Shown: piece after piece, positions 1 through 64,000 of the stretch
Numbering within the stretch: position 1 is the first letter of the stretch
Layout of the letters: the number at the start of each line of letters is the position of its first letter
DNA from: an uncultured Mucilaginibacter sp.
GTDB taxonomy: Bacteria > Bacteroidota > Bacteroidia > Sphingobacteriales > Sphingobacteriaceae
Length of the DNA stretch: 64,000 nucleotides
Direction: 5' to 3'
NCBI GenBank assembly: GCA_903891475.1
Contig: CAITEP010000010.1
Coordinates: 62,001-126,000, forward strand
Notes under the pieces: generated by a model
What the model was told of the DNA's origin: nothing
What the model saw: only the letters and a program-made list of their open reading frames with translations
The model's database searches: none
Made by a program: the position numbers and the translations under genes

Positions 1-58
1 CATAATTAAAAGTTGGTTCAGTCTTAACGTCTACCTTCTTTTTAAAAAAACTAAGCAT
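1..58 (-). CDS. Partial gene downstream of rfbB (N-terminus only)
   Basis: An ATG at 58-56 opens a frame of 19 codons (starting MLSFFKKKVDVKTEPTF) that runs off the left edge without a stop. It begins 2 nt after the rfbB stop codon, so it is very likely the next gene of the same operon. The short basic, hydrophobic-then-lysine start resembles those of capsule-linked PHP-type tyrosine phosphatases of Bacteroidota, but this is a memory-based guess and the fragment is too short to name. Confidence 0.5.
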   Translation of the reverse strand, partial: MLSFFKKKVDVKTEPTFNY

Positions 59-60
59 TT

Positions 61-1110
61 TTATCTGTTATACTGCGTTTCGTAATACTGCTTATAATTG
101 CCGGATGTAACATTATTTAACCATTCCTCATTTTCAAGGTACCAATCTACGGTTTTTTCCAAACCTTCTTCAAAAGTAATGGAAGGCACCCAGCCCAATT
201 CATTTTTTAATTTGCTGGCATCAATGGCATATCTTAAATCGTGCCCTGCCCTATCGGTTACGTAAGTAATCAACTCGGCCGATTCACCTGCTTTCCTACC
301 CAACTTTTCATCCATTATACCGCATAGCAATTTTATGAGGTCGATGTTTTTCCATTCGTTGTGCCCGCCAATATTATAGGTACTGCCCGCTTTGGCTTTA
401 TGGAATAATAGGTCAATAGCCCTCGCATGATCCTCCACCCATAACCAATCACGGATATTTTCGCCCTTACCATAAACAGGAACCGGCTTTTTTAGTTTTA
501 TATTATTAATAGCTAGCGGAATCAGCTTTTCGGGAAAATGGAACGAGCCATAGTTATTTGAGCAATTTGAAATTACGGTATTAAGTCCGTAAGTATCATG
601 ATAGGCTCTTACAAAATGATCGGAGCCTGCTTTTGACGCGGAGTATGGTGAATGCGGGTCGTACCCTGTTTGCTCCGTAAACATGCCCGTTTCGCCTAGT
701 GAGCCGTAAACCTCGTCGGTTGATACATGATAAAAACGCTTGTTTTCGTAATTGCCCTTCCAAAGGTTGCGGGCGGCATTCAATAAATTTACCGTACCCA
801 CTACATTGGTCATCACAAACTCGGTTGGGTTGGTAATTGACCGATCCACGTGCGATTCGGCAGCTAAATGTATTACCGCATCCGGCTTTTCGCTTTCAAA
901 AAGCTCTTTTATAAATTCAATATCAACAATATCGCCTTTAACAAACTTATAGTTGGGGGCGTGTTCTATATCCTTTAAGTTAGCCAGATTACCGGCATAG
1001 GTTAATTTATCAAGGTTAATTATGGTATAGTCGGGATAAAGCTTTACAAAGCGGCGCACTACATGCGAGCCTATAAACCCTGCCCCTCCTGTTATAATTA
1101 TTTTTTTCAT
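61..1110 (-). CDS. rfbB: dTDP-glucose 4,6-dehydratase
   Basis: Extended short-chain dehydrogenase that converts dTDP-glucose to dTDP-4-keto-6-deoxyglucose, the branch point to dTDP-rhamnose and other deoxysugars for surface polysaccharide. The 349-residue length is usual for the family. The NAD-binding motif GGAGFIGSH lies at residues 8-16, the catalytic Thr-Asp-Glu triplet of this subfamily at 131-133 (STDEVYGS) and the YxxxK pair at Tyr156/Lys160. The TDE motif separates it from epimerases and decarboxylases of the same fold. It is the fourth gene in a minus-strand run with ugd, a UDP-xylose synthase and galE; the gap to galE is 21 nt. rfbA, rfbC and rfbD are not in the window. Confidence 0.95.
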   Translation of the reverse strand: MKKIIITGGAGFIGSHVVRRFVKLYPDYTIINLDKLTYAGNLANLKDIEHAPNYKFVKGDIVDIEFIKELFESEKPDAVIHLAAESHVDRSITNPTEFVMTNVVGTVNLLNAARNLWKGNYENKRFYHVSTDEVYGSLGETGMFTEQTGYDPHSPYSASKAGSDHFVRAYHDTYGLNTVISNCSNNYGSFHFPEKLIPLAINNIKLKKPVPVYGKGENIRDWLWVEDHARAIDLLFHKAKAGSTYNIGGHNEWKNIDLIKLLCGIMDEKLGRKAGESAELITYVTDRAGHDLRYAIDASKLKNELGWVPSITFEEGLEKTVDWYLENEEWLNNVTSGNYKQYYETQYNR

Positions 1111-1131
1111 TTTCGCTTATCTATATTAAAA

Positions 1132-2151
1132 TTAAAGCGGATTTGCTGCCAAATATTTTTCCCATTCCCAAGCTGAGAGCATCATGGTCTCAATATTCAA
1201 CTCGGTTTTCCAATTCAGTTTCTTGGTTGATTTTGAAACATCGCCCCAAACTTGCTCCACATCGCCTGCCCTGCGCGGACCAATTTCGTAATTCAACTTT
1301 ATACCCGTAACTTTTTCGAAAGCGTTTACAATTTCGAGTACGGTGCTTCCTTGTCCGGTACCTAAATTAAATACATCATAACCTGTAAAACCATTGCCTA
1401 ATAAGTTTAATGCGGCAATATGCGCCTTGGCTAAATCAACAACATGTATATAATCACGAACGCAGCTGCCATCCTTTGTATTGTAATCATCACCAAAAAC
1501 AGTGATTTTTCCACGTTTGCCTATGGCCGATTGTGTAATAAAAGGAACCAAATTTTGCGGTGTGCCTATTGGCAGCTCGCCAATTAAAGCCGAAGGATGC
1601 GCGCCAACCGGGTTAAAGTATCTTAATGATATTACCTTTTTAGCGCTACCTGCCGCAACCGCGTCTTTTAATATTTCTTCAGAAATTTGCTTGGTATTGC
1701 CATAAGGTGATTGCGCTGGTTTTACAGGCGCGTTTTCGGTAACTGGCAGTTCATCGGGCTGGCCGTAAACGGTACAACTTGAAGAAAATACCAGACTTAC
1801 ATCTTTACCTTTGTAAGCTTCAAGTATGTTTACTAGTGAATATAAGTTGTTTCTATAATACTTTAATGGATTATCAACCGACTCGCCTACTGCCTTTGAA
1901 GCCGCAAAATGGATAATGCCATTAATGTTGTCTTCCTTTAAAATAAATTGGTTTAAAGCCGTGGCATCGCATAAATCAAACTGATAAAATGCAGGTTTAA
2001 AACCTATAATTTTAGCGATCTGGTTTAATATAGCAATATTAGAATTTGATAGGTCGTCGATAATTATTGGATCGTAGCCAGCGTTTACCAGCTCCACCAC
2101 CGTATGCGAGCCTATAAAACCTAAACCACCAGTTACTAATACTTTTGCCAT
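1132..2151 (-). CDS. galE: UDP-glucose 4-epimerase
   Basis: Interconverts UDP-glucose and UDP-galactose through a transient 4-keto intermediate with tightly bound NAD. The protein is 339 residues. TGGLGFIGSHT at 7-17 is the dinucleotide-binding loop, SSSCTVYG at 123-130 supplies the catalytic Ser/Thr, and Tyr150/Lys154 form the YxxxK pair (YGNTK). The C-terminal half has the GalE-type RAGDVEQVWGD segment that closes over the uridine nucleotide. Its ATG shares one base with the stop of the upstream UDP-xylose synthase gene (TAATG), so the two are translationally coupled. The product feeds galactose into lipopolysaccharide or capsule together with the neighbouring nucleotide-sugar genes. Confidence 0.95.
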   Translation of the reverse strand: MAKVLVTGGLGFIGSHTVVELVNAGYDPIIIDDLSNSNIAILNQIAKIIGFKPAFYQFDLCDATALNQFILKEDNINGIIHFAASKAVGESVDNPLKYYRNNLYSLVNILEAYKGKDVSLVFSSSCTVYGQPDELPVTENAPVKPAQSPYGNTKQISEEILKDAVAAGSAKKVISLRYFNPVGAHPSALIGELPIGTPQNLVPFITQSAIGKRGKITVFGDDYNTKDGSCVRDYIHVVDLAKAHIAALNLLGNGFTGYDVFNLGTGQGSTVLEIVNAFEKVTGIKLNYEIGPRRAGDVEQVWGDVSKSTKKLNWKTELNIETMMLSAWEWEKYLAANPL

Positions 2152-3137
2152 TAATGCTTATTATAATAGGTAAAATCTTTATGCTGAATTTCCTTTTCGG
2201 GTAATGATTTAAAGTACTCGTAAGTAATTTTTAAACCTTCACTCCTCGAAACTTTTGGCTCCCAACCTAAAATATTTTTAGCCTTGGTGATATCTGGTCG
2301 GCGTTGTTTAGGGTCGTCAGTTGGTAAAGGCAAGCTAATTAATTTTTGATTAGTTCCTGTGAGCTTAATAATCTCTTCTCCAAACTCGCGTATGGTAATT
2401 TCATCGGGGTTACCAATGTTCATTGGTTGGGCATAATCGCTAAACAATAAGCGGTAAATACCTTCTACCAAATCATCTACATAGCAAAATGCCCTGGTTT
2501 GCGAACCATCGCCAAACATGGTAAGTGGTTCGCCCCTTAAAGCCTGACCAATAAAGGCTGGCAAAACACGCCCATCATTAAGGCGCATACGCGGCCCGTA
2601 GGTGTTAAAAATACGAACTATACGGGTTTCGAGCCCATGAAAAGTATGGTAGGCCATGGTAATGGCTTCCTGAAAGCGTTTTGCCTCGTCATATACCCCG
2701 CGCGGACCAACCGGGTTTACATTACCCCAATATTCTTCGGGTTGCGGGTTAACGTTTGGATCGCCATAAACTTCTGAAGTAGAGGCAATCAACATCCTGG
2801 CACTTTTAGCCCTAGCTAAACCTAATAGATTGTGCGTACCTAATGAGCCTACTTTTAGTGTTTGAATAGGGATCTTTAAATAATCAATCGGACTGGCTGG
2901 CGAAGCAAAATGCAATATATAATGCAAATCGCCCGGAACGTGCACAAATTTTGAAACATCGTGGTTGTAAAACTCAAAGTTTTCGAGCTTAAACAAATGT
3001 TCAATATTCCTAAGGTCGCCCGTAATCAGGTTATCCATCCCGATAACATGAAAATCTTCCTTAATAAACCTATCGCATAAATGGGAGCCTAAAAAGCCCG
3101 CCGCTCCTGTAATTAAAACTTTTTTACGTTTGCTCAT
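2151..3137 (-). CDS. UDP-glucuronate decarboxylase (UDP-xylose synthase)
   Basis: Decarboxylates UDP-glucuronic acid to UDP-xylose. At 328 residues it is a stand-alone decarboxylase, not the bifunctional ArnA type. [10 protein letters not shown] at 11-20 binds NAD, TSEVYG at 120-125 and Tyr149/Lys153 are catalytic, and the segment [17 protein letters not shown] (138-154) is the hallmark of the UXS family. Its substrate is made by the gene directly upstream (ugd); the two overlap by 4 nt (ATGA), and the downstream galE overlaps by 1 nt. Order ugd-uxs-galE-rfbB suggests a xylose- and galactose-containing surface glycan. The family assignment is firm; the fate of UDP-xylose is not visible here. 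Confidence 0.92.
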
Positions 3138-4447
3138 TCGCCTATTAATTTTCTGCCTATGCTGTTATAATAATATCCACCATCAATCATTTTTTGCAGA
3201 TCGTATAAATTACGACCATCAAAAATCACCTTGTTTTTAAGTAATGAACCCATCAAATCAAAATCAGGTGTTCTAAATACCGACCATTCGGTAACAATTA
3301 ACAAGGTATCGGCACCGGTAATCGCTTCATATTGATCCTCGGCATAATTTATTTTATCGCCTAATAAGCTTTTAACATTATTCATTGCTTCAGGGTCAAA
3401 AGCGGTAACATGCGCGCCAGCGGCCAATAATTCATCAATAATATATAATGCTGGTGCTTCGCGTATATCATCGGTTTCGGGTTTAAAAGCCAAACCCCAA
3501 AGAGCTATTTTTTTACCTTTTAAATCGTTATTAAAATACTTTTTAACCTTCTCAACCAATACCTTTTTTTGAATGGTATTTACTTCCATTACCGAGTTTA
3601 ATATTTTAAAATCGTATTGGTTTTCTTCGGCCGATTTTGCAAGTGCCTGCACATCTTTAGGGAAGCAGCTACCACCATATCCTATTCCCGAAAACAAGAA
3701 GCGTTTACCTATGCGCTCGTCGGATCCAATCCCGCGTCTTACCATATCCACATCCGCACCCACCAATTCGCAAAGGTTGGCAATTTCGTTCATGAACGAT
3801 ATTTTGGTAGCTAGGAATGAATTTGCCGCATATTTAGTTAATTCTGATGAACGCTCATCCATAAATATGATTGGGTTTCCTTGTCTAACATAAGGGCCAT
3901 ACAATTCTGCCATTAGTTTGCGGGCGCGCTCATCGCTGGTGCCAACTACCACACGGTCGGGTTTCATAAAATCTTCAACCGCTACGCCTTCCCTTAAAAA
4001 CTCAGGGTTTGATACTACGGCGAAATCAACAGTGGTATTTTCTTTCATGATAGCGGTTACCTTATCGGCTGTACCAACGGGTACGGTCGACTTTGTTACC
4101 ACCACTTTAAATTCAGTAATTAATTTGGCAATATCTTTAGCAGCGCCAAGTACATAGCTTAAATCGGCAGAGCCATCGCCACCCGGAGGAGTTGGCAGTG
4201 CCAAAAATATAATTTTAGCTTCTTTTATAGCATCGGCAAGGTTAGAAGTAAAATGCAACCTGCGTTGCATAATGTTTCTATCAAAAAGCAATTCAAGACC
4301 AGGCTCATAAATTGGCAATTTGCCATCCTGCATCATTTTTACTTTTTGCTCGTTAATATCAACGCATATAACTTGGTTACCGGTTTCGGCTAAACAGGTA
4401 CCTGTAACAAGCCCAACATAACCGGTTCCTACTACTGCAATTTTCAT
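3134..4447 (-). CDS. ugd: UDP-glucose 6-dehydrogenase
   Basis: NAD-dependent four-electron oxidation of UDP-glucose to UDP-glucuronate. The 437-residue protein begins with the Rossmann motif GTGYVGLV (7-14). It contains the family segments TKSTVPVGT (118-126) and NPEFLREG (147-154), and the catalytic cysteine Cys261 within [12 protein letters not shown]. The C-terminal UDP-binding domain has the [16 protein letters not shown] signature. It is the first gene of the minus-strand nucleotide-sugar operon and supplies the decarboxylase that follows with a 4-nt overlap. A promoter -7 element sits 37-44 nt upstream of its start. Confidence 0.96.
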
Positions 4448-4483
4448 AGATTTTTTATTTTTTTTAGACTACTTTTATAACCG

Positions 4484-4491
4484 CCAAAGGT
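4484..4491 (-). promoter_or_regulatory. Promoter -7 element of the ugd operon
   Basis: Reading the minus strand, TACCTTTG matches the Bacteroidota consensus TAnnTTTG in every fixed position and lies 37-44 nt upstream of the ugd ATG, in the 60-bp divergent space shared with waaA. A matching -33 TTTG was not clear, so the call rests on the -7 element and location. Confidence 0.45.
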
Positions 4492-4507
4492 AATAATTCT
4501 AATTAAA

Positions 4508-5746
4508 ATGCACTTGTTATATAAGGTAGTAATTCGGCTATATTTCTGCGCAATTTATTTCGCTTCATTTTTTAATACCAAGGCAAAACTTTGGATAGAA
4601 GGGCGAAAAGTTAAAATTCAGCCTTTAAACGGGCATTCCATATGGTTTCACTTCGCTTCGCTTGGCGAATTTGAGCAAGGCAGACCCGTTTTGGAGCAAA
4701 TAAAAACCGCTTATATTGATTGTAAAATCATTATTACTTTTTTCTCTCCCTCGGGTTTTGAGGTGCGAAAGAATACCCCTTTGGCCGACGCGGTATATTA
4801 TTTACCCCTTGATACGGCCAAAAACGCGCGAGAATTTATGGATGCCATTAAACCCAAATTCGCGGTTTTTACAAAATATGAATACTGGTACTGCTCTTTT
4901 AAAGAGGTCAACAAACGAGAAATACCGATTTACCTTATTTCTGGAATATTTAGGGAAGGGCAAATTTTCTTTAAGTGGTATGGGGCACTTAATAGGCAAA
5001 TTCTGACATATGTAAATTGGTTTTTTGTGCAGGATACAAATTCGGCCACCTTATTAAATAGTTTAGGCATTGATAAAGCATCGGTAAGTGGCGATACCCG
5101 ATTTGATAGGGTTTGGGAGAACGCGCAAAGCCCAAAAACAATCGCGGCGGTTGCTGAATTTAAAAACAAACAAAAAGTTTTTATCGCGGGTAGCACCTGG
5201 CCGCCTGATGAAAAATTAATTGCCACCTTGCCTAAAAGCTATACTGATTGGAAGTTTATTATCGCGCCACACGAGGTGGCGGAAGAAAAGATAAATAATC
5301 TGGAAACACTATTTGCTAATTTTAAAACCATAAGGTTTTCGCAAATGGAGAAGTTGCAAGCCCCGATTGCTGATTTTCAGGTTTTAATTATTGATAATAT
5401 TGGCATGTTATCAGCCCTGTACCAATATGGCGATATTGCCTATATAGGCGGTGGTTTTGGTGTAGGCATCCATAATACTTTGGAAGCCGCTGCCTTTGGC
5501 TTGCCCGTAATATTTGGACCAAACTATGCCAAATTTAACGAAGCACGCCAACTTATAAATTTACAAGCGGCATTTTCAATTAATAATGATGAGGAATTAT
5601 TAAACATTACTGAAAAACTGGTAAACGAGCATGGTTTTTATCGAGAAACCTGTATAAAGGCCCGTAATTATGTAAAAGAAAATATTGGCGCCACCCGCAT
5701 GATTGTTGAAAAAATAAAAAGCCAAAATCCCATAAAAAATAATTAA
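4508..5746 (+). CDS. waaA: 3-deoxy-D-manno-octulosonic acid (Kdo) transferase
   Basis: GT30 glycosyltransferase that adds Kdo from CMP-Kdo to lipid A precursor at the cytoplasmic face of the inner membrane. The 412-residue length fits the family. An N-terminal hydrophobic stretch (about residues 1-22) gives the membrane anchor. The acceptor-side motif HFASLGEFEQGRP has the conserved glutamate used as base, and the nucleotide-binding C-terminal domain has GSTWPPDEK and the GGGFGVGIHNTLEAA segment followed by GLPVIFGPNY. It is divergent from the nucleotide-sugar operon and followed 15 nt later by a glycosyltransferase gene, probably as one transcript. Confidence 0.93.
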   Translation: MHLLYKVVIRLYFCAIYFASFFNTKAKLWIEGRKVKIQPLNGHSIWFHFASLGEFEQGRPVLEQIKTAYIDCKIIITFFSPSGFEVRKNTPLADAVYYLPLDTAKNAREFMDAIKPKFAVFTKYEYWYCSFKEVNKREIPIYLISGIFREGQIFFKWYGALNRQILTYVNWFFVQDTNSATLLNSLGIDKASVSGDTRFDRVWENAQSPKTIAAVAEFKNKQKVFIAGSTWPPDEKLIATLPKSYTDWKFIIAPHEVAEEKINNLETLFANFKTIRFSQMEKLQAPIADFQVLIIDNIGMLSALYQYGDIAYIGGGFGVGIHNTLEAAAFGLPVIFGPNYAKFNEARQLINLQAAFSINNDEELLNITEKLVNEHGFYRETCIKARNYVKENIGATRMIVEKIKSQNPIKNN

Positions 5747-5761
5747 TTCGCAAATAAACCC

Positions 5762-6856
5762 GTGATTATAGCCCTTTCTATTACCCTGTTTTTCCTCATA
5801 CTCCGCTTCACGGTTACGTTGTTTAATTATATATCGAACCCGAAACTAACCCGAGTTAGCAAACAATTTACCGATAAAGTATCTATTTTAATTCCTGCCC
5901 GAAACGAGGAAAAAAACATATTGAACCTACTTCAATCCATCGCTAAACAGGATTATAAAAATTATGAAGTCATCATTTATGATGATTGCTCTACAGATGG
6001 CACTTACCAGCTTTGTGCAAATTTCGCATCAAAACACCCCGCATTTAGTGTTGAAAAGGGAGAGCCGCTACCAATTGGGTGGACAGGTAAAAACTACGCG
6101 TGTGCGCAATTGGCTAAACAAGCTACCGGGAAATACTTTTTATTTTTAGATGCCGATACCAGCATTTTTAATGGCCTCATCAATAGCGCGGTACAACGGG
6201 CGCAATATTACAAATTGGCGTTGCTAAGCATATTCCCCGACCAAGAGATGGAAACAATAGGCGAAAAAACCACCGTTCCGCTGTTGCATTATTTACTTTT
6301 GAACCTGCTGCCCCTACGCCTTGTTTATTTATCAAGAAGCAGTTTGTTTGCCGTAGCTTGCGGTCAGCTTATGTTTTTTGACGCGGCTATCTATCGTAAA
6401 AAACAATGGCACCAATTGGTAAAAAGCAAGGTAGTAGAAGATGCCGAAATAATGAAAGCCATAAAATTAGAGGGCTATAAAGGCGAAGTATTATTGGCGA
6501 ACGAGATGGTAAAATGCCGCATGTATCATGGCTATTTTGAGGCTTTAAATGGCTTTAGCAAAAGTGCATTGGCCTTGCTTAATTATAGTATAACTGCCAT
6601 GTTGGTTTTTGTTACCATACTTTTTAGCGGGCCATTATTGGTAATAACTACCTTAAACCTCAGCCTCATTTTTTATATGCTAGGCCTCATTATGCTTAGC
6701 CGCATTATGGTATCGTTACAAACAAATCAAAACGCGTTACACAACATTGTTTTACACCCTTTGCAAATGGTAAACTTTATCATCATCGCTTTTTTAGCCA
6801 TACAAAGGCACCTCACCAAAACAAACTACTGGAAGGGAAGATCACTGAGCGAATAA
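5762..6856 (+). CDS. Membrane-bound family 2 glycosyltransferase
   Basis: A 364-residue GT-A glycosyltransferase with an N-terminal membrane helix, a catalytic domain of about residues 35-250 and two to three C-terminal membrane helices (about 275-345). VSILIPARNEEKNILNLL is the family opening. The metal-binding acidic cluster is DADTS, and the conserved late acidic site is VVEDAEIM. This topology resembles hydroxychlorobactene- or carotenoid-type glucosyltransferases (CrtQ-like) and lipid glycosyltransferases; the acceptor cannot be told. The start is GTG at 5762, chosen because it lies 15 nt after the waaA stop and gives the full hydrophobic anchor. Confidence 0.8.
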   Translation: MIIALSITLFFLILRFTVTLFNYISNPKLTRVSKQFTDKVSILIPARNEEKNILNLLQSIAKQDYKNYEVIIYDDCSTDGTYQLCANFASKHPAFSVEKGEPLPIGWTGKNYACAQLAKQATGKYFLFLDADTSIFNGLINSAVQRAQYYKLALLSIFPDQEMETIGEKTTVPLLHYLLLNLLPLRLVYLSRSSLFAVACGQLMFFDAAIYRKKQWHQLVKSKVVEDAEIMKAIKLEGYKGEVLLANEMVKCRMYHGYFEALNGFSKSALALLNYSITAMLVFVTILFSGPLLVITTLNLSLIFYMLGLIMLSRIMVSLQTNQNALHNIVLHPLQMVNFIIIAFLAIQRHLTKTNYWKGRSLSE

Positions 6857-6924
6857 TTTGCATGCGGTTTTTGTGGTTAATAAGTAAAATTAAATTATGG
6901 CTATGTTGTCGGATTGGCTTATAA

Positions 6925-6955
6925 TTGTTTAAATCATTTTATCCTATTAGTTTTG
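6925..6955 (+). promoter_or_regulatory. Promoter immediately ahead of ispH
   Basis: TTG at 6925-6927 and TAGTTTTG at 6948-6955 are spaced 20 nt apart and match the Bacteroidota -33/-7 pattern. The -7 element ends only 4 nt before the ATG at 6960. If used, transcription would start at or just around the start codon, giving a leaderless or nearly leaderless mRNA. No Shine-Dalgarno-like sequence is seen before this ATG. Confidence 0.4.
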
Positions 6956-6959
6956 TAGC

Positions 6960-7811
6960 ATGGGCACATACAATTTGCAGGTAACTATTGATTCCGATTC
7001 GGGCTTTTGCTTTGGCGTGGTATATGCCATTGACATGGCCGAAGAAATTTTGGAGGAGGATGGCTATTTATATTGCTTGGGCGATATTGTGCATAACGAT
7101 GAGGAGGTAGCCCGCCTAAAAGCAAAAGGCCTGCGCATTATTGAGCATGCCGAGCTTAAAAATTTAGCTAACGAAAAAGTACTGATTCGCGCGCATGGCG
7201 AAGCACCTGATACCTACCGCATCGCACTCGAAAACAATATTACCTTGATTGATGCCTCCTGTCCGGTTGTATTGAAACTTCAAAACCGCATCAAAACATC
7301 TTTCGACGCGAACGAGAAGATTTTGATTTTTGGTAAACATGGCCATGCCGAGGTAATTGGCCTGCAAGGACAAACAAATAATGAAGCCTTGGTTTTTGCC
7401 GACATTGCCGAACTAGATAATGTTGAGCTACCACAACAAATAACCCTTTATACGCAAACTACCAAAAGTATGGAGAAGTTTTACGATATAAAGGACCAAT
7501 TGATAGCTCGAGGCTATGACTTAAAAGCCAATGATACAATTTGCAGGCAAGTAAGCAACCGCGACCATGATTTGCCTAAGTTTGCGGTCAGGTTTGATAA
7601 AATAGTATTTGTATCGGGCAAAAAATCATCAAACGGAAAGGTTTTGTTTGAAGTTTGCCGTAAGCATAACCCCAATACCTATTTTGTTTCATCAACCGAT
7701 GAACTAAATCCAGAAATGTTTAACCCGGGCGATACCATTGGCATTGCCGGAGCAACTTCCACCCCCATGTGGTTAATGCAAGACGTTAAAGCTACTTTGG
7801 AGAGTTGGTGA
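6960..7811 (+). CDS. ispH: 4-hydroxy-3-methylbut-2-enyl diphosphate reductase
   Basis: Last enzyme of the methylerythritol phosphate pathway; an iron-sulfur protein that reduces HMBPP to isopentenyl and dimethylallyl diphosphate. The 283-residue protein has the three cluster cysteines at Cys17 (SGFCFGV), Cys101 (DASCPVV) and Cys195 (DTICRQ). It also shows the substrate-binding histidine motif GKHGHAEVIG (125-134) and the C-terminal GIAGATSTPMW. The start is fixed by the short N-terminus before SGFCFGV typical of the family. The gene appears to be alone: waaA and the glycosyltransferase lie upstream across a 100-nt gap with its own promoter, and a low-complexity spacer separates it from hemH. 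Confidence 0.95.
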   Translation: MGTYNLQVTIDSDSGFCFGVVYAIDMAEEILEEDGYLYCLGDIVHNDEEVARLKAKGLRIIEHAELKNLANEKVLIRAHGEAPDTYRIALENNITLIDASCPVVLKLQNRIKTSFDANEKILIFGKHGHAEVIGLQGQTNNEALVFADIAELDNVELPQQITLYTQTTKSMEKFYDIKDQLIARGYDLKANDTICRQVSNRDHDLPKFAVRFDKIVFVSGKKSSNGKVLFEVCRKHNPNTYFVSSTDELNPEMFNPGDTIGIAGATSTPMWLMQDVKATLESW

Positions 7812-7907
7812 GTTAGTGAGTAGTGAATGGAGAGTGGTGAGTGAGTTGGATGGTGTGGGGTGGTGAGTGAGTTGGATGGTGTGGGGTGGTGAGTGGTGAG
7901 TGGTTGG
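7812..7907 (+). repeat. GT-rich tandem low-complexity tract after ispH
   Basis: Immediately after the ispH stop the sequence becomes almost pure G, T and A built from GAGT/GGTGAGT units. Within it, 7835-7860 and 7861-7886 are a perfect 26-bp tandem duplication. Reverse-complement matches of parts of this tract (for example GTGAGTTAGTGAGT) occur in the CA-rich tract before hemH, so a long imperfect stem could form in the transcript. Confidence 0.85.
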
Positions 7908-8047
7908 TCGAATTGGATTTTGGTAATTGATATTGGAATTATATTTGAATGAGATTTTTTGATCAAACTACTTTGTATTATTTATATAAATGGTGTATAA
8001 TCTGTGTAATTTGTTTAAGGAAAAATTCGGAAGTAAAAAAACTATCC

Positions 8048-8135
8048 ATTCACTTCTCACAATTCACTACTTGTAAACATACTCACCACTCACTAACTCA
8101 CTATTCACTAAGCAACTAACTCACCACTCACCACT
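8048..8135 (+). repeat. CA/CT-rich low-complexity tract before hemH
   Basis: Composed of ACTCACC, ACTCACTA and ATTCACT units ending 3 nt before the hemH ATG. It is the approximate reverse complement of the GT-rich tract after ispH. The intervening 7908-8047 is AT-rich and shows no convincing gene. No ribosome-binding site stands out for hemH because the tract occupies that position. Confidence 0.8.
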
Positions 8136-8138
8136 CCA

Positions 8139-9158
8139 ATGTCAAAAAAAGGAATTTTACTTGTTAATTTAGGAACGCCTGATAGTCCATCAACAGTCGA
8201 TGTGCGCAAATATCTTGCGGAATTTTTAATGGATCCACGGGTTATTGATGTAAACCCTGTTTTACGTACTTTATTGGTGAGGGGTATTATTGTGCCTTTC
8301 AGGAGCCCTAAATCCGCCAAATTATACAAGGCTATTTGGAGCGATGAAACAGGCTCGCCTTTAATGCATTATAGTAAATTACAGCATAAGGCATTGAGCG
8401 AGCGTTTGGGGGATGAATACCAAGTAGAGTTAGCCATGCGCTACCAAAGTCCGTCAATTGCCGAAGCTTTGGGAAGATTGAAAGAGGCCTTGGTAGAAAG
8501 CATACAAGTAATCGCGTTGTTCCCACAATACGCGTCGGCAAGTACCGGGTCTGTTTATGATAAGGTGATGGAAATAGTGAAGGATTGGCAAACTATACCA
8601 ACCATCTCCTTTATCAACTCGTTTCATGATAACGAAGGCATGATTGAAACTTTTGCCGCCAACGGAAGAAAGTATCAACCGGAAACGTACGATCATATTT
8701 TGTTTAGTTTTCATGGTTTGCCACAAAGGCAACTAAAAAAGTGCGACCATACCGGCAATTATTGTTTAAAAAACAGCAATTGCTGCGCCAGTTTAAACGA
8801 TGTAAATAAATATTGCTACTCGGCACAATCGCACCATACGGCGCATCTGATAGCTCAAAAACTAAACCTGCCGAAGGATAAATACAGTATTTGCTTTCAA
8901 TCGCGCTTGGGGAACGACCCATGGGTAAAACCCTATACCAGCGAAGTGATTGAACATTTGGCCAAAGAAGGTAAAAAAAGGTTATTGGTGTTTTGTCCGG
9001 CTTTTGTTGCCGATTGCCTCGAAACGGTTTATGAGGTTACAGAAGAATACGGAGCCGAATTTAAGGCCCTAGGTGGCGAACATATCCAATTGGTAGAGAG
9101 CCTTAACGATTCGCCAACTTGGATTGACGCGCTCGAAAAAATGGTTTTGGAAGCTTAG
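8139..9158 (+). CDS. hemH: Ferrochelatase
   Basis: Inserts ferrous iron into protoporphyrin IX (or coproporphyrin) at the end of heme synthesis. The protein is 339 residues. It opens with GILLVNLGTPDSP (5-17), carries the metal-handling histidine His192 in LFSFHGLPQR and the second signature CPAFVADCLETVYE with the conserved glutamate. Other heme genes (hemB, hemL, hemE, hemJ) lie 11-18 kb away in this window, so hemH is not in their run. A cysteine-rich segment (CDHTGNYCLKNSNCC) sits in the middle; many bacterial ferrochelatases have cysteines here, but whether this one binds a cluster cannot be told. Confidence 0.95.
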   Translation: MSKKGILLVNLGTPDSPSTVDVRKYLAEFLMDPRVIDVNPVLRTLLVRGIIVPFRSPKSAKLYKAIWSDETGSPLMHYSKLQHKALSERLGDEYQVELAMRYQSPSIAEALGRLKEALVESIQVIALFPQYASASTGSVYDKVMEIVKDWQTIPTISFINSFHDNEGMIETFAANGRKYQPETYDHILFSFHGLPQRQLKKCDHTGNYCLKNSNCCASLNDVNKYCYSAQSHHTAHLIAQKLNLPKDKYSICFQSRLGNDPWVKPYTSEVIEHLAKEGKKRLLVFCPAFVADCLETVYEVTEEYGAEFKALGGEHIQLVESLNDSPTWIDALEKMVLEA

Positions 9159-9171
9159 GTTGTTCGGCTAT

Positions 9172-9555
9172 TTAATAGCTAACATCCTCAATAAAGCCTA
9201 CAGGTTCGAGGTCGAGTAATTCGGCATCGGTAAATAAGCGGGAATGGATAAAAAAACGGTATCCGGTAGGTATCTCTATCGAGAAGCTGGAGCCACGGCC
9301 TTTGGTAATATCAATGGTGAGTTGGGTATGTTGCCAATATTCAAACTGATCCTTACTCATCCAAAATTCGCAATCGTCAATAATGCCCAGGCGCACATCA
9401 CTCCCACCAAGCCTGAACTCGCCTTTTTCAAAGCACATAGGCGAAGAGCCATCGCAACAGCCCCCACTTTGATGAAACATTAAAGGGCCAAAACGGCCTC
9501 TCAATTCATGAATCAAGCCTTTGGCTTCGTTGGTTAATAATACTCTGCTAGTCAT
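9172..9555 (-). CDS. DUF779 family protein
   Basis: A 127-residue protein of the DUF779 family, whose genes are commonly found beside acetaldehyde/aldehyde dehydrogenases; its biochemical role is not established as far as I know. The family's conserved cysteine cluster is visible as HQSGGCCDGSSPMC (residues 44-57), which suggests metal binding or redox chemistry. It lies downstream of the aldehyde dehydrogenase on the same strand, but an intrinsic-terminator-like hairpin stands between them. Its 3' end faces that of hemH across 13 nt. Confidence 0.85.
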   Translation of the reverse strand: MTSRVLLTNEAKGLIHELRGRFGPLMFHQSGGCCDGSSPMCFEKGEFRLGGSDVRLGIIDDCEFWMSKDQFEYWQHTQLTIDITKGRGSSFSIEIPTGYRFFIHSRLFTDAELLDLEPVGFIEDVSY

Positions 9556-9628
9556 AAATAGGTCTTAATTTTTTTATTGATTGTATAAAGATAAGTCATT
9601 AATGGCTATTTAAACATCGCTTAATAGC

Positions 9629-9676
9629 AAAAAAAGGGCATCTAGGCAATGTATGCCTATCCGCCCCCTTTTTTTT
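9629..9676 (-). terminator. Terminator hairpin between aldehyde dehydrogenase and DUF779
   Basis: An A-run plus GGG at 9629-9637 and a CCCC plus T-run at 9664-9676 flank an inner TAGGCA/TGCCTA stem. With A-runs and T-runs on both sides it could stop transcription in either direction. It sits 9 nt past the aldehyde dehydrogenase stop codon. Confidence 0.75.
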
Positions 9677-9684
9677 GGCAACTA

Positions 9685-11187
9685 CTAAAAGAAACCTAAC
9701 TTGTTTTTGTTATATGAGATCAGCATGTTTTTTGTTTGACGATAGTGCCCAAGCATCATCTTATGGTTTTCGCGACCAAAGCCTGATTTTTTATAACCAC
9801 CAAATGGCGCGTGTGCCGGGTATGCATGATAATTGTTTACCCAAACCCTACCCGCTTGAATAGCGCGTGGCACTTGGTAAACTTCGTGCGCGTCGCGGGT
9901 CCAAACGCCAGCACCTAAACCATAAAGGGTATCGTTTGCAATGGCAATGGCTTCTTCGGTAGTTTTAAAGGTAGTAACACAGGTAACCGGACCAAAAATT
10001 TCTTCTTGGAAAATGCGCATCTTGTTATGACCCTTAAAAATGGTTGGTTGTATATAGTACCCGGTAGCCAGTTCGCCATCCAAATGTTTTACCGCGCCAC
10101 CGCAAAGCACTTCGGCACCTTCTTCACGTCCAATTTTTAGGTACGATTGAATTTTTTCGTATTGGTCGTTCGAGGCTTGGGCGCCCATCATGGTGTTACC
10201 ATCCAATGGGTGACCCATGATGATGGCATTGGTACGCTCAATTACACGACTCATAAATTTATCGTAAATGTTTTCGTGTACTAAAATACGTGAAGGACAG
10301 GTACAAACTTCGCCTTGGTTTAGCGCGAATAATACGGCGCCTTCAATGGCTTTATCAAAAAACTCATCATCGGCGTCCGCTACCGATTCAAAGAAAATAT
10401 TTGGCGATTTACCACCCAATTCCATGGTAACAGGAATCAAGTTTTCGGACGCGTATTGCATAATTAAACGTCCGGTAGTAGTTTCGCCAGTAAACGATAC
10501 TTTAGCAATGCGAGGTGATGAAGCCAAAGGCTTGCCAGCCTCAGGACCAAAACCTGTAACTATGTTCAATACCCCTGGAGGCAAAATATCGCCAATAAGT
10601 TCCATTAAAATCATGATGGAAGTTGGTGTTTGTTCGGCTGGTTTTACCACGCAGCAATTGCCAGCGGCTAGTGCCGGGGCAATTTTCCAAGTAGCCATCA
10701 GTAATGGAAAGTTCCATGGGATAATTTGACCAACCACACCCAAAGGCTCATTCAACACAATGCTAACGGTGTTCTCATCATGTTCAGAAATGCCACCCTC
10801 TTCGGCACGGATCACCCCGGCGAAGTATCGGAAATGGTCGATTACCAAAGGTAAATCGGCTAGGCGGGTTTCGCGGATAGCTTTACCATTGTCGATTGTT
10901 TCAACAACTGCCAAAAATTCAAGGTTTGCTTCAATTACATCTGCTATTTTATTTAATAGCGAAGCGCGATGGCCTGCTGATGTTTTGCCCCAAGCAGGGA
11001 AAGCCGCATGTGCCGCGTCTAACGCTAGTTCGATGTCTTCTTTACCAGAGCGAGCCGCTTTGGTAAAAACTTTGCCATCAATTGGGGATACGTTATCGAA
11101 ATATTCCCCTTTAACAGGCGGAACAAATTTTCCGCCAATAAAATTGTCGTACTTCTCTTTAAAGGAAGGTCTTGCTACTGTGCTCAT
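9685..11187 (-). CDS. NAD(P)-dependent aldehyde dehydrogenase
   Basis: A 500-residue aldehyde dehydrogenase superfamily enzyme that oxidises aldehydes to carboxylic acids. [10 protein letters not shown] (155-164) and KPAEQTP (182-188) bind the cofactor. Glu256 in ELGGKSPN is the general base and Cys295 in NQGEVCTC the nucleophile. The sequence is of the acetaldehyde/AldB-ExaC type that is usually paired with DUF779, which is exactly the downstream neighbour. A divergent AraC-type regulator starts 151 nt upstream and is the likely controller. The true substrate is inferred, not seen. Confidence 0.9.
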
Positions 11188-11338
11188 AATTTGATTATTA
11201 AAATTGGTGCTTCGAAGTTAGGTAGTAACTCATTTTTTCATTTGCACTATTGTATCAAAAATTAGCACAATGATGTCAATTAAAATAAAATGATTAATTT
11301 TATCATTCGGAACCTACAAGTTTATAAACCAATTATTT

Positions 11339-12265
11339 ATGCCTTACAGAAATCTGGTATCGCCATTAGGCCTATCTAAAGAGGCCGAAATTTTTACGCT
11401 GGTAGAAAACCGCAAGGCTTATACCTTAAACCATTGCGAGTTAAACATATTTGAAACCTACCAGCAAAGCGAATTAGTGCCCTTAACTTTTAGCGATTTG
11501 GTAGTAACCAGTATGCTAAGGGGTAAAAAAGTAATGCATTTATTTGATAAACCTGGGTTTGACTACCTCCCCGGCGAAACTGTGATAGTGCCCCCAAACA
11601 TTACTATGCGTATTGATTTCCCGGAGGCCACCTCCTTGCAACCCTCGCAATGTACCGCGCTTGCCATTAATCAGGAGGAAATTAGCAGCACCATTGATTT
11701 TTTAAATGAAAACTATCCGAAACAAGACCAACAAAAATGGCAGCTGAATTATAACCAGTTCCACTTTTTGAATAATTTTGAATTGGCGCAACTCATTAAT
11801 AAACTGATTAGGATTAGCACCGGGACGGATATTACTAAAGACATATTAGCCAACCTCACTTTAAAAGAGCTATTGATTAGGCTGATGCAGATGCAAAACC
11901 TAAACCACCTACATGATAATTTGCGCGAGCTTTCTTCAGGTAGCCGATTTGCCCATGTGGTTGACTATATAAAACAGCATTTAACCGGGAAACTGAGTAT
12001 TGAAAAGCTTAGCCAAATGGCATTTATGAGCAAGCCTAATTTTTTCAAGACCTTTAAATACGAAATGGGGATATCGCCGGTTGATTATATTATAAAGGAA
12101 AGGATTAAGTTTGCCAAGCAATTGATGCATAACCCCTATAATAGCATATCAGACGCATGTTATAAGGCAGGATTTAATAACCTGAATTATTTTAGCAGGG
12201 CTTTCAAAAAAATTGAAGGTATTACTCCAAGTATTTATAAAAGCGCCCTTAAAACGCAGAATTAA
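11339..12265 (+). CDS. AraC-family transcriptional regulator
   Basis: A 308-residue activator with a cupin-like effector domain (about residues 20-130) and a C-terminal double helix-turn-helix (about 205-305). The HTH signatures are LSIEKLSQMAFMSKPNFFK and the second-helix motif GFNNLNYFSRAFKKIEGITP. It is divergent from the aldehyde dehydrogenase gene; the shared 151-bp intergenic region contains a small dyad (AATGAT and ATCATT, 11289-11307) that could be its site. Regulation of that dehydrogenase is inferred from position. The M3 peptidase gene begins 29 nt downstream on the same strand but has no obvious functional link. Confidence 0.85.
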   Translation: MPYRNLVSPLGLSKEAEIFTLVENRKAYTLNHCELNIFETYQQSELVPLTFSDLVVTSMLRGKKVMHLFDKPGFDYLPGETVIVPPNITMRIDFPEATSLQPSQCTALAINQEEISSTIDFLNENYPKQDQQKWQLNYNQFHFLNNFELAQLINKLIRISTGTDITKDILANLTLKELLIRLMQMQNLNHLHDNLRELSSGSRFAHVVDYIKQHLTGKLSIEKLSQMAFMSKPNFFKTFKYEMGISPVDYIIKERIKFAKQLMHNPYNSISDACYKAGFNNLNYFSRAFKKIEGITPSIYKSALKTQN

Positions 12266-12294
12266 TCAAACTGAATTTGAAAATTTTTTACCTT

Positions 12295-14430
12295 ATGATA
12301 CTGAATAATAAATACTTGTTGTTTGCTTTAATAATTTTTACGTACGCCTGCAAAAACAAAGCAACCACTACCATGCAGAATAGTTTAACTGAAAATCCAT
12401 TTTTCGAAAAAAGCATTCTTCCATTTAATGCCCCTGATTTTAAAAAAATTCGAGATTCTGATTTTAAGCCGGCTATTGAAGAAGGGATGAAACAGCAGCA
12501 AGCTGAAATCCAAAAGATTGCCGATAACGCGGCAGAACCGACATTTGAAAACACCTTTGTAGAATTGGAAAAAAGCGGTCAGCTATTAAACCGTGTTAAT
12601 GGGGTTTTTAATTTATTAAGTGGGGCAAATACCAACCCTACTCTACAAAAATTACAAGATGAAATGGCGCCAAAATTGGCAGCCAATCAAGATGCTATTT
12701 TTTTAAACACCAAATTATTTGAACGGGTAAAAAACATTTATACCAAGCGTGAAAAACTTAACCTCACCCCAGAATCAAAGCGATTAGTTGAATATTATGA
12801 ACAAAAATTTGAACTTTCGGGTGCTGCACTATCTGATAATGATAAAGAAAAACTAAAGCAATTAAATAAAGAAGAAGCTGGCCTTAGCTCAAAATTCACT
12901 AATATGTTGTTAGGCGCATCAAAGGGAGCTGCTTTGATATTGGATAATAAAACACAACTTGCTGGCTTATCTTCAGGTGAACAGGATGCCGCGTCAGAAT
13001 ATGCCAAAGCCAAGAAGCTGGATGGTAAGTGGTTGATAGCCATTAAAAATACCACCCAACAACCACTTTTGCATTCATTAAGTAGCAGGGAGATTAGGGA
13101 AAAACTGTTCAATGCCTCGTGGACTAGAGCTGAAAGAGATGATACAAACGACACTCGCAAAGTTATAGCACAAATTGCATTAATTAGGGCAAAAAAAGCT
13201 GCTTTATTAAACTTTAAAAATTATGCTGAATGGAAATTAAAAGACCAAATGGCACAAACTCCGGACGCTGTAGAAAAATTTATGAATCAATTGGTTCCGG
13301 CAGCTACCGGAAAGGCAAGTGTGGAAGCTGAGGATATACAAAAAGTAATTAATGCACAAAAGGATGCCTTTAAATTAGGCCCTTGGGATTGGGACTTTTA
13401 TGCCGAGCAAGTTCGAAAAGCAAAATATGATTTAGATGAAAATGAGATAAAACCCTACTTCGAAATCAACAAGGTTTTGCAAAAGGGCGTTTTTTATGCA
13501 GCCAATTTACTGTATGGCTTAACCTTTAAAGAACGGCATGATTTACCTGTTTACCAGCCTGATGTTAGAGTTTTTGACGTAATTGACAAGGATGGTTCAC
13601 AAATTGGCTTGTTTTATTGTGATTACTTTAAGAGAGATAATAAATCAGGTGGTGCATGGATGGATAATATGGTGGTTCAATCAAAATTATTAGGCACAAA
13701 GCCGGTTATATATAATGTTTGTAACTTTACCAAACCTGCCCCTGGTCAGCCTGCATTAATCAGTTATGATGATGCCAAAACCATGTTTCATGAATTTGGA
13801 CACGCTTTACATGGTTTTTTTGCAAACCAACAATATCCAAGTATTTCAGGTGCTAATACTGCCCGCGATTTTGTTGAGTTTCCTTCGCAATTTAATGAAA
13901 ATTGGGCCCTCGAACCAAAAGTCTTTGCTAATTACGCAGTCCATTATAAAACAGGGGCAGTTATGCCGCAGGTATTGGTAAATAAAATAAAGAAGGCAGC
14001 AACTTTTAACCAAGGCTATGCACTCACTGAGGCATTAGCGGCAGCTGATCTTGATTTACAATGGCACAAGCTTTCGGCAAACCAACCATTACAGGATGTT
14101 GACCAGTTTGAAATAGCCAGCCTGCATAAAACTAAACTTGATTTAGCCACTGTACCCCCTCGATACCGATCTAGCTATTTTTTACATATATGGTCAAATG
14201 GCTATGCTGCTGGTTATTATGCCTACGCCTGGACAGAAATGCTTGACCATGATGCTTTTTCATGGTTTCAGGAACATGGTGGCCTAACCCGTGAAAACGG
14301 GCAACGTTTCCGAGATATGATATTATCAAAAGGAAATACTGAAGATTATGGAAAGATGTTTCGTGATTTTAGAGGGCATAATCCTGATATACGCCCTATG
14401 CTAATGAGTAGAGGATTAATCAATAAATAA
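12295..14430 (+). CDS. dcp: M3-family zinc metallopeptidase (peptidyl-dipeptidase Dcp-like), lipoprotein
   Basis: Oligopeptidase of the thimet oligopeptidase/Dcp family that trims short peptides. The zinc motif HEFGHALHG lies near residue 499, with the family context AKTMFHEFGH. From the ATG at 12295 the product is 711 residues and begins with a lipoprotein signal peptide whose lipobox is FTYAC (Cys19), so it should be membrane-anchored outside the cytoplasm. An upstream in-frame TTG at 12277 is possible but spoils the signal peptide. The C-terminal WSNGYAAGYYAYAWTEM segment is typical of Dcp. Periplasmic Dcp enzymes are known in proteobacteria; the lipid anchor is a Bacteroidota habit. Confidence 0.88.
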   Translation: MILNNKYLLFALIIFTYACKNKATTTMQNSLTENPFFEKSILPFNAPDFKKIRDSDFKPAIEEGMKQQQAEIQKIADNAAEPTFENTFVELEKSGQLLNRVNGVFNLLSGANTNPTLQKLQDEMAPKLAANQDAIFLNTKLFERVKNIYTKREKLNLTPESKRLVEYYEQKFELSGAALSDNDKEKLKQLNKEEAGLSSKFTNMLLGASKGAALILDNKTQLAGLSSGEQDAASEYAKAKKLDGKWLIAIKNTTQQPLLHSLSSREIREKLFNASWTRAERDDTNDTRKVIAQIALIRAKKAALLNFKNYAEWKLKDQMAQTPDAVEKFMNQLVPAATGKASVEAEDIQKVINAQKDAFKLGPWDWDFYAEQVRKAKYDLDENEIKPYFEINKVLQKGVFYAANLLYGLTFKERHDLPVYQPDVRVFDVIDKDGSQIGLFYCDYFKRDNKSGGAWMDNMVVQSKLLGTKPVIYNVCNFTKPAPGQPALISYDDAKTMFHEFGHALHGFFANQQYPSISGANTARDFVEFPSQFNENWALEPKVFANYAVHYKTGAVMPQVLVNKIKKAATFNQGYALTEALAAADLDLQWHKLSANQPLQDVDQFEIASLHKTKLDLATVPPRYRSSYFLHIWSNGYAAGYYAYAWTEMLDHDAFSWFQEHGGLTRENGQRFRDMILSKGNTEDYGKMFRDFRGHNPDIRPMLMSRGLINK

Positions 14431-14581
14431 AAATAAACTACGATTGCTTTAATGCCCCCAAGTATTTAGGTTGATAAATGGGGACATTATTTTTTAAAAA
14501 ATTTTGTTATCAATTACAATTGCGTTGAATACCGGAGTTTAAAAATTCGCAATTAAATTTCCAAAATGCGAAATAAAAAAA

Positions 14582-15202
14582 TTACCTCCAGCGGAAGCTT
14601 TTGATTAAAACATCAACGTCTTTTTTAACAAAAGTCAAAACAGGTTGTATGGAGTCGAGCCTTGGTTCGGTATTAAAATACAAAGCTCCTCTTAAATAGT
14701 TTTTAGTGCTATCGGTTATAAAAAACTGTAGTGATGATGCGGCATTGCCTTCAAGTGTATAATAAATGCCGTATACTTTACGGTCTGGATATCTAATAAA
14801 GCCTTGGTCAATTGATGATGCCTTTACTGTATGTTTGTAAACAAACTTGTGCGCGTCTTCCGTTAACTGGTCGAAAACATACTTCGAGGTAATGGTTTCG
14901 TAGCTTAAATGCAGCGTTCCATTAAACTGCGGAAACTGCATATTTAATAAACTTTGCATATTTAAAAGCTTTTTCGCTTTAATTGAAGTACGGTCGGTAT
15001 CAATTACAGCATATTTGGGATAAATAAAGGTGAACGGACAAACTCCCTTATATTCCTGGTATTCTTTTTTAGGAAACTTTATCCTGAAATAACCCCTTGG
15101 CTTAGGCGCATAGCCACTATTATCGGTACAGGCACTCATTGCTGCTAAAAAAAGCATTAGACCAGCAAATGTTTTTATTGTTGAATTTATTTTGAATTCC
15201 AT
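14582..15202 (-). CDS. gldD: Gliding motility lipoprotein GldD
   Basis: GldD is a lipoprotein required for gliding and type IX secretion in Flavobacterium and is present in most T9SS-bearing Bacteroidota. The protein (207 residues from ATG 15202) starts with a signal peptide and lipobox MSAC (Cys25). The conserved core PKPRGYFRIKFPKKEY and CPFTFIYPKYA follows directly. A GTG at 15211 would add three residues. The gene overlaps the 3' end of aroE by about 16 nt, so they are probably co-transcribed; gldD lies next to metabolic genes in many members of this phylum. Its presence agrees with the T9SS sorting domain on the giant protein at 39-45 kb. Confidence 0.9.
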   Translation of the reverse strand: MEFKINSTIKTFAGLMLFLAAMSACTDNSGYAPKPRGYFRIKFPKKEYQEYKGVCPFTFIYPKYAVIDTDRTSIKAKKLLNMQSLLNMQFPQFNGTLHLSYETITSKYVFDQLTEDAHKFVYKHTVKASSIDQGFIRYPDRKVYGIYYTLEGNAASSLQFFITDSTKNYLRGALYFNTEPRLDSIQPVLTFVKKDVDVLIKSFRWR

Positions 15203-15975
15203 ATTTCCCACGATTTTTCGGCTTGCAAAATCAGCATTTCCAAACCATTTTTTATTGTGGCGCCATTCTTGGCACCATTTTTCAAAAATAGTGTTTCTTC
15301 CGGGTTATAAATCAAATCATATAGTAAATGTTCATCCGTGATGGCCTCATAAGGTAAAAGCGGGCATTCCTCCACATCAGGGTACATGCCTACAGGCGTT
15401 GTATTGATGATTAATTTATAGTTTTCAATAATTCGGGGTGTTAAATCGGTAAATAGTATGCTGTTTGGTTGTGGTTTTCGGGTTACTATTTGATAATCCA
15501 TCCCCAGTTTTTCAATTACATACTTTACCGCCTTTGCAGCTCCTCCATCGCCCAAAATTAAAGCCTCGCCATGCCAATTTTGTAATAAGGGCTTTAAGGA
15601 TGTTTCAAAGCCATAAACATCAGTATTATAGCCCTCCAACCTAAAATTATGACCAATTACTCCTACTTCGCCGGTAAAAGCTGCCATTACCGGACTTTCG
15701 GCAAAAATACGGATACAATTTACCGCACCTACTTGTTTAGCATCATGCTCAATCCAATCTAAATATTTAAGCACATTTATTTTATGCGGCACGGTAACAT
15801 TCAACCCATTCAGGTTAGGATTTTCTTTAAGCAAGCTAGGCAAGTTTTTTATATCTTCGATAGGAAAAAGGTCGTAGCTTGAATCAGTAATATGTTCCTT
15901 TTGAAATTTTTCTGTAAAAAATTTCTTTGAAAAAGAATGCGAAAGCGGGTAACCAATTAGGCCGTAAAGTTTCAT
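15187..15975 (-). CDS. aroE: Shikimate dehydrogenase
   Basis: NADPH-dependent reduction of 3-dehydroshikimate to shikimate in aromatic amino acid synthesis. The 262-residue protein shows the substrate site YPLSHSFS (9-16), the catalytic lysine Lys65 in NVTVPHK, the NTDVYGF segment, the cofactor loop GDGGAAKA and the INTTPVGMYP motif. It is somewhat shorter than the E. coli enzyme, which is normal for the phylum. It precedes gldD with a short overlap. About 225 bp separate it from the divergent nitrilase gene; that space is AT-rich with no clear promoter match. Confidence 0.94.
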   Translation of the reverse strand: MKLYGLIGYPLSHSFSKKFFTEKFQKEHITDSSYDLFPIEDIKNLPSLLKENPNLNGLNVTVPHKINVLKYLDWIEHDAKQVGAVNCIRIFAESPVMAAFTGEVGVIGHNFRLEGYNTDVYGFETSLKPLLQNWHGEALILGDGGAAKAVKYVIEKLGMDYQIVTRKPQPNSILFTDLTPRIIENYKLIINTTPVGMYPDVEECPLLPYEAITDEHLLYDLIYNPEETLFLKNGAKNGATIKNGLEMLILQAEKSWEIWNSK

Positions 15976-16281
15976 TTTAAAGACATTTTAATGCGGTTTT
16001 AAACACTCCTATTATTTAAAACTTTTGGATGTAATAATAGAAAGAAACATTGAAATTTATTAGCTAAGATTTTAGGTTTGATACTCTCTTTATATTAAAT
16101 TTTGACAAATCTGATTTTTTCAAAATTACCCACAAAAACAACTATTTTAAAACTTTAATCAGCAATCTACTTATTGTTTACTCCTTTACAGTAAAATTCA
16201 ATGGTGAACTATCAATTGATTTGTGATTTAAAATTGATTACCCTACCTTTAAATATTGTTAAATTATCTTTTATCAATCAC

Positions 16282-17073
16282 ATGAAAATTGCCATTGCCT
16301 CCCCTGCTATACCTAAAAACATACATGAAGGTTTATTGTACCTCGAAAAATTGGTAAAGGATACGGCCGAGGAAAAGGCTGAAATTATTTGCTTCCCCGA
16401 ATCATTCTTGCCCGGCTATCCTGGGATGGAATACCCTATTGAAGACCAATCGCCTGAGAGTTTGAAGGCGGCGCTTGATAAAGTGCGTAAAATTGCCGCT
16501 GAAAATGCAATCGTTATTATTATACCAATGGACTGGCATTTACCCCAAGGGTTGGTAAACTTGGCTTTTGTGGTATCAAAAACTGGGGATGTTTTGGGCT
16601 ATCAAACAAAAAACCAGTTAGACCCATCGGAGGATAACATTTGGGTGCCGGGTACTGAGCGGCATATTTTTGAGATAAACGGTTTGAAATTTGGTATTGC
16701 GATTTGCCACGAAGGTTTTCGCTATCCCGAAACAGTGCGATGGGCTGCAAGAAGAGGTGCGCATATCGTATTTCACCCGCATTTTGCAGGCAGCAATACC
16801 GAAGGATCAACACTTACCGAATGGGGTGCCATTACCAACCCTTATTATGAAAAAGCCATCATGATGCGAGCACTGGAAAATACTATCTATTTCGCCAGTT
16901 CAAATTACGCGTCGGAATATCCCGAATCGGCAAGCGCGATAATTAACCCGGATGGCAGTTGTTTGGTACATGAAGAATATAGGCGAGTGGGTATTATTGT
17001 AGCTGATATTGATGTTAATAAAGCAACTGGCTATTTGGCAAATAGGTTGAAACCTGCGCTTTATGCGGAATAA
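16282..17073 (+). CDS. Carbon-nitrogen hydrolase (nitrilase superfamily)
   Basis: Amidase/nitrilase-fold enzyme with the complete catalytic triad: Glu40 (CFPESFLPGYPG), Lys110 (YQTKNQ) and Cys142 (IAICHEGFRYPE). The product is 263 residues. The start at 16282 was preferred over 16201 because MKIAIASPAI is the first beta strand of the fold and the upstream 27 codons look non-conserved and hydrophobic. The EGFRYPE context after the cysteine suggests an amidase or N-carbamoyl hydrolase rather than a true nitrilase; the substrate is unknown. It stands alone, convergent with bshC across 18 nt. Confidence 0.88.
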   Translation: MKIAIASPAIPKNIHEGLLYLEKLVKDTAEEKAEIICFPESFLPGYPGMEYPIEDQSPESLKAALDKVRKIAAENAIVIIIPMDWHLPQGLVNLAFVVSKTGDVLGYQTKNQLDPSEDNIWVPGTERHIFEINGLKFGIAICHEGFRYPETVRWAARRGAHIVFHPHFAGSNTEGSTLTEWGAITNPYYEKAIMMRALENTIYFASSNYASEYPESASAIINPDGSCLVHEEYRRVGIIVADIDVNKATGYLANRLKPALYAE

Positions 17074-17091
17074 TTGGAATAGTGCTTTAGG

Positions 17092-18687
17092 TTATTCTGA
17101 TAATACTGTAAACTTAAAATCCAAAGGTTCAAAGTGGTTTACTAGTTCGTCAATAAATTGCTGACCCCATTTTACGTAAAAGAGACCAAAATTTTCAGAG
17201 CGTTCTTGCAGGCTATTTTTGGGGAAAAGATCGCCTTTTATACTTTCAACCTGATTGAGTCGGGTTTCAAAATTTTTCTTTTCAGCCTTCACCAGCTTTT
17301 TCTCCAAGTTATCAATAGCATGCTTTAACCTAGCTTGCACAGCAGCTGCAGATGGTGCCAAGGTCGCGTCAATTTTATAGGAACGGAGTTTTACCTTTTC
17401 AAATATGGCATTCAATTCACGCCATTCTCCCGCTAAGTTTAGGGTGTGGTTACTGTGCTTTTTTATCCAATTGTTTTTAATGGCATCGGCATCTAAAAAT
17501 AAATCAACTGGCTTTAGCTCCATCTTGTTTATTTTACTGGCAGTTGCCCTATTTATTACCAAAGCTGAGTTGCGCAATATAAGTATAGGGAAATCAACTT
17601 TGTAATAATCAAAATTCGACTTTAGTTCGAGCCAATAAACTACCTCGGCTCCACCGCCTATGTAGGCTATATTTGGCAAAATACACTCCTGATACAAAGG
17701 TCTCATTACCACATTCGGACTAAACCTTTCGGGGAATTGGCGTATTTCTTCCTTTAAAGCGGCTTCCGTAAAACTTATCTCCGTGTTTAAAACTTTATAT
17801 AAACCCTCTTCGAAAACAATGCGCTCCCGTAAACCCTCCAACAGGTAAAAAAAGTTAATCTCTCTTGGGTTTACTTGTATGTGTACCCCTAATTTGGTTA
17901 AGGCTTCATTCGTTTTAATAATATTATTAAAGCTGTGCTGCCCAAGAATATCCTGCTCCATAATTTGGGCAAACTGGCTCTTAAATTGATGGTCGTCGGC
18001 ATCCATCACCACCAAACCATAATGCCCGAATAAGGCATTTACCAAATACCTTGTTGCATCGGCCAGCTTTTCAAAGCGTGTATAGGCCTTTTCAATGATT
18101 TCGCCCAGTTCCGTTGCATGATTTGCTATACCCAATACGCCTTTGTATTGATTGATAGCCTGACGCATGGTTTCGGGGTTAATCCTTCCGGTGGCACCGG
18201 AAGCTTCATACCACCAGTGTACTTTTTTACCCCCAATATTGGTATAATTTATTTCCGCAAAGTCATGGTCTTCCGAAGCCATCCAATACACCGGTATAAA
18301 GTTTTTATCTGGATGAGCGACCTTTAGTTGTTGCGCCAATTTTATAGCTGTTACTATTTTATAGATAAAATATAAAGGCCCGGCAAAAATATTTAATTGA
18401 TGTCCAGTGGTTACCGTGTATGTATTATTGGATTTTAATAGTTGTATGTTTTGGGAAAGTAAGGGCAAACTATTGAGAGGAACGCCATCTCCATATTGTT
18501 TTTGCAGAACCTCCACCAAAACTTCTCGGTTGGCTATAACTTTTTTGTTTTTAAGTATTTCGGAAAAGCCATTAAAATCGGGACGATGACCATAAAATGG
18601 ACGTAAAGCAGGATGGTTTTCAAGGTAATCAATTACCGTTGGCGAAAAACTTCCGGTGTCTTTATAATTAATATACAACGCGTCCAT
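17092..18687 (-). CDS. bshC: Bacillithiol biosynthesis cysteine-adding enzyme BshC
   Basis: BshC joins cysteine to glucosaminyl-malate to give bacillithiol, the low-molecular-weight thiol of Firmicutes and many Bacteroidota. The 531-residue length and the N-terminal signatures TVTTGHQLNIFAGPLYFIYK (93-112) and FIPVYWMASEDHDFAEI match the family, as do VMRPLYQECILPNIAYIGG and the coiled-coil C-terminal part (about residues 400-490). bshA and bshB are not in the window. It follows rimO on the same strand after a 45-nt gap. Assignment to the family is firm; bacillithiol as the actual product is inferred. Confidence 0.92.
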   Translation of the reverse strand: MDALYINYKDTGSFSPTVIDYLENHPALRPFYGHRPDFNGFSEILKNKKVIANREVLVEVLQKQYGDGVPLNSLPLLSQNIQLLKSNNTYTVTTGHQLNIFAGPLYFIYKIVTAIKLAQQLKVAHPDKNFIPVYWMASEDHDFAEINYTNIGGKKVHWWYEASGATGRINPETMRQAINQYKGVLGIANHATELGEIIEKAYTRFEKLADATRYLVNALFGHYGLVVMDADDHQFKSQFAQIMEQDILGQHSFNNIIKTNEALTKLGVHIQVNPREINFFYLLEGLRERIVFEEGLYKVLNTEISFTEAALKEEIRQFPERFSPNVVMRPLYQECILPNIAYIGGGAEVVYWLELKSNFDYYKVDFPILILRNSALVINRATASKINKMELKPVDLFLDADAIKNNWIKKHSNHTLNLAGEWRELNAIFEKVKLRSYKIDATLAPSAAAVQARLKHAIDNLEKKLVKAEKKNFETRLNQVESIKGDLFPKNSLQERSENFGLFYVKWGQQFIDELVNHFEPLDFKFTVLSE

Positions 18688-18732
18688 TATTCAAAATCAA
18701 AAATTAAACGGCAAAACAAGTTAAGTGCTTCC

Positions 18733-20067
18733 TTATTTTACAATATGTCCGTAAAGGTCAAAATCCTCGGCAGAGTCTATTTTTACATTCACAAATCCGC
18801 CAATTGTTGCATAATTAATTCTAGCATCTATCAACACTTCGTTATCAACCTCTGGCGAATCAAATTCAGTACGACCAACCAAAAATTCACCATCCTTTTT
18901 ATCAACCAAAACCTTAAAGGTTTTACCAATTTTATGCTGGTTTTTATCAAATGAAATTCCCTGCTGAATCTCCATAATGGCCTCAGCACGTTCTTGTTTA
19001 ACTTCATCCAAAACATCATCAACCAAGGCATGTGCCGAAGTCTTTTCCTCGTGCGAGTATGTAAAGCAGCCTAAACGATCGAACTCAGTATCTTCTACCC
19101 ATTGCGCCATTTCTTCAAAATCCGCTTCGGTCTCACCGGGATATCCAGTTATTAAAGTAGTGCGCATGGCAATACCCGGAACTTTATCACGTATGTTGTT
19201 TACCAAATCAATGGTTTTCTGTTTGGTGATGCCACGTTTCATTGATTTTAGCATGCTATCGCTGATATGCTGTAAAGGCATATCCAAATACTTGCAAATG
19301 TTATCGCGCTCATTCATTACATCCAAAATCTCCATTGGGAAACCTGAGGGATAGGCATATTGCAACCTGATCCATTCAATGCCATTAACATCTGATAGTT
19401 GGCGTAATAATTCATCCAAATTACGCTTTCCGTAAATATCTAAGCCATAATAGGTTAAATCCTGCGCAATTAGAATCAATTCCTTAGTGCCGTTTTTAGC
19501 CAAGTTTTTGGCATCTTTTACCAATTGTTCTATCGGCTGCGAAACATGTTTGCCCCTCATTAAGGGGATGGCACAAAATGAGCAGGGACGATTACACCCT
19601 TCAGCAATTTTAAAATAGGCAAAATGACTGGGGGTAGTTAATAAACGTTCGCCTATTAATTCATGCTTATAATCGGCTCCAACTTCATGTAATAGGTTTT
19701 GCAAATCGTTGGTACCAAAATAGGCGTCGATATTGGTTATCTCGGATTCAAGTTCTGGTTTGTAACGCTCGGACAGGCAGCCGGTAACTATTACTTTTCC
19801 TACTTTACCTTGTTCTTTCAGCTCGCTAAACTGTAGTATGGTATCAATAGATTCTTGCTTAGCGTTATCAATAAACCCACAGGTGTTTATGACAATAATG
19901 TCGTTTGAGCTAACTTCTTCGGCTTCATGCACCACATTAAAATGGTTGCCCTTTAGCTGACCCATTAAAATTTCGGAATCGTATATGTTTTTTGAACAAC
20001 CCAAGGTTACTACATTGATACGTGGTTTGTTCTTTATTATTGGGGGGACTAAGCCTTTTACTCTCAT
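18733..20067 (-). CDS. rimO: Ribosomal protein uS12 (Asp) methylthiotransferase
   Basis: Radical-SAM enzyme that adds a methylthio group to an aspartate of ribosomal protein S12. The 444-residue protein has the N-terminal UPF0004 domain with cluster cysteines Cys24 (TLGCSKN), Cys63 (NTCGF) and Cys97 (TGCLSE). The radical-SAM triad is Cys158, Cys162 and Cys165 (EGCNRPCSFC), and a C-terminal TRAM domain follows (about 378-444). The TLGCSKN and EGCNRPCSFCAIP forms favour RimO over the tRNA enzyme MiaB. It lies at the end of the heme-gene run, 28 nt after hemJ. Confidence 0.94.
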   Translation of the reverse strand: MRVKGLVPPIIKNKPRINVVTLGCSKNIYDSEILMGQLKGNHFNVVHEAEEVSSNDIIVINTCGFIDNAKQESIDTILQFSELKEQGKVGKVIVTGCLSERYKPELESEITNIDAYFGTNDLQNLLHEVGADYKHELIGERLLTTPSHFAYFKIAEGCNRPCSFCAIPLMRGKHVSQPIEQLVKDAKNLAKNGTKELILIAQDLTYYGLDIYGKRNLDELLRQLSDVNGIEWIRLQYAYPSGFPMEILDVMNERDNICKYLDMPLQHISDSMLKSMKRGITKQKTIDLVNNIRDKVPGIAMRTTLITGYPGETEADFEEMAQWVEDTEFDRLGCFTYSHEEKTSAHALVDDVLDEVKQERAEAIMEIQQGISFDKNQHKIGKTFKVLVDKKDGEFLVGRTEFDSPEVDNEVLIDARINYATIGGFVNVKIDSAEDFDLYGHIVK

Positions 20068-20095
20068 TATTTACAGTTGGTACCGTTTAAAAAAT

Positions 20096-20635
20096 TCATT
20101 TGTTGTTTTTGGTGCGGTAATTTTTATAAACTTTTACCATTAACATTATCAAGGTGGTGAATGCAAGCAAGCCAATAATACCAAAAACCCATCCAATAGT
20201 GTTTTTTAGCACCACCAAAAAAACAATGGCAAATAAAATAATGGTAGCCACCTCGTTCCAAACACGTAATTGAGTTGACGACCAAGTAAAAATGCCTTTC
20301 GCCATTTGCTTCATTTTACTTTGGCAGATGAAGTGATAAACCAACAAGCCAACAACAAATGCCAACTTAATTTGCATCCAAGGTTGGCTTAACCAAGCGG
20401 GAACTAGAAACAGCAAAGTAATACCAGCTAATACCACAAATACCATTGATGGTACAGTAATGATATACCATAATTTGCGCTCCATTATTTGGAATTGATC
20501 CGATAATATTTTACGTTCTAACTCAGGCTTTTCTTGTGCTTCGGTATGGTAAATAAAAAGCCTAACCATATAAAATAAACCTGCCATCCAGCAAACTACA
20601 AATATGATATGTATGGCTAAAACGTATTGGTACAT
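20096..20635 (-). CDS. hemJ: Protoporphyrinogen IX oxidase HemJ
   Basis: Integral membrane protein of the HemJ/CopD-like family that oxidises protoporphyrinogen (the penultimate heme step) in bacteria lacking HemG or HemY. The 179-residue protein has four to five membrane helices and an N-terminal conserved histidine (AIHIIFVVCWMAGLFYMVRL, His9), plus a conserved arginine-rich loop before helix 2 (QIMERKLWYIITVPSM). The next gene upstream is hemE, 21 nt away, which supports the heme role. C-terminal residues are a basic tail. Confidence 0.88.
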   Translation of the reverse strand: MYQYVLAIHIIFVVCWMAGLFYMVRLFIYHTEAQEKPELERKILSDQFQIMERKLWYIITVPSMVFVVLAGITLLFLVPAWLSQPWMQIKLAFVVGLLVYHFICQSKMKQMAKGIFTWSSTQLRVWNEVATIILFAIVFLVVLKNTIGWVFGIIGLLAFTTLIMLMVKVYKNYRTKNNK

Positions 20636-20656
20636 TTATTTGGTTATAAAAACTTA

Positions 20657-21682
20657 TTAATAATGGTATTCTTTTATAATGTCAACCGCGTATTTCACAT
20701 TATCAAAAGGAATGTCGGGCATAATGCCATGGCCTAAGTTAAAAATAAACCCATTTTCGCCCTTCATACGGTCGAACAAGGCATAAATGCGCTGTTTAAT
20801 TACCTTTTTATCCGCGTAAAGTATATGTGGGTCTAGGTTGCCTTGTACAGCGATATTGCTAGGCAATCTTTTCTTAATATCCAACAAATCAACATTCCAA
20901 TCAATTGAAATTACATCAGGTTTTGCTTCGGCCATTAATGGGGCGAAAACAGAACTTCCCTTACAGAAAGATATAACAGGAATGTCCTTGCGTTGCAACT
21001 TTGCAATAATTTCGGTAATGTAACGGTGCGAAAACTCTTTATAATCGTCCCAAGCCAAAGCCTGTGCCCAGCTATCAAATATTTGAATCGCATTTACACC
21101 CGCGGCAATTTGTAGATTAAGGTAATCAGCAGTAACGGAGGCTATTTTTGATAAGAGCTTGTGAGCCATTTCAGGCTCGTTGTGCAACATTAGTTTGGTA
21201 AGCTTAAAATCCTTTGACGAACCACCTTCCACTAAATAACTCATTACTGTAAAAGGAGCCCCGGCAAAACCAATTAAAGGGATGCTACCATTTAAGCGTT
21301 GCTGTATCACCTTAATGGCATCGTCAACATATTGCAGCTTATCCATTACGTTAATTTCCAATCGGTCAATATCTGCATTGGTGCGAACGGGGTTTGCAAA
21401 AAGTGGACCAACACCTTGGTTAAAGCTTAAATCGCCACCCATCGCCTCGGCAGTCACCAAAATATCAGAAAATAATATAGCTGCATCTATGCCCAACAAA
21501 TCAACCGGGAGCATGGTAACATCGGCGGCAATCTCGGGGGTTTTGCACATTTCCAAAAAGGAATATTTGTTCTTAATTTCCCAATATTCCTTCATAAAAC
21601 GCCCCGCCTGGCGCATCATCCAAACAGGTGGACGTTCGGTTTTTTCGGAAAACGCCGCCTTTATAATTAGTGAGTTTCTCAT
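20657..21682 (-). CDS. hemE: Uroporphyrinogen decarboxylase
   Basis: Decarboxylates the four acetate side chains of uroporphyrinogen III to give coproporphyrinogen III. The protein is 341 residues. The signatures RPPVWMMRQAGRFMKEYWEI at the N-terminus, GFAGAPFTVMSYLVEGGSSK in the middle and FNLGHGIMPDIPFDNVK at the C-terminus are all present, including the substrate-binding Arg/Arg/Asp set. It heads the hemE-hemJ-rimO stretch; the TPR membrane gene and two-component system lie upstream on the same strand. Confidence 0.96.
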   Translation of the reverse strand: MRNSLIIKAAFSEKTERPPVWMMRQAGRFMKEYWEIKNKYSFLEMCKTPEIAADVTMLPVDLLGIDAAILFSDILVTAEAMGGDLSFNQGVGPLFANPVRTNADIDRLEINVMDKLQYVDDAIKVIQQRLNGSIPLIGFAGAPFTVMSYLVEGGSSKDFKLTKLMLHNEPEMAHKLLSKIASVTADYLNLQIAAGVNAIQIFDSWAQALAWDDYKEFSHRYITEIIAKLQRKDIPVISFCKGSSVFAPLMAEAKPDVISIDWNVDLLDIKKRLPSNIAVQGNLDPHILYADKKVIKQRIYALFDRMKGENGFIFNLGHGIMPDIPFDNVKYAVDIIKEYHY

Positions 21683-21744
21683 ATAAATATATTACCAGCA
21701 CAAAAGTATTGGTATTTGGGCATAGGTTTATGTATAATTAATAC

Positions 21745-22272
21745 TTAATGCTCATGTGTTTTTAATTCCTTTTTTAGGCGTTCAATAACGTCCTTCATTT
21801 TGGCGTTTATTTTAGCCTCATGTTGATTTGCCAAATCAATAAAGGCCTCTGCCTTGGCATAATTTTTTTGTCGGATGCTGATATTGGCTACATGCACCAA
21901 TGCAGCCACATGGTCGTTAACTGAGCGTAATGGATATTTTACGGAATTCTCATAGTGCCGCATAGCACCATCAAAATCATGGTTTTGCAGGCATACGCCG
22001 CCCATAATATATTCATAATAGCCACGTCGCTTTTTCCCTAGCCAGTCGGGCTTTTTTATCTGAGCCAACACCTCGCTGGTTTTTTGGTAATCTTTATGAA
22101 AAAAATGCTTGGATGCGATGATGAGTGTACCTTGATTAAAATAATCCCACACTAACGCTACAAGCATTAAAACCGCAACCGTGGCAAATTCATAAAGCCG
22201 AACGCTTATCAATAAAATAAGCGAAATAAAAAACAATGACCCTATAAACAGGCGGGTGCGATTGGTAAACAT
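21745..22272 (-). CDS. Membrane protein with C-terminal TPR-like helices
   Basis: A 175-residue protein with two closely spaced N-terminal membrane helices (about 8-26 and 29-45) and a soluble helical domain with tetratricopeptide-like pairs (about residues 83-165: GVCLQNHDFDGAMRHYENSV, then VANISIRQKNYAKAEAFIDL). Its start shares one base with the response-regulator stop (TAATG), so it is translationally coupled to the two-component system. I do not recognise a named family. The coupling suggests it works with the sensor or is a routine output of the system. Confidence 0.75.
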   Translation of the reverse strand: MFTNRTRLFIGSLFFISLILLISVRLYEFATVAVLMLVALVWDYFNQGTLIIASKHFFHKDYQKTSEVLAQIKKPDWLGKKRRGYYEYIMGGVCLQNHDFDGAMRHYENSVKYPLRSVNDHVAALVHVANISIRQKNYAKAEAFIDLANQHEAKINAKMKDVIERLKKELKTHEH

Positions 22273-22985
22273 TAATGCTGCGTATCCGTAAATTTATATC
22301 CTACACCGCGTATTGAATGAAAAAATACAGGGTTTTTAGGATCTGGTTCAAAATATTTTCTAAAAGTAAGGATAAAATTATCAATGGTGCGGGTTGAGGG
22401 ATAAACATCGTAATTCCAAACTGTTTCCAATATTTGCTCGCGCGATACCGCATCGTTTCTGCGCTCAATTAATAACTTCAACAGCATGGTTTCTTTTTTG
22501 GTTAATGGTGTTATGGTTCCATCGCCATTTACCAGCTCAAATGAGTTGAAGTGTATGGTTTTGTCACCAATTTTATAGCTGTTGAATTCTTTTAATTCAT
22601 CGCCCTTTAAACTGCGTTTTACCAGATTGTTTACCCTTAAAATTAATTCTTCAAGATTGAATGGTTTGGTCAAATAATCATCCGCACCTTTCTTTAATCC
22701 CGAAATCTTATCTTCATTGGTGTTTTTGGCGGTCAAAAACATAATTGGCACTTCCGAGTTTTCGAGCCTAATGGTTTCGGCTACCACAAAGCCATCAATT
22801 TCGGGCATCATTACATCCAAAATTACCAGGTTAAAGCGCTCCTCTTTAAAAATCTGCAAGGCTTTTTTACCATTGGTGGCTGTTGAAACCTTGTAACCTT
22901 CCAGTTCAAGGTTTAATTTAATCGCTTCTAACAAATGCTCTTCGTCTTCTGCTAGTAGTATTCTTTTTTTTGTTGGCATTTCCAT
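22272..22985 (-). CDS. OmpR/PhoB-family response regulator
   Basis: DNA-binding response regulator of 237 residues. The receiver domain (about 7-120) has the acidic pocket EDEE, the phosphorylated Asp57 (VILDVMMPEIDGF) and Lys107 (YLTKPF). The winged-helix effector domain (about 135-235) has the usual SREQILETVW and RTIDNFILTFRKYFE recognition segments. Its sensor kinase gene is directly upstream and the TPR gene overlaps downstream. The targets are unknown; the flanking heme genes are one possibility. Confidence 0.92.
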   Translation of the reverse strand: MEMPTKKRILLAEDEEHLLEAIKLNLELEGYKVSTATNGKKALQIFKEERFNLVILDVMMPEIDGFVVAETIRLENSEVPIMFLTAKNTNEDKISGLKKGADDYLTKPFNLEELILRVNNLVKRSLKGDELKEFNSYKIGDKTIHFNSFELVNGDGTITPLTKKETMLLKLLIERRNDAVSREQILETVWNYDVYPSTRTIDNFILTFRKYFEPDPKNPVFFHSIRGVGYKFTDTQH

Positions 22986-23074
22986 ATTTTTTATCGGCGT
23001 GTTTTTTTTTAAATTTATTTAATAACACTACCTTGTTTATAAATAAAGCTAAAGGGTTGGTTATACGGGTTTTA

Positions 23075-23944
23075 TTATTCAAAAACCACTTCAAATATAC
23101 TGCCAACCGGACGATTATCTTTTACTTTTATGCTCGCTTTATGCTTCTCGAGCACTTCTTTTACAATATACAGACCTAAACCCGTTCCCTTGGTGTTGCG
23201 GGTCTCTTCGCTACCTACTCGGTAAAACTTATCAAATATTTTACCTTTTTCATTATCGGCTATGCCTATGCCACTATCTGCTACTTCCAAATAAACTTTT
23301 CCTTCTTTTAAAAACAACTTTACGCCAACGGTTTGGCAGGGGCCGGAGTATTTAATGGCATTTTCAATCAGGTTGGTAACTACTGATGTAAGTGCGAATT
23401 TATCTCCGGTAATTTCAATTTTAGGTTCAATTTCGGCATCGATTATTTGTTGAGAACCTTCGCATTTGGTTATTTGCAAGCGGTTTACTATGCTATCCAC
23501 TAATACGGAGAGGTTAAATTTATCTTTAGGGAAGGTGTAAGAGCTGTTATCAATTTTTGAAGCCAATAGCATATTCTCTACCATATCGTCCAAACGCTCA
23601 ATATCGGTTAAAGATTTACCAATAAAATCAAGCACCTGCTCTTTTGACAGGTCGCGTTTTTGTATGGTTTGCAATAGTATTTTTATAGATGCCAATGGCG
23701 ATTTTAGCTCGTGTGTTACCGATAAAAGGAAATTTCGCTTTTGCTCTTGCAACTTCATTTGCCTTTTTAACGATTTATGAAGCGACAGCGCACCAACAAA
23801 AAATATGACGATAAAAACCGAGCCTTCACACATAATCATGGCCATGCTACTTGGCTTGGCTTTTACCAATAAATAAGCCCACCATGACAGTTCGGTAATG
23901 GCATAAATAATAATGGTATAAAATATCAATAAAGTCTTTTTCAT
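23075..23944 (-). CDS. Sensor histidine kinase with a minimal sensor
   Basis: A 289-residue kinase: two membrane helices (about 4-26 and 34-55) with only a few residues outside, then the dimerisation/phosphoacceptor helix with His78 in SVTHELKSP, and a complete ATPase domain with N box (NLIENAIKYSG), G1 (DSGIGIAD), F box (KFYRVG) and G2 (GTGLGLYIVKE). The near absence of a periplasmic loop means it senses within the membrane or through a partner such as the TPR protein. It lies 89 nt upstream of its response regulator and 49 nt downstream of hemL. Confidence 0.92.
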   Translation of the reverse strand: MKKTLLIFYTIIIYAITELSWWAYLLVKAKPSSMAMIMCEGSVFIVIFFVGALSLHKSLKRQMKLQEQKRNFLLSVTHELKSPLASIKILLQTIQKRDLSKEQVLDFIGKSLTDIERLDDMVENMLLASKIDNSSYTFPKDKFNLSVLVDSIVNRLQITKCEGSQQIIDAEIEPKIEITGDKFALTSVVTNLIENAIKYSGPCQTVGVKLFLKEGKVYLEVADSGIGIADNEKGKIFDKFYRVGSEETRNTKGTGLGLYIVKEVLEKHKASIKVKDNRPVGSIFEVVFE

Positions 23945-23993
23945 TTCCTAATACCTTTCGTTTTGGTCAAATTAATAACCTAATTTGTTCAAA

Positions 23994-25364
23994 TTACGCT
24001 TCGTTAAAAACAATATCCAAACTTTCAAAAATAGCTTGTTTTGCCTTATCCAAATCAGCCGGGGTATGGGCAGATGATATAAAACCAACCTCATAGCCCG
24101 ACGGGCCAAAGTAAATGCCCCTATTTAACATTTCACGGTGTATTTTTTTGAATTTTTCCATACTTGCAGGGTCAATTTCATCGGCTCGGCTAATTTTGTC
24201 TTTTTCTGTAAACGCGAACCAAAATATGGAGCCTATCTTAAATACCCCAAATTGGTATCCCTTTTTTTGTGTGTAGGCTTGTATGCATTCAACAAAGTCA
24301 TTGGTAACAGTTTCTAACTCTTCATAAAAACCGGGTTGTAAAAGCACTGATAGTTGGGCAATTCCGGCTGCCATAGCTACCGGGTTGCCCGATAAGGTGC
24401 CTCCTTGATATACGCCACCATCTGGCGATACTATGCTCATAATTTCGTTTGATGATCCATAGCAACCAACCGGTAGACCGCCACCAATAATCTTCCCATA
24501 GGTTAAAATATCGGGTTTAATATCGTAATAACCCGCCGCACCTTCAAAGCCAACCCTAAAACCTGATATTACTTCATCAAATAATAACAAGGTACCATTG
24601 GCTGTGCAAATTTCTCGTAAAAATTGCAGATATGCTTTATCCTGCAACAACAAACCATTATTGGCCGGTATGGGCTCAATAATTACCACCGCTATTTGGT
24701 CTTTAAACTCCTCAAAGGCTTTTGTCAAGGCTTCCCTATCATTCAGGGCTATAACAATAGTCTCGTTTACAAATGCCTGAGGTACCCCGGCCGATGAGGT
24801 TTCTCCAAAGGTTACCAAACCAGAACCTGCTTTTACCAGTAAAGCATCGGTATGTCCGTGGTAGCATCCTTCAAACTTTAAAATCTTATTGCGTTTGGTA
24901 TAGCCGCGTGCCAACCTAATTGCCGACATAACCGCTTCGGTTCCCGAGCTAACGAACCTGATTTTTTCAACAAAGCGATTATTGCTGATAATGAGTTCGG
25001 CTAATTCATTCTCCAATGCGGTAGGCGCGCCGAACGACATGCCATTGTGCATGGTAGCTATTACCTTTTCTCTAACCTCGGGATGGTTATGCCCTAAAAT
25101 CAAAGGCCCCCACGAGCAACAAAAATCAATAAAATGATTACCATCGGCATCCCATAAATGGCAACCATCCCCTTTCTCAATAAATAAAGGCGTACCGTAT
25201 ACCGATTTGAATGCCCTTACCGGGGAATTTACCCCACCCGGAAAATACGTTTTTGCCTTGCTATACAAAGCTGCCGATTTTTCTCTGCTGATATCGGGCT
25301 TAACAGTTTGCACGGCAGGTGTTTCAGCGCTAGGTTTAAATATTTTTTTTAAGGTCTCGAACAT
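23994..25364 (-). CDS. hemL: Glutamate-1-semialdehyde 2,1-aminomutase
   Basis: PLP enzyme that makes 5-aminolevulinate in the C5 heme pathway. The protein is 456 residues. The family signatures FPGGVNSPVRAFKSV, SSGTEAVMSAIRLARG and the PLP lysine region TYGKIIGGGLPVG are present. About 27 extra residues precede the usual start (MFETLKKIFKPSAETP...); the reading frame and start support them, but their role is unknown. It is followed by the sensor kinase and preceded by hemB (66-nt gap). The glutamyl-tRNA reductase gene is not in the window. Confidence 0.95.
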   Translation of the reverse strand: MFETLKKIFKPSAETPAVQTVKPDISREKSAALYSKAKTYFPGGVNSPVRAFKSVYGTPLFIEKGDGCHLWDADGNHFIDFCCSWGPLILGHNHPEVREKVIATMHNGMSFGAPTALENELAELIISNNRFVEKIRFVSSGTEAVMSAIRLARGYTKRNKILKFEGCYHGHTDALLVKAGSGLVTFGETSSAGVPQAFVNETIVIALNDREALTKAFEEFKDQIAVVIIEPIPANNGLLLQDKAYLQFLREICTANGTLLLFDEVISGFRVGFEGAAGYYDIKPDILTYGKIIGGGLPVGCYGSSNEIMSIVSPDGGVYQGGTLSGNPVAMAAGIAQLSVLLQPGFYEELETVTNDFVECIQAYTQKKGYQFGVFKIGSIFWFAFTEKDKISRADEIDPASMEKFKKIHREMLNRGIYFGPSGYEVGFISSAHTPADLDKAKQAIFESLDIVFNEA

Positions 25365-25430
25365 GTTGTTTACAATTAAAGCCTTGAAATTGGTTGTTAA
25401 TTTATGTATTAATGCCTGTTGATATTAGCC

Positions 25431-26405
25431 TTATAGCCATTTATTTTCCAGCACTTCCTTAGCATGGTAGGTTAAAATAGCCGTAGCACCAGCCCTGCGT
25501 ATGCTTGTCAGCACTTCGGTAATGGCTCGTTGCTCGTTTAGCCAACCTCTTTGCACCGCGGCTTTTATCATGGCATATTCACCACTCACGTTATAAGCCG
25601 CAACGGGCAAATTGGTATTATCCTTTATGGTTTTTATAACATCCAGATATGATAAAGCGGGCTTCACCATTAAAAAGTCCGCACCCTCCGCTTCATCCAG
25701 TTCGGCTTCAATCAAGGCCTCTGTTTGGTTTGCCGGGTCCATTTGGTAGGTTTTTTTATCGCCAAACTTTGGTGCCGAATTCAATGCATCCCTAAACGGC
25801 CCGTAAAAAGCACTCGCGTACTTAGCTGAGTACGACATGATAGATACATTGGTAAAATTATTTTCGTCCAACACCTTACGAATATAGCCTACCCGCCCAT
25901 CCATCATATCCGACGGGGCAATGATATCTGCCCCGTGTCGCGCATGGGCCAAAGCCATTTTACCTAGCACTTCCAGTGTTTCGTCGTTTAATATTTCACC
26001 GTTTTCTACTATTCCATCATGTCCATCGCTGCTGTATGGGTCCATAGCTACATCGGTAATTACACAAGCTTCAGGAAAGTGTTGTTTTACTTCATTTATA
26101 GCGCGCAGATAAAGGCTTTCTTCCCTATAGCTTTCGGTGGCGTATTTATCTTTTAATGATTCATTAATGTTAGGGAAAAGGTCGAAAGATTTTAGCCCTA
26201 AGTTCATACAGCTTTCCACCTCGTGCAGCAAATTATCAACCGAATACCTAAAGATGCCGGGCATGGAGGAAACCTCAGTTTTTTGCCCCTCGCCTTCTAT
26301 AATAAATAGTGGAAATATCAAATTGGCGGCACTTACATGTGTTTCGCGCACCATTTGCCTTATTACCTCGCTTTTTCGGTTTCTTCTTGGCCTTTGTAGC
26401 ATCAT
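25431..26405 (-). CDS. hemB: Porphobilinogen synthase (5-aminolevulinate dehydratase)
   Basis: Condenses two 5-aminolevulinates to porphobilinogen. The 324-residue protein has both Schiff-base lysines: Lys195 (SYSAKYAS) and Lys248 (FLMVKPALSY). The catalytic-zinc site of the zinc enzymes (three cysteines) is here ITDVAMDPYSSDGHDG, with Ala120, Asp122 and Asp130 in those positions, so this is the aspartate-rich, magnesium-type or zinc-independent class. It is the first gene of the minus-strand heme run and has a good -7 element 39-46 nt upstream. Confidence 0.95.
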   Translation of the reverse strand: MMLQRPRRNRKSEVIRQMVRETHVSAANLIFPLFIIEGEGQKTEVSSMPGIFRYSVDNLLHEVESCMNLGLKSFDLFPNINESLKDKYATESYREESLYLRAINEVKQHFPEACVITDVAMDPYSSDGHDGIVENGEILNDETLEVLGKMALAHARHGADIIAPSDMMDGRVGYIRKVLDENNFTNVSIMSYSAKYASAFYGPFRDALNSAPKFGDKKTYQMDPANQTEALIEAELDEAEGADFLMVKPALSYLDVIKTIKDNTNLPVAAYNVSGEYAMIKAAVQRGWLNEQRAITEVLTSIRRAGATAILTYHAKEVLENKWL

Positions 26406-26443
26406 TTTTTAACCAGTATTATAAGGGGTAAATATAGCAACAA

Positions 26444-26451
26444 CAAAGTTA
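26444..26451 (-). promoter_or_regulatory. Promoter -7 element of hemB
   Basis: On the minus strand TAACTTTG matches TAnnTTTG fully, 39-46 nt upstream of the hemB ATG, in the 198-bp divergent region with yifB. The -33 element is not obvious. A less perfect plus-strand TACCTTTA at 26577-26584 may serve yifB. Confidence 0.45.
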
Positions 26452-26603
26452 TTGTATTGTAATAAATTGCGTCCGTGTTTTTGCCCTATTTAAGCTAAAA
26501 AATATTCCATTTAACCCTCTACAGGCTATTTTTTTAGCACTTTATAAGTAAAAATTTTTTAGGTCAATTAATATTGTACCTTTAGCTTTAAATATTTATC
26601 ACG

Positions 26604-28142
26604 GTGTTAGTTAAAACATTTGGCAGCGCGGTATATGGAATTGAGGCCATTACCATTACTATTGAGGTTAACATAATTGCGGGCACTAAGTACTTTGTAG
26701 TGGGTTTGGCCGATACCGCTATAAAGGAGAGCTATTTCAGGATTGAATCGGCTTTGAAAAATTGTAACTACCGCATGCCCAGGCAACAGGTGGTAGTAAA
26801 TATGGCTCCGGCGGATATTCGCAAAGAAGGGTCGGCATACGACCTTACCATAGCCATTGGTGTTTTGGCGGCATCTGGTCAGGTTGAAAACGAAAACTTG
26901 GATAAATATTTAATAATGGGCGAGCTTTCGTTGGATGGGGGCCTGCAACCCATCAAAGGCGCGCTGCCTATCTCCATACAAGCCCGTAAAGATGGTTTTA
27001 AAGGCTTTATCCTGCCCAAACAAAACGCGCGTGAGGCTGCCATTGTAAACGATTTGGAGGTGTATGGCGTAGAGAACATTAAACAAGTGGTCGACTTTTT
27101 TAATGGTAATGGCCAACTGGAGCAGGAAATTGTAAACACCCGCGAAGAATTTTATAAAAGCCTCACCACTTACGAAAGTGATTTTAGCGAGGTACGCGGA
27201 CAAGAAAACATTAAGCGCGCGCTCGAAATTGCCGCAGCAGGCGGGCATAATGTTATTTTGATTGGGCCTCCAGGGGCTGGTAAAACCATGCTGGCCCGAA
27301 GGTTACCTTCTATTTTACCACCTTTAAGTTTATACGAATCGTTAGAGACTACCAAAATACATTCGGTTGCGGGAAAGTTGGCTGCCGCCGATGCATTGGT
27401 TACGGTACGCCCGTTCCGCAGTCCTCACCATACCATTAGCGATGTTGCTTTGGTTGGCGGTGGCTCCAACCCGCAGCCCGGCGAAATATCCCTAGCGCAT
27501 AATGGTGTTTTATTTTTGGACGAATTGCCGGAGTTTAAACGCAGCGCATTGGAGGTAATGCGCCAACCTTTGGAAGAACGCAGGGTAACAATATCAAGAG
27601 CCAAATTTTCTATCGATTATCCGAGCAGTTTTATGCTGGTTGCCAGCATGAACCCTTGCCCCTGTGGCTATTTTAACCATCCCGAAAAAGAATGTGTTTG
27701 TCCGCCGGGAACGGTGCAGAAATATTTAAGTAAGATATCAGGGCCATTGCTAGACCGTATTGATTTACACGTGGAAGTAACCCCGGTAAACTTTACAGAA
27801 CTGGCCAGCGACCGCTTGGCCGAAAAAAGCGAATTGATACGGGAGCGGGTTATACATGCCCGAAGCATACAAGCCGAACGCTTTGGCAACCGACCTGATT
27901 TACATGCCAACGCCCAAATGGGCACGCAATTGGTACGCGATATTTGCAAAATAAGTCCTGCCGGGCAAAACCTGCTTAAAAAAGCGATGGAAAAACTCGG
28001 TCTATCTGCCCGAGCATACGACCGTATTTTAAAAGTTGCCCGAACCATAGCCGACCTTGCCGCCAGCGAAGAAATACAAATAGAACACCTTGCCGAAGCC
28101 ATCAACTTCCGTAGTTTGGATAGGGAAGGCTGGGCGGGGTGA
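26604..28142 (+). CDS. yifB: YifB/ComM-family Mg-chelatase-like AAA+ ATPase
   Basis: A 512-residue protein with an N-terminal Lon-protease-like (ChlI) domain, a central AAA+ domain and a C-terminal Mg-chelatase domain. Walker A is GPPGAGKTM (about 221-229), Walker [10 protein letters not shown], and a zinc-like [17 protein letters not shown] insertion follows the sensor region. Homologue ComM is a DNA helicase that promotes branch migration in natural transformation; the role here is by homology. The start is GTG at 26604, because [15 protein letters not shown] is the standard family N-terminus. Confidence 0.92.
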
Positions 28143-28190
28143 GTTGTAGGTTGGAGGTTGTGGGTTGTATGGGTTATAGGTTGTAAGTTT
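28143..28190 (+). repeat. GT-rich low-complexity tract after yifB
   Basis: Directly after the yifB stop there is a run of GGTTG/GGGTTGT units containing several GG tracts within short distances. It is the same style of sequence as the tract after ispH and fills the whole gap to the convergent VOC-family gene. Confidence 0.75.
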
Positions 28191-28565
28191 TTACCTAAAC
28201 TCTCCCAAGTGCCATAATATGCCTGATGGGTCGTGCAGAAAGAATTCTCGGCCCCAGTCGAGGGTTATAATGGGTTTTAGTACCACTCCTGGGTATTTTG
28301 CGGGAAGGTTTAATGCCAATAATTGGTGGTAGTAGGCTTCCAGGTTGCTGATCTCTAAAAAAACCATGGTATTGTCTATCCAGTCTTTTACGTAGGCCTT
28401 TTGCAGATAAAACGCGACGCTTTCTGTTTTAAAGAGGCTCATATTGTGTGAAATTTCAATTTCTTCAAAGCCAAGGTCGCAGTAGAAATTTTTTGAAATT
28501 TCGTAATTTTTGGCCCCAATAAAAGGGCGTATGGTTTTAATTGCTGGAACCATTGTGTTAATCAA
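28191..28565 (-). CDS. VOC (glyoxalase/bleomycin-resistance) family protein
   Basis: A 124-residue protein with the paired beta-alpha-beta-beta-beta modules of the vicinal oxygen chelate fold: IRPFIGAKNYEISKNFYCDL at the N-terminal module and WGREFFLHDPSGILWHLGEF at the C-terminus, where the metal-ligand-like histidine/glutamate positions lie. Small stand-alone members include bleomycin-binding proteins and many of unknown activity. It is convergent with yifB and has no linked partner, so function is open. Confidence 0.8.
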   Translation of the reverse strand: MINTMVPAIKTIRPFIGAKNYEISKNFYCDLGFEEIEISHNMSLFKTESVAFYLQKAYVKDWIDNTMVFLEISNLEAYYHQLLALNLPAKYPGVVLKPIITLDWGREFFLHDPSGILWHLGEFR

Positions 28566-28762
28566 ATTAATAGGTAATCTAAAGTAAATTTTGTAAGCAT
28601 CTAAACAATAAAGTTAACAGAATTTCGCTTCGTATAAGTTAAGCAAGGTCATTATTTAATAAAAGCTAGTATGGGTGCAACAAGCGTAAAATTTTAGTTA
28701 CTTAAAAACATTCTTTACTCTTTTTACTTATAACGTTTTAATTTTAACTTCTTGAAAGTAAT

Positions 28763-28894
28763 ATGAAACATAGTATAAATAAAACACAAGACCAAATATT
28801 TGATAGAGAAAACCTGATTGATCTAATTTTAGGCATAGTGGCTTTCTTAATGGGCGCTACTTTTTTTATTTATATAGCTCAAGTTCCCTTTTAG
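28763..28894 (+). CDS. Small putative membrane protein (43 residues)
   Basis: ATG at 28763 opens a 43-codon frame ending in TAG at 28892. The first 19 residues are polar and charged (MKHSINKTQDQIFDRENLID) and the rest forms one membrane helix (LILGIVAFLMGATFFIYIA) ending in QVPF. This polar-then-hydrophobic design is protein-like, not random. There is only a weak A/G-rich sequence (GAAAG) ahead of the start. It has no recognised family. It sits alone in the 438-bp gap before the membrane protein at 29004; the rest of that gap shows nothing convincing. Confidence 0.45.
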   Translation: MKHSINKTQDQIFDRENLIDLILGIVAFLMGATFFIYIAQVPF

Positions 28895-29003
28895 AATACT
28901 CCATTAGCTTTCATATTTTAAAAATGCTATTCCCTGTATAATTTGTTTGGGTATATGCTGTCTGTTTCAATATCTTTACTGCTAATAAGTTCATCTGTTT
29001 ACA

Positions 29004-29792
29004 ATGGGAACTTATTCCAGACAATTTATGCTTACCTTCTTCCAACAACTTGCATACCGAAACGAGGCGCTTTATATTTTTGGAATGGGCAACCTTGCCT
29101 CTGCCTTGCTCTATATTTTATTTGCTGCTTTATTAAAAACCAAGATATTAGGAGTAAACGCTTGGATAAAACCATTAAAGTTTGCCTTATCAATAGGTAT
29201 ATTTTCCTTAACAATGGCTTGGTTTACTTACGAATTGCACTTGCCAGCAACTATCAACCTATACAACTGGGCGGTAATTGTGCTTTTAGGATTTGAAAAT
29301 TGTTACATTGGTGTTCAGGCCGCTAGGGGGCAATTGTCGCATTTTAACCAAAGTAGCCCATTTTATGCCTTCATGTTTGTGCTAATGGGTTTAGCCGCCG
29401 CCCTAACTACCTTATATACAGGTTACATTGGCTTATTATTTATAACTACCGATTTTCCACATTTGCCTGCCTATTATTTATTGGCTATTCGCTTAGGCAT
29501 TTTACTGTTCGTAGTATTTTCATTTCAAGGTGGTGCTATGGGTGCCAGATTAAGGCATACCATTGGCGGCGAGGATGGCGGGCCTGGCCTACCCTTACTA
29601 AATTGGAGCACCAAATATGGCGATTTACGTATAGCCCATTTTATAGGCATGCATGCCTTGCAAGTCCTACCGCTATTGTCGTTTTATGTTTTCAAGAATA
29701 CAGTAATAACAGCCATTGCTGGCTTATTATATGGTTTACTGGCTATGTATACTTTGGTTAGGGCTTTGAAGGGGAAACCTTTGTTCGCTTAA
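29004..29792 (+). CDS. Uncharacterised multi-pass membrane protein
   Basis: A 262-residue protein with about seven predicted membrane helices (near residues 25-45, 55-75, 83-100, 120-145, 160-178, 205-225, 230-252). The loop MGARLRHTIGGEDGGPGLPLLNWSTKYGD before helix 6 is the most distinctive polar segment and is followed by histidines (RIAHFIGMHALQVLP), which could bind heme or metal. I know similar uncharacterised proteins in Bacteroidota but no function. Start could also be Met9. Not in an evident operon. Confidence 0.7.
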   Translation: MGTYSRQFMLTFFQQLAYRNEALYIFGMGNLASALLYILFAALLKTKILGVNAWIKPLKFALSIGIFSLTMAWFTYELHLPATINLYNWAVIVLLGFENCYIGVQAARGQLSHFNQSSPFYAFMFVLMGLAAALTTLYTGYIGLLFITTDFPHLPAYYLLAIRLGILLFVVFSFQGGAMGARLRHTIGGEDGGPGLPLLNWSTKYGDLRIAHFIGMHALQVLPLLSFYVFKNTVITAIAGLLYGLLAMYTLVRALKGKPLFA

Positions 29793-29955
29793 TTCTATAG
29801 TAACTTCCGCTGTTTAATACCTTGCATTTCCATATTAACAAGCATTTTATTTGGGGTTTATTATAAATTTTATACTTTTCGATATTAAAATACATTTGGT
29901 AGTGGTTTTGTTAAGCAAACATACCCCTACCTACAAAAAATAAAAATTTACCATT

Positions 29956-30213
29956 ATGGCAGCTTGCACTTTTACTTTACCTATTACCATACCTGTTACT
30001 GATTTGGTTAAAACCCTGCAATCAAAAATTGAAGGGCAAGGCGGAAAATTTACCGGTACCGAAACTGATGGTACTTTTGGCATCAGCTTAATGGGTAGCA
30101 CCATTAGCGGAAGTTATAACATTAATGGCGCGCAAATAACAATAGTAATTAACGAAAAACCTTTTTTTATAGGCTGCGAGCAAATTAAGGGCTATTTGCT
30201 GAGCAATTTATAA
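29956..30213 (+). CDS. Small protein of unknown function
   Basis: An 85-residue soluble protein (MAACTFTLPITIPVTDLV...) with an N-terminal helix after the first strand and then four alternating beta strands (GKFTGTETDGTFGISLM, STISGSYNINGAQITIVI). The pattern resembles small SRPBCC- or polyhydroxyalkanoate-system-like beta proteins, which is a structural impression only. It is monocistronic and ends just before a strong hairpin. Confidence 0.65.
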   Translation: MAACTFTLPITIPVTDLVKTLQSKIEGQGGKFTGTETDGTFGISLMGSTISGSYNINGAQITIVINEKPFFIGCEQIKGYLLSNL

Positions 30214-30218
30214 ATAGC

Positions 30219-30256
30219 GCGGCACTAGCCACTCATATGATGAATGGTAGTGCCGC
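30219..30256. terminator. Long hairpin between convergent genes
   Basis: GCGGCACTA at 30219-30227 pairs with TAGTGCCGC at 30248-30256, and the interior continues as an almost perfect stem (CCACTCAT with ATGAATGG) around a 3-nt loop. It begins 5 nt after the stop of the 85-residue gene and lies between it and a convergent gene. The T-run is missing, so it may stabilise a 3' end rather than act as a classic intrinsic terminator. Confidence 0.55.
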
Positions 30257-30341
30257 ATTTACCAATCAAATACCGTTAAGTAAATGAAGGTAAATTGAAC
30301 CGGACAAGGTTAGGTATCAGTTTCGCTATAGGCTTTTTTGC

Positions 30342-30608
30342 TTAAATGGTTTGCTTTTTGTTGTTGGTCCACACCCGTATCAACATCCACACTATAATTA
30401 CCAAACCGCTTAGGTATGCATAATCAATAACAGCACTTGCCGTGCCATGTGTTTTTAAAACAGCATAGGCATTATCATCATCTACCTGGTTGGGGGCTAC
30501 TTTGCTTGCGTATTGCATTTCCATTATATATAAGCCCAATTTTTGAGCACCTGTCCATACGGCGGCTATGAGCAGCCAAAGCAGGGTTTTTATTCCTTTA
30601 TTTTTCAT
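30342..30608 (-). CDS. Small two-helix membrane protein
   Basis: A protein of 88 residues from ATG 30608 with an N-terminal membrane helix (GIKTLLWLLIAAVWTGAQKLG) and a C-terminal one (YLSGLVIIVWMLIRVW). Between them is a polar loop with MEMQYASKVAPNQVDDDNAY. The start overlaps the end of the upstream SPFH lipoprotein gene by 11 nt, so the two are probably translated together. No family name is recognised. An upstream in-frame start would add nine lysine-rich residues but lies within the upstream gene. Confidence 0.7.
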   Translation of the reverse strand: MKNKGIKTLLWLLIAAVWTGAQKLGLYIMEMQYASKVAPNQVDDDNAYAVLKTHGTASAVIDYAYLSGLVIIVWMLIRVWTNNKKQTI

Positions 30609-31560
30609 TTTGTTTTTTGATTTTTGAAGAAGCATTCAAATTTTTAGCACCATATAAATCCATCAGACTCATACCGGGCGACATCACCAAGGTTTCGGGC
30701 CAGGTAAGTTTGCCATTTTTAATAGCCTCGGCCAAAGCATTCATCATATTCACCTCGGCATCCAGGTTTTTTTGCGATTTAATGGCCTCACTGGCTTTGG
30801 CATATTGTTCGGCTGCCATTACCTCGTTTTTAGCGGCATCGTTTTTCTTTTCGGCAATAAATTGCGAATTAATGGCTGTTTGAATCTCTGCATCGGTATA
30901 GGTAAATTCTCCGGCTGCCCCTATATTGTCTATCCGAATCCCACGTGAAGCAAAAAATTCAGTTGTTTTGGTCTTCATCAAATCAAAAACCTCTTTGCGT
31001 TGGCGTTGACAGGCGGTAAGGTCGCGCTGACCGAACTCGCGGGTCAGGATATCCTGAACAAAGGAGCGCACATTGTTATCAACAGCTGCTGCCAACGATT
31101 TACCGCCATACCAGTATAAAAACTTAGAGGCGTCCTCTTCGGGTATCGAAGCTGTACAGGTAATGCCTACTGTAAAACCTATCGAGTTGCTCGATTCCAC
31201 ATTAATTTGCTGGTTCTCGCTACTAGTGCCAGTATTGGTTGATTTTGTCCACTCACGGGTAACCGGCGAACGATCAACCTTAATGACTACTACCGATGGT
31301 ATCCATTCACCATCATTTTCGCTTCTACCTGTTTGGTGCCACATGGTAGGTGTATAAATACGTTTGGTGGCTACCTTTTTTTGTTCCAAGTACTCTACCG
31401 ATTTTAGCTGCTTTTGGTCGCTTCGGGTACCTTGTTCCAATGGTATTACAAAGGCTGTTTCATTTGGGTTAATGTCAATGTACTTTTCTTCATGGTAAGG
31501 CCTAAAATTACAGGCACTTGCTAAAGCAATTATTGTAACTGCTAAACTTACTTTTTTCAT
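30598..31560 (-). CDS. SPFH/band-7-like lipoprotein
   Basis: A 320-residue protein with a lipoprotein signal peptide (lipobox ALASAC, Cys17) followed by an SPFH/band-7-like domain (about residues 35-220) and a long helical C-terminal region rich in Ala, Glu and Lys (about 225-290: EKKNDAAKNEVMAAEQYAKA). That helix resembles the coiled-coil of stomatin/prohibitin-type proteins that oligomerise at membranes. A lipid anchor instead of a transmembrane helix is unusual for the superfamily. It is coupled with the small two-helix membrane protein downstream. Confidence 0.78.
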   Translation of the reverse strand: MKKVSLAVTIIALASACNFRPYHEEKYIDINPNETAFVIPLEQGTRSDQKQLKSVEYLEQKKVATKRIYTPTMWHQTGRSENDGEWIPSVVVIKVDRSPVTREWTKSTNTGTSSENQQINVESSNSIGFTVGITCTASIPEEDASKFLYWYGGKSLAAAVDNNVRSFVQDILTREFGQRDLTACQRQRKEVFDLMKTKTTEFFASRGIRIDNIGAAGEFTYTDAEIQTAINSQFIAEKKNDAAKNEVMAAEQYAKASEAIKSQKNLDAEVNMMNALAEAIKNGKLTWPETLVMSPGMSLMDLYGAKNLNASSKIKKQNEK

Positions 31561-31860
31561 GTTATTTATTTTATTAGTCTTAAAAAAACAATGTTTTTAT
31601 ATTTAGATTCAGTCCAAATAAAAATATTACAGATTTTAGGCAAATTATTTTTAGAGATGAAAGCATTGACACGAAAAACAGATTAAATAAGAATTTATTA
31701 ATTAATTCATTTGCAACTCAATTGCTTTTGTAGTGTGTTAATGAACAGGTGATTACACAGGCTATTTTTCATTCGCCTAACAAAAAATTTTACAACTTAT
31801 TTACCTTAATATCGTTGTTATTTTAGTTATGATAGTTCATTTTTGCATCAAATTTCAACC

Positions 31861-34299
31861 ATGAGGGTACTTTTACTTTTTATATTCATTACAGTGCCAA
31901 CCTTTTTATGGGCACAAAGCGGGACAATATCAGGAGCGGTAACCGACAAAAACACGCAAAAACCTGTAGAAGGCGCCAGTGTTGTTTTTGTAAACACCAC
32001 AAATACAGGCACTAAAACAGATTCGACCGGGAAGTTTAGGTTAGTGAATATTCCAACTGGTAGTTACCAGGTAAAAGTGAGCTGTATAGGCTTTGTGGAT
32101 GAAAACCTTTTTAACGTAATCATTACCTCGGGTAATGAAAATACACTGGCTATCAGTTTGATCCCTGCTGAGGCGCAAGCATTAAAGGAAGTAAAAATAT
32201 CGGGCAGTAAATCGGCAAGGGTGGCTACTTTAAGTACCCCACTATCGGTACAGCGGCTCACTTCCGAAGAAATAAAGAGTAACCCCGGGGGTAATTTTGA
32301 TATTTCGAGGGTGATACAAACCTTGCCTGGGGTAAGTGGTACCGATGGCAGCAGCGGTGGTTTCAGGAATGATATTATTATTAGGGGTGGCTCACCAAAC
32401 GAGAATGTTTTTTATTTGGATGGGATAGAAGTGCCTGTTATTAACCACTTTAGCACGCAGGGCAGTGGTGGCGGTCCGGCTGGTATCCTCAATGTTTCAT
32501 TCATTCAGGATGTTAAGTTGAGTACTTCGGCTTTTGACGCGCGATATGATAATGCCTTAAGCTCGGTTTTTCAATTCACCCAAAAAGAGGGTAACCCCAA
32601 TCATTATCAAGGGAATATCCGCTTAAGCGCCTCCGAGATAGCGGGTACGGTGGAAGGTCCGATTGATGATAAAACTACTTTTTTGGCTTCCATAAGGCGG
32701 TCGTACCTGCAATTGCTTTTTTCGTTGATTGATTTGCCAATCAGACCAAACTATTGGGATTTTCAAACCAAAATAACCCATAAATTCAACAAAAACACAA
32801 CGTTAAATTTTATAGGCATTGGTGCCATTGATGAGTTTAGTTTTGGCTCCATCAAAAACGCCACCCCCGAAAAGCTGTATACTTTGGCCAATACCCCAAA
32901 CATCAACCAAAACAACTATACGGTTGGCTTAAGCTTAAGGCATTCATTAAACCATGGGTTTTTTAATATGGCTTTGAGCCGCAACGTGCTGAACAATAAA
33001 ATTGACAAGTACGATGATAACCAAAGCAATGACCCCAACAAATTAAGGTTGAACATCAATTCGCAAGAGGCTGAAAATAAGCTTAGAATCGATTTTAATT
33101 TTTTTAACCATGGTTGGCAATGGGCCTATGGCGCATCCGCACAATTCGAGCAATTTACCAATAATTATTTCCAACGTTTTAGGGCGCAACTCACTGATAA
33201 TAATGGCAATATCATACAACCGGCTATTGTTTTCAACTCCAATACAGGGCTCGATTTCTTTAAATTCGGCGCATTCGTGCAAGTTGGTAAACGCTTGTTT
33301 AACAACAAATTAGGCTTGAACTTTGGTATACGAACCGACCAAAACACTTTCACTACCGATGGTTTAAATCCGGCGAATAGTCTTTCACCAAGGTTCTCGG
33401 TATCGTATGCCTTATCAAACGAGTGGAACCTGAATGCCTCTGTTGGCACTTATTATAAAACACCTGTTTACACTGTTTTGGGCTACACCGACCAAAATGG
33501 CAATTATGTAAATAAAGGGAATAAGCTTACGCGAGCCGACCATTACGTTGCCGGTCTAGAATATATACCACGCCCTTCTACCCGATTTACCTTAGAGGTT
33601 TTTGATAAATACTATAGCAATTATCCGGTTTCGGTACGCGATGGCATTTCGCTGGCGAATGAGGGTGGCGATTTTACAACGCTTGGTAATGAGGCTATTG
33701 CCAGCATTGGTAAAGGACATGCCTATGGCATGGAGTTTTTTGCCCAACAAAAACTGACCGACAGGTTTTTTGGCGTTTTATCATACACCCTATTCAACAG
33801 TACCTTTAGCGGGGTTAATGGTAAACAGGTACCGTCTGCTTGGGATAATCAGCAATTGGTTTCATTCACTTTTGGCTATAAACTACCTCGAAATTATGAG
33901 TTTGGCTTAAAATTCAGGTACCAGGGTGGCGCGCCCTATACCCCATTTGATGCCAATGCCTCCAAGGCAAATTACCTGACTACCGGGGCTGGCGTATTGG
34001 ACTATAGTCAGCTAAATACGCTAAGGTTATCGGCCTTTAACGCTTCCGATTTGCGGATAGATAAAAAATGGAACTTCAAGAAACGCACGCTCGATTTGTA
34101 TTTGGATGTTACCAATTGGTACAATGCAAAACAGCCCGCCTATCCGGAATACACCTTTGAGCGAAATGCTACCAACACCGCTTTTGTAACTACCGATAAC
34201 AAGACCATACAGCAAAACGGAGCAAACGCGATTCCATTTTTATTGAATAACGATAGCGGCAGCGTTTTACCAACCATTGGCTTTATTTATGAGTTTTAA
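31861..34299 (+). CDS. TonB-dependent outer-membrane receptor
   Basis: An 812-residue receptor (from ATG 31861). It has a signal peptide ending near WAQ, a carboxypeptidase-regulatory-like beta-sandwich (about 20-105: SGAVTDKNTQKPVEGASVVF), a plug domain with the typical SRVIQTLPGVSGTDG and NDIIIRGGSPNENVFYLDGIEVP, and a long beta barrel that ends in GFIYEF. Terminal aromatic Phe is usual for outer-membrane insertion. No SusD partner or hydrolase adjoins it, so the ligand cannot be inferred. A TTG at 31843 is a weaker alternative start. Confidence 0.93.
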   Translation: MRVLLLFIFITVPTFLWAQSGTISGAVTDKNTQKPVEGASVVFVNTTNTGTKTDSTGKFRLVNIPTGSYQVKVSCIGFVDENLFNVIITSGNENTLAISLIPAEAQALKEVKISGSKSARVATLSTPLSVQRLTSEEIKSNPGGNFDISRVIQTLPGVSGTDGSSGGFRNDIIIRGGSPNENVFYLDGIEVPVINHFSTQGSGGGPAGILNVSFIQDVKLSTSAFDARYDNALSSVFQFTQKEGNPNHYQGNIRLSASEIAGTVEGPIDDKTTFLASIRRSYLQLLFSLIDLPIRPNYWDFQTKITHKFNKNTTLNFIGIGAIDEFSFGSIKNATPEKLYTLANTPNINQNNYTVGLSLRHSLNHGFFNMALSRNVLNNKIDKYDDNQSNDPNKLRLNINSQEAENKLRIDFNFFNHGWQWAYGASAQFEQFTNNYFQRFRAQLTDNNGNIIQPAIVFNSNTGLDFFKFGAFVQVGKRLFNNKLGLNFGIRTDQNTFTTDGLNPANSLSPRFSVSYALSNEWNLNASVGTYYKTPVYTVLGYTDQNGNYVNKGNKLTRADHYVAGLEYIPRPSTRFTLEVFDKYYSNYPVSVRDGISLANEGGDFTTLGNEAIASIGKGHAYGMEFFAQQKLTDRFFGVLSYTLFNSTFSGVNGKQVPSAWDNQQLVSFTFGYKLPRNYEFGLKFRYQGGAPYTPFDANASKANYLTTGAGVLDYSQLNTLRLSAFNASDLRIDKKWNFKKRTLDLYLDVTNWYNAKQPAYPEYTFERNATNTAFVTTDNKTIQQNGANAIPFLLNNDSGSVLPTIGFIYEF

Positions 34300-34784
34300 A
34301 ATAAATAGCGTTTGAGCAATAAAATCCGTTTTTAAGAAATTCGATTTTAGGGCTTTTGCGCGATTTAATTTGGCGGAACTTAATAAGATAAGCAATGGCG
34401 GGTTAAAATTAATTTAACGAGCGTTTAAACGGTATTTAAACGGTTTAAAAATAAAGGAATAACCACCGAGGAAATAAACAAGATTGATTTAGGTTGAATT
34501 AAACCAAATGATGTATTACTAAGAATTTAGACCATTTTTTGATTAAATACCCTGGCCTTTGTATAATAAATCATTTAAATTTTAGTGCCTGCCTATTGCA
34601 GTCTACCCGTTACCTACTAGTTTATTATATTAAAAATTGGGTATGGTTTATTAACCTTAAAATGGTTAAAGGGTAGCACGGCAAAGCCGCGCAAAGTGGC
34701 TTTTTTTATTAGGCTACAAAGGTTTAATCCCTACGGGATTTTTAATATTAGGTCAATAGGGTAGAAAAAAGACTTTTCCACCCT
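34300..34784. other. Non-coding stretch with terminator-like and small palindromic elements
   Basis: No convincing gene. A T-tailed stem AAAGCC/GGCTTT lies at 34683-34707 and could end the receptor transcript, although it is about 380 nt past the stop. A small palindrome AATCCC-TAC-GGGATT is at 34726-34740. Short repeats of TTTAAACGG occur near 34425-34450. The remainder is AT-rich and featureless. Confidence 0.6.
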
Positions 34785-35084
34785 AAGTCTGTGTCTTCAG
34801 GGACATTTGAAAATCTCCCAACCGATGTCTGTTTCTTCACAGACATTAGAAAATCAGGGTAGGTGTTGTTTGTGAGGACACAAACAACGGGGGAAATAGG
34901 AATTATTGTGAAATATAAATCATGGAAGCTGTTGTCTGAGAGGACACAAACAACGGATGTGAGTGACAAACGACGGGGGAGGAGATTAAGGACAACCTCA
35001 CCCAATGTCTGTGTCTTCACAGACATTTGAAATTCTTATCCTATAAAAAAAAGTATGGTCGTCGTCTGTGAGGACACAGACAAC
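34785..35084. repeat. Cluster of six small hairpin repeats (REP-like), two alternating types
   Basis: Six 23-24-nt imperfect or perfect palindromes lie at 34785-34807, 34824-34847, 34865-34888, 34931-34954, 35004-35027 and 35061-35084. Type 1 has arm AATGTCTGTG, loop TCTT and arm CACAGACATT (copies 1, 2, 5; copy 5 perfect). Type 2 has arm GTTGTCTGTG or GTTGTTTGTG, loop AGGA and the matching arm (copies 3, 4, 6; copy 3 perfect). Both share the core GTCTGTG/CACAGAC. A half-copy (GTGACAAACGACGG) is near 34964. Spacers are unequal, so this is not CRISPR. Confidence 0.85.
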
Positions 35085-35110
35085 GGGTAGGAGAAAAAAT
35101 ACTACTATTA

Positions 35111-35605
35111 TTAGATAGCCTCTTCCAAACTAACACTTAGTCGGTTTTGCTTTATCAGCTTCAAAAACAAAAAAGTTATTAATCCGGTAACAATGCCCGC
35201 TAATATAGCCAAGGTAATGCTACCATATAAGTACTGTTCAAAGTTGTGACTTATAAATTGCCAGGAGAATGCATTTAATTGATTCGGAACTTTTCCTTTA
35301 ACATTCATATAAATCGACCCGGTTTTATAACTAAGAAATATGATTAGTGGAAACATGGGTGGAAAGCTGATATGTACAAATATGAGTACCAATACCTTAT
35401 TTAATTTTAAACCAATTGCGGTAAAAATGGCCACTATGGTTTGTAAACCCCAAATGGGTAATATGCCTATAAATACCCCTATAGCAGCAGAAAACGCTTT
35501 GGTTAAATCGGATTGGTTAGGATTATAAAGCTGACGAACAATTTTATGAAGTGTTTTTTTTGAAAACAAGTCTTTTAAAAATGCGCGCGATTTATTGATA
35601 TACAT
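35111..35605 (-). CDS. DUF2062 family membrane protein
   Basis: A 164-residue inner-membrane protein of the DUF2062 family. The conserved opening is a polar helix followed by the phrase AFSAAIGVFIGILPIWGLQT, then VLVLIFVHISFPPMFPLIIF, with three to four membrane helices in total (about 38-56, 65-95 and 128-150). Function is unknown; members are sometimes near or fused to glycosyltransferases. It is monocistronic, with the hairpin-repeat cluster 27 nt downstream of its stop. Confidence 0.85.
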   Translation of the reverse strand: MYINKSRAFLKDLFSKKTLHKIVRQLYNPNQSDLTKAFSAAIGVFIGILPIWGLQTIVAIFTAIGLKLNKVLVLIFVHISFPPMFPLIIFLSYKTGSIYMNVKGKVPNQLNAFSWQFISHNFEQYLYGSITLAILAGIVTGLITFLFLKLIKQNRLSVSLEEAI

Positions 35606-35675
35606 TGCTTATTTATTGCAAAAATAAGGTTGTGGTACTAACTAATGGCATTGAAAAAGTTAAATTTTTGTAAAT

Positions 35676-35699
35676 AAAAAAGGCACCCAATGGATGCCT
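35676..35699 (-). terminator. Intrinsic terminator of the Nif3/Zn-ribbon operon
   Basis: On the minus strand AGGCATCC pairs with GGGTGCCT around a 3-nt loop, followed by six Ts. It lies about 25 nt past the Zn-ribbon gene stop. Confidence 0.8.
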
Positions 35700-35724
35700 C
35701 TTATATACTAAATTAATAATTGGC

Positions 35725-36468
35725 TTAAACAGTTTCAGCTTCCATTGCCATTTGCTCATCCACCAAAATACGTCCGCAGTGTTCGCAAACGATGATTTTT
35801 TTGCGCTGACGAATATCTGATTGACGCTGTGGTGGGATTTGGTTAAAACAACCAGAGCATGAATCGCGCTGAATGGTTACTACCGCTAATCCGTTTTTGG
35901 CATTATTGCGCAAACGGTTATAAGCAACCAATAACCTTTCCTCTATATTTTTAGATGCCTTTTCGGCTAAAATATTAAGTTCGCTTTCTTCTTTTTCAGT
36001 TTCTGCGGTAATGGTGCCTAATTCGGCTTTTTTTGCTTCCAAATCGCTTTTGCGTGCTTCCAAATCGGCCAATGCTCTTTCGTACACTTGCGTTTTGGAG
36101 GCTATTTCAAAACCATACTCACGAATTTTTTTCTCACTAACCTGAATATCAAGACCTTGAATTTCAATTTCTTTCGAAATCGCTTCATATTCGCGGTTGT
36201 TTTTTACTTCGTTTAGTTGGCCTTCATATTTCTTTATGTTGGCCTGCGCTTCCTTTATCAGGTTTTTACGGGTAACTATATCATCCTCGAAATCGTCCAG
36301 CTCATTCTTAATTTTTTGAATCCGGGTTTCCAGCCCGGCTACATCATCCTCCAAATCAGCCACTTCCATAGGCAATTCACCTCTAACTTGGCGAATTTTA
36401 TCAACTTTGGTGTGGATAGTTTGTAGCTCGTATAAAGCTTTAAGCTTTTGTTCTACGGTTTGTTCCAT
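35725..36468 (-). CDS. Coiled-coil protein with C-terminal zinc ribbon
   Basis: A 247-residue protein: a long antiparallel coiled coil (about 15-180, rich in Glu, Lys, Leu) then a zinc ribbon with the cysteine pairs CSGC (in DSCSGCFNQIPPQ) and CEHC (in VCEHCGRI). It belongs to the family annotated as putative nucleic-acid-binding Zn-ribbon proteins (COG1579); homologues are linked to ribosome or RNA transactions but the role is not settled. Its ATG shares a base with the nif3 stop (TAATG), a coupling common in many phyla. Confidence 0.88.
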   Translation of the reverse strand: MEQTVEQKLKALYELQTIHTKVDKIRQVRGELPMEVADLEDDVAGLETRIQKIKNELDDFEDDIVTRKNLIKEAQANIKKYEGQLNEVKNNREYEAISKEIEIQGLDIQVSEKKIREYGFEIASKTQVYERALADLEARKSDLEAKKAELGTITAETEKEESELNILAEKASKNIEERLLVAYNRLRNNAKNGLAVVTIQRDSCSGCFNQIPPQRQSDIRQRKKIIVCEHCGRILVDEQMAMEAETV

Positions 36469-37565
36469 TAAATATAATATTTGACGGGGTTTGTATTTAT
36501 TGTTGTTAAACGGACGGCAAAGGTAGTAAATTTATTTGATAAAATTTCAAACAATAATTGTTGCGTAAACTGCTCACTTTCAAAGTGTCCGATATCGGTT
36601 ATCAAAATTTTACCTTCGGCGTCAAAAAACTCATGGTATTTATAATCGGCGGTCACAAACGCGTCGGCTCCCGCAGCTATGGCACGCTTCAACAAAAAGC
36701 CGCCCGCGCCACCACAAACGGCGACTTTTTTGATAGGCTTGTTTATAAAATCGGTGTGCCTTATTACTTGCAGGTGCATACGCTCCTTCAACAACTTCAT
36801 AAAATCAGCTTCCGCCATCGCGGTTTCAAACTCCCCAATCATGCCCGAGCCTACCTGCTGGTTTTGGTTGGTTAGTGGAATAAGGTCATAAGCCACTTCT
36901 TCGTACGGGTGTACATTGATTAGCGCATTGATGATCTTATTTTCGTAAGCGGCTGTATAGATGGATTCAATCCTAACTTCATCTTCATGGTGGCGTTTGC
37001 CTGGCTCGCCAACATGCGGGGTGGTATTTTCATTCCCTTTAAATGTACCTACACCTTGTATATTAAAGCTTACTTCGTAATAATTGCCAATATTGCCGGT
37101 ACCGGCATTAAACAAAGCTTCGCGTACTACATCGGCATGGCTTTGGGGTACAAAGGTGATGAGTTTTTTTAGCAAATTGCTTTTGGGTGCCAATATTCGG
37201 GTATTGCTCAACCCTATTACTGAACAAATACGCGCGTTTACCCCGGTGGCTATATTATCCAGATTGGTATGTATGGCGTAAATGGCTACATTGTGGCGTA
37301 TAGCTTTTTCTACCACGCGTTCCACATAAGTGGCATGGTTAAACTTTTTTAAGCCTTTAAACACAATGGGGTGATGCGATATAATAAGCTGACAACCAGT
37401 GGCTATTGCTTCATCAACAACGGCCTCGGTACAATCAAGGCTAATCAAGGCAGCGTTTACCTCACCATCGGGCCTGCCAACAATTAAACCCGAATTGTCA
37501 TATTCTTCCTGATACGCCAAGGGAGCCAAACCTTCCAAAAAACTGATAATTGCTGCTATTTTCAT
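36468..37565 (-). CDS. Nif3-like dinuclear metal-centre protein
   Basis: A 365-residue member of the NIF3/YbgI (GTP cyclohydrolase 1 type 2 homologue) family, which forms hexameric toroids with a two-metal site. The metal-binding histidine pair is in IISHHPIVFKGLKK (about residues 61-74) and the second set is near the C-terminus (DIGHFESEQ). A central insertion domain (about 125-230, with NVHPYEEVAYDL) of the PII/CutA-like type is present, as in the longer family members. The enzymatic role is unresolved. It is coupled to the Zn-ribbon gene downstream. Confidence 0.9.
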   Translation of the reverse strand: MKIAAIISFLEGLAPLAYQEEYDNSGLIVGRPDGEVNAALISLDCTEAVVDEAIATGCQLIISHHPIVFKGLKKFNHATYVERVVEKAIRHNVAIYAIHTNLDNIATGVNARICSVIGLSNTRILAPKSNLLKKLITFVPQSHADVVREALFNAGTGNIGNYYEVSFNIQGVGTFKGNENTTPHVGEPGKRHHEDEVRIESIYTAAYENKIINALINVHPYEEVAYDLIPLTNQNQQVGSGMIGEFETAMAEADFMKLLKERMHLQVIRHTDFINKPIKKVAVCGGAGGFLLKRAIAAGADAFVTADYKYHEFFDAEGKILITDIGHFESEQFTQQLLFEILSNKFTTFAVRLTTINTNPVKYYI

Positions 37566-37700
37566 GGTATTGCAAAGAAAGTTGTTTTTATGGAAATTGG
37601 CTAATTGTAGGTCAAATTATAAAAAACCATTATATGAAAAAAGGCAGCATAATGTTCAAATTATCTACCCTTCCATTTATTATATATATGCTTTAGTACC

Positions 37701-38057
37701 TTAAAAGCTTCTCATTTTAACAAATTGGTAACTTTCGAAGGCCATTCTTTGGTTATATTCTAAGGCGAGCGATCTACTATTCACAATATCCACTATTGTC
37801 CCTATTACGCAAAGACCCCAAGTACAAAGATATAAAATGCCCATTCCTATTTGCCCAATTACAAATCGCTGAATACCAGGTATCCAAAACCCTAAAATAC
37901 AAAATATAAGCATTTCCTGAGGTGATTTACGTTTACTAGAATAAACCAGAAAAAAGGTTTGTTTTTGTTCTTCTGTTAAATCAGCAGTTCCTTGTTGCAG
38001 GAAAGCCATTTCTTCGGGAGATATACCCGGGAATGACATAAATGGGTTCGCGTTCAT
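37701..38057 (-). CDS. TM2-domain membrane protein
   Basis: A 118-residue protein with a cytosolic N-terminus of about 48 residues and then the TM2 module, two membrane helices joined by a short turn (LIFCILGFWIPGIQRFVIGQ and MGILYLCTWGLCVIGTIVDIV). The TM2 signature includes the G-x-x-RFYxG-like GIQRFVIGQ. Function is unknown in bacteria. It is monocistronic; the upstream 427-bp region up to 38484 holds three copies of a 12-bp palindrome and a hairpin but no gene. Confidence 0.82.
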   Translation of the reverse strand: MNANPFMSFPGISPEEMAFLQQGTADLTEEQKQTFFLVYSSKRKSPQEMLIFCILGFWIPGIQRFVIGQIGMGILYLCTWGLCVIGTIVDIVNSRSLALEYNQRMAFESYQFVKMRSF

Positions 38058-38204
38058 GATGGTAAGTTTTTTGCTATGCGTTTTAAATGTTGGTGTAAAA
38101 CTAAGGTATATAAAAAATTCGAAAATGATAAGTTGGCAAGAGACGATAATTTGTCGGCAAAAAGCTGGAAAATTACGGTGAGTAAAACTTCATAAAAACC
38201 TGAA

Positions 38205-38279
38205 AAATTATAATTTCTACCTTTCGAAATTATAATTTTAGGGGGTCAAATCCTTAAAAAGCCCTTCAAATTATAATTT
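38205..38279. repeat. Three copies of the palindrome AAATTATAATTT
   Basis: Identical 12-bp perfect palindromes at 38205-38216, 38227-38238 and 38268-38279, start-to-start 22 and 41 bp apart. The third lies in a larger dyad flanked by TTC and GAA. They are about 150-220 bp upstream of the TM2 gene start. In AT-rich DNA such words are likelier than usual, but three identical copies in 75 bp suggest a protein-binding site cluster or repeat element. Confidence 0.6.
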
Positions 38280-38410
38280 TGAACATAGAAAAACCCTTGA
38301 AATTTCATAAAATGCGGCAATTAATGGGAGTTAATTGCTGATTGGTTGAGTGGTTTTTGGAGGTGAATTATGGCAGAAGAGAAAAATGGGAGAAACTTTT
38401 GCGTATAAAT

Positions 38411-38451
38411 GCAAACGGAGATTTTGGAAACTATCCAAACCCTCCGTTTGC
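38411..38451 (-). terminator. Hairpin at the 3' end of the NHL-protein operon
   Basis: GCAAACGGAG (38411-38420) pairs perfectly with CTCCGTTTGC (38442-38451); the interior adds a second stem TTTTGGA with TCCAAA around AACTA. It lies 34 nt past the stop of the FN3-like lipoprotein gene. There is no strong T-run, so the terminator call is moderate. Confidence 0.6.
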
Positions 38452-38484
38452 AATATTATAATAGCTACTAATGTTATAATAGTA

Positions 38485-39177
38485 CTAATTTACAGTAAAT
38501 TGATACAATCCCGAATCGGAGGTATCGCCGTTTTGGTTTTTGGTTATTACTTTCCAATAATAGGTGGTTCCTGAGCTTACTGTCACATTGTTCAAAAACT
38601 GATCGGTTATGCCCGTAGCTACTTTTGCCGGATTATTGGTGGTATCAAAGTATACATCATAGCCTGCAATGGTACTTGGTGGTGCGATACTGCCCGTCCA
38701 GGTGAGGTTTATTTTTCCTGAGGTAGCCGTAACAGTTTGGGCAAACAAAGGCGCGGTAATGGTTGCCGGATATGGCGGATAAGAAATTGCTCCGGCTCCG
38801 GCATTATAAAACTTCCAAATATCACTTTTGGCTGTTGTTGTTGTTAGACTGGATATCGATACTACATACCATGAATAGGGCACGCCTCGCAATAAGGTTA
38901 GGGTGGCTGTAGGCAAGGTAGTGCTGGTGATGGTTGAATCTTTAGTCAATAAATTCTTTACTACCAGGGTATAGCTGTTTGTGTTGCTTCCTGCCGCCCA
39001 ACTAAAAGCGATGGAGCTTTGCGTGGTAGAAAGTATGGTGCCCGTGGTACAAACCTGGTTTTGTGCCGGAGCTGATAAGCTTGCTGCCGTTGGTGGTGGT
39101 GTTGGGTTATTGTTTTTTCCACCTCCACCACATGCAGCCAATAATACTGCTGAAAAAATAACTATCGCTTGTTTCAT
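38485..39177 (-). CDS. Lipoprotein with two fibronectin type III-like domains
   Basis: A 230-residue surface lipoprotein: lipobox LLAAC (Cys16) followed by a glycine run and a proline-rich linker (GGGGKNNNPTPPPT). Two beta-sandwich repeats follow (about 35-130 and 135-230), each with the Ser-x-Trp and Tyr-x-Trp pattern of FN3 folds (ISLTWTG / TTYYWKVITKNQNGDTSDSG). The glycine run after the Cys is similar to export signals for surface lipoproteins, an inference. Its ATG shares a base with the stop of the giant NHL gene upstream, so the two are co-expressed and possibly interact. Confidence 0.75.
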   Translation of the reverse strand: MKQAIVIFSAVLLAACGGGGKNNNPTPPPTAASLSAPAQNQVCTTGTILSTTQSSIAFSWAAGSNTNSYTLVVKNLLTKDSTITSTTLPTATLTLLRGVPYSWYVVSISSLTTTTAKSDIWKFYNAGAGAISYPPYPATITAPLFAQTVTATSGKINLTWTGSIAPPSTIAGYDVYFDTTNNPAKVATGITDQFLNNVTVSSGTTYYWKVITKNQNGDTSDSGLYQFTVN

Positions 39178-42100
39178 TACTTTATAATTTTAAACTCTTT
39201 TTTGGTGTTGTTAATCATCAGTTGTAAGCCATAGGCTCCTTTTTGAAGTTTTGATAAGTCGAGCTGCAATACACCCGATTGGTTTTGGTAATCGGCCGTG
39301 AATACCTGCAAACCGGTGTTCGTGCTATAAATCCTCACACTTACTGTGGCTATATTGCTGCTGCCTAAATTCAAATTCAAGGTGCTCTCAAATGGCATAG
39401 GGTAGGGCGATATATTAAACGAAGGATTGATGAGTTTGGTAAACACGCCCTGGCATTCCCTATCTGTTGTTACTTGTAAAGCATTGTTACCGGGTTCCAG
39501 TGGCACTGTAAAATTATTTTCGGTTGTGGTATAGGCTTTGTTATTTAGTTGTATATGATAAACTGAGCCTCCGTTTAAAGCTAATTCAATATTACCTGCT
39601 GCTTCATTAACCGTTGCGAATACTGATAAGGGTTGTGGTTGAGTAATAGTAAGGGTGTAGGTATTACTATAGTTTGCCTGCCCATCAACCGTAAAAGTTA
39701 AAGTATAGGTACCTACCGGCAGGTTGTTAAAAGTAGCTGTACTGGTAAACTTTTGAGTATTGTTTATACTGTTGCCGCTTAAAACAGCGGTATAATTATT
39801 GTTGGCTGCTGCCGTAACTGCTATGGTACCATTGCTGCTGCCGTTGCAAGTTTCGCCGGTTATGGTGATGTTATAGTTGGTTGATGGTAGGGTAAAAATA
39901 TTATTTACAGCTATTATTGTATACGTTTGGGTGGTTATACCATCCTGAGCGGTAACAATAATACGAATAGGATTATTGCTAACATTCAGATTAGTGCTAA
40001 AAGGTATGCCTGATGGGGCAATTTGGCCATTAATATGCATGGTTGCATTTACATCGGTAAGCGTAGGTGTAAACGTAATGCCACCTGTTATACTACTCAT
40101 GGTTACTGTATAGTCATTTTTATCTGACGAGAAAGATGGACTAAGCACACCTGCATTAAATGTGAGATTACTTAATGATGCAATGCTACTGGCAGCTCTA
40201 GTAACTGTAAGATTATACGTTTGAACAGTGGTTTCGTCTTGTGCTGTTACAATAATAGCAATGATATTGTCGCCCACACTTAATGGAATGTTTGCCGTTG
40301 CGGTACCAGACAATACGGCTATTCCATTTACTGTAATTTTGTTTCCAATATCTGAAAGTAAGGGTGTTAATGTAATACTGCTTATAGCATTACTTACATC
40401 TGCTTTATAGTTGAGGATATTTGACGCGAAAGTTGGACTAAGCGTACCATTACTAATGGAAAGACTACTTAATGTTACATCGATATTCTTAAGCCTGTTA
40501 ACTGTAAGCGTATAGGCTTGCGTAGTAACGCCATCTTGTGCTGTTACATTTATCAATAAGTCATTTATACCAAATGCCAACCCTGTGAATGTATAAGAAG
40601 CACCTCTTGCCACAACGTTTCCATTTACTGTTACCGTCGCGTTTGGGTCGGTAGTGATTGGTGTTATGGTTATGCTATCGGTATTACTGCTTACATCGGG
40701 TGTTGCATAAGTTGTGTTTCCCGGCGAAAAGCCGGGTGACAGTGCGCCATTGCTGGCCATTAAACTACTTAATGTTGCATCAAAACCGACAGATCTGATA
40801 ATAGAAAGTGTATATGTTTGTTGAGTAGAATTGTCTTGTGAAATTACAACAACATCAATGGTATTGCTGCCAACATTCAGCGGGATGGTTGAAGATGCTG
40901 AACCTGAAAGCACTCTTATTCCATTTACTTTTATAATCGAGTTAACATCGGTAGCGGTAGGTGTAACTGTTGCGTTCGTAACAAAGTAGGGCACACTTGC
41001 AGTATAGCTGTATGTGTTTGCGTTAAATTCAGGGCTAATGGCACCTGAACTTATACTGAGGTTATATAAACTTGCATCTGCACTATACGGCCTAATAATG
41101 GATAGCGTATAGGTTTGAGTAGTAGTACCGTCTTGAGCGGTTACAACAATTGAAATAATATTATTTCCAAAATTTAATGGAAAGTTAACAGTTGCAGTAC
41201 CCGAGATTGATACAATACCGTTTATTTTGATGATAGCATTTGTATCTGTAGTGGTTGGTGTAAGCGAAATACTTGTAACGGCGCTGCTTACGATGTCGTT
41301 ATAGTTAAGCGTTGTTGATGTAAAAGAAGGACTAAGTACACCTGCACTTATGGTAAGGCTACTTAAACTAGCATCATTGGATGAGGAAATCACTTCCAAA
41401 TTAAAAGTCGCGTTACTAACACCGGCTAAATTATAAGCGCTAACTGTAAAAGTTGTTGATGGAAATACTACATTTGGCGTACCATTTATAGTGCCTGTGG
41501 TTGCATCAAAACTAAGTCCGTCAGGTAATGCGGGACTAATAGTATAACCAGTTATGATAACTTTACGAATAACATTGGTATACGCGTCGGCAACGTAAAG
41601 ATTGCCTGTTCCATCATTCGCCAGTGCATAAGGGGCATAAAAACTCGCGGCAATACCTATGCCATCAACTAAATCCGAGTTACCATTCCCTGCAATGGTA
41701 CTTACTAAGCCTGTTTTATCTATTTTCCGAATAAGGTTATTATATGCGTCGGCAACGTAAACATTGCCCGCGAAATCGGTGGCTACACCTGCAGGCTGAT
41801 AAAAGCTTGCCGATGTTCCAATACCATTTGCAGATCCTATTGTCCCATTGCCGGCTAATGTTGTTACAATGCCCGTTGGGTCTATCTTTCGCACACTTTC
41901 ATTGCCCACGTCTCCAACATATACATTACCTGCCGCATCTGTGGCGATACCTATCGGACTATTAAAGCTTGCGCCCGTTCCTGTACCATTGCTTTGACCC
42001 GCATTGCCACTACCCGCCAACGTAGTTACTACTCCTGCAGGTGTTATTTTACGGATCAGGTTATTGCCATTGTCGGCCACATAAATATTCCCTAACAAAT

Positions 42101-44879
42101 CGGTAGCGATGCCCCTGGGATTATTAAAACTTGCATTTGTGCCTGTGCCATTGCTTTTACCAGCAACGCCCAAAGTGCCAGCAAGTGTGCTAACCATTCC
42201 TGAGGGAGTTATTTTCCGTATAGTTTTGTTTCCATAATCTGTTACATAAAAATATCCTGAAGCATCGATAGCTATACCCTTTAGGTCATTAAAGCTTGCC
42301 GATGTTCCTTGTCCGTCGGACGAACCAGGGTTTAATCCTCCTGCAAAGACACTTACTACGCCTGATGGCGTTATTTTCTGAATTAGATTGCTTTGATTTG
42401 TTATCCAATAAACATTACCGGCAGCGTCTACCGCTACACTTATTGGTACTGTTGAAGATGTTGCGCTTAGGCTGCTTACCTGCCCATAGGTGTTTGCCGG
42501 CACTGCCCCTCCTGTATTAGTTGGGCTTAGAGGTGTTATAGCCTTATTTACGCTATATTTTTGTGGCGTTTTATAGGTTATTATTGGCGCTGAGGGTAAA
42601 CTTACAGCGATACTTACCGTTGTCGAGCTGCTACCATATTGATTATAGGCTGTTATAGTATAATTTGTTGCCGGGCTTACCGCTATAGGTATGCCGCTAA
42701 TGATACCTGTTGCAGCATCAATATTTAAACCTAAAGGTAATGATGGGCTAATGGTATAACCAGTAAGCGGAATTTTGTAAATAGTACCATTTGAAGCCAC
42801 GTATAAATTCCCCAAAGCATCAAGATTAAGACCTGTTATATTATAATTTGTATTTGAATCAAATTTTAACAAGGTGGTAACAACTGCTTTCGAGTCAATT
42901 TTGCGAATCTCACTAGACCATTGATCACCAACGTAAATATTACCCGAATCATCCACGGCAATACCAGTTGGATTCGCAAAGCTTGCTGCTTTTCCTACTC
43001 CATCCACAGAACCTAAATTTCCATTACCAGCCAGAGTTGTTACCTCTCCATTTGGCGTAATTTTACGAATCAGGTTACTAACTGCATCGGATGCATAAAG
43101 GTTTCCCACTTCATCAAGAGCTAAGCCTGTTACGTATGAAAAACTTGCCGCTGCGCCTAAACCGTCGGCCGATCCGTAAGTATTGCTACCTGCCAGAGTT
43201 GTTACTACACCATTAGGGTCAATTTTACGAATCACAGGGGTTTGTTCTCCAACATAAATATTGCCTGCCGCGTCAGCAGTAAGGGTTTTCGGATTATTAA
43301 AGCTTGCTTCAGTACCTGTTCCGTTAATTGTTGTTTGATAGCCATTGCCTGCAAAAGTGCTTACTACTCCGGCGGGTGTTATTTTACGGATAAGGTTATT
43401 TCCTTCATCAGCTACATAAATATTGTTCGCCGCATCAAGTGCTAAACTATAAGGATAATAAAAACTAGCTTCTGTACCTGTCCCGTTCGCAGCGCCAACA
43501 GCGCCACTTCCTGCCAATGTAGTTACTACTCCCGCTGGTGTTATTTTACGGATAAGGTTATCAAAGCAATCGGCGATATAAATATTTCCTGATGCATCCG
43601 AAACACCTGTAGTAATTCTGGAGAAATAGGCTGAGCTTCCGGTTCCATCCACCTGTCCAAAAGCTCCGCTACCTGCAAAGGTAGTTACATTACCAACGGG
43701 GTCAATTTTACGGATTAAGTTGTTGTTTTCATCAGCTACATAAACGTTCCCAGCAGCATCAGCAGTTAGTCTATTGGGGAAATTAAAACTTGCGGACGCG
43801 CTATTGCCATTTGCCGACCCTTTTACTCCGCTTCCTGCTAAGGTGGTTACCATACCGGTAGGGTCAATTTTACGTATTTGGTTATTATATTGATCCACAA
43901 CATATACATTACCTAAAGCATCAGTGGCAACATCATTTGGATAATTAAAGGTTGCAGAGGCCCCAATTCCATTGTTACTACCAAGATTGCCGCTACCCGC
44001 CAAAGTTGTAACTACGCCTGTAGGTGTAATTTTACGTATACAGTTGTTGCTAAAATCAGCTACATAAACATTACCTGCAGCATCGGTTGCCAAACCATTC
44101 GGATAACTAAAGCTTGCAGCGGTACCTGTTCCATCGATATGCCCTCTCGTGCCACTACCGGCAAATGTTGTTACTATGCCTGAGGGGTCAATTTTACGGA
44201 TCAGGTCATTATTCGGATCGGCTACATAAACATTTCCAGCAGCATCGGTTGCTATACCAGTTGGATTCTCAAAACTTGCGAAGGTACCTACTGCATTGTC
44301 ACTACCGGAAAGGCCGCTACCTGCCAAGGTTGTTACCTCACCTTGAGGGGTTATTTTACGGATTAGGTTATTACCACTGTCTGAAACGTACAAATTGCCA
44401 GCAGTATCGGATGCCAAACCAAGCGGATAATTAAAGCTCGCGGCTGTTCCTATTCCATTGTTTGAGCCAGGTATTCCACTACCCGCAAAGGTTGTTACCA
44501 CTCCACCTGGGGTTATTTTACGGATTACGTTTTCGTAAGTAGATGCAACATAAATATTACCCGATTTATCAGCAGCAATGGCTACAGGATTTGCAAAGGT
44601 TGAAGCATTAGCAGAACCATTATTTGGAATTAAAGGGCCACCACCTGCCAATAAATCTGCTTGGCCGTAACCCTTTGTTGGTACAACGCCACCTGTATTG
44701 GTAGGGCTTAATAACGTTATATTTTTGCCTAAAGTAAAAGTTTGGGAAACAGGGTAGCTAATATTGGGCGCCTGAGCCAATAACAAAACAGGTAAAGTCA
44801 GTATTAGTGCTGCTAATAGGTATTTATTACTTTTAATAAAACCTTGGTGGTTATTTTTTTTATAGTAGATTATCTCCAT
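39177..44879 (-). CDS. Giant secreted NHL-repeat / Ig / cadherin-like protein with T9SS sorting domain
   Basis: A 1900-residue exported protein. A signal peptide (about 18-36) is followed by the start of an Ig-like domain (about 39-70), a block of about 12 NHL units (about 75-705; unit core AGNVYVADxxNNLIRKITP), and the rest of that Ig domain (TISPSLPLGLNIDAATG, about 708-760). A second Ig half (about 765-800), six NHL units (about 800-1110) and Ig tail (to about 1160) repeat the plan. Then come five cadherin-like beta-sandwich repeats of about 97 residues (1161-1660; each starts like DASLSSLTISAGVLSP and ends TTQTYTLSIIR), another beta domain, and a type A T9SS C-terminal domain (about 1823-1900, ending YGLQLMINNTKKEFKIIK). 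NHL units form propellers. It is probably a surface-attached or secreted binding protein; the ligand is unknown. Confidence 0.85.
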   Translation of the reverse strand: MEIIYYKKNNHQGFIKSNKYLLAALILTLPVLLLAQAPNISYPVSQTFTLGKNITLLSPTNTGGVVPTKGYGQADLLAGGGPLIPNNGSANASTFANPVAIAADKSGNIYVASTYENVIRKITPGGVVTTFAGSGIPGSNNGIGTAASFNYPLGLASDTAGNLYVSDSGNNLIRKITPQGEVTTLAGSGLSGSDNAVGTFASFENPTGIATDAAGNVYVADPNNDLIRKIDPSGIVTTFAGSGTRGHIDGTGTAASFSYPNGLATDAAGNVYVADFSNNCIRKITPTGVVTTLAGSGNLGSNNGIGASATFNYPNDVATDALGNVYVVDQYNNQIRKIDPTGMVTTLAGSGVKGSANGNSASASFNFPNRLTADAAGNVYVADENNNLIRKIDPVGNVTTFAGSGAFGQVDGTGSSAYFSRITTGVSDASGNIYIADCFDNLIRKITPAGVVTTLAGSGAVGAANGTGTEASFYYPYSLALDAANNIYVADEGNNLIRKITPAGVVSTFAGNGYQTTINGTGTEASFNNPKTLTADAAGNIYVGEQTPVIRKIDPNGVVTTLAGSNTYGSADGLGAAASFSYVTGLALDEVGNLYASDAVSNLIRKITPNGEVTTLAGNGNLGSVDGVGKAASFANPTGIAVDDSGNIYVGDQWSSEIRKIDSKAVVTTLLKFDSNTNYNITGLNLDALGNLYVASNGTIYKIPLTGYTISPSLPLGLNIDAATGIISGIPIAVSPATNYTITAYNQYGSSSTTVSIAVSLPSAPIITYKTPQKYSVNKAITPLSPTNTGGAVPANTYGQVSSLSATSSTVPISVAVDAAGNVYWITNQSNLIQKITPSGVVSVFAGGLNPGSSDGQGTSASFNDLKGIAIDASGYFYVTDYGNKTIRKITPSGMVSTLAGTLGVAGKSNGTGTNASFNNPRGIATDLLGNIYVADNGNNLIRKITPAGVVTTLAGSGNAGQSNGTGTGASFNSPIGIATDAAGNVYVGDVGNESVRKIDPTGIVTTLAGNGTIGSANGIGTSASFYQPAGVATDFAGNVYVADAYNNLIRKIDKTGLVSTIAGNGNSDLVDGIGIAASFYAPYALANDGTGNLYVADAYTNVIRKVIITGYTISPALPDGLSFDATTGTINGTPNVVFPSTTFTVSAYNLAGVSNATFNLEVISSSNDASLSSLTISAGVLSPSFTSTTLNYNDIVSSAVTSISLTPTTTDTNAIIKINGIVSISGTATVNFPLNFGNNIISIVVTAQDGTTTQTYTLSIIRPYSADASLYNLSISSGAISPEFNANTYSYTASVPYFVTNATVTPTATDVNSIIKVNGIRVLSGSASSTIPLNVGSNTIDVVVISQDNSTQQTYTLSIIRSVGFDATLSSLMASNGALSPGFSPGNTTYATPDVSSNTDSITITPITTDPNATVTVNGNVVARGASYTFTGLAFGINDLLINVTAQDGVTTQAYTLTVNRLKNIDVTLSSLSISNGTLSPTFASNILNYKADVSNAISSITLTPLLSDIGNKITVNGIAVLSGTATANIPLSVGDNIIAIIVTAQDETTVQTYNLTVTRAASSIASLSNLTFNAGVLSPSFSSDKNDYTVTMSSITGGITFTPTLTDVNATMHINGQIAPSGIPFSTNLNVSNNPIRIIVTAQDGITTQTYTIIAVNNIFTLPSTNYNITITGETCNGSSNGTIAVTAAANNNYTAVLSGNSINNTQKFTSTATFNNLPVGTYTLTFTVDGQANYSNTYTLTITQPQPLSVFATVNEAAGNIELALNGGSVYHIQLNNKAYTTTENNFTVPLEPGNNALQVTTDRECQGVFTKLINPSFNISPYPMPFESTLNLNLGSSNIATVSVRIYSTNTGLQVFTADYQNQSGVLQLDLSKLQKGAYGLQLMINNTKKEFKIIK

Positions 44880-45183
44880 ATAAAATTGATCTAAGGTTTA
44901 AGAAAGCTTTAGGGTTTAATATATCTAAAATATCCTTTTCAAAAATAAATGTACAATAATTATTGTGATTTAATAATTAAAGGATTAAAATATTTTTGAA
45001 TTATTAATATTACTTTTTTTAAAAACCAGAATTGCCGGATTCTTTTTTGAGCCTATGTTACTCTGTTATTGTTGGTGCTTTAATGGTGTTTTAAGGCTTC
45101 TATTTGCTTTCATATACTAGCTTTAACATTTTTTTACAAAAATTATGCCTGGCAATTTTTATGTTTACGGCAAATTGTATTTA
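44880..45183. other. AT-rich divergent intergenic region
   Basis: About 300 bp between the start of the giant NHL gene and the start of the gene at 45184. It must hold both promoters. A plus-strand TAGCTTTA near 45119 is a 7-of-8 match to the -7 consensus; no clear match was seen for the minus-strand gene. No small gene was found. Confidence 0.4.
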
Positions 45184-45945
45184 ATGCGCCTAAAAATTTG
45201 GTTTACGCTTGTTTTTGTTTTTTGCGGAATGGCAAAAATAGTGGCGCAACAAACTTTTATTTTAAAGGGCGTTATATCGAAAAAGCAAACAGTTGAAAGG
45301 GTGAGTCAGGCCTTGGTAACTAACCTCCATAGTAAAGACATTATGATGAGCGATGAGATTGGCTGGTTTAGTATTAAAGCGGCCATCGGCGACACCATTA
45401 TGTTTACCAAAGTTGATTTTACCGAACAAAAAATTGTAGTTACCGGTACTTCCGATATTGGGGTATACATGCAGCCTATTATAAACTTATCAGAAGTAGT
45501 AATAAAAGGCCAAACCAAGAAGCAGGAAATTGCGGAGGTAATGGGGCAATACCGTAGCCAGGGCACCTACTATAATGGCAAACCACCAGTCAGCACTTTT
45601 TTAACCAATCCGCTAACGGGCTTGTACGAACTTTTTGGTAAAACACCAAAGGATGCCAAACGGTTTGCCGCCTATTCAAAAAACGAGGAGCAGTACGCGG
45701 AGGTTAGGAAGCGATACAACGCGAAATTTGTTGTAAGGGTTTGTAATACCAATGACAGCCTTGCCAAAAAGTTTATAGAATACTATACGATAGACTACGA
45801 TGACATGAAAGAAATGAATGACTATGAATTAGTTAAAAGAGTGAAAGAGGCTTTTGATTACTACATAAAAAACAAGGACTCAATGGATATTGAATCGATT
45901 ACCGGACCTAGTTTAATCAAAAAAGAAATTAAGAAAAAGGATTAA
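45184..45945 (+). CDS. Exported carboxypeptidase-regulatory-like domain protein
   Basis: A 253-residue protein from ATG 45184 with signal peptide MRLKIWFTLVFVFCGMAKIVAQ and then a short carboxypeptidase-regulatory-like beta-sandwich (about 25-105: FILKGVISKKQTVERVSQALVTN to LSEVVIKGQ), as found at the N-terminus of TonB receptors but here without plug or barrel. The C-terminal half is charged and helical (KEMNDYELVKRVKEAFDYY). Such stand-alone proteins are common in Sphingobacteriaceae and are uncharacterised. The longer frame from 45145 was rejected because it places residues ahead of a good signal peptide. Confidence 0.75.
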   Translation: MRLKIWFTLVFVFCGMAKIVAQQTFILKGVISKKQTVERVSQALVTNLHSKDIMMSDEIGWFSIKAAIGDTIMFTKVDFTEQKIVVTGTSDIGVYMQPIINLSEVVIKGQTKKQEIAEVMGQYRSQGTYYNGKPPVSTFLTNPLTGLYELFGKTPKDAKRFAAYSKNEEQYAEVRKRYNAKFVVRVCNTNDSLAKKFIEYYTIDYDDMKEMNDYELVKRVKEAFDYYIKNKDSMDIESITGPSLIKKEIKKKD

Positions 45946-46022
45946 TCTTCTGCTTCAAATGCTTTCATTCAAAAAGCTCATTGTGATATTTTATAAAAAA
46001 ACAATAACAATTTTATCCCTAT

Positions 46023-47588
46023 CTACTTCCGTTCAGTTGACAGCATGAAATCGAGCTTATCCTTATTAGGTACTTCCCGCGTTTGTGAACTAGCATCAAA
46101 CACTTTTACTAAATTCTTATTGTTATCAAACCTGGGCCATTCAGGTACAGAAGAGCCGTTGGGGTTACCTGTTTTTATAAAATTTACCCAATAGCTCGAC
46201 ATCAGTTCGGCCAAGGCATTATCAGTTTCGGTAAACGGACGGTTATTTAAAAATTTAAGATTATTCATTACATAGGCTACTTCGCCCGTATGGAAGGCGC
46301 CATACTTAATAAAATCGCCGGTTGCCGGCACCTTGCGGTTAAAATTGTACAGGTAAACAGGCGAATCGTCAAACCTGCTTTGAGTAATTGCCCATTTATA
46401 TTGCGTAATCGCGAACGTATTGTATAAACCTAGTTCAATTTCTGATTTTGATGCTTGCTCATCCGTTTCGCCCGGAAAATATTTAAGGAATTCTTGCGTC
46501 TTGGCGCCATAAGTTTGTTGAGCCTGTTGTAGGTATACTTCCTTTTTCAGGTTTCCGGGATCAAAACTTTCATCCCCATTCCAACCTATCAGCAACGGTA
46601 CATGGTTTTGTTTGTTTTGGGCAAAAATATCAGTTGGTGATGCAGGCAATACATAGGCATCCACCACCGGGTTATAACGCCCAGGCAAATTTTTCATTAC
46701 TTCTTCGGATGTCATTTTTCGCATATCAGCAAGTGAATTTAGTCCGGCCTTTAAGGCGGTGTTTTTAGCGCTTTCTTCGGCAGCTGATAACTTCCCCATT
46801 GGCCTCCAAAAAAACGACCCACTTTCGGCAATGGCTCTTTTAAACAAGCCTTTCGCAAGTGGCGATATTACCAAACAATTTACACTCATGGAGCCTGCCG
46901 ATTGCCCCGCGATAGTAACATTATCAGGGTCGCCACCAAAGGCGACAATGTTTTCTTTTACCCATTGCAATGCCGCAATTTGGTCGAGCAAACCATAATT
47001 GCCTGAGCCCTTTCCACCGTTCTCTTTACTAAGCTCGGGATGTGCCAAAAAACCAAATGCGCCAACCCTATAATTTACTGAAACAAAAATTACATCCTTT
47101 TTAGCCAAGGCTTCACCATCATATATAGGGCAAGCAGTGCCGCCACTCATAAAACCCCCACCATATATCCAAACCAAAACAGGTTTTTTATCAGTTTGTT
47201 GTTTGGCGTTTGTCCAAACATTTAGGTACAGGCAATCTTCACTAATAGGTGCTTCGGGTATTAAAAATTCAGAAGTATAAACGGCAAAGGGTGTAGGTTT
47301 AGGCTGCATAGGGCTTGGGCCAAAACTGTCGCATTTTTTTACGCCTTGCCAGCTATTTACCGGCTGCGGCGCTTTCCAACGTAAATCGCCAATTGGTGGC
47401 GCAGCATACGGGATGCCTTTAAAGGCTGTAACATCGCCTGTACTGTTACTTACTCCGGCTATCATGCCGCTTTTTATGCTGATGGTTGTTAAAGCTGAAA
47501 TAACTTTTCCCTTATTGGTAAATGCCACAAATAAGAATGGTGAAAATAACACCAATATATAAGGAATTAATTTTGCGCTCTTTTTCAT
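46023..47588 (-). CDS. Type B carboxylesterase, exported
   Basis: A 521-residue alpha/beta hydrolase of the carboxylesterase/cholinesterase family with an N-terminal signal peptide (MKKSAKLIPYILVLFSPFLF). The oxyanion-hole motif YGGGFMSGG (142-150) and the nucleophile elbow AGQSAGS with Ser230 are present; the EDCLYLNVW segment is the second family signature. The catalytic acid and histidine (in KYGAFHTGEVAYV) are visible in the C-terminal half. ATG 47588 was chosen over the longer frame from 47699, because the signal peptide begins there and the extra 37 codons reach into the upstream terminator. Substrate unknown. Confidence 0.9.
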   Translation of the reverse strand: MKKSAKLIPYILVLFSPFLFVAFTNKGKVISALTTISIKSGMIAGVSNSTGDVTAFKGIPYAAPPIGDLRWKAPQPVNSWQGVKKCDSFGPSPMQPKPTPFAVYTSEFLIPEAPISEDCLYLNVWTNAKQQTDKKPVLVWIYGGGFMSGGTACPIYDGEALAKKDVIFVSVNYRVGAFGFLAHPELSKENGGKGSGNYGLLDQIAALQWVKENIVAFGGDPDNVTIAGQSAGSMSVNCLVISPLAKGLFKRAIAESGSFFWRPMGKLSAAEESAKNTALKAGLNSLADMRKMTSEEVMKNLPGRYNPVVDAYVLPASPTDIFAQNKQNHVPLLIGWNGDESFDPGNLKKEVYLQQAQQTYGAKTQEFLKYFPGETDEQASKSEIELGLYNTFAITQYKWAITQSRFDDSPVYLYNFNRKVPATGDFIKYGAFHTGEVAYVMNNLKFLNNRPFTETDNALAELMSSYWVNFIKTGNPNGSSVPEWPRFDNNKNLVKVFDASSQTREVPNKDKLDFMLSTERK

Positions 47589-47681
47589 TTTTTTTGTTTC
47601 GTTTGGTTTATACGTTGGCTTAAAAAAACCAGAAGTTGTTTTGACAAACGAACTTAGGAATAAATTGGGATAAAAACATAA

Positions 47682-47721
47682 AATTTTAACTGGAAGCAAA
47701 TAACTGCCTCCAGTTAAAATT
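47682..47721 (-). terminator. Terminator after the Ro60/Y-RNA unit
   Basis: A perfect 13-bp inverted repeat: AATTTTAACTGGA (47682-47694) with TCCAGTTAAAATT (47709-47721), with a few extra pairs inside the loop (GCA/TGC). On the minus strand it is followed by TTATGTTTTT. It lies 9 nt past the second Y-like RNA and upstream of the carboxylesterase gene, so it fits as the end of the rsr-Y RNA transcript. Confidence 0.8.
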
Positions 47722-47730
47722 AGTTATTAA

Positions 47731-47827
47731 AAAGAAGGGTAACAAGCAATAAGCCTTCTAATTGTCCGAAGCTATTGTCCGGGTTCGATTGTGAGCCGAA
47801 GCAAGGCTTATTTACGACACCTTCTTT
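47731..47827 (-). ncRNA. Y-like RNA 2 (short, second of tandem pair)
   Basis: About 97 nt on the minus strand. The ends pair perfectly: AAAGAAGG (47827-47820) with CCTTCTTT (47738-47731). Next, the 5' strand has TGTCGTA and the 3' strand GCTTGTTAC as an asymmetric internal region, and then a perfect 10-bp inner helix AATAAGCCTT with AAGGCTTATT (47812-47803 with 47757-47748). The same layout and the same motifs occur in Y-like RNA 1 upstream, which is strong internal evidence for a conserved RNA. The apical part (47802-47758) has two GCTTCGG segments (UUCG tetraloop-like) and the sequence TCGAACCC, complementary to a tRNA T-loop. It is located directly 3' of a Ro60 gene, as expected for Y RNAs. 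Ends are inferred from pairing. Confidence 0.75.
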
Positions 47828-47835
47828 TATTTTTT

Positions 47836-47959
47836 AAGGAGCAACAAGCAAAATGAGCCAGATGATTTGCTTTTTGGGACTCGAACCCACAGCATGATTT
47901 GCACCACACTGCCCTCACCTTTGAATGGTAGCGAAGTAACTCATTTTTACGACATCCTT
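47836..47959 (-). ncRNA. Y-like RNA 1 with tRNA-like module (YrlA type)
   Basis: About 124 nt on the minus strand, in the space 3' of the Ro60 gene. The ends pair as AAGGA (47959-47955) with TCCTT (47840-47836). An asymmetric internal region follows with TGTCGTA on the 5' strand and GCTTGTTGC on the 3' strand, then a perfect inner helix AAAATGAG? read as CTCATTTT (47857-47850) with its partner (47947-47940). The apical part holds a D-arm-like hairpin (GGCA with TGCT, 47913-47891, loop containing GG) directly followed by a T-arm-like hairpin, stem TGGG/CCCA around the canonical loop TTCGAGT (47889-47875). Known bacterial Y RNAs of the YrlA type bind Ro60 through the terminal stem and mimic tRNA in the other module. 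It could also be called a degenerate tRNA, but no acceptor stem exists. Confidence 0.78.
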
Positions 47960-47967
47960 AATTTTTT

Positions 47968-47998
47968 AAAAGTATGGGCACCGGATGGCCCATCTTTT
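47968..47998 (-). terminator. Hairpin directly after the rsr stop codon
   Basis: AAAAG plus ATGGGC pair with GCCCAT plus CTTTT around an 8-nt loop, with one bulged base, starting 3 nt after the rsr stop on the minus strand. It ends in CTTTT then TTTTAAAAAA-like sequence. It could be a partial terminator or a processing/stabilising hairpin between the mRNA and the Y-like RNAs, for which no separate promoter was found. Confidence 0.65.
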
Positions 47999-48001
47999 AA
48001 T

Positions 48002-49576
48002 TTATAATTCTATATTATTGATCATATCCAAAGCTACTCCTCCGTTTTCGATAGCATCCAGCGCTTCAAAAACCTTATCGCTCCAGCCTGCAATCAGGTA
48101 AACCCCGTTGCTCAATATTTGTAATGGTGATACTCCGTATCCCTGCAAATCAAACAGGTATAACCTGGCATTCGGAGATACCTTCTCCTTGTATCGTTGC
48201 CAAAGTGTTTGGATTCGTTCCGAAGGGTAATTACTATTCCATAACTGAGTATCGGTAAACATAAAAATCTTATCCATTTTTACCTTACGCGTCAATAAAT
48301 CTTTAATAACTTTATAACCATTGGTACTATAGCCAACTTCGCCTTCACGTCTATAAAATGTTTGTACATTATCCAAAATATTTTTACGCGGTACGGTAAT
48401 GGTTTTCCAAGTACGCCCAAACATACCCACTTCCACATTTTTGCATCGTGTTTGCAACAGCATGGCCAGCATCAAACCAATATCGTACAAAAGTATTTGC
48501 GATTTTGCAGAAACAGGTGTTTGCATGGAGCCCGAAACATCACAAGCCAACAATACACGCGTATCATAATCAAAGCCTTTGATACTTGCTGCAGTTGCCC
48601 GTACCGCATTTTCTAAAGCATCTAGCAATTCGCCTGTAAAACCATAGTTTTGACAGTGTAATACTGGCCCTCTGTTTTTTCGTGTAGCCCTTCCATATTT
48701 TTTATTACGCGGACTCAGCAATTCCCTGTAGGCTGCCAAGTAACGAAATGGAAATTGCTTTGCCTTGGCAACCTCTTCAGGATCAGCCAAGCGAGCGCAA
48801 ACCTTTTCGAGGTGAAAATAACTAATACCAGCTTCCTGCATGTTGCATAAATTACGCAACATGGCCATGTAACCTAACTTACCACTATCAATCAGCTCCT
48901 CCCACTTTTGTCGAAAGGCCAATATTTTCAGCTCATCTGTCTCAAAATCTACTTTACCTAAAGCCGATAGTGTTGTTTCCCAAGTATAAGGTGTTTCTAA
49001 ACTACCACTTGCAATTTTGTTAAAAATTAATTTCTGCCTATCATCTTTAGCCTTTGGGTGAACCAAAAACAAGGCATCGCGTAGCTTAATATCACCATCC
49101 CGATTATATTTAGCAAATTGATACTCATCAAACTTATTAAATGCCAGAGCCAATCCCTTTTGAATTTGCTTTGATAACCTGTTAAGCTTTTTACTAGCTG
49201 TTCGTTCATTCAGCAATTGGTAGCAAGCCAATAGTTCTGTAATTTCATCGGCACGCAAAATTACCGCATCGGTAGCTAGCGCAATCAAATTATCGCCATT
49301 GTGCAATTTGGCCAACTCTGTAATTAAAACCAATGGTACCGAGCGTATATACATTTTAGTACGGGCGTATACCGCAAGTTTAGCCACAAATAAAGGTTTG
49401 CAGTTAGCAATTAAAACCTGCAAACGGTTTAAACGTTGTTCGTCTTTTTCATAAAACGAATCATTTAGGCTCCAGGTAACCACCGCTGTATAAAGCTCCA
49501 TTTCGGGGCTAAGCGTAAAAGCGGTAGAACCTTCATGGTTAACCGTTTTATTTTTGCTTAATATGTTGAACTTCAT
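48002..49576 (-). CDS. rsr: Ro60 orthologue: TROVE and von Willebrand factor A domain protein (Rsr)
   Basis: Bacterial Ro60. It is a ring-shaped RNA-binding protein that holds Y RNAs on its outer surface and can tether exoribonucleases for RNA degradation and stress recovery. The 524-residue protein has an N-terminal TROVE HEAT-repeat ring (about 15-335; typical segments KYNRDGDIKLRDALFLVHPK, GYMAMLRNLCNM and FPFRYLAAY) and a C-terminal vWA domain (about 340-500) with the MIDAS residues Asp346, Ser348, Ser350 (ACDVSGSMQT), Thr418 and Asp442 (FTDTQLW). ATG 49576 was chosen over 49606 because it begins the conserved N-terminus. Neighbours are not the usual rtcB/rtcA RNA-repair genes. Two Y-like RNAs follow on the same strand. 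Confidence 0.92.
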   Translation of the reverse strand: MKFNILSKNKTVNHEGSTAFTLSPEMELYTAVVTWSLNDSFYEKDEQRLNRLQVLIANCKPLFVAKLAVYARTKMYIRSVPLVLITELAKLHNGDNLIALATDAVILRADEITELLACYQLLNERTASKKLNRLSKQIQKGLALAFNKFDEYQFAKYNRDGDIKLRDALFLVHPKAKDDRQKLIFNKIASGSLETPYTWETTLSALGKVDFETDELKILAFRQKWEELIDSGKLGYMAMLRNLCNMQEAGISYFHLEKVCARLADPEEVAKAKQFPFRYLAAYRELLSPRNKKYGRATRKNRGPVLHCQNYGFTGELLDALENAVRATAASIKGFDYDTRVLLACDVSGSMQTPVSAKSQILLYDIGLMLAMLLQTRCKNVEVGMFGRTWKTITVPRKNILDNVQTFYRREGEVGYSTNGYKVIKDLLTRKVKMDKIFMFTDTQLWNSNYPSERIQTLWQRYKEKVSPNARLYLFDLQGYGVSPLQILSNGVYLIAGWSDKVFEALDAIENGGVALDMINNIEL

Positions 49577-49603
49577 AACGCCCCCTTTTTTTATTTGATG
49601 GTA

Positions 49604-49643
49604 CAAAGTAAATGAGGCGCTACGCAGCCTATCTGCGCAGATA
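49604..49643 (-). promoter_or_regulatory. rsr promoter region with a perfect 14-bp palindrome
   Basis: A near-consensus -7 element TTACTTTG (minus strand, 49611-49604) is 28-35 nt upstream of the rsr ATG. Just upstream, at 49630-49643, is the perfect palindrome TATCTGCGCAGATA, at about the -26 to -39 position relative to the presumed start. GC-centred palindromes at that place are typical operators. Which protein binds is unknown. Confidence 0.45.
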
Positions 49644-49787
49644 AATTTTTTTTGAAATTATTTTAAGATGGGGTCTTTATATAATAAAACAGAGGCCCAG
49701 TGGGTATAAATAGCACCCCTTAAAGCCAAAAAAATGTTTGATAATCAAATAGTCTTTTAATTAACAATAGGAGATTGAGTAGGTAAA

Positions 49788-50513
49788 TTATATCGCCAAA
49801 GTCTCGCAAGCTTTTTCGGCGGCTAGTTTTTCGGCATTTTTCTTGCTGTATTCTTTGCCGGTGCCCATCACTTCGCCTTCAATAATTACCTGTACCGAGA
49901 ATAGTTTGCTGTTTTCGCCATCCTGATTGCCTACTACATCAAAGCTGATATCCTTGCCATGGCGTTGGCACCATTCAATCAGTTTGCTTTTAAAATTTGT
50001 TTCGGTTTGTTCCAGTTGATGGATGTCAACATGCGATTTGATGATATGGTTTACCAAAAAGCTTTTGGTAAAGTTATAGCCCTTATCCAAATATACGGCG
50101 CCTACCAATGCCTCAAAAGCATCGCCAAGGAGTGAGCCTTGTCTAGATGAGTTAAGCAAGCGGTTATCAAATTCAATTATTTTATCAAAACCTAGTTTGC
50201 GTGCCAGTTGGTTTAGGTTAGCACGGTTCACAATTTTACTGCGTAGCTCCGTCAAAAAGCCTTCGTCTTCGTAGGGGTAAAGTTTAAACAATACTTCGGC
50301 AACAACGCAACCGAGCACGGCATCGCCTAAAAACTCCAGGCGCTCGTTGCTGTTTTTTACGCCCTTCTTTACGTTTTGAGCTACTGATTTATGGCGAAAA
50401 GCCATACGGTACAACGACAAGTTACCAGGCACAAAACCCAGTAAATTTTTTAAAACCTTTACGTACTTTCTATGGGGCGATAAGTATAACTTGTAAAAAC
50501 TACCTATAGGCAT
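49788..50513 (-). CDS. rnc: Ribonuclease III
   Basis: Double-strand-specific endoribonuclease that processes rRNA and structured RNAs. The 241-residue protein has the RNase III signature NERLEFLGDAVLG (catalytic Glu60, Asp64) and the second acidic site in GDAFEALVGAVYLDKGY. The double-stranded RNA-binding domain is at the C-terminus (about 170-238; SKKNAEKLAAEKACETL). It is the third gene of the acpP-fabF-rnc operon (8 nt after fabF), an order seen in many Bacteroidota. The Ro60 gene lies downstream on the same strand, 211 nt away with its own promoter-like sequence. Confidence 0.95.
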   Translation of the reverse strand: MPIGSFYKLYLSPHRKYVKVLKNLLGFVPGNLSLYRMAFRHKSVAQNVKKGVKNSNERLEFLGDAVLGCVVAEVLFKLYPYEDEGFLTELRSKIVNRANLNQLARKLGFDKIIEFDNRLLNSSRQGSLLGDAFEALVGAVYLDKGYNFTKSFLVNHIIKSHVDIHQLEQTETNFKSKLIEWCQRHGKDISFDVVGNQDGENSKLFSVQVIIEGEVMGTGKEYSKKNAEKLAAEKACETLAI

Positions 50514-50521
50514 TCACTATA

Positions 50522-51775
50522 TTATTCTTCGAACTTTTTAAAAATTACAGAAGCGTTGTGACCGCCAAAACCAAAACCATTGCTTTGGGCTACCCTCACC
50601 ACGCGTTTTTGCGCTTTGTTAAAGGTAAAATTAATTTTAGGGTCGAATGCCGGGTCGTCGGTAAAATGGTTAATGGTAGGGGGAACAATATCATTTTTTA
50701 ACGCTAGAATAGCGGCAATAGCTTCTACTGCTCCAGCGGCACCTAGTAGGTGACCAGTCATTGATTTAGTGGAGCTGATGTTAACACGATAAATGTCATC
50801 GCCATAAACATCCTGAATGGCTTTTACCTCTTGCGGGTCGCCAATTGGGGTTGATGTGCCATGAACGTTTACGTAGTCAATATCGGCTGGGGTTAAATGG
50901 GCATCTTCTAATGCGGCTTTCATTACCAAGGCGGCACCTAAACCGTCTGGGTGAGGAGCGGTCATGTGGTAAGCATCGGCACTCATGCCACCGCCAACCA
51001 TTTCGGCATAAATTTTAGCGCCACGAGCAAGTGCGTGTTCCAGTTCTTCTAAGATAATGGTACCGGCACCTTCACCAGCCACAAAACCATCCCGGTCGAG
51101 GTCGAACGGACGAGAGGCTGTAGCAGGATCATCGTTTCGAGTTGATAAGGCATGCATGGCATTAAAGCCACCAATACCGGCCTCATTAATAATGGCTTCG
51201 CTACCTCCGGTTATAAACATGTTGGCCTTACCCAAACGTATATAATTAAAGGCATCAATCAAAGCATTGTTTGATGAAGCGCAGGCTGCAACCGTTGAAA
51301 AATTGGGCCCTCTTAAGCCATATTTGATGGAAATATGCCCAGGGGCAATATCAGCTATCATTTTAGGGATAAAGAAGGGATTAAACCTAGGTGTGCCATC
51401 GCCTTTGGCAAAGGCAACAACCTCGTCCAAAAATGTCTTTAAACCTCCAATTCCCGAACCCCAAATTACCCCGATACGGCTGGTATCAAGGTTTTGGAAG
51501 TTTAAACCAGCATCGTTCACGGCTTCCTCGGTCGAAAATAGCGCGTATTGAACAAAGGGGTCAAGCTTACGGGCATCTTTTCTGCCTAAAAACGCGTCGG
51601 CATCAAAGTTTTTAACTTCGCATGCAAACTTGGTTTTGAACTTTTCGGTATCAAAACTTTTAATTAAGGCAGCACCACTTACTCCATTCAACAAACCGTC
51701 CCAATATTCGGGTACCGTGTTGCCAATTGGAGTAAGTGCCCCAAGCCCGGTTACAACAACTCTTTTAAACTCCAT
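50522..51775 (-). CDS. fabF: Beta-ketoacyl-ACP synthase II
   Basis: Condensing enzyme of type II fatty acid synthesis that extends acyl-ACP with malonyl-ACP. The 417-residue protein has the nucleophile Cys165 in VAACASSNNAL and the two histidines in NVHGTSTPIGD and TGHLLGAAGAVEA. The NGFGFGGHN motif near the C-terminus is also typical. Its ACP partner is encoded 16 nt upstream. Confidence 0.96.
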   Translation of the reverse strand: MEFKRVVVTGLGALTPIGNTVPEYWDGLLNGVSGAALIKSFDTEKFKTKFACEVKNFDADAFLGRKDARKLDPFVQYALFSTEEAVNDAGLNFQNLDTSRIGVIWGSGIGGLKTFLDEVVAFAKGDGTPRFNPFFIPKMIADIAPGHISIKYGLRGPNFSTVAACASSNNALIDAFNYIRLGKANMFITGGSEAIINEAGIGGFNAMHALSTRNDDPATASRPFDLDRDGFVAGEGAGTIILEELEHALARGAKIYAEMVGGGMSADAYHMTAPHPDGLGAALVMKAALEDAHLTPADIDYVNVHGTSTPIGDPQEVKAIQDVYGDDIYRVNISSTKSMTGHLLGAAGAVEAIAAILALKNDIVPPTINHFTDDPAFDPKINFTFNKAQKRVVRVAQSNGFGFGGHNASVIFKKFEE

Positions 51776-51791
51776 ATGTTAGTGGTAGAGT

Positions 51792-52028
51792 TTATTTAAC
51801 GTTTTTTTCAAGATAGGCAATTGCCTGACCTACTGTACCAATTGTTTCGGCCTGGTCATCAGGGATAGCTACGTTAAATTCCTTTTCAAATTCCATGATC
51901 AGTTCCACGGTATCTAAAGAGTCAGCACCAAGATCATTGGTAAAACTGGCTTCGGGTGTTACTTCTGTTTCGTCAACACCTAATTTTTCAACGATAATAG
52001 CTTTTACTCTTGAAGCAATATCAGACAT
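51792..52028 (-). CDS. acpP: Acyl carrier protein
   Basis: A 78-residue acidic protein that carries acyl chains on a phosphopantetheine attached to Ser37 in [10 protein letters not shown]. The length, the negative charge and the first-gene position before fabF are all as expected for the fatty-acid ACP. A full match to the -7 promoter element lies about 138 nt upstream, overlapping the start of the divergent gene. Confidence 0.97.
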
Positions 52029-52165
52029 AGTTTTATGGGTTTAATGATTAATATAAATTCAGTGCAAAGAAAAATAAATTCTGTTAAATAACAAATCTAA
52101 AAACTTTTGAATTATAATAAAGAATAATTTTATTCAAAGCGTTTCAAATTGTATTTTTACCGGTG

Positions 52166-52173
52166 CAAAAGTA
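52166..52173 (-). promoter_or_regulatory. Promoter -7 element of acpP
   Basis: Minus-strand TACTTTTG matches TAnnTTTG. It directly abuts the ATG (52174) of the divergent IPExxxVDY gene. The leader to acpP would be about 130 nt; no riboswitch-like structure was recognised in it. Confidence 0.4.
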
Positions 52174-52599
52174 ATGATTTTGAACAGGAAATTTTTAAAG
52201 TTTGAGATCGATCTTGATTTTGTTTTAATCGCGGTCACTACTTCCCTCAAAGACTACAGGATTTGTTATCTTATCAACAAATATTTAAATTTTAATTTCG
52301 TTAAAAACCCTGATCTGGTAGTTGATATCAATAAGAATAATGAGGCTTGTTTGTTTTCTATCTATCATTATTTTTGGTCGGAAACGAAGACTGATTTGTT
52401 TTTTATAGCTAATAAAGGCAGTGAGGGCTATTTAATTCCGGAAATGCGCAACATGGATTATTTTTTATTGGTGAAAAATTATTTTTCTGACAATGAAGCA
52501 GATATGTTGGTTTCGGCTCTCAATAAAATACCCGAAATAATAAAGGCTACAAAGATTGACGCGAAAAAAATAAAATCACGGGAAAATCTATTATTTTAG
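52174..52599 (+). CDS. IPExxxVDY family protein
   Basis: A 141-residue protein of a Bacteroidota-specific family named for the motif, here IPEMRNMDY (Met in place of Val). The N-terminal part FEIDLDFVLIAVTTSLKDYRICYLIN matches the family pattern DFxLIGI..KDYRLC. Function is not established. Its usual place is between acpP and pyruvate kinase, and that is kept here; pyk follows 65 nt downstream on the same strand, so they may be co-transcribed. Confidence 0.85.
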   Translation: MILNRKFLKFEIDLDFVLIAVTTSLKDYRICYLINKYLNFNFVKNPDLVVDINKNNEACLFSIYHYFWSETKTDLFFIANKGSEGYLIPEMRNMDYFLLVKNYFSDNEADMLVSALNKIPEIIKATKIDAKKIKSRENLLF

Positions 52600-52664
52600 C
52601 GCAAAATTTAGAAAGCATCCAAAAAAGTGTTATAGGTAAACCACCGTATTTCAAACCATTAAAA

Positions 52665-54101
52665 ATGAATTTAGCATACAACCGTACAAAAATTGTTGCC
52701 ACCATGGGCCCAGCATCTGCTAAAAAAGATGTTTTATCAGCTATGATAAAAGCCGGCGTGAATATTTGCCGTCTTAATTTTTCACATGGCAAAGCTCAAG
52801 ACCACAAAGCGGTGATTGACCTAATCCGTGAAATTAATGAAGAATTAAAAACCAATGTAGGCATCCTAGCCGATTTACAAGGTCCTAAAATTAGGATAGG
52901 CTTGGTAAAAGATGGGGGTATCCACTTGGTAAACGGTAGTCGTATTAACATGACCACCCACGAATGTATTGGCGACGACGACCGTATATATATCACTTAC
53001 GAAACATTTCCGCAGGACGTAAAACCCAACGAGATTATTTTGCTGGATGATGGCAAAATTCAAATGAGGGTAATAGAAACCAATAAAACAGATACCGTTG
53101 TTTGCGAAGTGGTACATGGTGGTATTTTAACATCTCGAAAAGGTGTAAACCTACCAAACACCAAAGTTTCCATCCCAAGTTTAACACCCGAAGATAAGGA
53201 CAACCTTAAACTGGCGCTCGAATGGGATGTTGATTGGATTGGCCTTTCGTTTGTACGTACCGGTAATGACATTACCGAACTAAAAGAAATCATCGCGAAA
53301 AGTGGTAAGGCCGCCAAAGTAATTGCTAAGGTAGAGAAACCAGAAGCGATTGACAATATTGACGATATTATTGCTGCTACCGACGGTGTAATGGTAGCCC
53401 GTGGCGACCTAGGGGTTGAAATGCCTTTAGAAGAAGTACCAATGCTACAAAAAATGATAGCCCGTAAATGTCGTGAGGCATCTAAACCGGTAATAGTTGC
53501 TACACAGATGTTGGAATCAATGATTACCACCCCTAGGCCAACTCGTGCCGAGGTAAACGACGTGGCAAACTCTGTATTAGATGGTGCCGATGCGGTAATG
53601 TTAAGTGGCGAGACCTCTGTTGGTGAGTTTCCATTGATTGTGATTGAAACGATGGCCAAAATTGTACGCAATGTGGAAGAAAACGGCTATCCATTTAACA
53701 CAGACAAAATAACCAAACGCGATCCAAACTCGCCGGAATATTTGGTGGAGGCCGTTTGCGGCTCTGCAGTTTATTTGGCCGAGCATACCAATGCCGAAGG
53801 TATTATATCAATGACTCGTACTGGCTATACCGCCTTGCAAATAGCAAGCTACCGCCCTAAGGCTCGTACTTACATATTTACCTCCAACAAGCACTTGCTA
53901 AACGCCATGAGTTTGGTTTGGGGCGTGCGTACCTTCTATTACGATCAAATGGAAAGTACCGATAAATCCATCCACGACGTAAATAATATTCTAATAGCCG
54001 AAGGTTTGGTAGAACCCGGAGATGTGGTTATTAATACCGCCTCTGCTCCTATTGACAAACTGGGCAAAACCAACTTACTAAAAGTTACCGTTATAGAGTA
54101 A
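52665..54101 (+). CDS. pyk: Pyruvate kinase
   Basis: Transfers phosphate from phosphoenolpyruvate to ADP in the last step of glycolysis. The 478-residue protein has RLNFSHGK near the N-terminus, the B-domain lid (about 75-170), the catalytic lysine region IAKVEKPEAIDN, and the signature GVMVARGDLGVE with divalent-metal ligands. C-terminal regulatory domain is complete. A strong intrinsic terminator follows 19 nt after the stop. Confidence 0.97.
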   Translation: MNLAYNRTKIVATMGPASAKKDVLSAMIKAGVNICRLNFSHGKAQDHKAVIDLIREINEELKTNVGILADLQGPKIRIGLVKDGGIHLVNGSRINMTTHECIGDDDRIYITYETFPQDVKPNEIILLDDGKIQMRVIETNKTDTVVCEVVHGGILTSRKGVNLPNTKVSIPSLTPEDKDNLKLALEWDVDWIGLSFVRTGNDITELKEIIAKSGKAAKVIAKVEKPEAIDNIDDIIAATDGVMVARGDLGVEMPLEEVPMLQKMIARKCREASKPVIVATQMLESMITTPRPTRAEVNDVANSVLDGADAVMLSGETSVGEFPLIVIETMAKIVRNVEENGYPFNTDKITKRDPNSPEYLVEAVCGSAVYLAEHTNAEGIISMTRTGYTALQIASYRPKARTYIFTSNKHLLNAMSLVWGVRTFYYDQMESTDKSIHDVNNILIAEGLVEPGDVVINTASAPIDKLGKTNLLKVTVIE

Positions 54102-54120
54102 TTTTTAGCCAGAAATAGCA

Positions 54121-54158
54121 AAGCCCCTAATTTCAAGTTTGAATTTAGGGGCTTTTTT
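54121..54158. terminator. Intrinsic terminator after pyk
   Basis: AAGCCCCTAA (54121-54130) pairs perfectly with TTAGGGGCTT (54145-54154), followed by a T-run. Upstream A-run and convergent gene order suggest that it also serves the aminotransferase gene on the other strand. Confidence 0.9.
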
Positions 54159-54177
54159 TGTGAGGTATGATTTTTTC

Positions 54178-55434
54178 TTATTTCAATCTAATCAAAGCCT
54201 CCTTAATCCTCGGTGCAATTTCCTCAATTTCTTGTAAAGTGCTTGCCCCTACTGAGGCACGAAACCAGTTTACGCTACCATCGGCACCAAAGGCCGCGAA
54301 TGGCACTAGGGCTACTTTGGCTTCTTTTATCAGATAAAAGTTGATGTCGGCGGCGTTTTTTAATACTTTGCCCTCGGGAGTAGTTTTGCCAACATAATCA
54401 ACCTTAACGGTTAAGTAGATGGCGCCCATAGGTTCTATGGCATCTACCGCGAAACCTTCGGCCTTTAGTTGTTGAAAGCCTTGGTAAAGGGCGGTAAGAC
54501 TGCTTTGTATATTGGTTTTTAAGGCTTGCAGATACATGTTTACTTCGGCTTCCTGTTTTAAATAGGCCGCCATGGCAACTTGCTCTGCTTTTGGGGCCCA
54601 GGCGCCCATATGGCCTATAATAGCTTTCATGGGTTCAATAACATGGGCCGGACCAAAACCCCAACCTACCCTAACACCTGTTGCGGCAAAGCATTTGGAG
54701 CCTCCGTCTACAAAAATTACAAAGTCTTTTAATTCGGGGCGCAGGCTAACCGGGTTATAATGTTGGTGCTTGCCAAAAGTTAATTGCGAATAAATTTGAT
54801 CGTACATGATGTACAAAGGCTTTTCGCCGGGTTTGCGAGTTTTATTTTCCTCTATCACCAAATCGCAAATTTCTTCCAAATCCTTTTTGGTAAACATGGT
54901 ACCTGTAGGGTTTAGCGGAGAGCATAATGCCAATAAAGTGGCTCCCTTTATATGTGGGCGCAAATCATCCGCTGTAGGCATAAAATTATTTTCTGGTCGG
55001 GTTTCAACCAATACGCTTTGGGCACGGGTTAAATCGCAATAGTGGTTGTTGTTCCATGATGGTATCGGGAAAACCACTTTATCGCCCGGATCAACCAGCG
55101 CCATAAAAATGGAATATATCAATGGGCGTGAACCGCCGGTAATTAAAACCTGGTTTGGTGGATAACTTAGGTTAAACTTGTTTTTTATAAATTCCGATAC
55201 ACTTTGGCGGGTAGCCAAAACACCATCGGCAGGCGGGTAATTGGTTTGGTTATCGGCATAGGCCTCCACAATTCGTTGTTTAAAACCCTCGGGAATCGGA
55301 TATATATTCGAATCAAAATCGCCAATGGTAAGGTTGGCTATGGTTTGTCCTTGTTTTTTAAGTTCGTTTACTTCGGCGGCTATTTTAATAATTTCGGAGC
55401 CATGCAGATTTTGTGCCAGTATAGATATACTCAT
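54178..55434 (-). CDS. Class I/II PLP-dependent aminotransferase
   Basis: A 418-residue fold-type I aminotransferase. The PLP lysine is Lys247 in DGGSKCFAATGVRVGWG; Asn175 (CSPLNPTG) and Asp212 (MYDQIYSQL) are the cofactor-contacting residues, and an arginine for the substrate carboxylate is in FRASVGAS. It resembles aspartate/aromatic-type aminotransferases; the amino acid used is not decided by these motifs. ATG 55434 was chosen over the longer frame from 55485, because the additional N-terminal residues do not fit the family. Confidence 0.9.
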   Translation of the reverse strand: MSISILAQNLHGSEIIKIAAEVNELKKQGQTIANLTIGDFDSNIYPIPEGFKQRIVEAYADNQTNYPPADGVLATRQSVSEFIKNKFNLSYPPNQVLITGGSRPLIYSIFMALVDPGDKVVFPIPSWNNNHYCDLTRAQSVLVETRPENNFMPTADDLRPHIKGATLLALCSPLNPTGTMFTKKDLEEICDLVIEENKTRKPGEKPLYIMYDQIYSQLTFGKHQHYNPVSLRPELKDFVIFVDGGSKCFAATGVRVGWGFGPAHVIEPMKAIIGHMGAWAPKAEQVAMAAYLKQEAEVNMYLQALKTNIQSSLTALYQGFQQLKAEGFAVDAIEPMGAIYLTVKVDYVGKTTPEGKVLKNAADINFYLIKEAKVALVPFAAFGADGSVNWFRASVGASTLQEIEEIAPRIKEALIRLK

Positions 55435-55641
55435 GATAAATTCGCGAATTTTAAAGACGCAAAAGTGCGGATTTTTATTGAGCATTTGAAAAAGCTTTGG
55501 CGGGATATCGTTATTTATCGTACCTTTTCAAAGAAACTCTTAATAAGCCAATACAGCTAAAATACTTTTACATTGCGCGAAGGATTTCATTTTAATAATC
55601 GTCAAACTAGTTAAAATGAACCCAATATTTATAATTTCGTG

Positions 55642-57117
55642 ATGAAAAAATTAAAGCCAACCTTATTAATTAGTTGTATTGTGTTATTTATATGTTGTAA
55701 AAAAACAACGAATGATAATGGCAGTACCAGCACCAATACAACCACAACCAGCGATACTACACATAATACGTTGTACATTCCGCCTACATTAACAGGTACA
55801 TCGTTCAATTTAGCATTGGGAAAATCGAGCAAGCAGTTTTTTACGGGGGCTACAACGCCCACCTATAGCTATAATAACCTGCCTTTTTGGGGACCAACGC
55901 TTATTTTTAATAAAGGCGATAATGTTTCTTTCAACATCACCAATAACCTAACGGATACTACCACGTTGCATTGGCATGGCTTTCATATACCTGCCGTTAT
56001 GGATGGCGGGCCTCACCAAAAAATAGCACCCGGGGCTACCTGGTCGCCACATTTTACGGTGATGAACAATGCTTCTACCTTTTGGTTCCACCCACATCTG
56101 CACGAAAAAACTTATGAGCAAATTACCATGGGAGCAGGTGGATTGATTATTGTGAAAGACCCGATTGAATCGGCCTTGAACCTTCCCCGTACTTATGGAA
56201 CAGATGATATTCCACTGGTGCTAACCAGTCGCCGTTTTAATACCGACAACTCATTTAATACCAATGTGAACGATTATGGGGATTACTTGCTGGCGAACGG
56301 TACGTTGAATCCGCAAATTAGTCTCCCAAAACAATATGTGCGTTTCAGAATCCTAAATGCGGAAATTGAACGTGCCTATAACCTTGGCTTTAGCGATGGG
56401 CGAACTTTTTATGTGATTAGTAATGATGGTGGTTTATTAGATGCGCCGGTTGCTGTTACCCGATTGGTATTGGGTGTTGGCGAGCGAGCGGAAATTTTGG
56501 TAAATTTAGGTGGTGATAATGTAGGCTCCAGCTTAAAGCTAATGTCGTACAATTCGAACCAGTCATTTGGTTTTCCGGGTGGCGAATCGGCACAATCAGG
56601 CAATTTGGGTAGCTTATTGAATAATAAAGATTTTGAGGTGCTAAAAATAAATGTGGCAGCGGCCAACGCGCAGGCTATTACCTCTATCCCAACCAAGCTA
56701 ACTACCAATACTACGCTTACCACTGCTGATGCTACCAGCAATATTTCGACCAGCATTACAGCCGGACAAGGAGGCTCTGAGTTTGCCTTTGATAATAACA
56801 ATTACAACTATGTAACCATTAACCATACCATTCCGCTTAATACTACCGTTAAATGGACGTTTGTAAACAGCAATGTTTTTGGGCATTCCATCCATATTCA
56901 TGATATACAATTTAAAATAGTATCCAGAAGTTCGGGCGCGATACAGAATTATGAGCAAGGTTGGAAAGATACTTTTTTCCTTCATCTTGGCGAAACAGTA
57001 TCGGTTGTGGCAAAATTTGATGATTTTGCCGATGCTACCAACCCATTTATGTACCATTGCCATTTTCCTAATCATGAAGATGCCGGGTTAATGGGGCAGT
57101 TTTTAGTTACGCCTTAA
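55642..57117 (+). CDS. Multicopper oxidase, lipoprotein
   Basis: A 491-residue cupredoxin-type oxidase with a signal peptide and lipobox LFICC (Cys18 or Cys19), placing it outside the cytoplasm. All four copper-binding motifs are present: HWHGFH (110-115), FHPHLH (149-154), HSIHIHD near the C-terminus, and YHCHFPNHEDAGLMGQF at the end. The last motif has Met as the type 1 axial ligand, as in CueO/CopA-like enzymes, which oxidise Cu(I) or other metals. It is coupled with the MORN-repeat lipoprotein gene by a one-base TAATG overlap. Confidence 0.9.
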   Translation: MKKLKPTLLISCIVLFICCKKTTNDNGSTSTNTTTTSDTTHNTLYIPPTLTGTSFNLALGKSSKQFFTGATTPTYSYNNLPFWGPTLIFNKGDNVSFNITNNLTDTTTLHWHGFHIPAVMDGGPHQKIAPGATWSPHFTVMNNASTFWFHPHLHEKTYEQITMGAGGLIIVKDPIESALNLPRTYGTDDIPLVLTSRRFNTDNSFNTNVNDYGDYLLANGTLNPQISLPKQYVRFRILNAEIERAYNLGFSDGRTFYVISNDGGLLDAPVAVTRLVLGVGERAEILVNLGGDNVGSSLKLMSYNSNQSFGFPGGESAQSGNLGSLLNNKDFEVLKINVAAANAQAITSIPTKLTTNTTLTTADATSNISTSITAGQGGSEFAFDNNNYNYVTINHTIPLNTTVKWTFVNSNVFGHSIHIHDIQFKIVSRSSGAIQNYEQGWKDTFFLHLGETVSVVAKFDDFADATNPFMYHCHFPNHEDAGLMGQFLVTP

Positions 57118-57683
57118 TGTCGCGTATTGTTTGTTTATATGTTTTAGTGGGGATTTTTTTGTTAGCCGGATGTAACCAGTCGGCAACAAAAACACCCCCA
57201 CTTTTATATGTCGACAATATTGATACTTCCCTTAAACAAACCGCTTTTGATGGTTGGCAATATAAGCACCAACCCTTTAACGGCTATATGGTGGAGCGCG
57301 ACCGCGACCGAAAAATTTTATATAAACTACCCATTATTGATGGACATGAGCAAGGCTTGGCCTTGGGTTGGTTTAATACCGGCGAAAAACTGATGGCACG
57401 GCATTTTAAGGATGGCATGAAGCAAGGCTTGTTTGAACAATGGTGGCCCAACGGAAATTACCATTATTTTTTTATTTATAAAAAGGATGTATTAAATGGA
57501 AGACAGCTTGTATTTTATCCTAATGGAAGGTTACGACAAGAGAGCAATTATTTAATGGGTAATTTAGAAGGTATTCAACGGTATTGGGATATTAATGGAA
57601 TGCTCCTTTCAAACTATACTATAAAAAATAATAAACTATATGGGATTATTAAAGTTAAAAGCTGCATGCCACATGGACATTAA
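57117..57683 (+). CDS. Lipoprotein with MORN-type (YwqK-like) repeats
   Basis: A 188-residue exported lipoprotein (lipobox LLAGC, Cys19). The body is made of short MORN_2-type repeats with the pattern G-x-x-x-W-x-x-N-G-x-x (for example GWFNTGEKLMARHFKDGMKQG, then FEQWWPNGNY, FYPNGRLRQESNYLMGNLEG). Similar proteins are annotated as YwqK antitoxins, but here there is no toxin partner. It overlaps both neighbours (1 nt with the oxidase, 11 nt with the Sco gene), which makes the three genes one operon. Confidence 0.8.
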   Translation: MSRIVCLYVLVGIFLLAGCNQSATKTPPLLYVDNIDTSLKQTAFDGWQYKHQPFNGYMVERDRDRKILYKLPIIDGHEQGLALGWFNTGEKLMARHFKDGMKQGLFEQWWPNGNYHYFFIYKKDVLNGRQLVFYPNGRLRQESNYLMGNLEGIQRYWDINGMLLSNYTIKNNKLYGIIKVKSCMPHGH

Positions 57684-58305
57684 GAAACTTTTACTTTTTG
57701 TAGGACTACTATTTGCAGGTTGCGGTAAAAAAGCCGAAACACTCCCTTTTTATAACACGCCCGATTTTACTGCCGAATGGATAAATAAAGCGGATGTGGC
57801 CTATCCCAAAATACATACCGTTGCCAACTTTAGTTTAAAAAACCAATTGGGCAAGGTTATTAATCAGGATTCCTTAAAGGGGCATTTGTATTTGGCCAAC
57901 TTCTTTTTTTGCTCCTGCCCCAATATTTGCCCTAAAATGATGGAGAACCTGAATGCGGCACAACAGGCATTTAAAAATAATGACGCGGTAAGGATGGTTT
58001 CCTTTTCGGTGATGCCCTGGCGCGATTCGGTAAACGTTTTGAAAAAATATGGAGATGACCACCAAATCAACCCTGCCAAATGGTTTTTGCTAACGGGCGA
58101 TAAGGGCGTTATTTATACCCTCGGCCGACAGTCCTACTTCTCCGAAAAAAGACCCAGATTGGATAAAACAAATACCGATTTTTTGCATACTGAATCTTTA
58201 TTGCTGATTGACAAGCAAAGTCGCATCCGAGGCATCTATACCGCTACCGATACCGCCCAGGTAAAACGTGCAATTGAGGATGTTGGGATTTTGTTGAAGG
58301 AGTGA
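57673..58305 (+). CDS. Sco1/SenC-family copper/redox protein
   Basis: A 210-residue thioredoxin-fold lipoprotein (lipobox LFAGC, Cys17) with the Sco copper motif CPNICP (Cys82 and Cys86) and the third ligand His172 (DFLHTESLLLID). Sco proteins deliver copper to cytochrome oxidase or act as thiol oxidoreductases for copper sites. ATG 57673 gives the signal peptide directly. As part of an operon with a multicopper oxidase it may load copper on that enzyme instead of on cytochrome oxidase; this is inference. Confidence 0.85.
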   Translation: MDIKKLLLFVGLLFAGCGKKAETLPFYNTPDFTAEWINKADVAYPKIHTVANFSLKNQLGKVINQDSLKGHLYLANFFFCSCPNICPKMMENLNAAQQAFKNNDAVRMVSFSVMPWRDSVNVLKKYGDDHQINPAKWFLLTGDKGVIYTLGRQSYFSEKRPRLDKTNTDFLHTESLLLIDKQSRIRGIYTATDTAQVKRAIEDVGILLKE

Positions 58306-58393
58306 TGGGTTTATTTTTAATCCCTAATAAGACAAGAGAACGCATTAAACATCTTTTTAATTATTCTAGTAGATTGGATTTTCGAGTCTAAAT

Positions 58394-58915
58394 CTATTGT
58401 TCTTGAATTGTATTTTTAACTTTAATAACTTTTACTCCTATTTCCATCTCTCCAATTTCTTGTTCGATTTTCTTTTCTAGTTCTGTTTTATCTTTATGGG
58501 CTGTCATTGCTTTTAGCCTTTCAATTCCTGATTGCATTGATTTTAAGGCAGATTCCGAAATTTCAAATTCCCTTAAGTTCAACTTTGAAAAATGTGATAA
58601 TGAATTCTCTTTGATAAATTTATTCAAGGATACTCTAAATGTCTTTATTAGATTCATCATTTCTACAGCATCGCCTATTTCATCTTCAATTCTTACAGTG
58701 CAAATAAATCTACTTTTACATTCTATAAACTTTTCATCACTATGCTCATCCTTTGCAGTAAAATGAATATGGTGGGTAAAGGTATTTGTATTTGCTTCAG
58801 ATGTTCGCCAAAAATTACTGCCACTAATTCCACAAGAGACCCCACTAAATTTATCAAAGTAATTAGCATTAACAAAATAGAACAGGATACAATCAGATTT
58901 TTCAAGAATTATCAT
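58394..58915 (-). CDS. Protein of unknown function
   Basis: A 173-residue soluble protein with no recognised family. The first half (YFDKFSGVSCGISGSNFWRTSEANTNTFTHHIHFTAKDEHS) looks like a beta-rich domain with aromatics; the second half is helical and charged (EMMNLIKTFRVSLNKFIKEN ... DKTELEKKIEQEIGEM). It is more AT-rich than its neighbours and stands alone between the copper operon and nrdJ, convergent with the former. It may be a recent acquisition. Confidence 0.55.
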   Translation of the reverse strand: MIILEKSDCILFYFVNANYFDKFSGVSCGISGSNFWRTSEANTNTFTHHIHFTAKDEHSDEKFIECKSRFICTVRIEDEIGDAVEMMNLIKTFRVSLNKFIKENSLSHFSKLNLREFEISESALKSMQSGIERLKAMTAHKDKTELEKKIEQEIGEMEIGVKVIKVKNTIQEQ

Positions 58916-59134
58916 TGGCTTTGATTTTTATTAATTCATTCTTTTTCAAATTTAAAATTTAATTTTCCGCAAATAACAATAAAGCCACATAATTATTAAA
59001 ATGAAATTTGAAATGAATAAAACCCTCTTCTATTTTTACAAATTAGAATAAAAGTGCATAAAGTAATGGTTTTTATACTCTTGATTTACATTTAGAGATA
59101 CTTTCTATAAGTTAAAAATATCTCTTTCTTTCCA

Positions 59135-59163
59135 CAAAAAAAGCCCCGCTTACGCAGGGCCTT
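59135..59163 (-). terminator. Intrinsic terminator of nrdJ
   Basis: On the minus strand AAGGCCCTGC pairs with GCGGGGCTT (one bulged G) around GTAA, followed by seven Ts. It lies about 38 nt past the nrdJ stop. Confidence 0.88.
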
Positions 59164-59200
59164 CATAAACAATAAACAAACAAAGTTTTAACCTCAGCTT

Positions 59201-62200
59201 TTAGCTGCAACCCATAGAGTTACCGCAGTTAAGGCATTTATAGCAAGTGCCCGAGCGTATGGTGGTATGCCCGCATACATTACAAGCCGGCGCGTCACTT
59301 TGTACGCCCATGCTTACATCAACGCTGTATTGCTTTTGTGGTTGATGCTCGGCATAGCTGGTTTGGCTTGTGGTGGTTGGCGTGTAGCTGTTGCTTTCAT
59401 CGGGGTTCGTATCTCCATCCTCCATTTGGGGGTTGCCGATAACGCCTTTTTGCTCATCAATTACATGCACCAAATCGGTACGGTTTTGGTATTCGTAACC
59501 CAGCATCCTGAAAATATAATCAATAATACTGGTAGCGTTTTTAATATTGGCATGCCCAACCACCATGCCCGCAGGCTCAAAGCGGGTAAAGGTGAATTTC
59601 TCCACATATTCCTCCAATGGTACGCCATATTGCAAACCTACAGAAACAGCTATGGCAAAACAGTTCATTAAGGAGCGGAAGGTAGCGCCTTCTTTGTGCA
59701 TATCCACAAAAATTTCGCCAAGGGTACCGTCTTCATATTCGCCAGTGCGTACAAATACTGTTTGTCCGCCAATGCTGGCTTTTTGGGTATAACCACGGCG
59801 TTTATAAGGCAAGCTCTTTTTTTGTACCACCCTACTTAGCTGGCGCATAAAGTTGGTATCTTTTGATTTTTCCATAATGGCTATGGCGGCTTCAATTACC
59901 TGCTCGGGCGATAAATCGCTCAATTTCACATTCGCTGCTTCGCCCAAAACTTCCTCCACCGTATCCAATTTATCGTCTTTCTCTTCCTTCACATCTGATT
60001 TGGTAGAAAGCGGTTGCGATAATTTACAACCATCCCTGTATAAAGCATTAGCCTTGAGACCCAATGCCCACGATAATTGGTAGCAATCCTTAATCTCATC
60101 AACCTTGGCCTCGTTTGGCAGGTTAATGGTTTTTGAAATAGCCCCCGATAGGAAGGGTTGTGCAGAGGCCATCATTTTGATATGCCCGTGCGCATGTATA
60201 AAACGTTCGCCTTTGGCTCCGCATTTATTGGCACAATCAAATATCGGGTAATGTTCTTGTTTTAGGTATGGCGCTCCTTCCAAAGTCATGGTGCCGCAAA
60301 TATGCTCGTTGGCTTCGGCAATTTGTTTGTTGCTAAAACCAAGGGCACGTAATAAGTTAAAGTCGTGCGCATTGTATTGTTCGGGCTTAAAGCCTAACCT
60401 TTTTAAACATTCCTCGCCCAGAGCCCAAACATTAAAGGCAAAACCAATTTCGAAAGCCGAAACTACGCCTTTATCCAATTTCTCCAACTCATCATCCGTC
60501 AACCCTTTTGCTTTTAGCGAGTTGAGGTTGATGTGTGGCGCGTTTTGCAGCGAAGCCGAACCCTTGGCATAATTTACTATGGCTGTTACTTCATGCTCCT
60601 GATAACCCAAATTAGCCAATGCCTCGGGCACGGCCTGATTAATGATTTTAAAATATCCTCCGCCCGATAATTTTTTAAATTTCACCAAGGCAAAATCGGG
60701 CTCTATGCCGGTGGTATCGCAATCCATTACCAAACCTATGGTGCCTGTTGGGGCAATTACGGTAGTTTGGGCGTTTCGGTATCCATATTTTTCGCCCATT
60801 TCAACGGCCTTGTCCCAAGCGTTGCAGGCGGCAGTGAGTAAATAATCGGGACAATATTTGGGGTCAATTCCCGGAGGGGCTATTTCCAATCCCTCATAAT
60901 TTTCTGTCGAGTTATAGGCCGCATAGCGGTGGTTGCGCATTACACGCAGCATATGCTCGCGGTTATCATTGTATTTGCTAAAGGTGCCTAGTTCCTTGGC
61001 CATTTCGGCAGAGGTGGCATAGGCGGTACCCGTCATAATCGCGGTAATGGCTCCAGCTATGGCCCTGGCCTTATCGCTATCATAAGGGATGCCATTCACC
61101 ATCAAGGCCGAACCTAAATTAGCATAGCCTAAGCCTAAGGTGCGGTAATCGTACGATAGTTGGGCCACTTCTTTGGATGGGAATTGTGCCATCAGGACTG
61201 ATATCTCCAAAACCATGGTCCAAATGCGACAGGCATGTTCAAAGCCTTTTACATCAAAAACACGGGTTTTTGGGTCGAAGAAATGCGCCAGATTAATAGA
61301 GGCCAGGTTGCAGGCCGTATTATCCAAAAACATGTATTCGGAACATGGGTTGGAAGCGTTTATGCGACCACCCTCCGGACAAGTATGCCATTCGTTAATG
61401 GTGCTGTCAAACTGTACCCCGGGGTCGGCGCAGGCCCAGGCGGCAAAGGCAATATCGTCCCATAATTTTTGGGCGGGGATGGCTTTGATGGTTTTGCCAT
61501 TCATGCGGCTGGTTAAATCCCAATTAGTGCCTTCTTTTAATGCTTTAAAAAATTTATTAGGGATGCGTACCGAGTTGTTGGAGTTTTGACCCGATACGGT
61601 GCGGTAAGCTTCGCCTTCATAGTCGGATGGGTAGCCGGCGGCAATCAGTGCTGCCACCTTTTTTTCTTCCTCTACCTTCCAGTTGATGAATTGCTCAATT
61701 TCGGGGTGATCCAAATCCAAACAAACCATTTTGGCGGCACGGCGTGTGGTTCCGCCCGATTTGATGGCTCCGGCGGCACGGTCGCCTATTTTCAGGAAGG
61801 ACATTAAGCCTGATGAATAGCCCCCACCTGATAGTTTTTCATTATCGCCCCTAATTTTTGAGAAGTTGGTACCCACGCCCGAACCATATTTAAAAATACG
61901 CGCCTCGCGCACCCATAAATCCATAATGCCCCCCTCGTTTACCAAATCATCATCAACCGATAATATAAAACAAGCATGTGGCTGCGGGCGTTCATAAGCC
62001 GAGGTTGATTTGCTCAGCACTTCGGTAACCGGGTCGACATAATAATGCCCTTGCGGCTTCCCGGTTATGCCGTAGGAAGTATATAAACCCGTATTGAACC
62101 ATTGCGGCGAGTTTGGCGCGGCCAATTGCCCGGTAATGGTGTATACAATTTCATCGTAAAAAATATCGGCATCGGCTTTGGTGGCAAAATAACCGTAGCG

Positions 62201-62521
62201 TTGGCCCCAATCTTTCCAGCAGTTTGCCATGCGGTGGGCAACCTGCTTGATACTCTTCTCGGAGGAGGTACTGCCGTCGGGCTGTGGAACGCCAGCCTTG
62301 CGGAAGTATTTTTGCGCAAGTATATCGGTAGCTACCTGCGACCAGCTAGCCGGAACTTCCACGTCCTTCATCTCGAAAACCGCGTCGCCCGAGGGGTTAC
62401 GGATTACGGAGGTACGTTTTTCGTAAGTAAATAAATCGTGCACATTGCGGCCCTCTTTACTGAAATACCTGGCTACTTTCAGGCCGGTACCACTTCCTTT
62501 TTTTGTGCTTTTATTTGCCAT
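59201..62521 (-). CDS. nrdJ: Adenosylcobalamin-dependent (class II) ribonucleotide reductase
   Basis: Reduces ribonucleotides to deoxyribonucleotides using coenzyme B12 to make the thiyl radical; independent of oxygen. The protein is 1106 residues. It contains the finger-loop context NPCSEYMFLDNTACNLASIN with the radical and one redox cysteine, the partner cysteine in HACFILSVDD, the substrate motifs NSPQWFNTG and APTGTIGL, and a C-terminal zinc-ribbon-like tail with the CxxC pairs CNVCGH and CLNCGNSMGC. No class I genes are in the window. The promoter region holds a -7 match and a consensus DnaA box. Confidence 0.96.
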   Translation of the reverse strand: MANKSTKKGSGTGLKVARYFSKEGRNVHDLFTYEKRTSVIRNPSGDAVFEMKDVEVPASWSQVATDILAQKYFRKAGVPQPDGSTSSEKSIKQVAHRMANCWKDWGQRYGYFATKADADIFYDEIVYTITGQLAAPNSPQWFNTGLYTSYGITGKPQGHYYVDPVTEVLSKSTSAYERPQPHACFILSVDDDLVNEGGIMDLWVREARIFKYGSGVGTNFSKIRGDNEKLSGGGYSSGLMSFLKIGDRAAGAIKSGGTTRRAAKMVCLDLDHPEIEQFINWKVEEEKKVAALIAAGYPSDYEGEAYRTVSGQNSNNSVRIPNKFFKALKEGTNWDLTSRMNGKTIKAIPAQKLWDDIAFAAWACADPGVQFDSTINEWHTCPEGGRINASNPCSEYMFLDNTACNLASINLAHFFDPKTRVFDVKGFEHACRIWTMVLEISVLMAQFPSKEVAQLSYDYRTLGLGYANLGSALMVNGIPYDSDKARAIAGAITAIMTGTAYATSAEMAKELGTFSKYNDNREHMLRVMRNHRYAAYNSTENYEGLEIAPPGIDPKYCPDYLLTAACNAWDKAVEMGEKYGYRNAQTTVIAPTGTIGLVMDCDTTGIEPDFALVKFKKLSGGGYFKIINQAVPEALANLGYQEHEVTAIVNYAKGSASLQNAPHINLNSLKAKGLTDDELEKLDKGVVSAFEIGFAFNVWALGEECLKRLGFKPEQYNAHDFNLLRALGFSNKQIAEANEHICGTMTLEGAPYLKQEHYPIFDCANKCGAKGERFIHAHGHIKMMASAQPFLSGAISKTINLPNEAKVDEIKDCYQLSWALGLKANALYRDGCKLSQPLSTKSDVKEEKDDKLDTVEEVLGEAANVKLSDLSPEQVIEAAIAIMEKSKDTNFMRQLSRVVQKKSLPYKRRGYTQKASIGGQTVFVRTGEYEDGTLGEIFVDMHKEGATFRSLMNCFAIAVSVGLQYGVPLEEYVEKFTFTRFEPAGMVVGHANIKNATSIIDYIFRMLGYEYQNRTDLVHVIDEQKGVIGNPQMEDGDTNPDESNSYTPTTTSQTSYAEHQPQKQYSVDVSMGVQSDAPACNVCGHTTIRSGTCYKCLNCGNSMGCS

Positions 62522-62579
62522 TTTTGTAATAACTGTTCCTTGTAAAATATGTTTTAAAAACCTTTAGGGGGTTTTAGGT

Positions 62580-62626
62580 CAAATCTAAAACTATCCTCAA
62601 CAGCATACTATTCATAGTTATCCACA
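62580..62626 (-). promoter_or_regulatory. nrdJ promoter with upstream DnaA box
   Basis: Minus-strand TAGATTTG (62587-62580) matches TAnnTTTG; it would give a leader of about 50 nt with an AAGGA-like ribosome site before ATG 62521. Upstream, TTATCCACA at 62618-62626 is identical to the consensus DnaA box, and a degenerate second copy (CTATCCTCA) is at 62591-62599. The box lies just upstream of the expected -33 position. Confidence 0.45.
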
Positions 62627-62750
62627 CCTAAAAAATAAAATGGCTTGCCATGGTTTTTGATTTTTTAACTGGCTTTTTTACAATGCTTTAAGCTGTTGAA
62701 AACTCAAATTGTATTATTGGGGGTAGCATTTTGGAGTGGTTATTTTACAA

Positions 62751-62771
62751 TAAACCTACAGTATAGGTTTA
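62751..62771. promoter_or_regulatory. Small dyad between nrdJ and the downstream small gene
   Basis: TAAACCTA (62751-62758) pairs perfectly with TAGGTTTA (62764-62771) around CAGTA. It may be an operator or a weak hairpin; it is about 50 bp upstream of the 31-codon ORF. Apart from this, the nrdJ promoter and the small ORF, the gap 62522-62933 contains nothing recognised. Confidence 0.35.
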
Positions 62772-62819
62772 AACTATTTCGGGGCTAAAGAGTCGAACTA
62801 GCAATAAAAAAACAATGCT

Positions 62820-62915
62820 ATGAAGTTAATAAAATTGATGGAAGCCCTGTGGGACTATTATTTTGCCCCGGTGGATGACTTGTTCTATAAAATTTGCAAC
62901 GCGGGGATTTACTAA
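62820..62915 (+). CDS. Possible small protein (31 residues)
   Basis: ATG at 62820 to TAA at 62915 encodes a 31-residue peptide (MKLIKLMEALWDYYFAPVDD then LFYKICNAGIY). It is amphipathic, with a tryptophan and several tyrosines, and looks like a coding sequence by composition, but the frame is short. No clear ribosome-binding site is present beyond an A-run. It has no recognised family. Confidence 0.35.
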   Translation: MKLIKLMEALWDYYFAPVDDLFYKICNAGIY

Positions 62916-62933
62916 AAGGGCAGAATGCTCGTT

Positions 62934-63428
62934 TTATAAATCTTTTTGCATTACATAATCGTTCATCCAATATTTACCTATCGGGATGTCTTCCTCGTAG
63001 GCTATCGTGAAGCCCATTTTTTCGTAGAAGTTTTTGGCATTGTTATACTTGTTTACATTGAGCTGCAAAATGTTTTTGCCGGCCTCCTTGGTTTTGGCGG
63101 CTACCTCGTTTATTAAAATTTTACCATAGCCCTTGCCTTGGGTACTTGGCAAACAGTATAGCTTATGCAGTTTGTAAATATCGGGGTTGGTATCGCGCGG
63201 GGCAAAGGCGGCAAAGGCTACCGGGATGCCCTCCTCTAGCAATAGCAAAAAAGTTTGACTACCACTGGCTATCTGATTTTGCAAAACCTCGGTGCTGTAC
63301 ATGGTTTGCAGCATGTATTCAATTTGTTCGCGCTCAATAATAGCCGCATAGGTATGCCACCAAGTAGCATCCGCAATTTGCCTGATGGTTTCAACATCCT
63401 CTACACCGGCTTGTTTTATGGTATACAT
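62934..63428 (-). CDS. GNAT-family N-acetyltransferase
   Basis: A 164-residue acetyltransferase. The acetyl-CoA motif A is LYCLPSTQGKGYGKILINEV (Q/R-x-x-G-x-G/A form), and the C-terminal NKYNNAKNFYEKMGF is the usual motif B. ATG 63428 (MYTIKQAGVEDVETI) was chosen over 63464 because it is the first beta strand of the fold. Close relatives acetylate small molecules or ribosomal/peptide amines; the substrate is unknown. It is the last gene before the AT-rich right edge. Confidence 0.88.
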   Translation of the reverse strand: MYTIKQAGVEDVETIRQIADATWWHTYAAIIEREQIEYMLQTMYSTEVLQNQIASGSQTFLLLLEEGIPVAFAAFAPRDTNPDIYKLHKLYCLPSTQGKGYGKILINEVAAKTKEAGKNILQLNVNKYNNAKNFYEKMGFTIAYEEDIPIGKYWMNDYVMQKDL

Positions 63429-63733
63429 GGGGGTAAAAATAGTTGAGATTTTGGAGGGGTGCAAATTTTAGTTGGAAAGAGTATGCATAACTTGACTATT
63501 TAGTATTATTAAAAAATGTTTTAATTATTCCTTTTATTTTAAACATGTTTATAGAAAGTCTTTTTTATTTTTATTTCCTAGAAATAATTATATTTATGAA
63601 CCAATACAGTTTTATATAACTGCTTGATTGAAAACTATTTTAAGTCTTTAACTAAAATGCTCTATTTAATTTGTTTAAAACTTTTATTTTATATATGGAT
63701 TTTAAACAAATAAATTTAGTAATATTAGATTAG

Positions 63734-63756
63734 AAATGCTAATTTTGTTAGCATTT
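63734..63756. promoter_or_regulatory. Dyad upstream of the DNA methyltransferase
   Basis: AAATGCTAA (63734-63742) pairs perfectly with TTAGCATTT (63748-63756) around TTTTG. It is centred about 30 bp upstream of the methyltransferase start, where an autoregulatory operator or a controller-protein site of a restriction-modification system would be expected. The stretch 63465-63733 is extremely AT-rich without a gene. Confidence 0.45.
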
Positions 63757-63774
63757 TTGATATTAAAAAAACAA

Positions 63775-64000
63775 ATGAGTAATCAAGCAAAACCTAAAAT
63801 TATTTCTCTATTTTCTGGGTGTGGTGGGCTAGACCTTGGTTTTCATAAAGCTGGCTATCAAACTGTTTGGGCAAACGATTTCGAACACTTTGCATGTGAA
63901 TCATTCCGCTCTTATTTTGGGGAAGGAATAATTGTTGAAGGCGATATAGAACAGATTGACCCATACAAAGAAAAATCCATTCCTGATTGCGATTTAATTC
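63775..64000 (+). CDS. DNA (cytosine-5) methyltransferase, N-terminal part
   Basis: The frame opens at ATG 63775 and runs off the right edge after 75 codons. It reads MSNQAKPKIISLFSGCGGLD with motif I (SLFSGCGGLDLGFHKAGY, S-adenosylmethionine binding), then the motif II acidic residue in VWANDFEHFA. These are the standard first motifs of C5 DNA methyltransferases. The catalytic PCQ motif lies beyond the window. It is more AT-rich than the core genes to its left, and probably begins a restriction-modification system or other acquired island. Confidence 0.88.
   Translation, partial: MSNQAKPKIISLFSGCGGLDLGFHKAGYQTVWANDFEHFACESFRSYFGEGIIVEGDIEQIDPYKEKSIPDCDLI

What the first reader, a model, noticed from the sequence alone, without database searches (positions are those of the whole stretch)
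47731..49576. Bacterial Ro60 with two tandem Y-like RNAs in a Bacteroidota genome
The Ro60 gene is followed on the same strand by two RNA-like segments (47959-47836 and 47827-47731) only 8 nt apart. Both show end helices, the shared motifs TGTCGTA (5' strand) and GCTTGTT (3' strand) flanking an asymmetric internal region, and a perfect inner helix (8 and 10 bp) whose sequences differ between the copies while pairing is kept. That is covariation between paralogues. The locus lacks the usual rtcB/rtcA partners. The system looks like a self-contained Ro60 ribonucleoprotein unit with two different RNA partners.
Basis: partly seen in the sequence, partly recalled or inferred. Interest (0 to 1): 0.88.

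Follow-up and report, generated by a model that had tools for sequence, protein, structure and literature searches.

The report
Ro60 gene with paired Y RNAs
A Mucilaginibacter-type bacterium carries a gene for a Ro60-like RNA quality-control protein followed by two predicted small folded RNAs, most like the first two members of an ordered set of up to eight such RNAs in its relatives, and a DNA site found in its genome only here and beside an RNA-repair ligase gene would likely switch both on together, which makes it testable why one protein needs so many RNA partners.

Summary
Two Y-like RNA genes (47834-47961 and 47730-47828, minus strand) follow an Ro60/Rsr gene. The pairing claim is confirmed far beyond two paralogues: 98 of 103 distinct rsr genes in related Bacteroidota are followed by 1-8 units with the same stem (418 units). 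The control stretches gave hits only in three loci whose array lies upstream of rsr. RNA1 carries a tRNA-type T-arm; its type stands first in 31 of the 51 nearest arrays. RNA2 carries a plain hairpin. Those 51 arrays hold 13 recurrent RNA types in conserved order, some of them YrlA-like tRNA mimics; this genome has two RNAs. In 149 genomes of the genus a covariance model of the first type finds array RNAs in 50 of 51 genomes with near full-length rsr and 0 of 91 without any. Most likely this is a bacterial Ro60 RNP under WYL control, in which a common stem docks interchangeable RNA modules on Rsr. Expression, Rsr binding, operator binding and effectors are untested. New variant of a known kind.

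The parts
48002..49576 (-). rsr, Ro60-type ring protein (TROVE + vWA), 524 aa, ATG start
   Evidence: Pfam; profile of 22 homologues matches Ro60 1yvp, RO60 9nen and D. radiodurans Rsr 2nvo
49620..49640 (.). inverted repeat CTGCGCA-GATAGGC-TGCGTAG, predicted operator, 43 nt before the rsr start codon
   Evidence: one of two sites in the genome; 92 of 100 rsr homologues have it within 350 nt upstream at up to 2 mismatches
47834..47961 (-). Y-like RNA 1 (128 nt), first-in-array type with T-arm
   Evidence: covariance model R1 113 bits, E 7.9e-23, only hit in own genome (RNA1 was one of the 30 training sequences); 17 of 32 predicted pairs with compensatory change
47948..47954 (-). RNA1 5' strand motif UGUCGUA (predicted Rsr docking site, predicted bulged C)
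47841..47849 (-). RNA1 3' strand motif GCUUGUUGC
47875..47889 (-). RNA1 tRNA-type T-arm UGGGUUCGAGUCCCA
   Evidence: position; alignment A1 and consensus fold
47890..47911 (-). RNA1 hairpin directly before the T-arm
   Evidence: consensus fold; position
47730..47828 (-). Y-like RNA 2 (99 nt), same stem, hairpin module without T-arm
   Evidence: nearest relatives are mostly second-position units of other arrays
47813..47819 (-). RNA2 5' strand motif UGUCGUA
47739..47747 (-). RNA2 3' strand motif GCUUGUUAC
47974..47993 (.). hairpin between the rsr stop and RNA1; terminator-like by the scan on the + strand only (on - its tail has four T)
47682..47721 (-). 18-bp terminator-like hairpin with T tail after RNA2 (likely end of the transcript)

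Best explanation
The window encodes a bacterial Ro60 protein (Rsr) followed by two structurally conserved Y-type RNA genes, which likely form Ro60 ribonucleoproteins and are predicted to be controlled together with the RNA ligase RtcB by a WYL-domain regulator. Shown from sequence: each RNA has the same two-helix stem around UGYCGUA/GNYYNUYRC; the stem covaries across hundreds of units; relatives carry ordered arrays of up to eight such RNAs; the repeat before rsr has one other copy in the genome, between rtcB and the WYL gene. Inferred: the common stem docks each RNA on the outer face of the Rsr ring; the variable inner module (T-arm plus hairpin in RNA1, plain hairpin in RNA2) recruits or gates a partner, with PNPase the likeliest by analogy with Deinococcus; rsr and its RNAs are made as one transcript and cut apart in the short linkers; the WYL protein senses nucleic-acid damage and releases or activates both promoters, so that damaged RNA is either re-ligated by RtcB or steered by Rsr into decay. 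This genome likely descends from an ancestor with a longer array next to rtcB and has lost most RNA types and the linkage, but kept the repeat at both places.
For: 98 of 103 distinct rsr genes are followed by 1-8 units, 418 in all; 14 control hits in 925,134 bases, all in three Emticicia loci whose array lies upstream. Independent-helix test 79.8% vs 39-49% slid and 56.6% reshuffled. Without demanding the letters, the C of the motif is C in 229 of 233 units, and the Y-R pair is CG 117, TA 85, TG 24 of 233. First-type RNAs: 17 of 32 pairs compensatory in 30 sequences. YrlA-like: 27 of 31 pairs compensatory in 34 sequences. Linked inheritance: model R1 (which also picks other array units at lower score) hits 50 of 51 genomes with near full-length rsr, 2 of 7 with rsr remnants, 0 of 91 without (Fisher 7e-38 for 50/51 vs 0/91). 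Thirteen recurrent RNA types, 335 of 347 pair placements in the same order. Repeat: exactly two sites in 3.96 Mb at up to 1 mismatch, both perfect, at rsr and between rtcB and the WYL/WCX gene; 92 of 100 rsr homologues against 0 of 500 base-shuffled upstream stretches; 19 of 98 array loci, all in the identity band of Flavobacterium, have it again between rsr and the array; 77 of 149 genomes have an exact site, 1 of 149 for the reversed pattern. WYL gene in 50 of 51 rsr-bearing against 33 of 98 other genomes. PNPase and RtcB genes are in the genome. In L103, array units alternate with tRNA genes at 0-8 nt spacing, as expected of one processed transcript.
Against: No expression, binding or processing data. 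Window RNA1 and RNA2 score 0.47 and 0.51 against their nearest units, below the 0.55 cut used to define groups, so their assignment rests on nearest neighbours and position and, for RNA1, on model R1, which was trained with it. The window RNAs have no Rfam match. RNA2 has no T-arm and one change in the UACUUCG motif (UGCUUCG). A hairpin lies between rsr and RNA1, which may weaken read-through. The repeat pattern was written after looking at the rsr upstream stretches and the rtcB site, so 92 of 100 is a description, not an independent test; at up to 2 mismatches 55 more matches lie elsewhere in the same loci (779,789 bases), some of them before rtcB or the array. Exact sites also occur in 28 of 98 genomes without near full-length rsr, and two rsr-bearing genomes (G002, G116) have none. 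Only 20 of 40 WYL and 12 of 27 testable rtcB starts have the site within 250 nt. That the WYL protein binds the site is inferred from adjacency. The reversed control pattern also has one site in the own genome at up to 1 mismatch.
Confidence: 0.77

Rival explanations
1. The RNAs are Rsr-bound but act as competitors or gates only: they cap the ring or sponge tRNA-modifying or tRNA-cutting enzymes through the T-arm and do not tether PNPase.
For: Only the T-arm, sometimes with a D-arm, is recognisably tRNA-like; 95 of 98 arrays have at least one T-arm unit. [quoted passage not shown]
Against: The Deinococcus precedent is a tether (PMC4726728 and PMC8394870, passages). Short and hairpin classes have no recognised tRNA likeness.
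Confidence: 0.3
2. The two hairpins are 3' UTR or terminator structures or attenuators of rsr mRNA, not separate RNAs.
For: They begin 40 nt after the rsr stop, with a hairpin before and a terminator-like hairpin after.
Against: Units repeat up to eight times, in 13 ordered types, in three loci lie upstream of rsr, in one locus alternate with tRNA genes, and in two genomes persist beside rsr remnants.
Confidence: 0.06
3. RNA2 is a decaying pseudogene and only RNA1 is a working Y RNA in this genome.
For: No T-arm, altered UACUUCG motif, few module letters shared with the 12-member hairpin group.
Against: Its stem is perfect (9 and 10 bp) and both motif strands are intact; hairpin-type units are kept in 12 other loci, second in 9 of them.
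Confidence: 0.25
4. The inverted repeat belongs to a broader stress regulator unrelated to the WYL gene, which merely has a site nearby.
For: Exact sites occur in 28 of 98 genomes without near full-length rsr, not always next to WYL (for example G001).
Against: In several genomes the site lies within about 150 nt before the WYL start: G023 and G044 with rsr, G058, G006, G018 and G066 without; WYL and rsr co-occur in 50 of 51.
Confidence: 0.25

Closest known systems
YrlA (RF02553), bacterial tRNA-mimicking Y RNA of rsr operons
   Same: Next to rsr, paired ends, and in relatives a permuted tRNA-like module (T-arm, closed acceptor-like stem, D-arm). In e-value mode Rfam places RF02553 in the array region of 10 of 11 loci, scores 29.5-46.8 (E up to 0.05, 4 of 5 loci, E up to 1, 6 of 6).
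   Different: All below the gathering score of 69; window RNAs give no match; RNA1 has a T-arm but no recognised D-arm; arrays hold several types at once.
Deinococcus radiodurans Y RNA (RF01053)
   Same: First-type unit of L116 aligns over the full model including the T-arm, the closing helix and a UACUUC-like stretch (34.2 bits, E 3.1e-4 in 701 nt, 0.025 in 57,596 bases).
   Different: Below the gathering score of 80, found in 1 of 11 loci searched in e-value mode, none in the window.
Salmonella rsr-yrlBA-rtcBA RNA repair operon with RtcR
   Same: Rsr, more than one Y RNA, RtcB in one regulon; regulator with a ligand-sensing domain (PMC7790460 passages).
   Different: Here a WYL/WCX regulator gene and an inverted repeat in place of RtcR (inferred); more RNAs in relatives; in the window genome split over two contigs.
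Vertebrate Y RNAs
   Same: Lower stem with a bulged cytidine as Ro60 site (PMC4726728, PMC4030889 passages).
   Different: No sequence homology shown here; different modules.

Membership tests
Ro60/Rsr protein family | TROVE domain plus vWA domain | tested here: met
   PF05731 1.1e-30, PF25045 2.3e-8, both over cut-off; profile matches 1yvp, 9nen, 2nvo
Ro60/Rsr protein family | NCBI equivalog NF041674 (RNA-bind_Rsr) | tested here: not met
   41.1 bits against a cut-off of 900: a divergent branch
Bacterial Y RNA (kind) | gene adjacent to rsr and inherited with it | tested here: met
Bacterial Y RNA (kind) | 5' and 3' ends pair in a stem with a Ro60-type site containing a bulged C | tested here: met
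   stem and covariation; that the C is bulged is inferred from the pairs on either side
Bacterial Y RNA (kind) | bound by Rsr | not testable with these tools
   needs co-purification
YrlA (RF02553) | T-arm | tested here: met
   RNA1 only; RNA2 not
YrlA (RF02553) | D-arm after the T-arm | tested here: not met
   neither window RNA (pattern test); met by 117 of 418 units, none of them in the window
YrlA (RF02553) | Rfam gathering score | tested here: not met
Deinococcus Y RNA (RF01053) | match to the Rfam model | tested here: inconclusive
   no match in the window; one relative of RNA1 at E 3.1e-4 in 701 nt
RNA repair operon (rsr-Y-rtcB) | rtcB in the same operon | tested here: not met
   rtcB is on another contig
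RNA repair operon (rsr-Y-rtcB) | common control with rtcB | tested here: inconclusive
   same perfect repeat at both; binding untested
RNA repair operon (rsr-Y-rtcB) | rtcA present | not tested
   -

The most novel reading that the evidence does not exclude
Bacteroidota run a multi-adaptor Ro60 system: one Rsr ring is served by an ordered cassette of up to eight interchangeable Y RNAs (13 recurrent types in this clade, Deinococcus-like and YrlA-like side by side), each with its own effector module, all switched on with RtcB through a WYL regulator and a 21-bp operator. In this genome the cassette is stripped to two RNAs and separated from rtcB, but still belongs to the same two-site regulon.
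Probability: 0.5. Interest if true: 0.85.

Novelty: new variant of a known kind. Interest (0 to 1): 0.7.

Why it matters
Why Ro60 proteins use several Y RNAs is an open question. Here the same stem carries thirteen recurrent module types, kept nearly always one per array in a fixed order, with a two-RNA array in this genome. That makes the question directly testable: delete or swap modules and ask which protein partner is lost. The repeat also gives a concrete candidate regulator of Ro60 and RtcB together.

Tried and rejected
Rfam on the window at gathering score and up to E = 10 for the locus: nothing relevant. At gathering score 20 relatives' loci gave only tRNAs. RF02553 in the own genome: none; seven of its 14 control genomes ring below cut-off, so weak hits of that model are not specific. 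The first scan rule (exact motif pairs) missed many units; the helix-based scan replaced it. In one search, 49 motif heads without an acceptable helix were dropped (my sum of its listing: 418 kept of 467); 23 of the 103 loci hold only about 1.5 kb of flank, so their counts are lower bounds. In one search, 410 heads had a unique best outer helix and 370 distinct ones were counted. The A1 set was picked by a rule that demanded a G-run and the T-arm, so conservation of those two is partly by selection; the search with R1 then found hits of 60 bits or more in 45 of 70 loci outside the training set (my count). Of 255 units in the 51 nearest loci, 211 fall in the 13 groups; 44, the window's two among them, do not. 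A 12-bp palindrome alone was not significant in the window and not found near rtcB; the longer inverted repeat is the shared element. RF01053 support rests on one locus of 11. I looked for a print description of such arrays in Bacteroidota in the held library (searches; listings, and passages of the papers cited) and saw none, but five key papers (Chen 2013, Chen 2014, Sim and Wolin 2018, Wang 2018, Sim 2020) are not held. From recall, the 2014 abstract reports likely Y RNAs near Ro60 in more than 250 bacteria and phages with at least one tRNA-like Y RNA per species, so parts of this may be in print. A guessed DOI gave an unrelated paper. No structure was predicted.
Full report
WHAT IS THERE. 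The minus strand of the window holds, in order, an inverted repeat (49640-49620), rsr (49576-48002), a hairpin (47993-47974), RNA1 (47961-47834), a 5-nt linker, RNA2 (47828-47730) and a strong terminator-like hairpin (47721-47682). The upstream neighbour is rnc (RNase III, Pfam), then an ORF that reads as fabF (by eye); the downstream neighbour is a carboxylesterase. Rsr has the TROVE and Ro60 vWA domains. A profile of 22 homologues reaches Ro60 (1yvp), RO60 (9nen) and D. radiodurans Rsr (2nvo) among solved structures. It is far below the cut-off of the NCBI Rsr equivalog, so it is a divergent branch. Genomes of the same genus coincide in coordinates with named Mucilaginibacter records, hence the genus name; it is inferred.

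IS IT MORE THAN CHANCE. Single-sequence folding is only suggestive (z -2.98 and -2.37). I therefore collected rsr loci: 58 of 149 genomes of the genus have a match, 42 of 301 drawn from the family, and 80 loci with names came from the genome collection (the best 80 of 254). These give 103 distinct rsr genes. A scan for the motif head plus an outer and an inner helix finds 418 units after 98 of the 103 genes, 1-8 per locus, median 4. Of the five without units, L085 ends at the match; L102, L114 and L115 (Emticicia) have the array upstream; L106 has none in the 3,500 nt scanned. The same scan on upstream DNA (both strands) and on the antisense of the flanks, 925,134 bases, gives 14 hits, all in those three Emticicia loci.

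COVARIATION. Choosing each 3' end on the outer helix alone leaves the inner helix as an independent test: 79.8% paired over 370 distinct units, against 39-49% when slid and 56.6% when arms are reshuffled. The pair next to the internal loop is C-G in 200, U-A in 106 and U-G in 35 of 370. When the motif letters are not demanded at all (233 units, anchored on UAC[A/U]UC and helices), the fourth letter is C in 229, the neighbouring G-C pair holds in 227, and the following G faces U in 184 and C in 17. Two Watson-Crick pairs, an unpaired C, then G-U: this is the layout described for Ro60 sites, where a bulged cytidine is the primary contact and is retained in bacterial Y RNAs (PMC4030889 and PMC4726728, passages read). 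That the C is bulged here is inference from the pairs around it.

CLASSES. By pattern, the 418 units are: T-arm without D-arm 172, T-arm then D-arm 117, short stem-loops of 61-84 nt 82, others 41, D-arm only 6. 95 of the 98 arrays have at least one T-arm unit. The T-then-D units look like circularly permuted tRNA mimics of YrlA kind: 27 of 31 consensus pairs have compensatory changes in 34 sequences. In e-value mode Rfam puts YrlA in the array region of 4 of 5 loci and 6 of 6 loci, each below gathering score; at gathering score 20 relatives' loci gave tRNAs only. RNA1 belongs with the first-in-array type: closing helix, hairpin, T-arm (17 of 32 pairs compensatory, 30 sequences including RNA1). 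Its model R1 scores 60 bits or more in 45 of 70 loci outside the training set (my count), including Flavobacterium and Spirosoma. One of these, in L116, aligns end to end with the D. radiodurans Y RNA model (E 3.1e-4 in 701 nt), which ties RNA1 to the Y RNA whose tethering role is known, through one locus of 11 only. RNA2 has the common stem and a hairpin without T-arm; its nearest relatives are mostly hairpin-type second units.

ORDERED SETS. In the 51 loci closest to the window, pairwise comparison gives 13 groups of at least four members (211 of 255 units), nearly always one copy per array (36 in 36 loci, 32 in 31, 22 in 22 and so on), and pairs of groups seen together at least five times keep the same order in 335 of 347 placements. 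Over all loci, 402 of 411 units with siblings have a better match in another locus than in their own array. So the RNAs are old, individually kept types, not fresh duplicates. The two window units are nearest to group A (first in 31 of its 36 loci) and group G (second in 9 of its 12) but fall under the 0.55 cut (0.47, 0.51); the assignment is therefore by nearest neighbour and position. R1 finds no further copy in the genome, and the scan of the flank finds two units.

LINKED INHERITANCE. In 149 genomes of the genus, R1 (E up to 1e-4) hits 50 of 51 with near full-length rsr (the miss, G098, is cut by a contig end), 2 of 7 with rsr remnants (G016, G064) and 0 of 91 without rsr. In a few of the 50 (for example G015, G026, G032) the best hit is a weaker one of 47-56 bits, likely another array type, so this counts arrays, not the first type alone.

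REGULATION. In relatives, rtcB (37 of 103 loci) and this WYL gene (40 of 103) lie within the held flanks of rsr, in Pedobacter loci L053 and L071 as WYL | rtcB - rsr - array. Upstream stretches of rsr share CTRCGCA-N7-TGCGYAG: 92 of 100 testable rsr genes, 0 of 500 base-shuffled stretches; the pattern was written from these stretches and the rtcB site, so this describes rather than tests. The window genome has exactly two sites at up to one mismatch, both perfect: before rsr and between rtcB and WYL; the reversed pattern has one at up to one mismatch. Across the genus 77 of 149 genomes have an exact site against 1 of 149 for the reversed pattern; by my count 49 of 51 rsr-bearing and 28 of 98 others (test). 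The WYL protein occurs in 50 of 51 rsr-bearing genomes (missing in G074, 71% complete) and 33 of 98 others, two of the latter only 39% identical. In 19 of 98 array loci, all in the identity band of Flavobacterium, the site occurs again between rsr and the array, which points to direct control of the RNAs. WYL domains are predicted to sense nucleotides or nucleic-acid fragments, and RtcR carries a divergent CARF sensor (PMC4012209, passages); a WYL protein in the RtcR role is my inference.

HOW IT LIKELY WORKS. By precedent, D. radiodurans Rsr is tethered by Y RNA to PNPase for decay of structured RNA, and YrlA binds Rsr by its basal stem (PMC7790460, PMC8394870, PMC4726728; passages). PNPase is encoded here. 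I infer that the common stem docks each RNA on Rsr, that the module chooses the partner or gates the ring, and that WYL raises rtcB and rsr together after nucleic-acid damage. Units are separated by a median of 10 nt (241 of 320 linkers at most 30 nt), and in L103 they alternate with tRNA genes at 0-8 nt spacing, so I infer one precursor cut into pieces. The hairpin between rsr and RNA1 is terminator-like by the scan only on the other strand; its role is unexplained.

VERDICT. Observation confirmed; interpretation partly supported and enlarged. Kind: bacterial Ro60 with Y RNAs, known. Variant: ordered multi-RNA arrays with both known RNA types and a WYL-type repeat shared with rtcB, split in this genome. 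The main papers could not be read, so novelty is stated with that reserve.

Noticed in passing
L103:6640-7661: Y-like units alternate with tRNA genes (Asp, Pro, Lys, Asn by ARAGORN, one more at 6920-6991 by Rfam) at 0-8 nt spacing on the same strand. ARAGORN's fifth call (6768-6854) overlaps a Y-like unit. The record is titled Williamsia, though its rsr resembles Bacteroidota ones (likely mis-binned).
   Followed up: partly
window 47932-47938 (RNA1) and 47797-47803 (UGCUUCG in RNA2): A UACUUCG heptamer directly after the inner helix recurs in all unit classes but lies in no consensus helix; a similar UUaCuuC stretch shows in the RF01053 consensus. The scan demanded most of it, so its conservation is partly by selection. 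Unexplained.
   Followed up: partly
G016:C22:689248-691083 and G064:C2:93263-94249: Array RNAs persist beside rsr remnants, as if the protein gene decays before the RNAs.
   Followed up: partly
L102, L114, L115 upstream of rsr: In Emticicia the Y-like array lies upstream of rsr instead of downstream.
   Followed up: no
L052:7054-7229: A YrlA-like unit of Mucilaginibacter segetis has an insertion of about 44 nt inside the T-loop.
   Followed up: no
L076-L100 (Flavobacterium), about 15 nt after rsr: A second copy of the repeat sits between rsr and the array, suggesting the array has its own promoter there.
   Followed up: partly
window 39177-44879: A 1900-aa protein of repeated NHL-like and beta-sandwich-like segments (by eye) near the locus; not analysed.
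   Followed up: no
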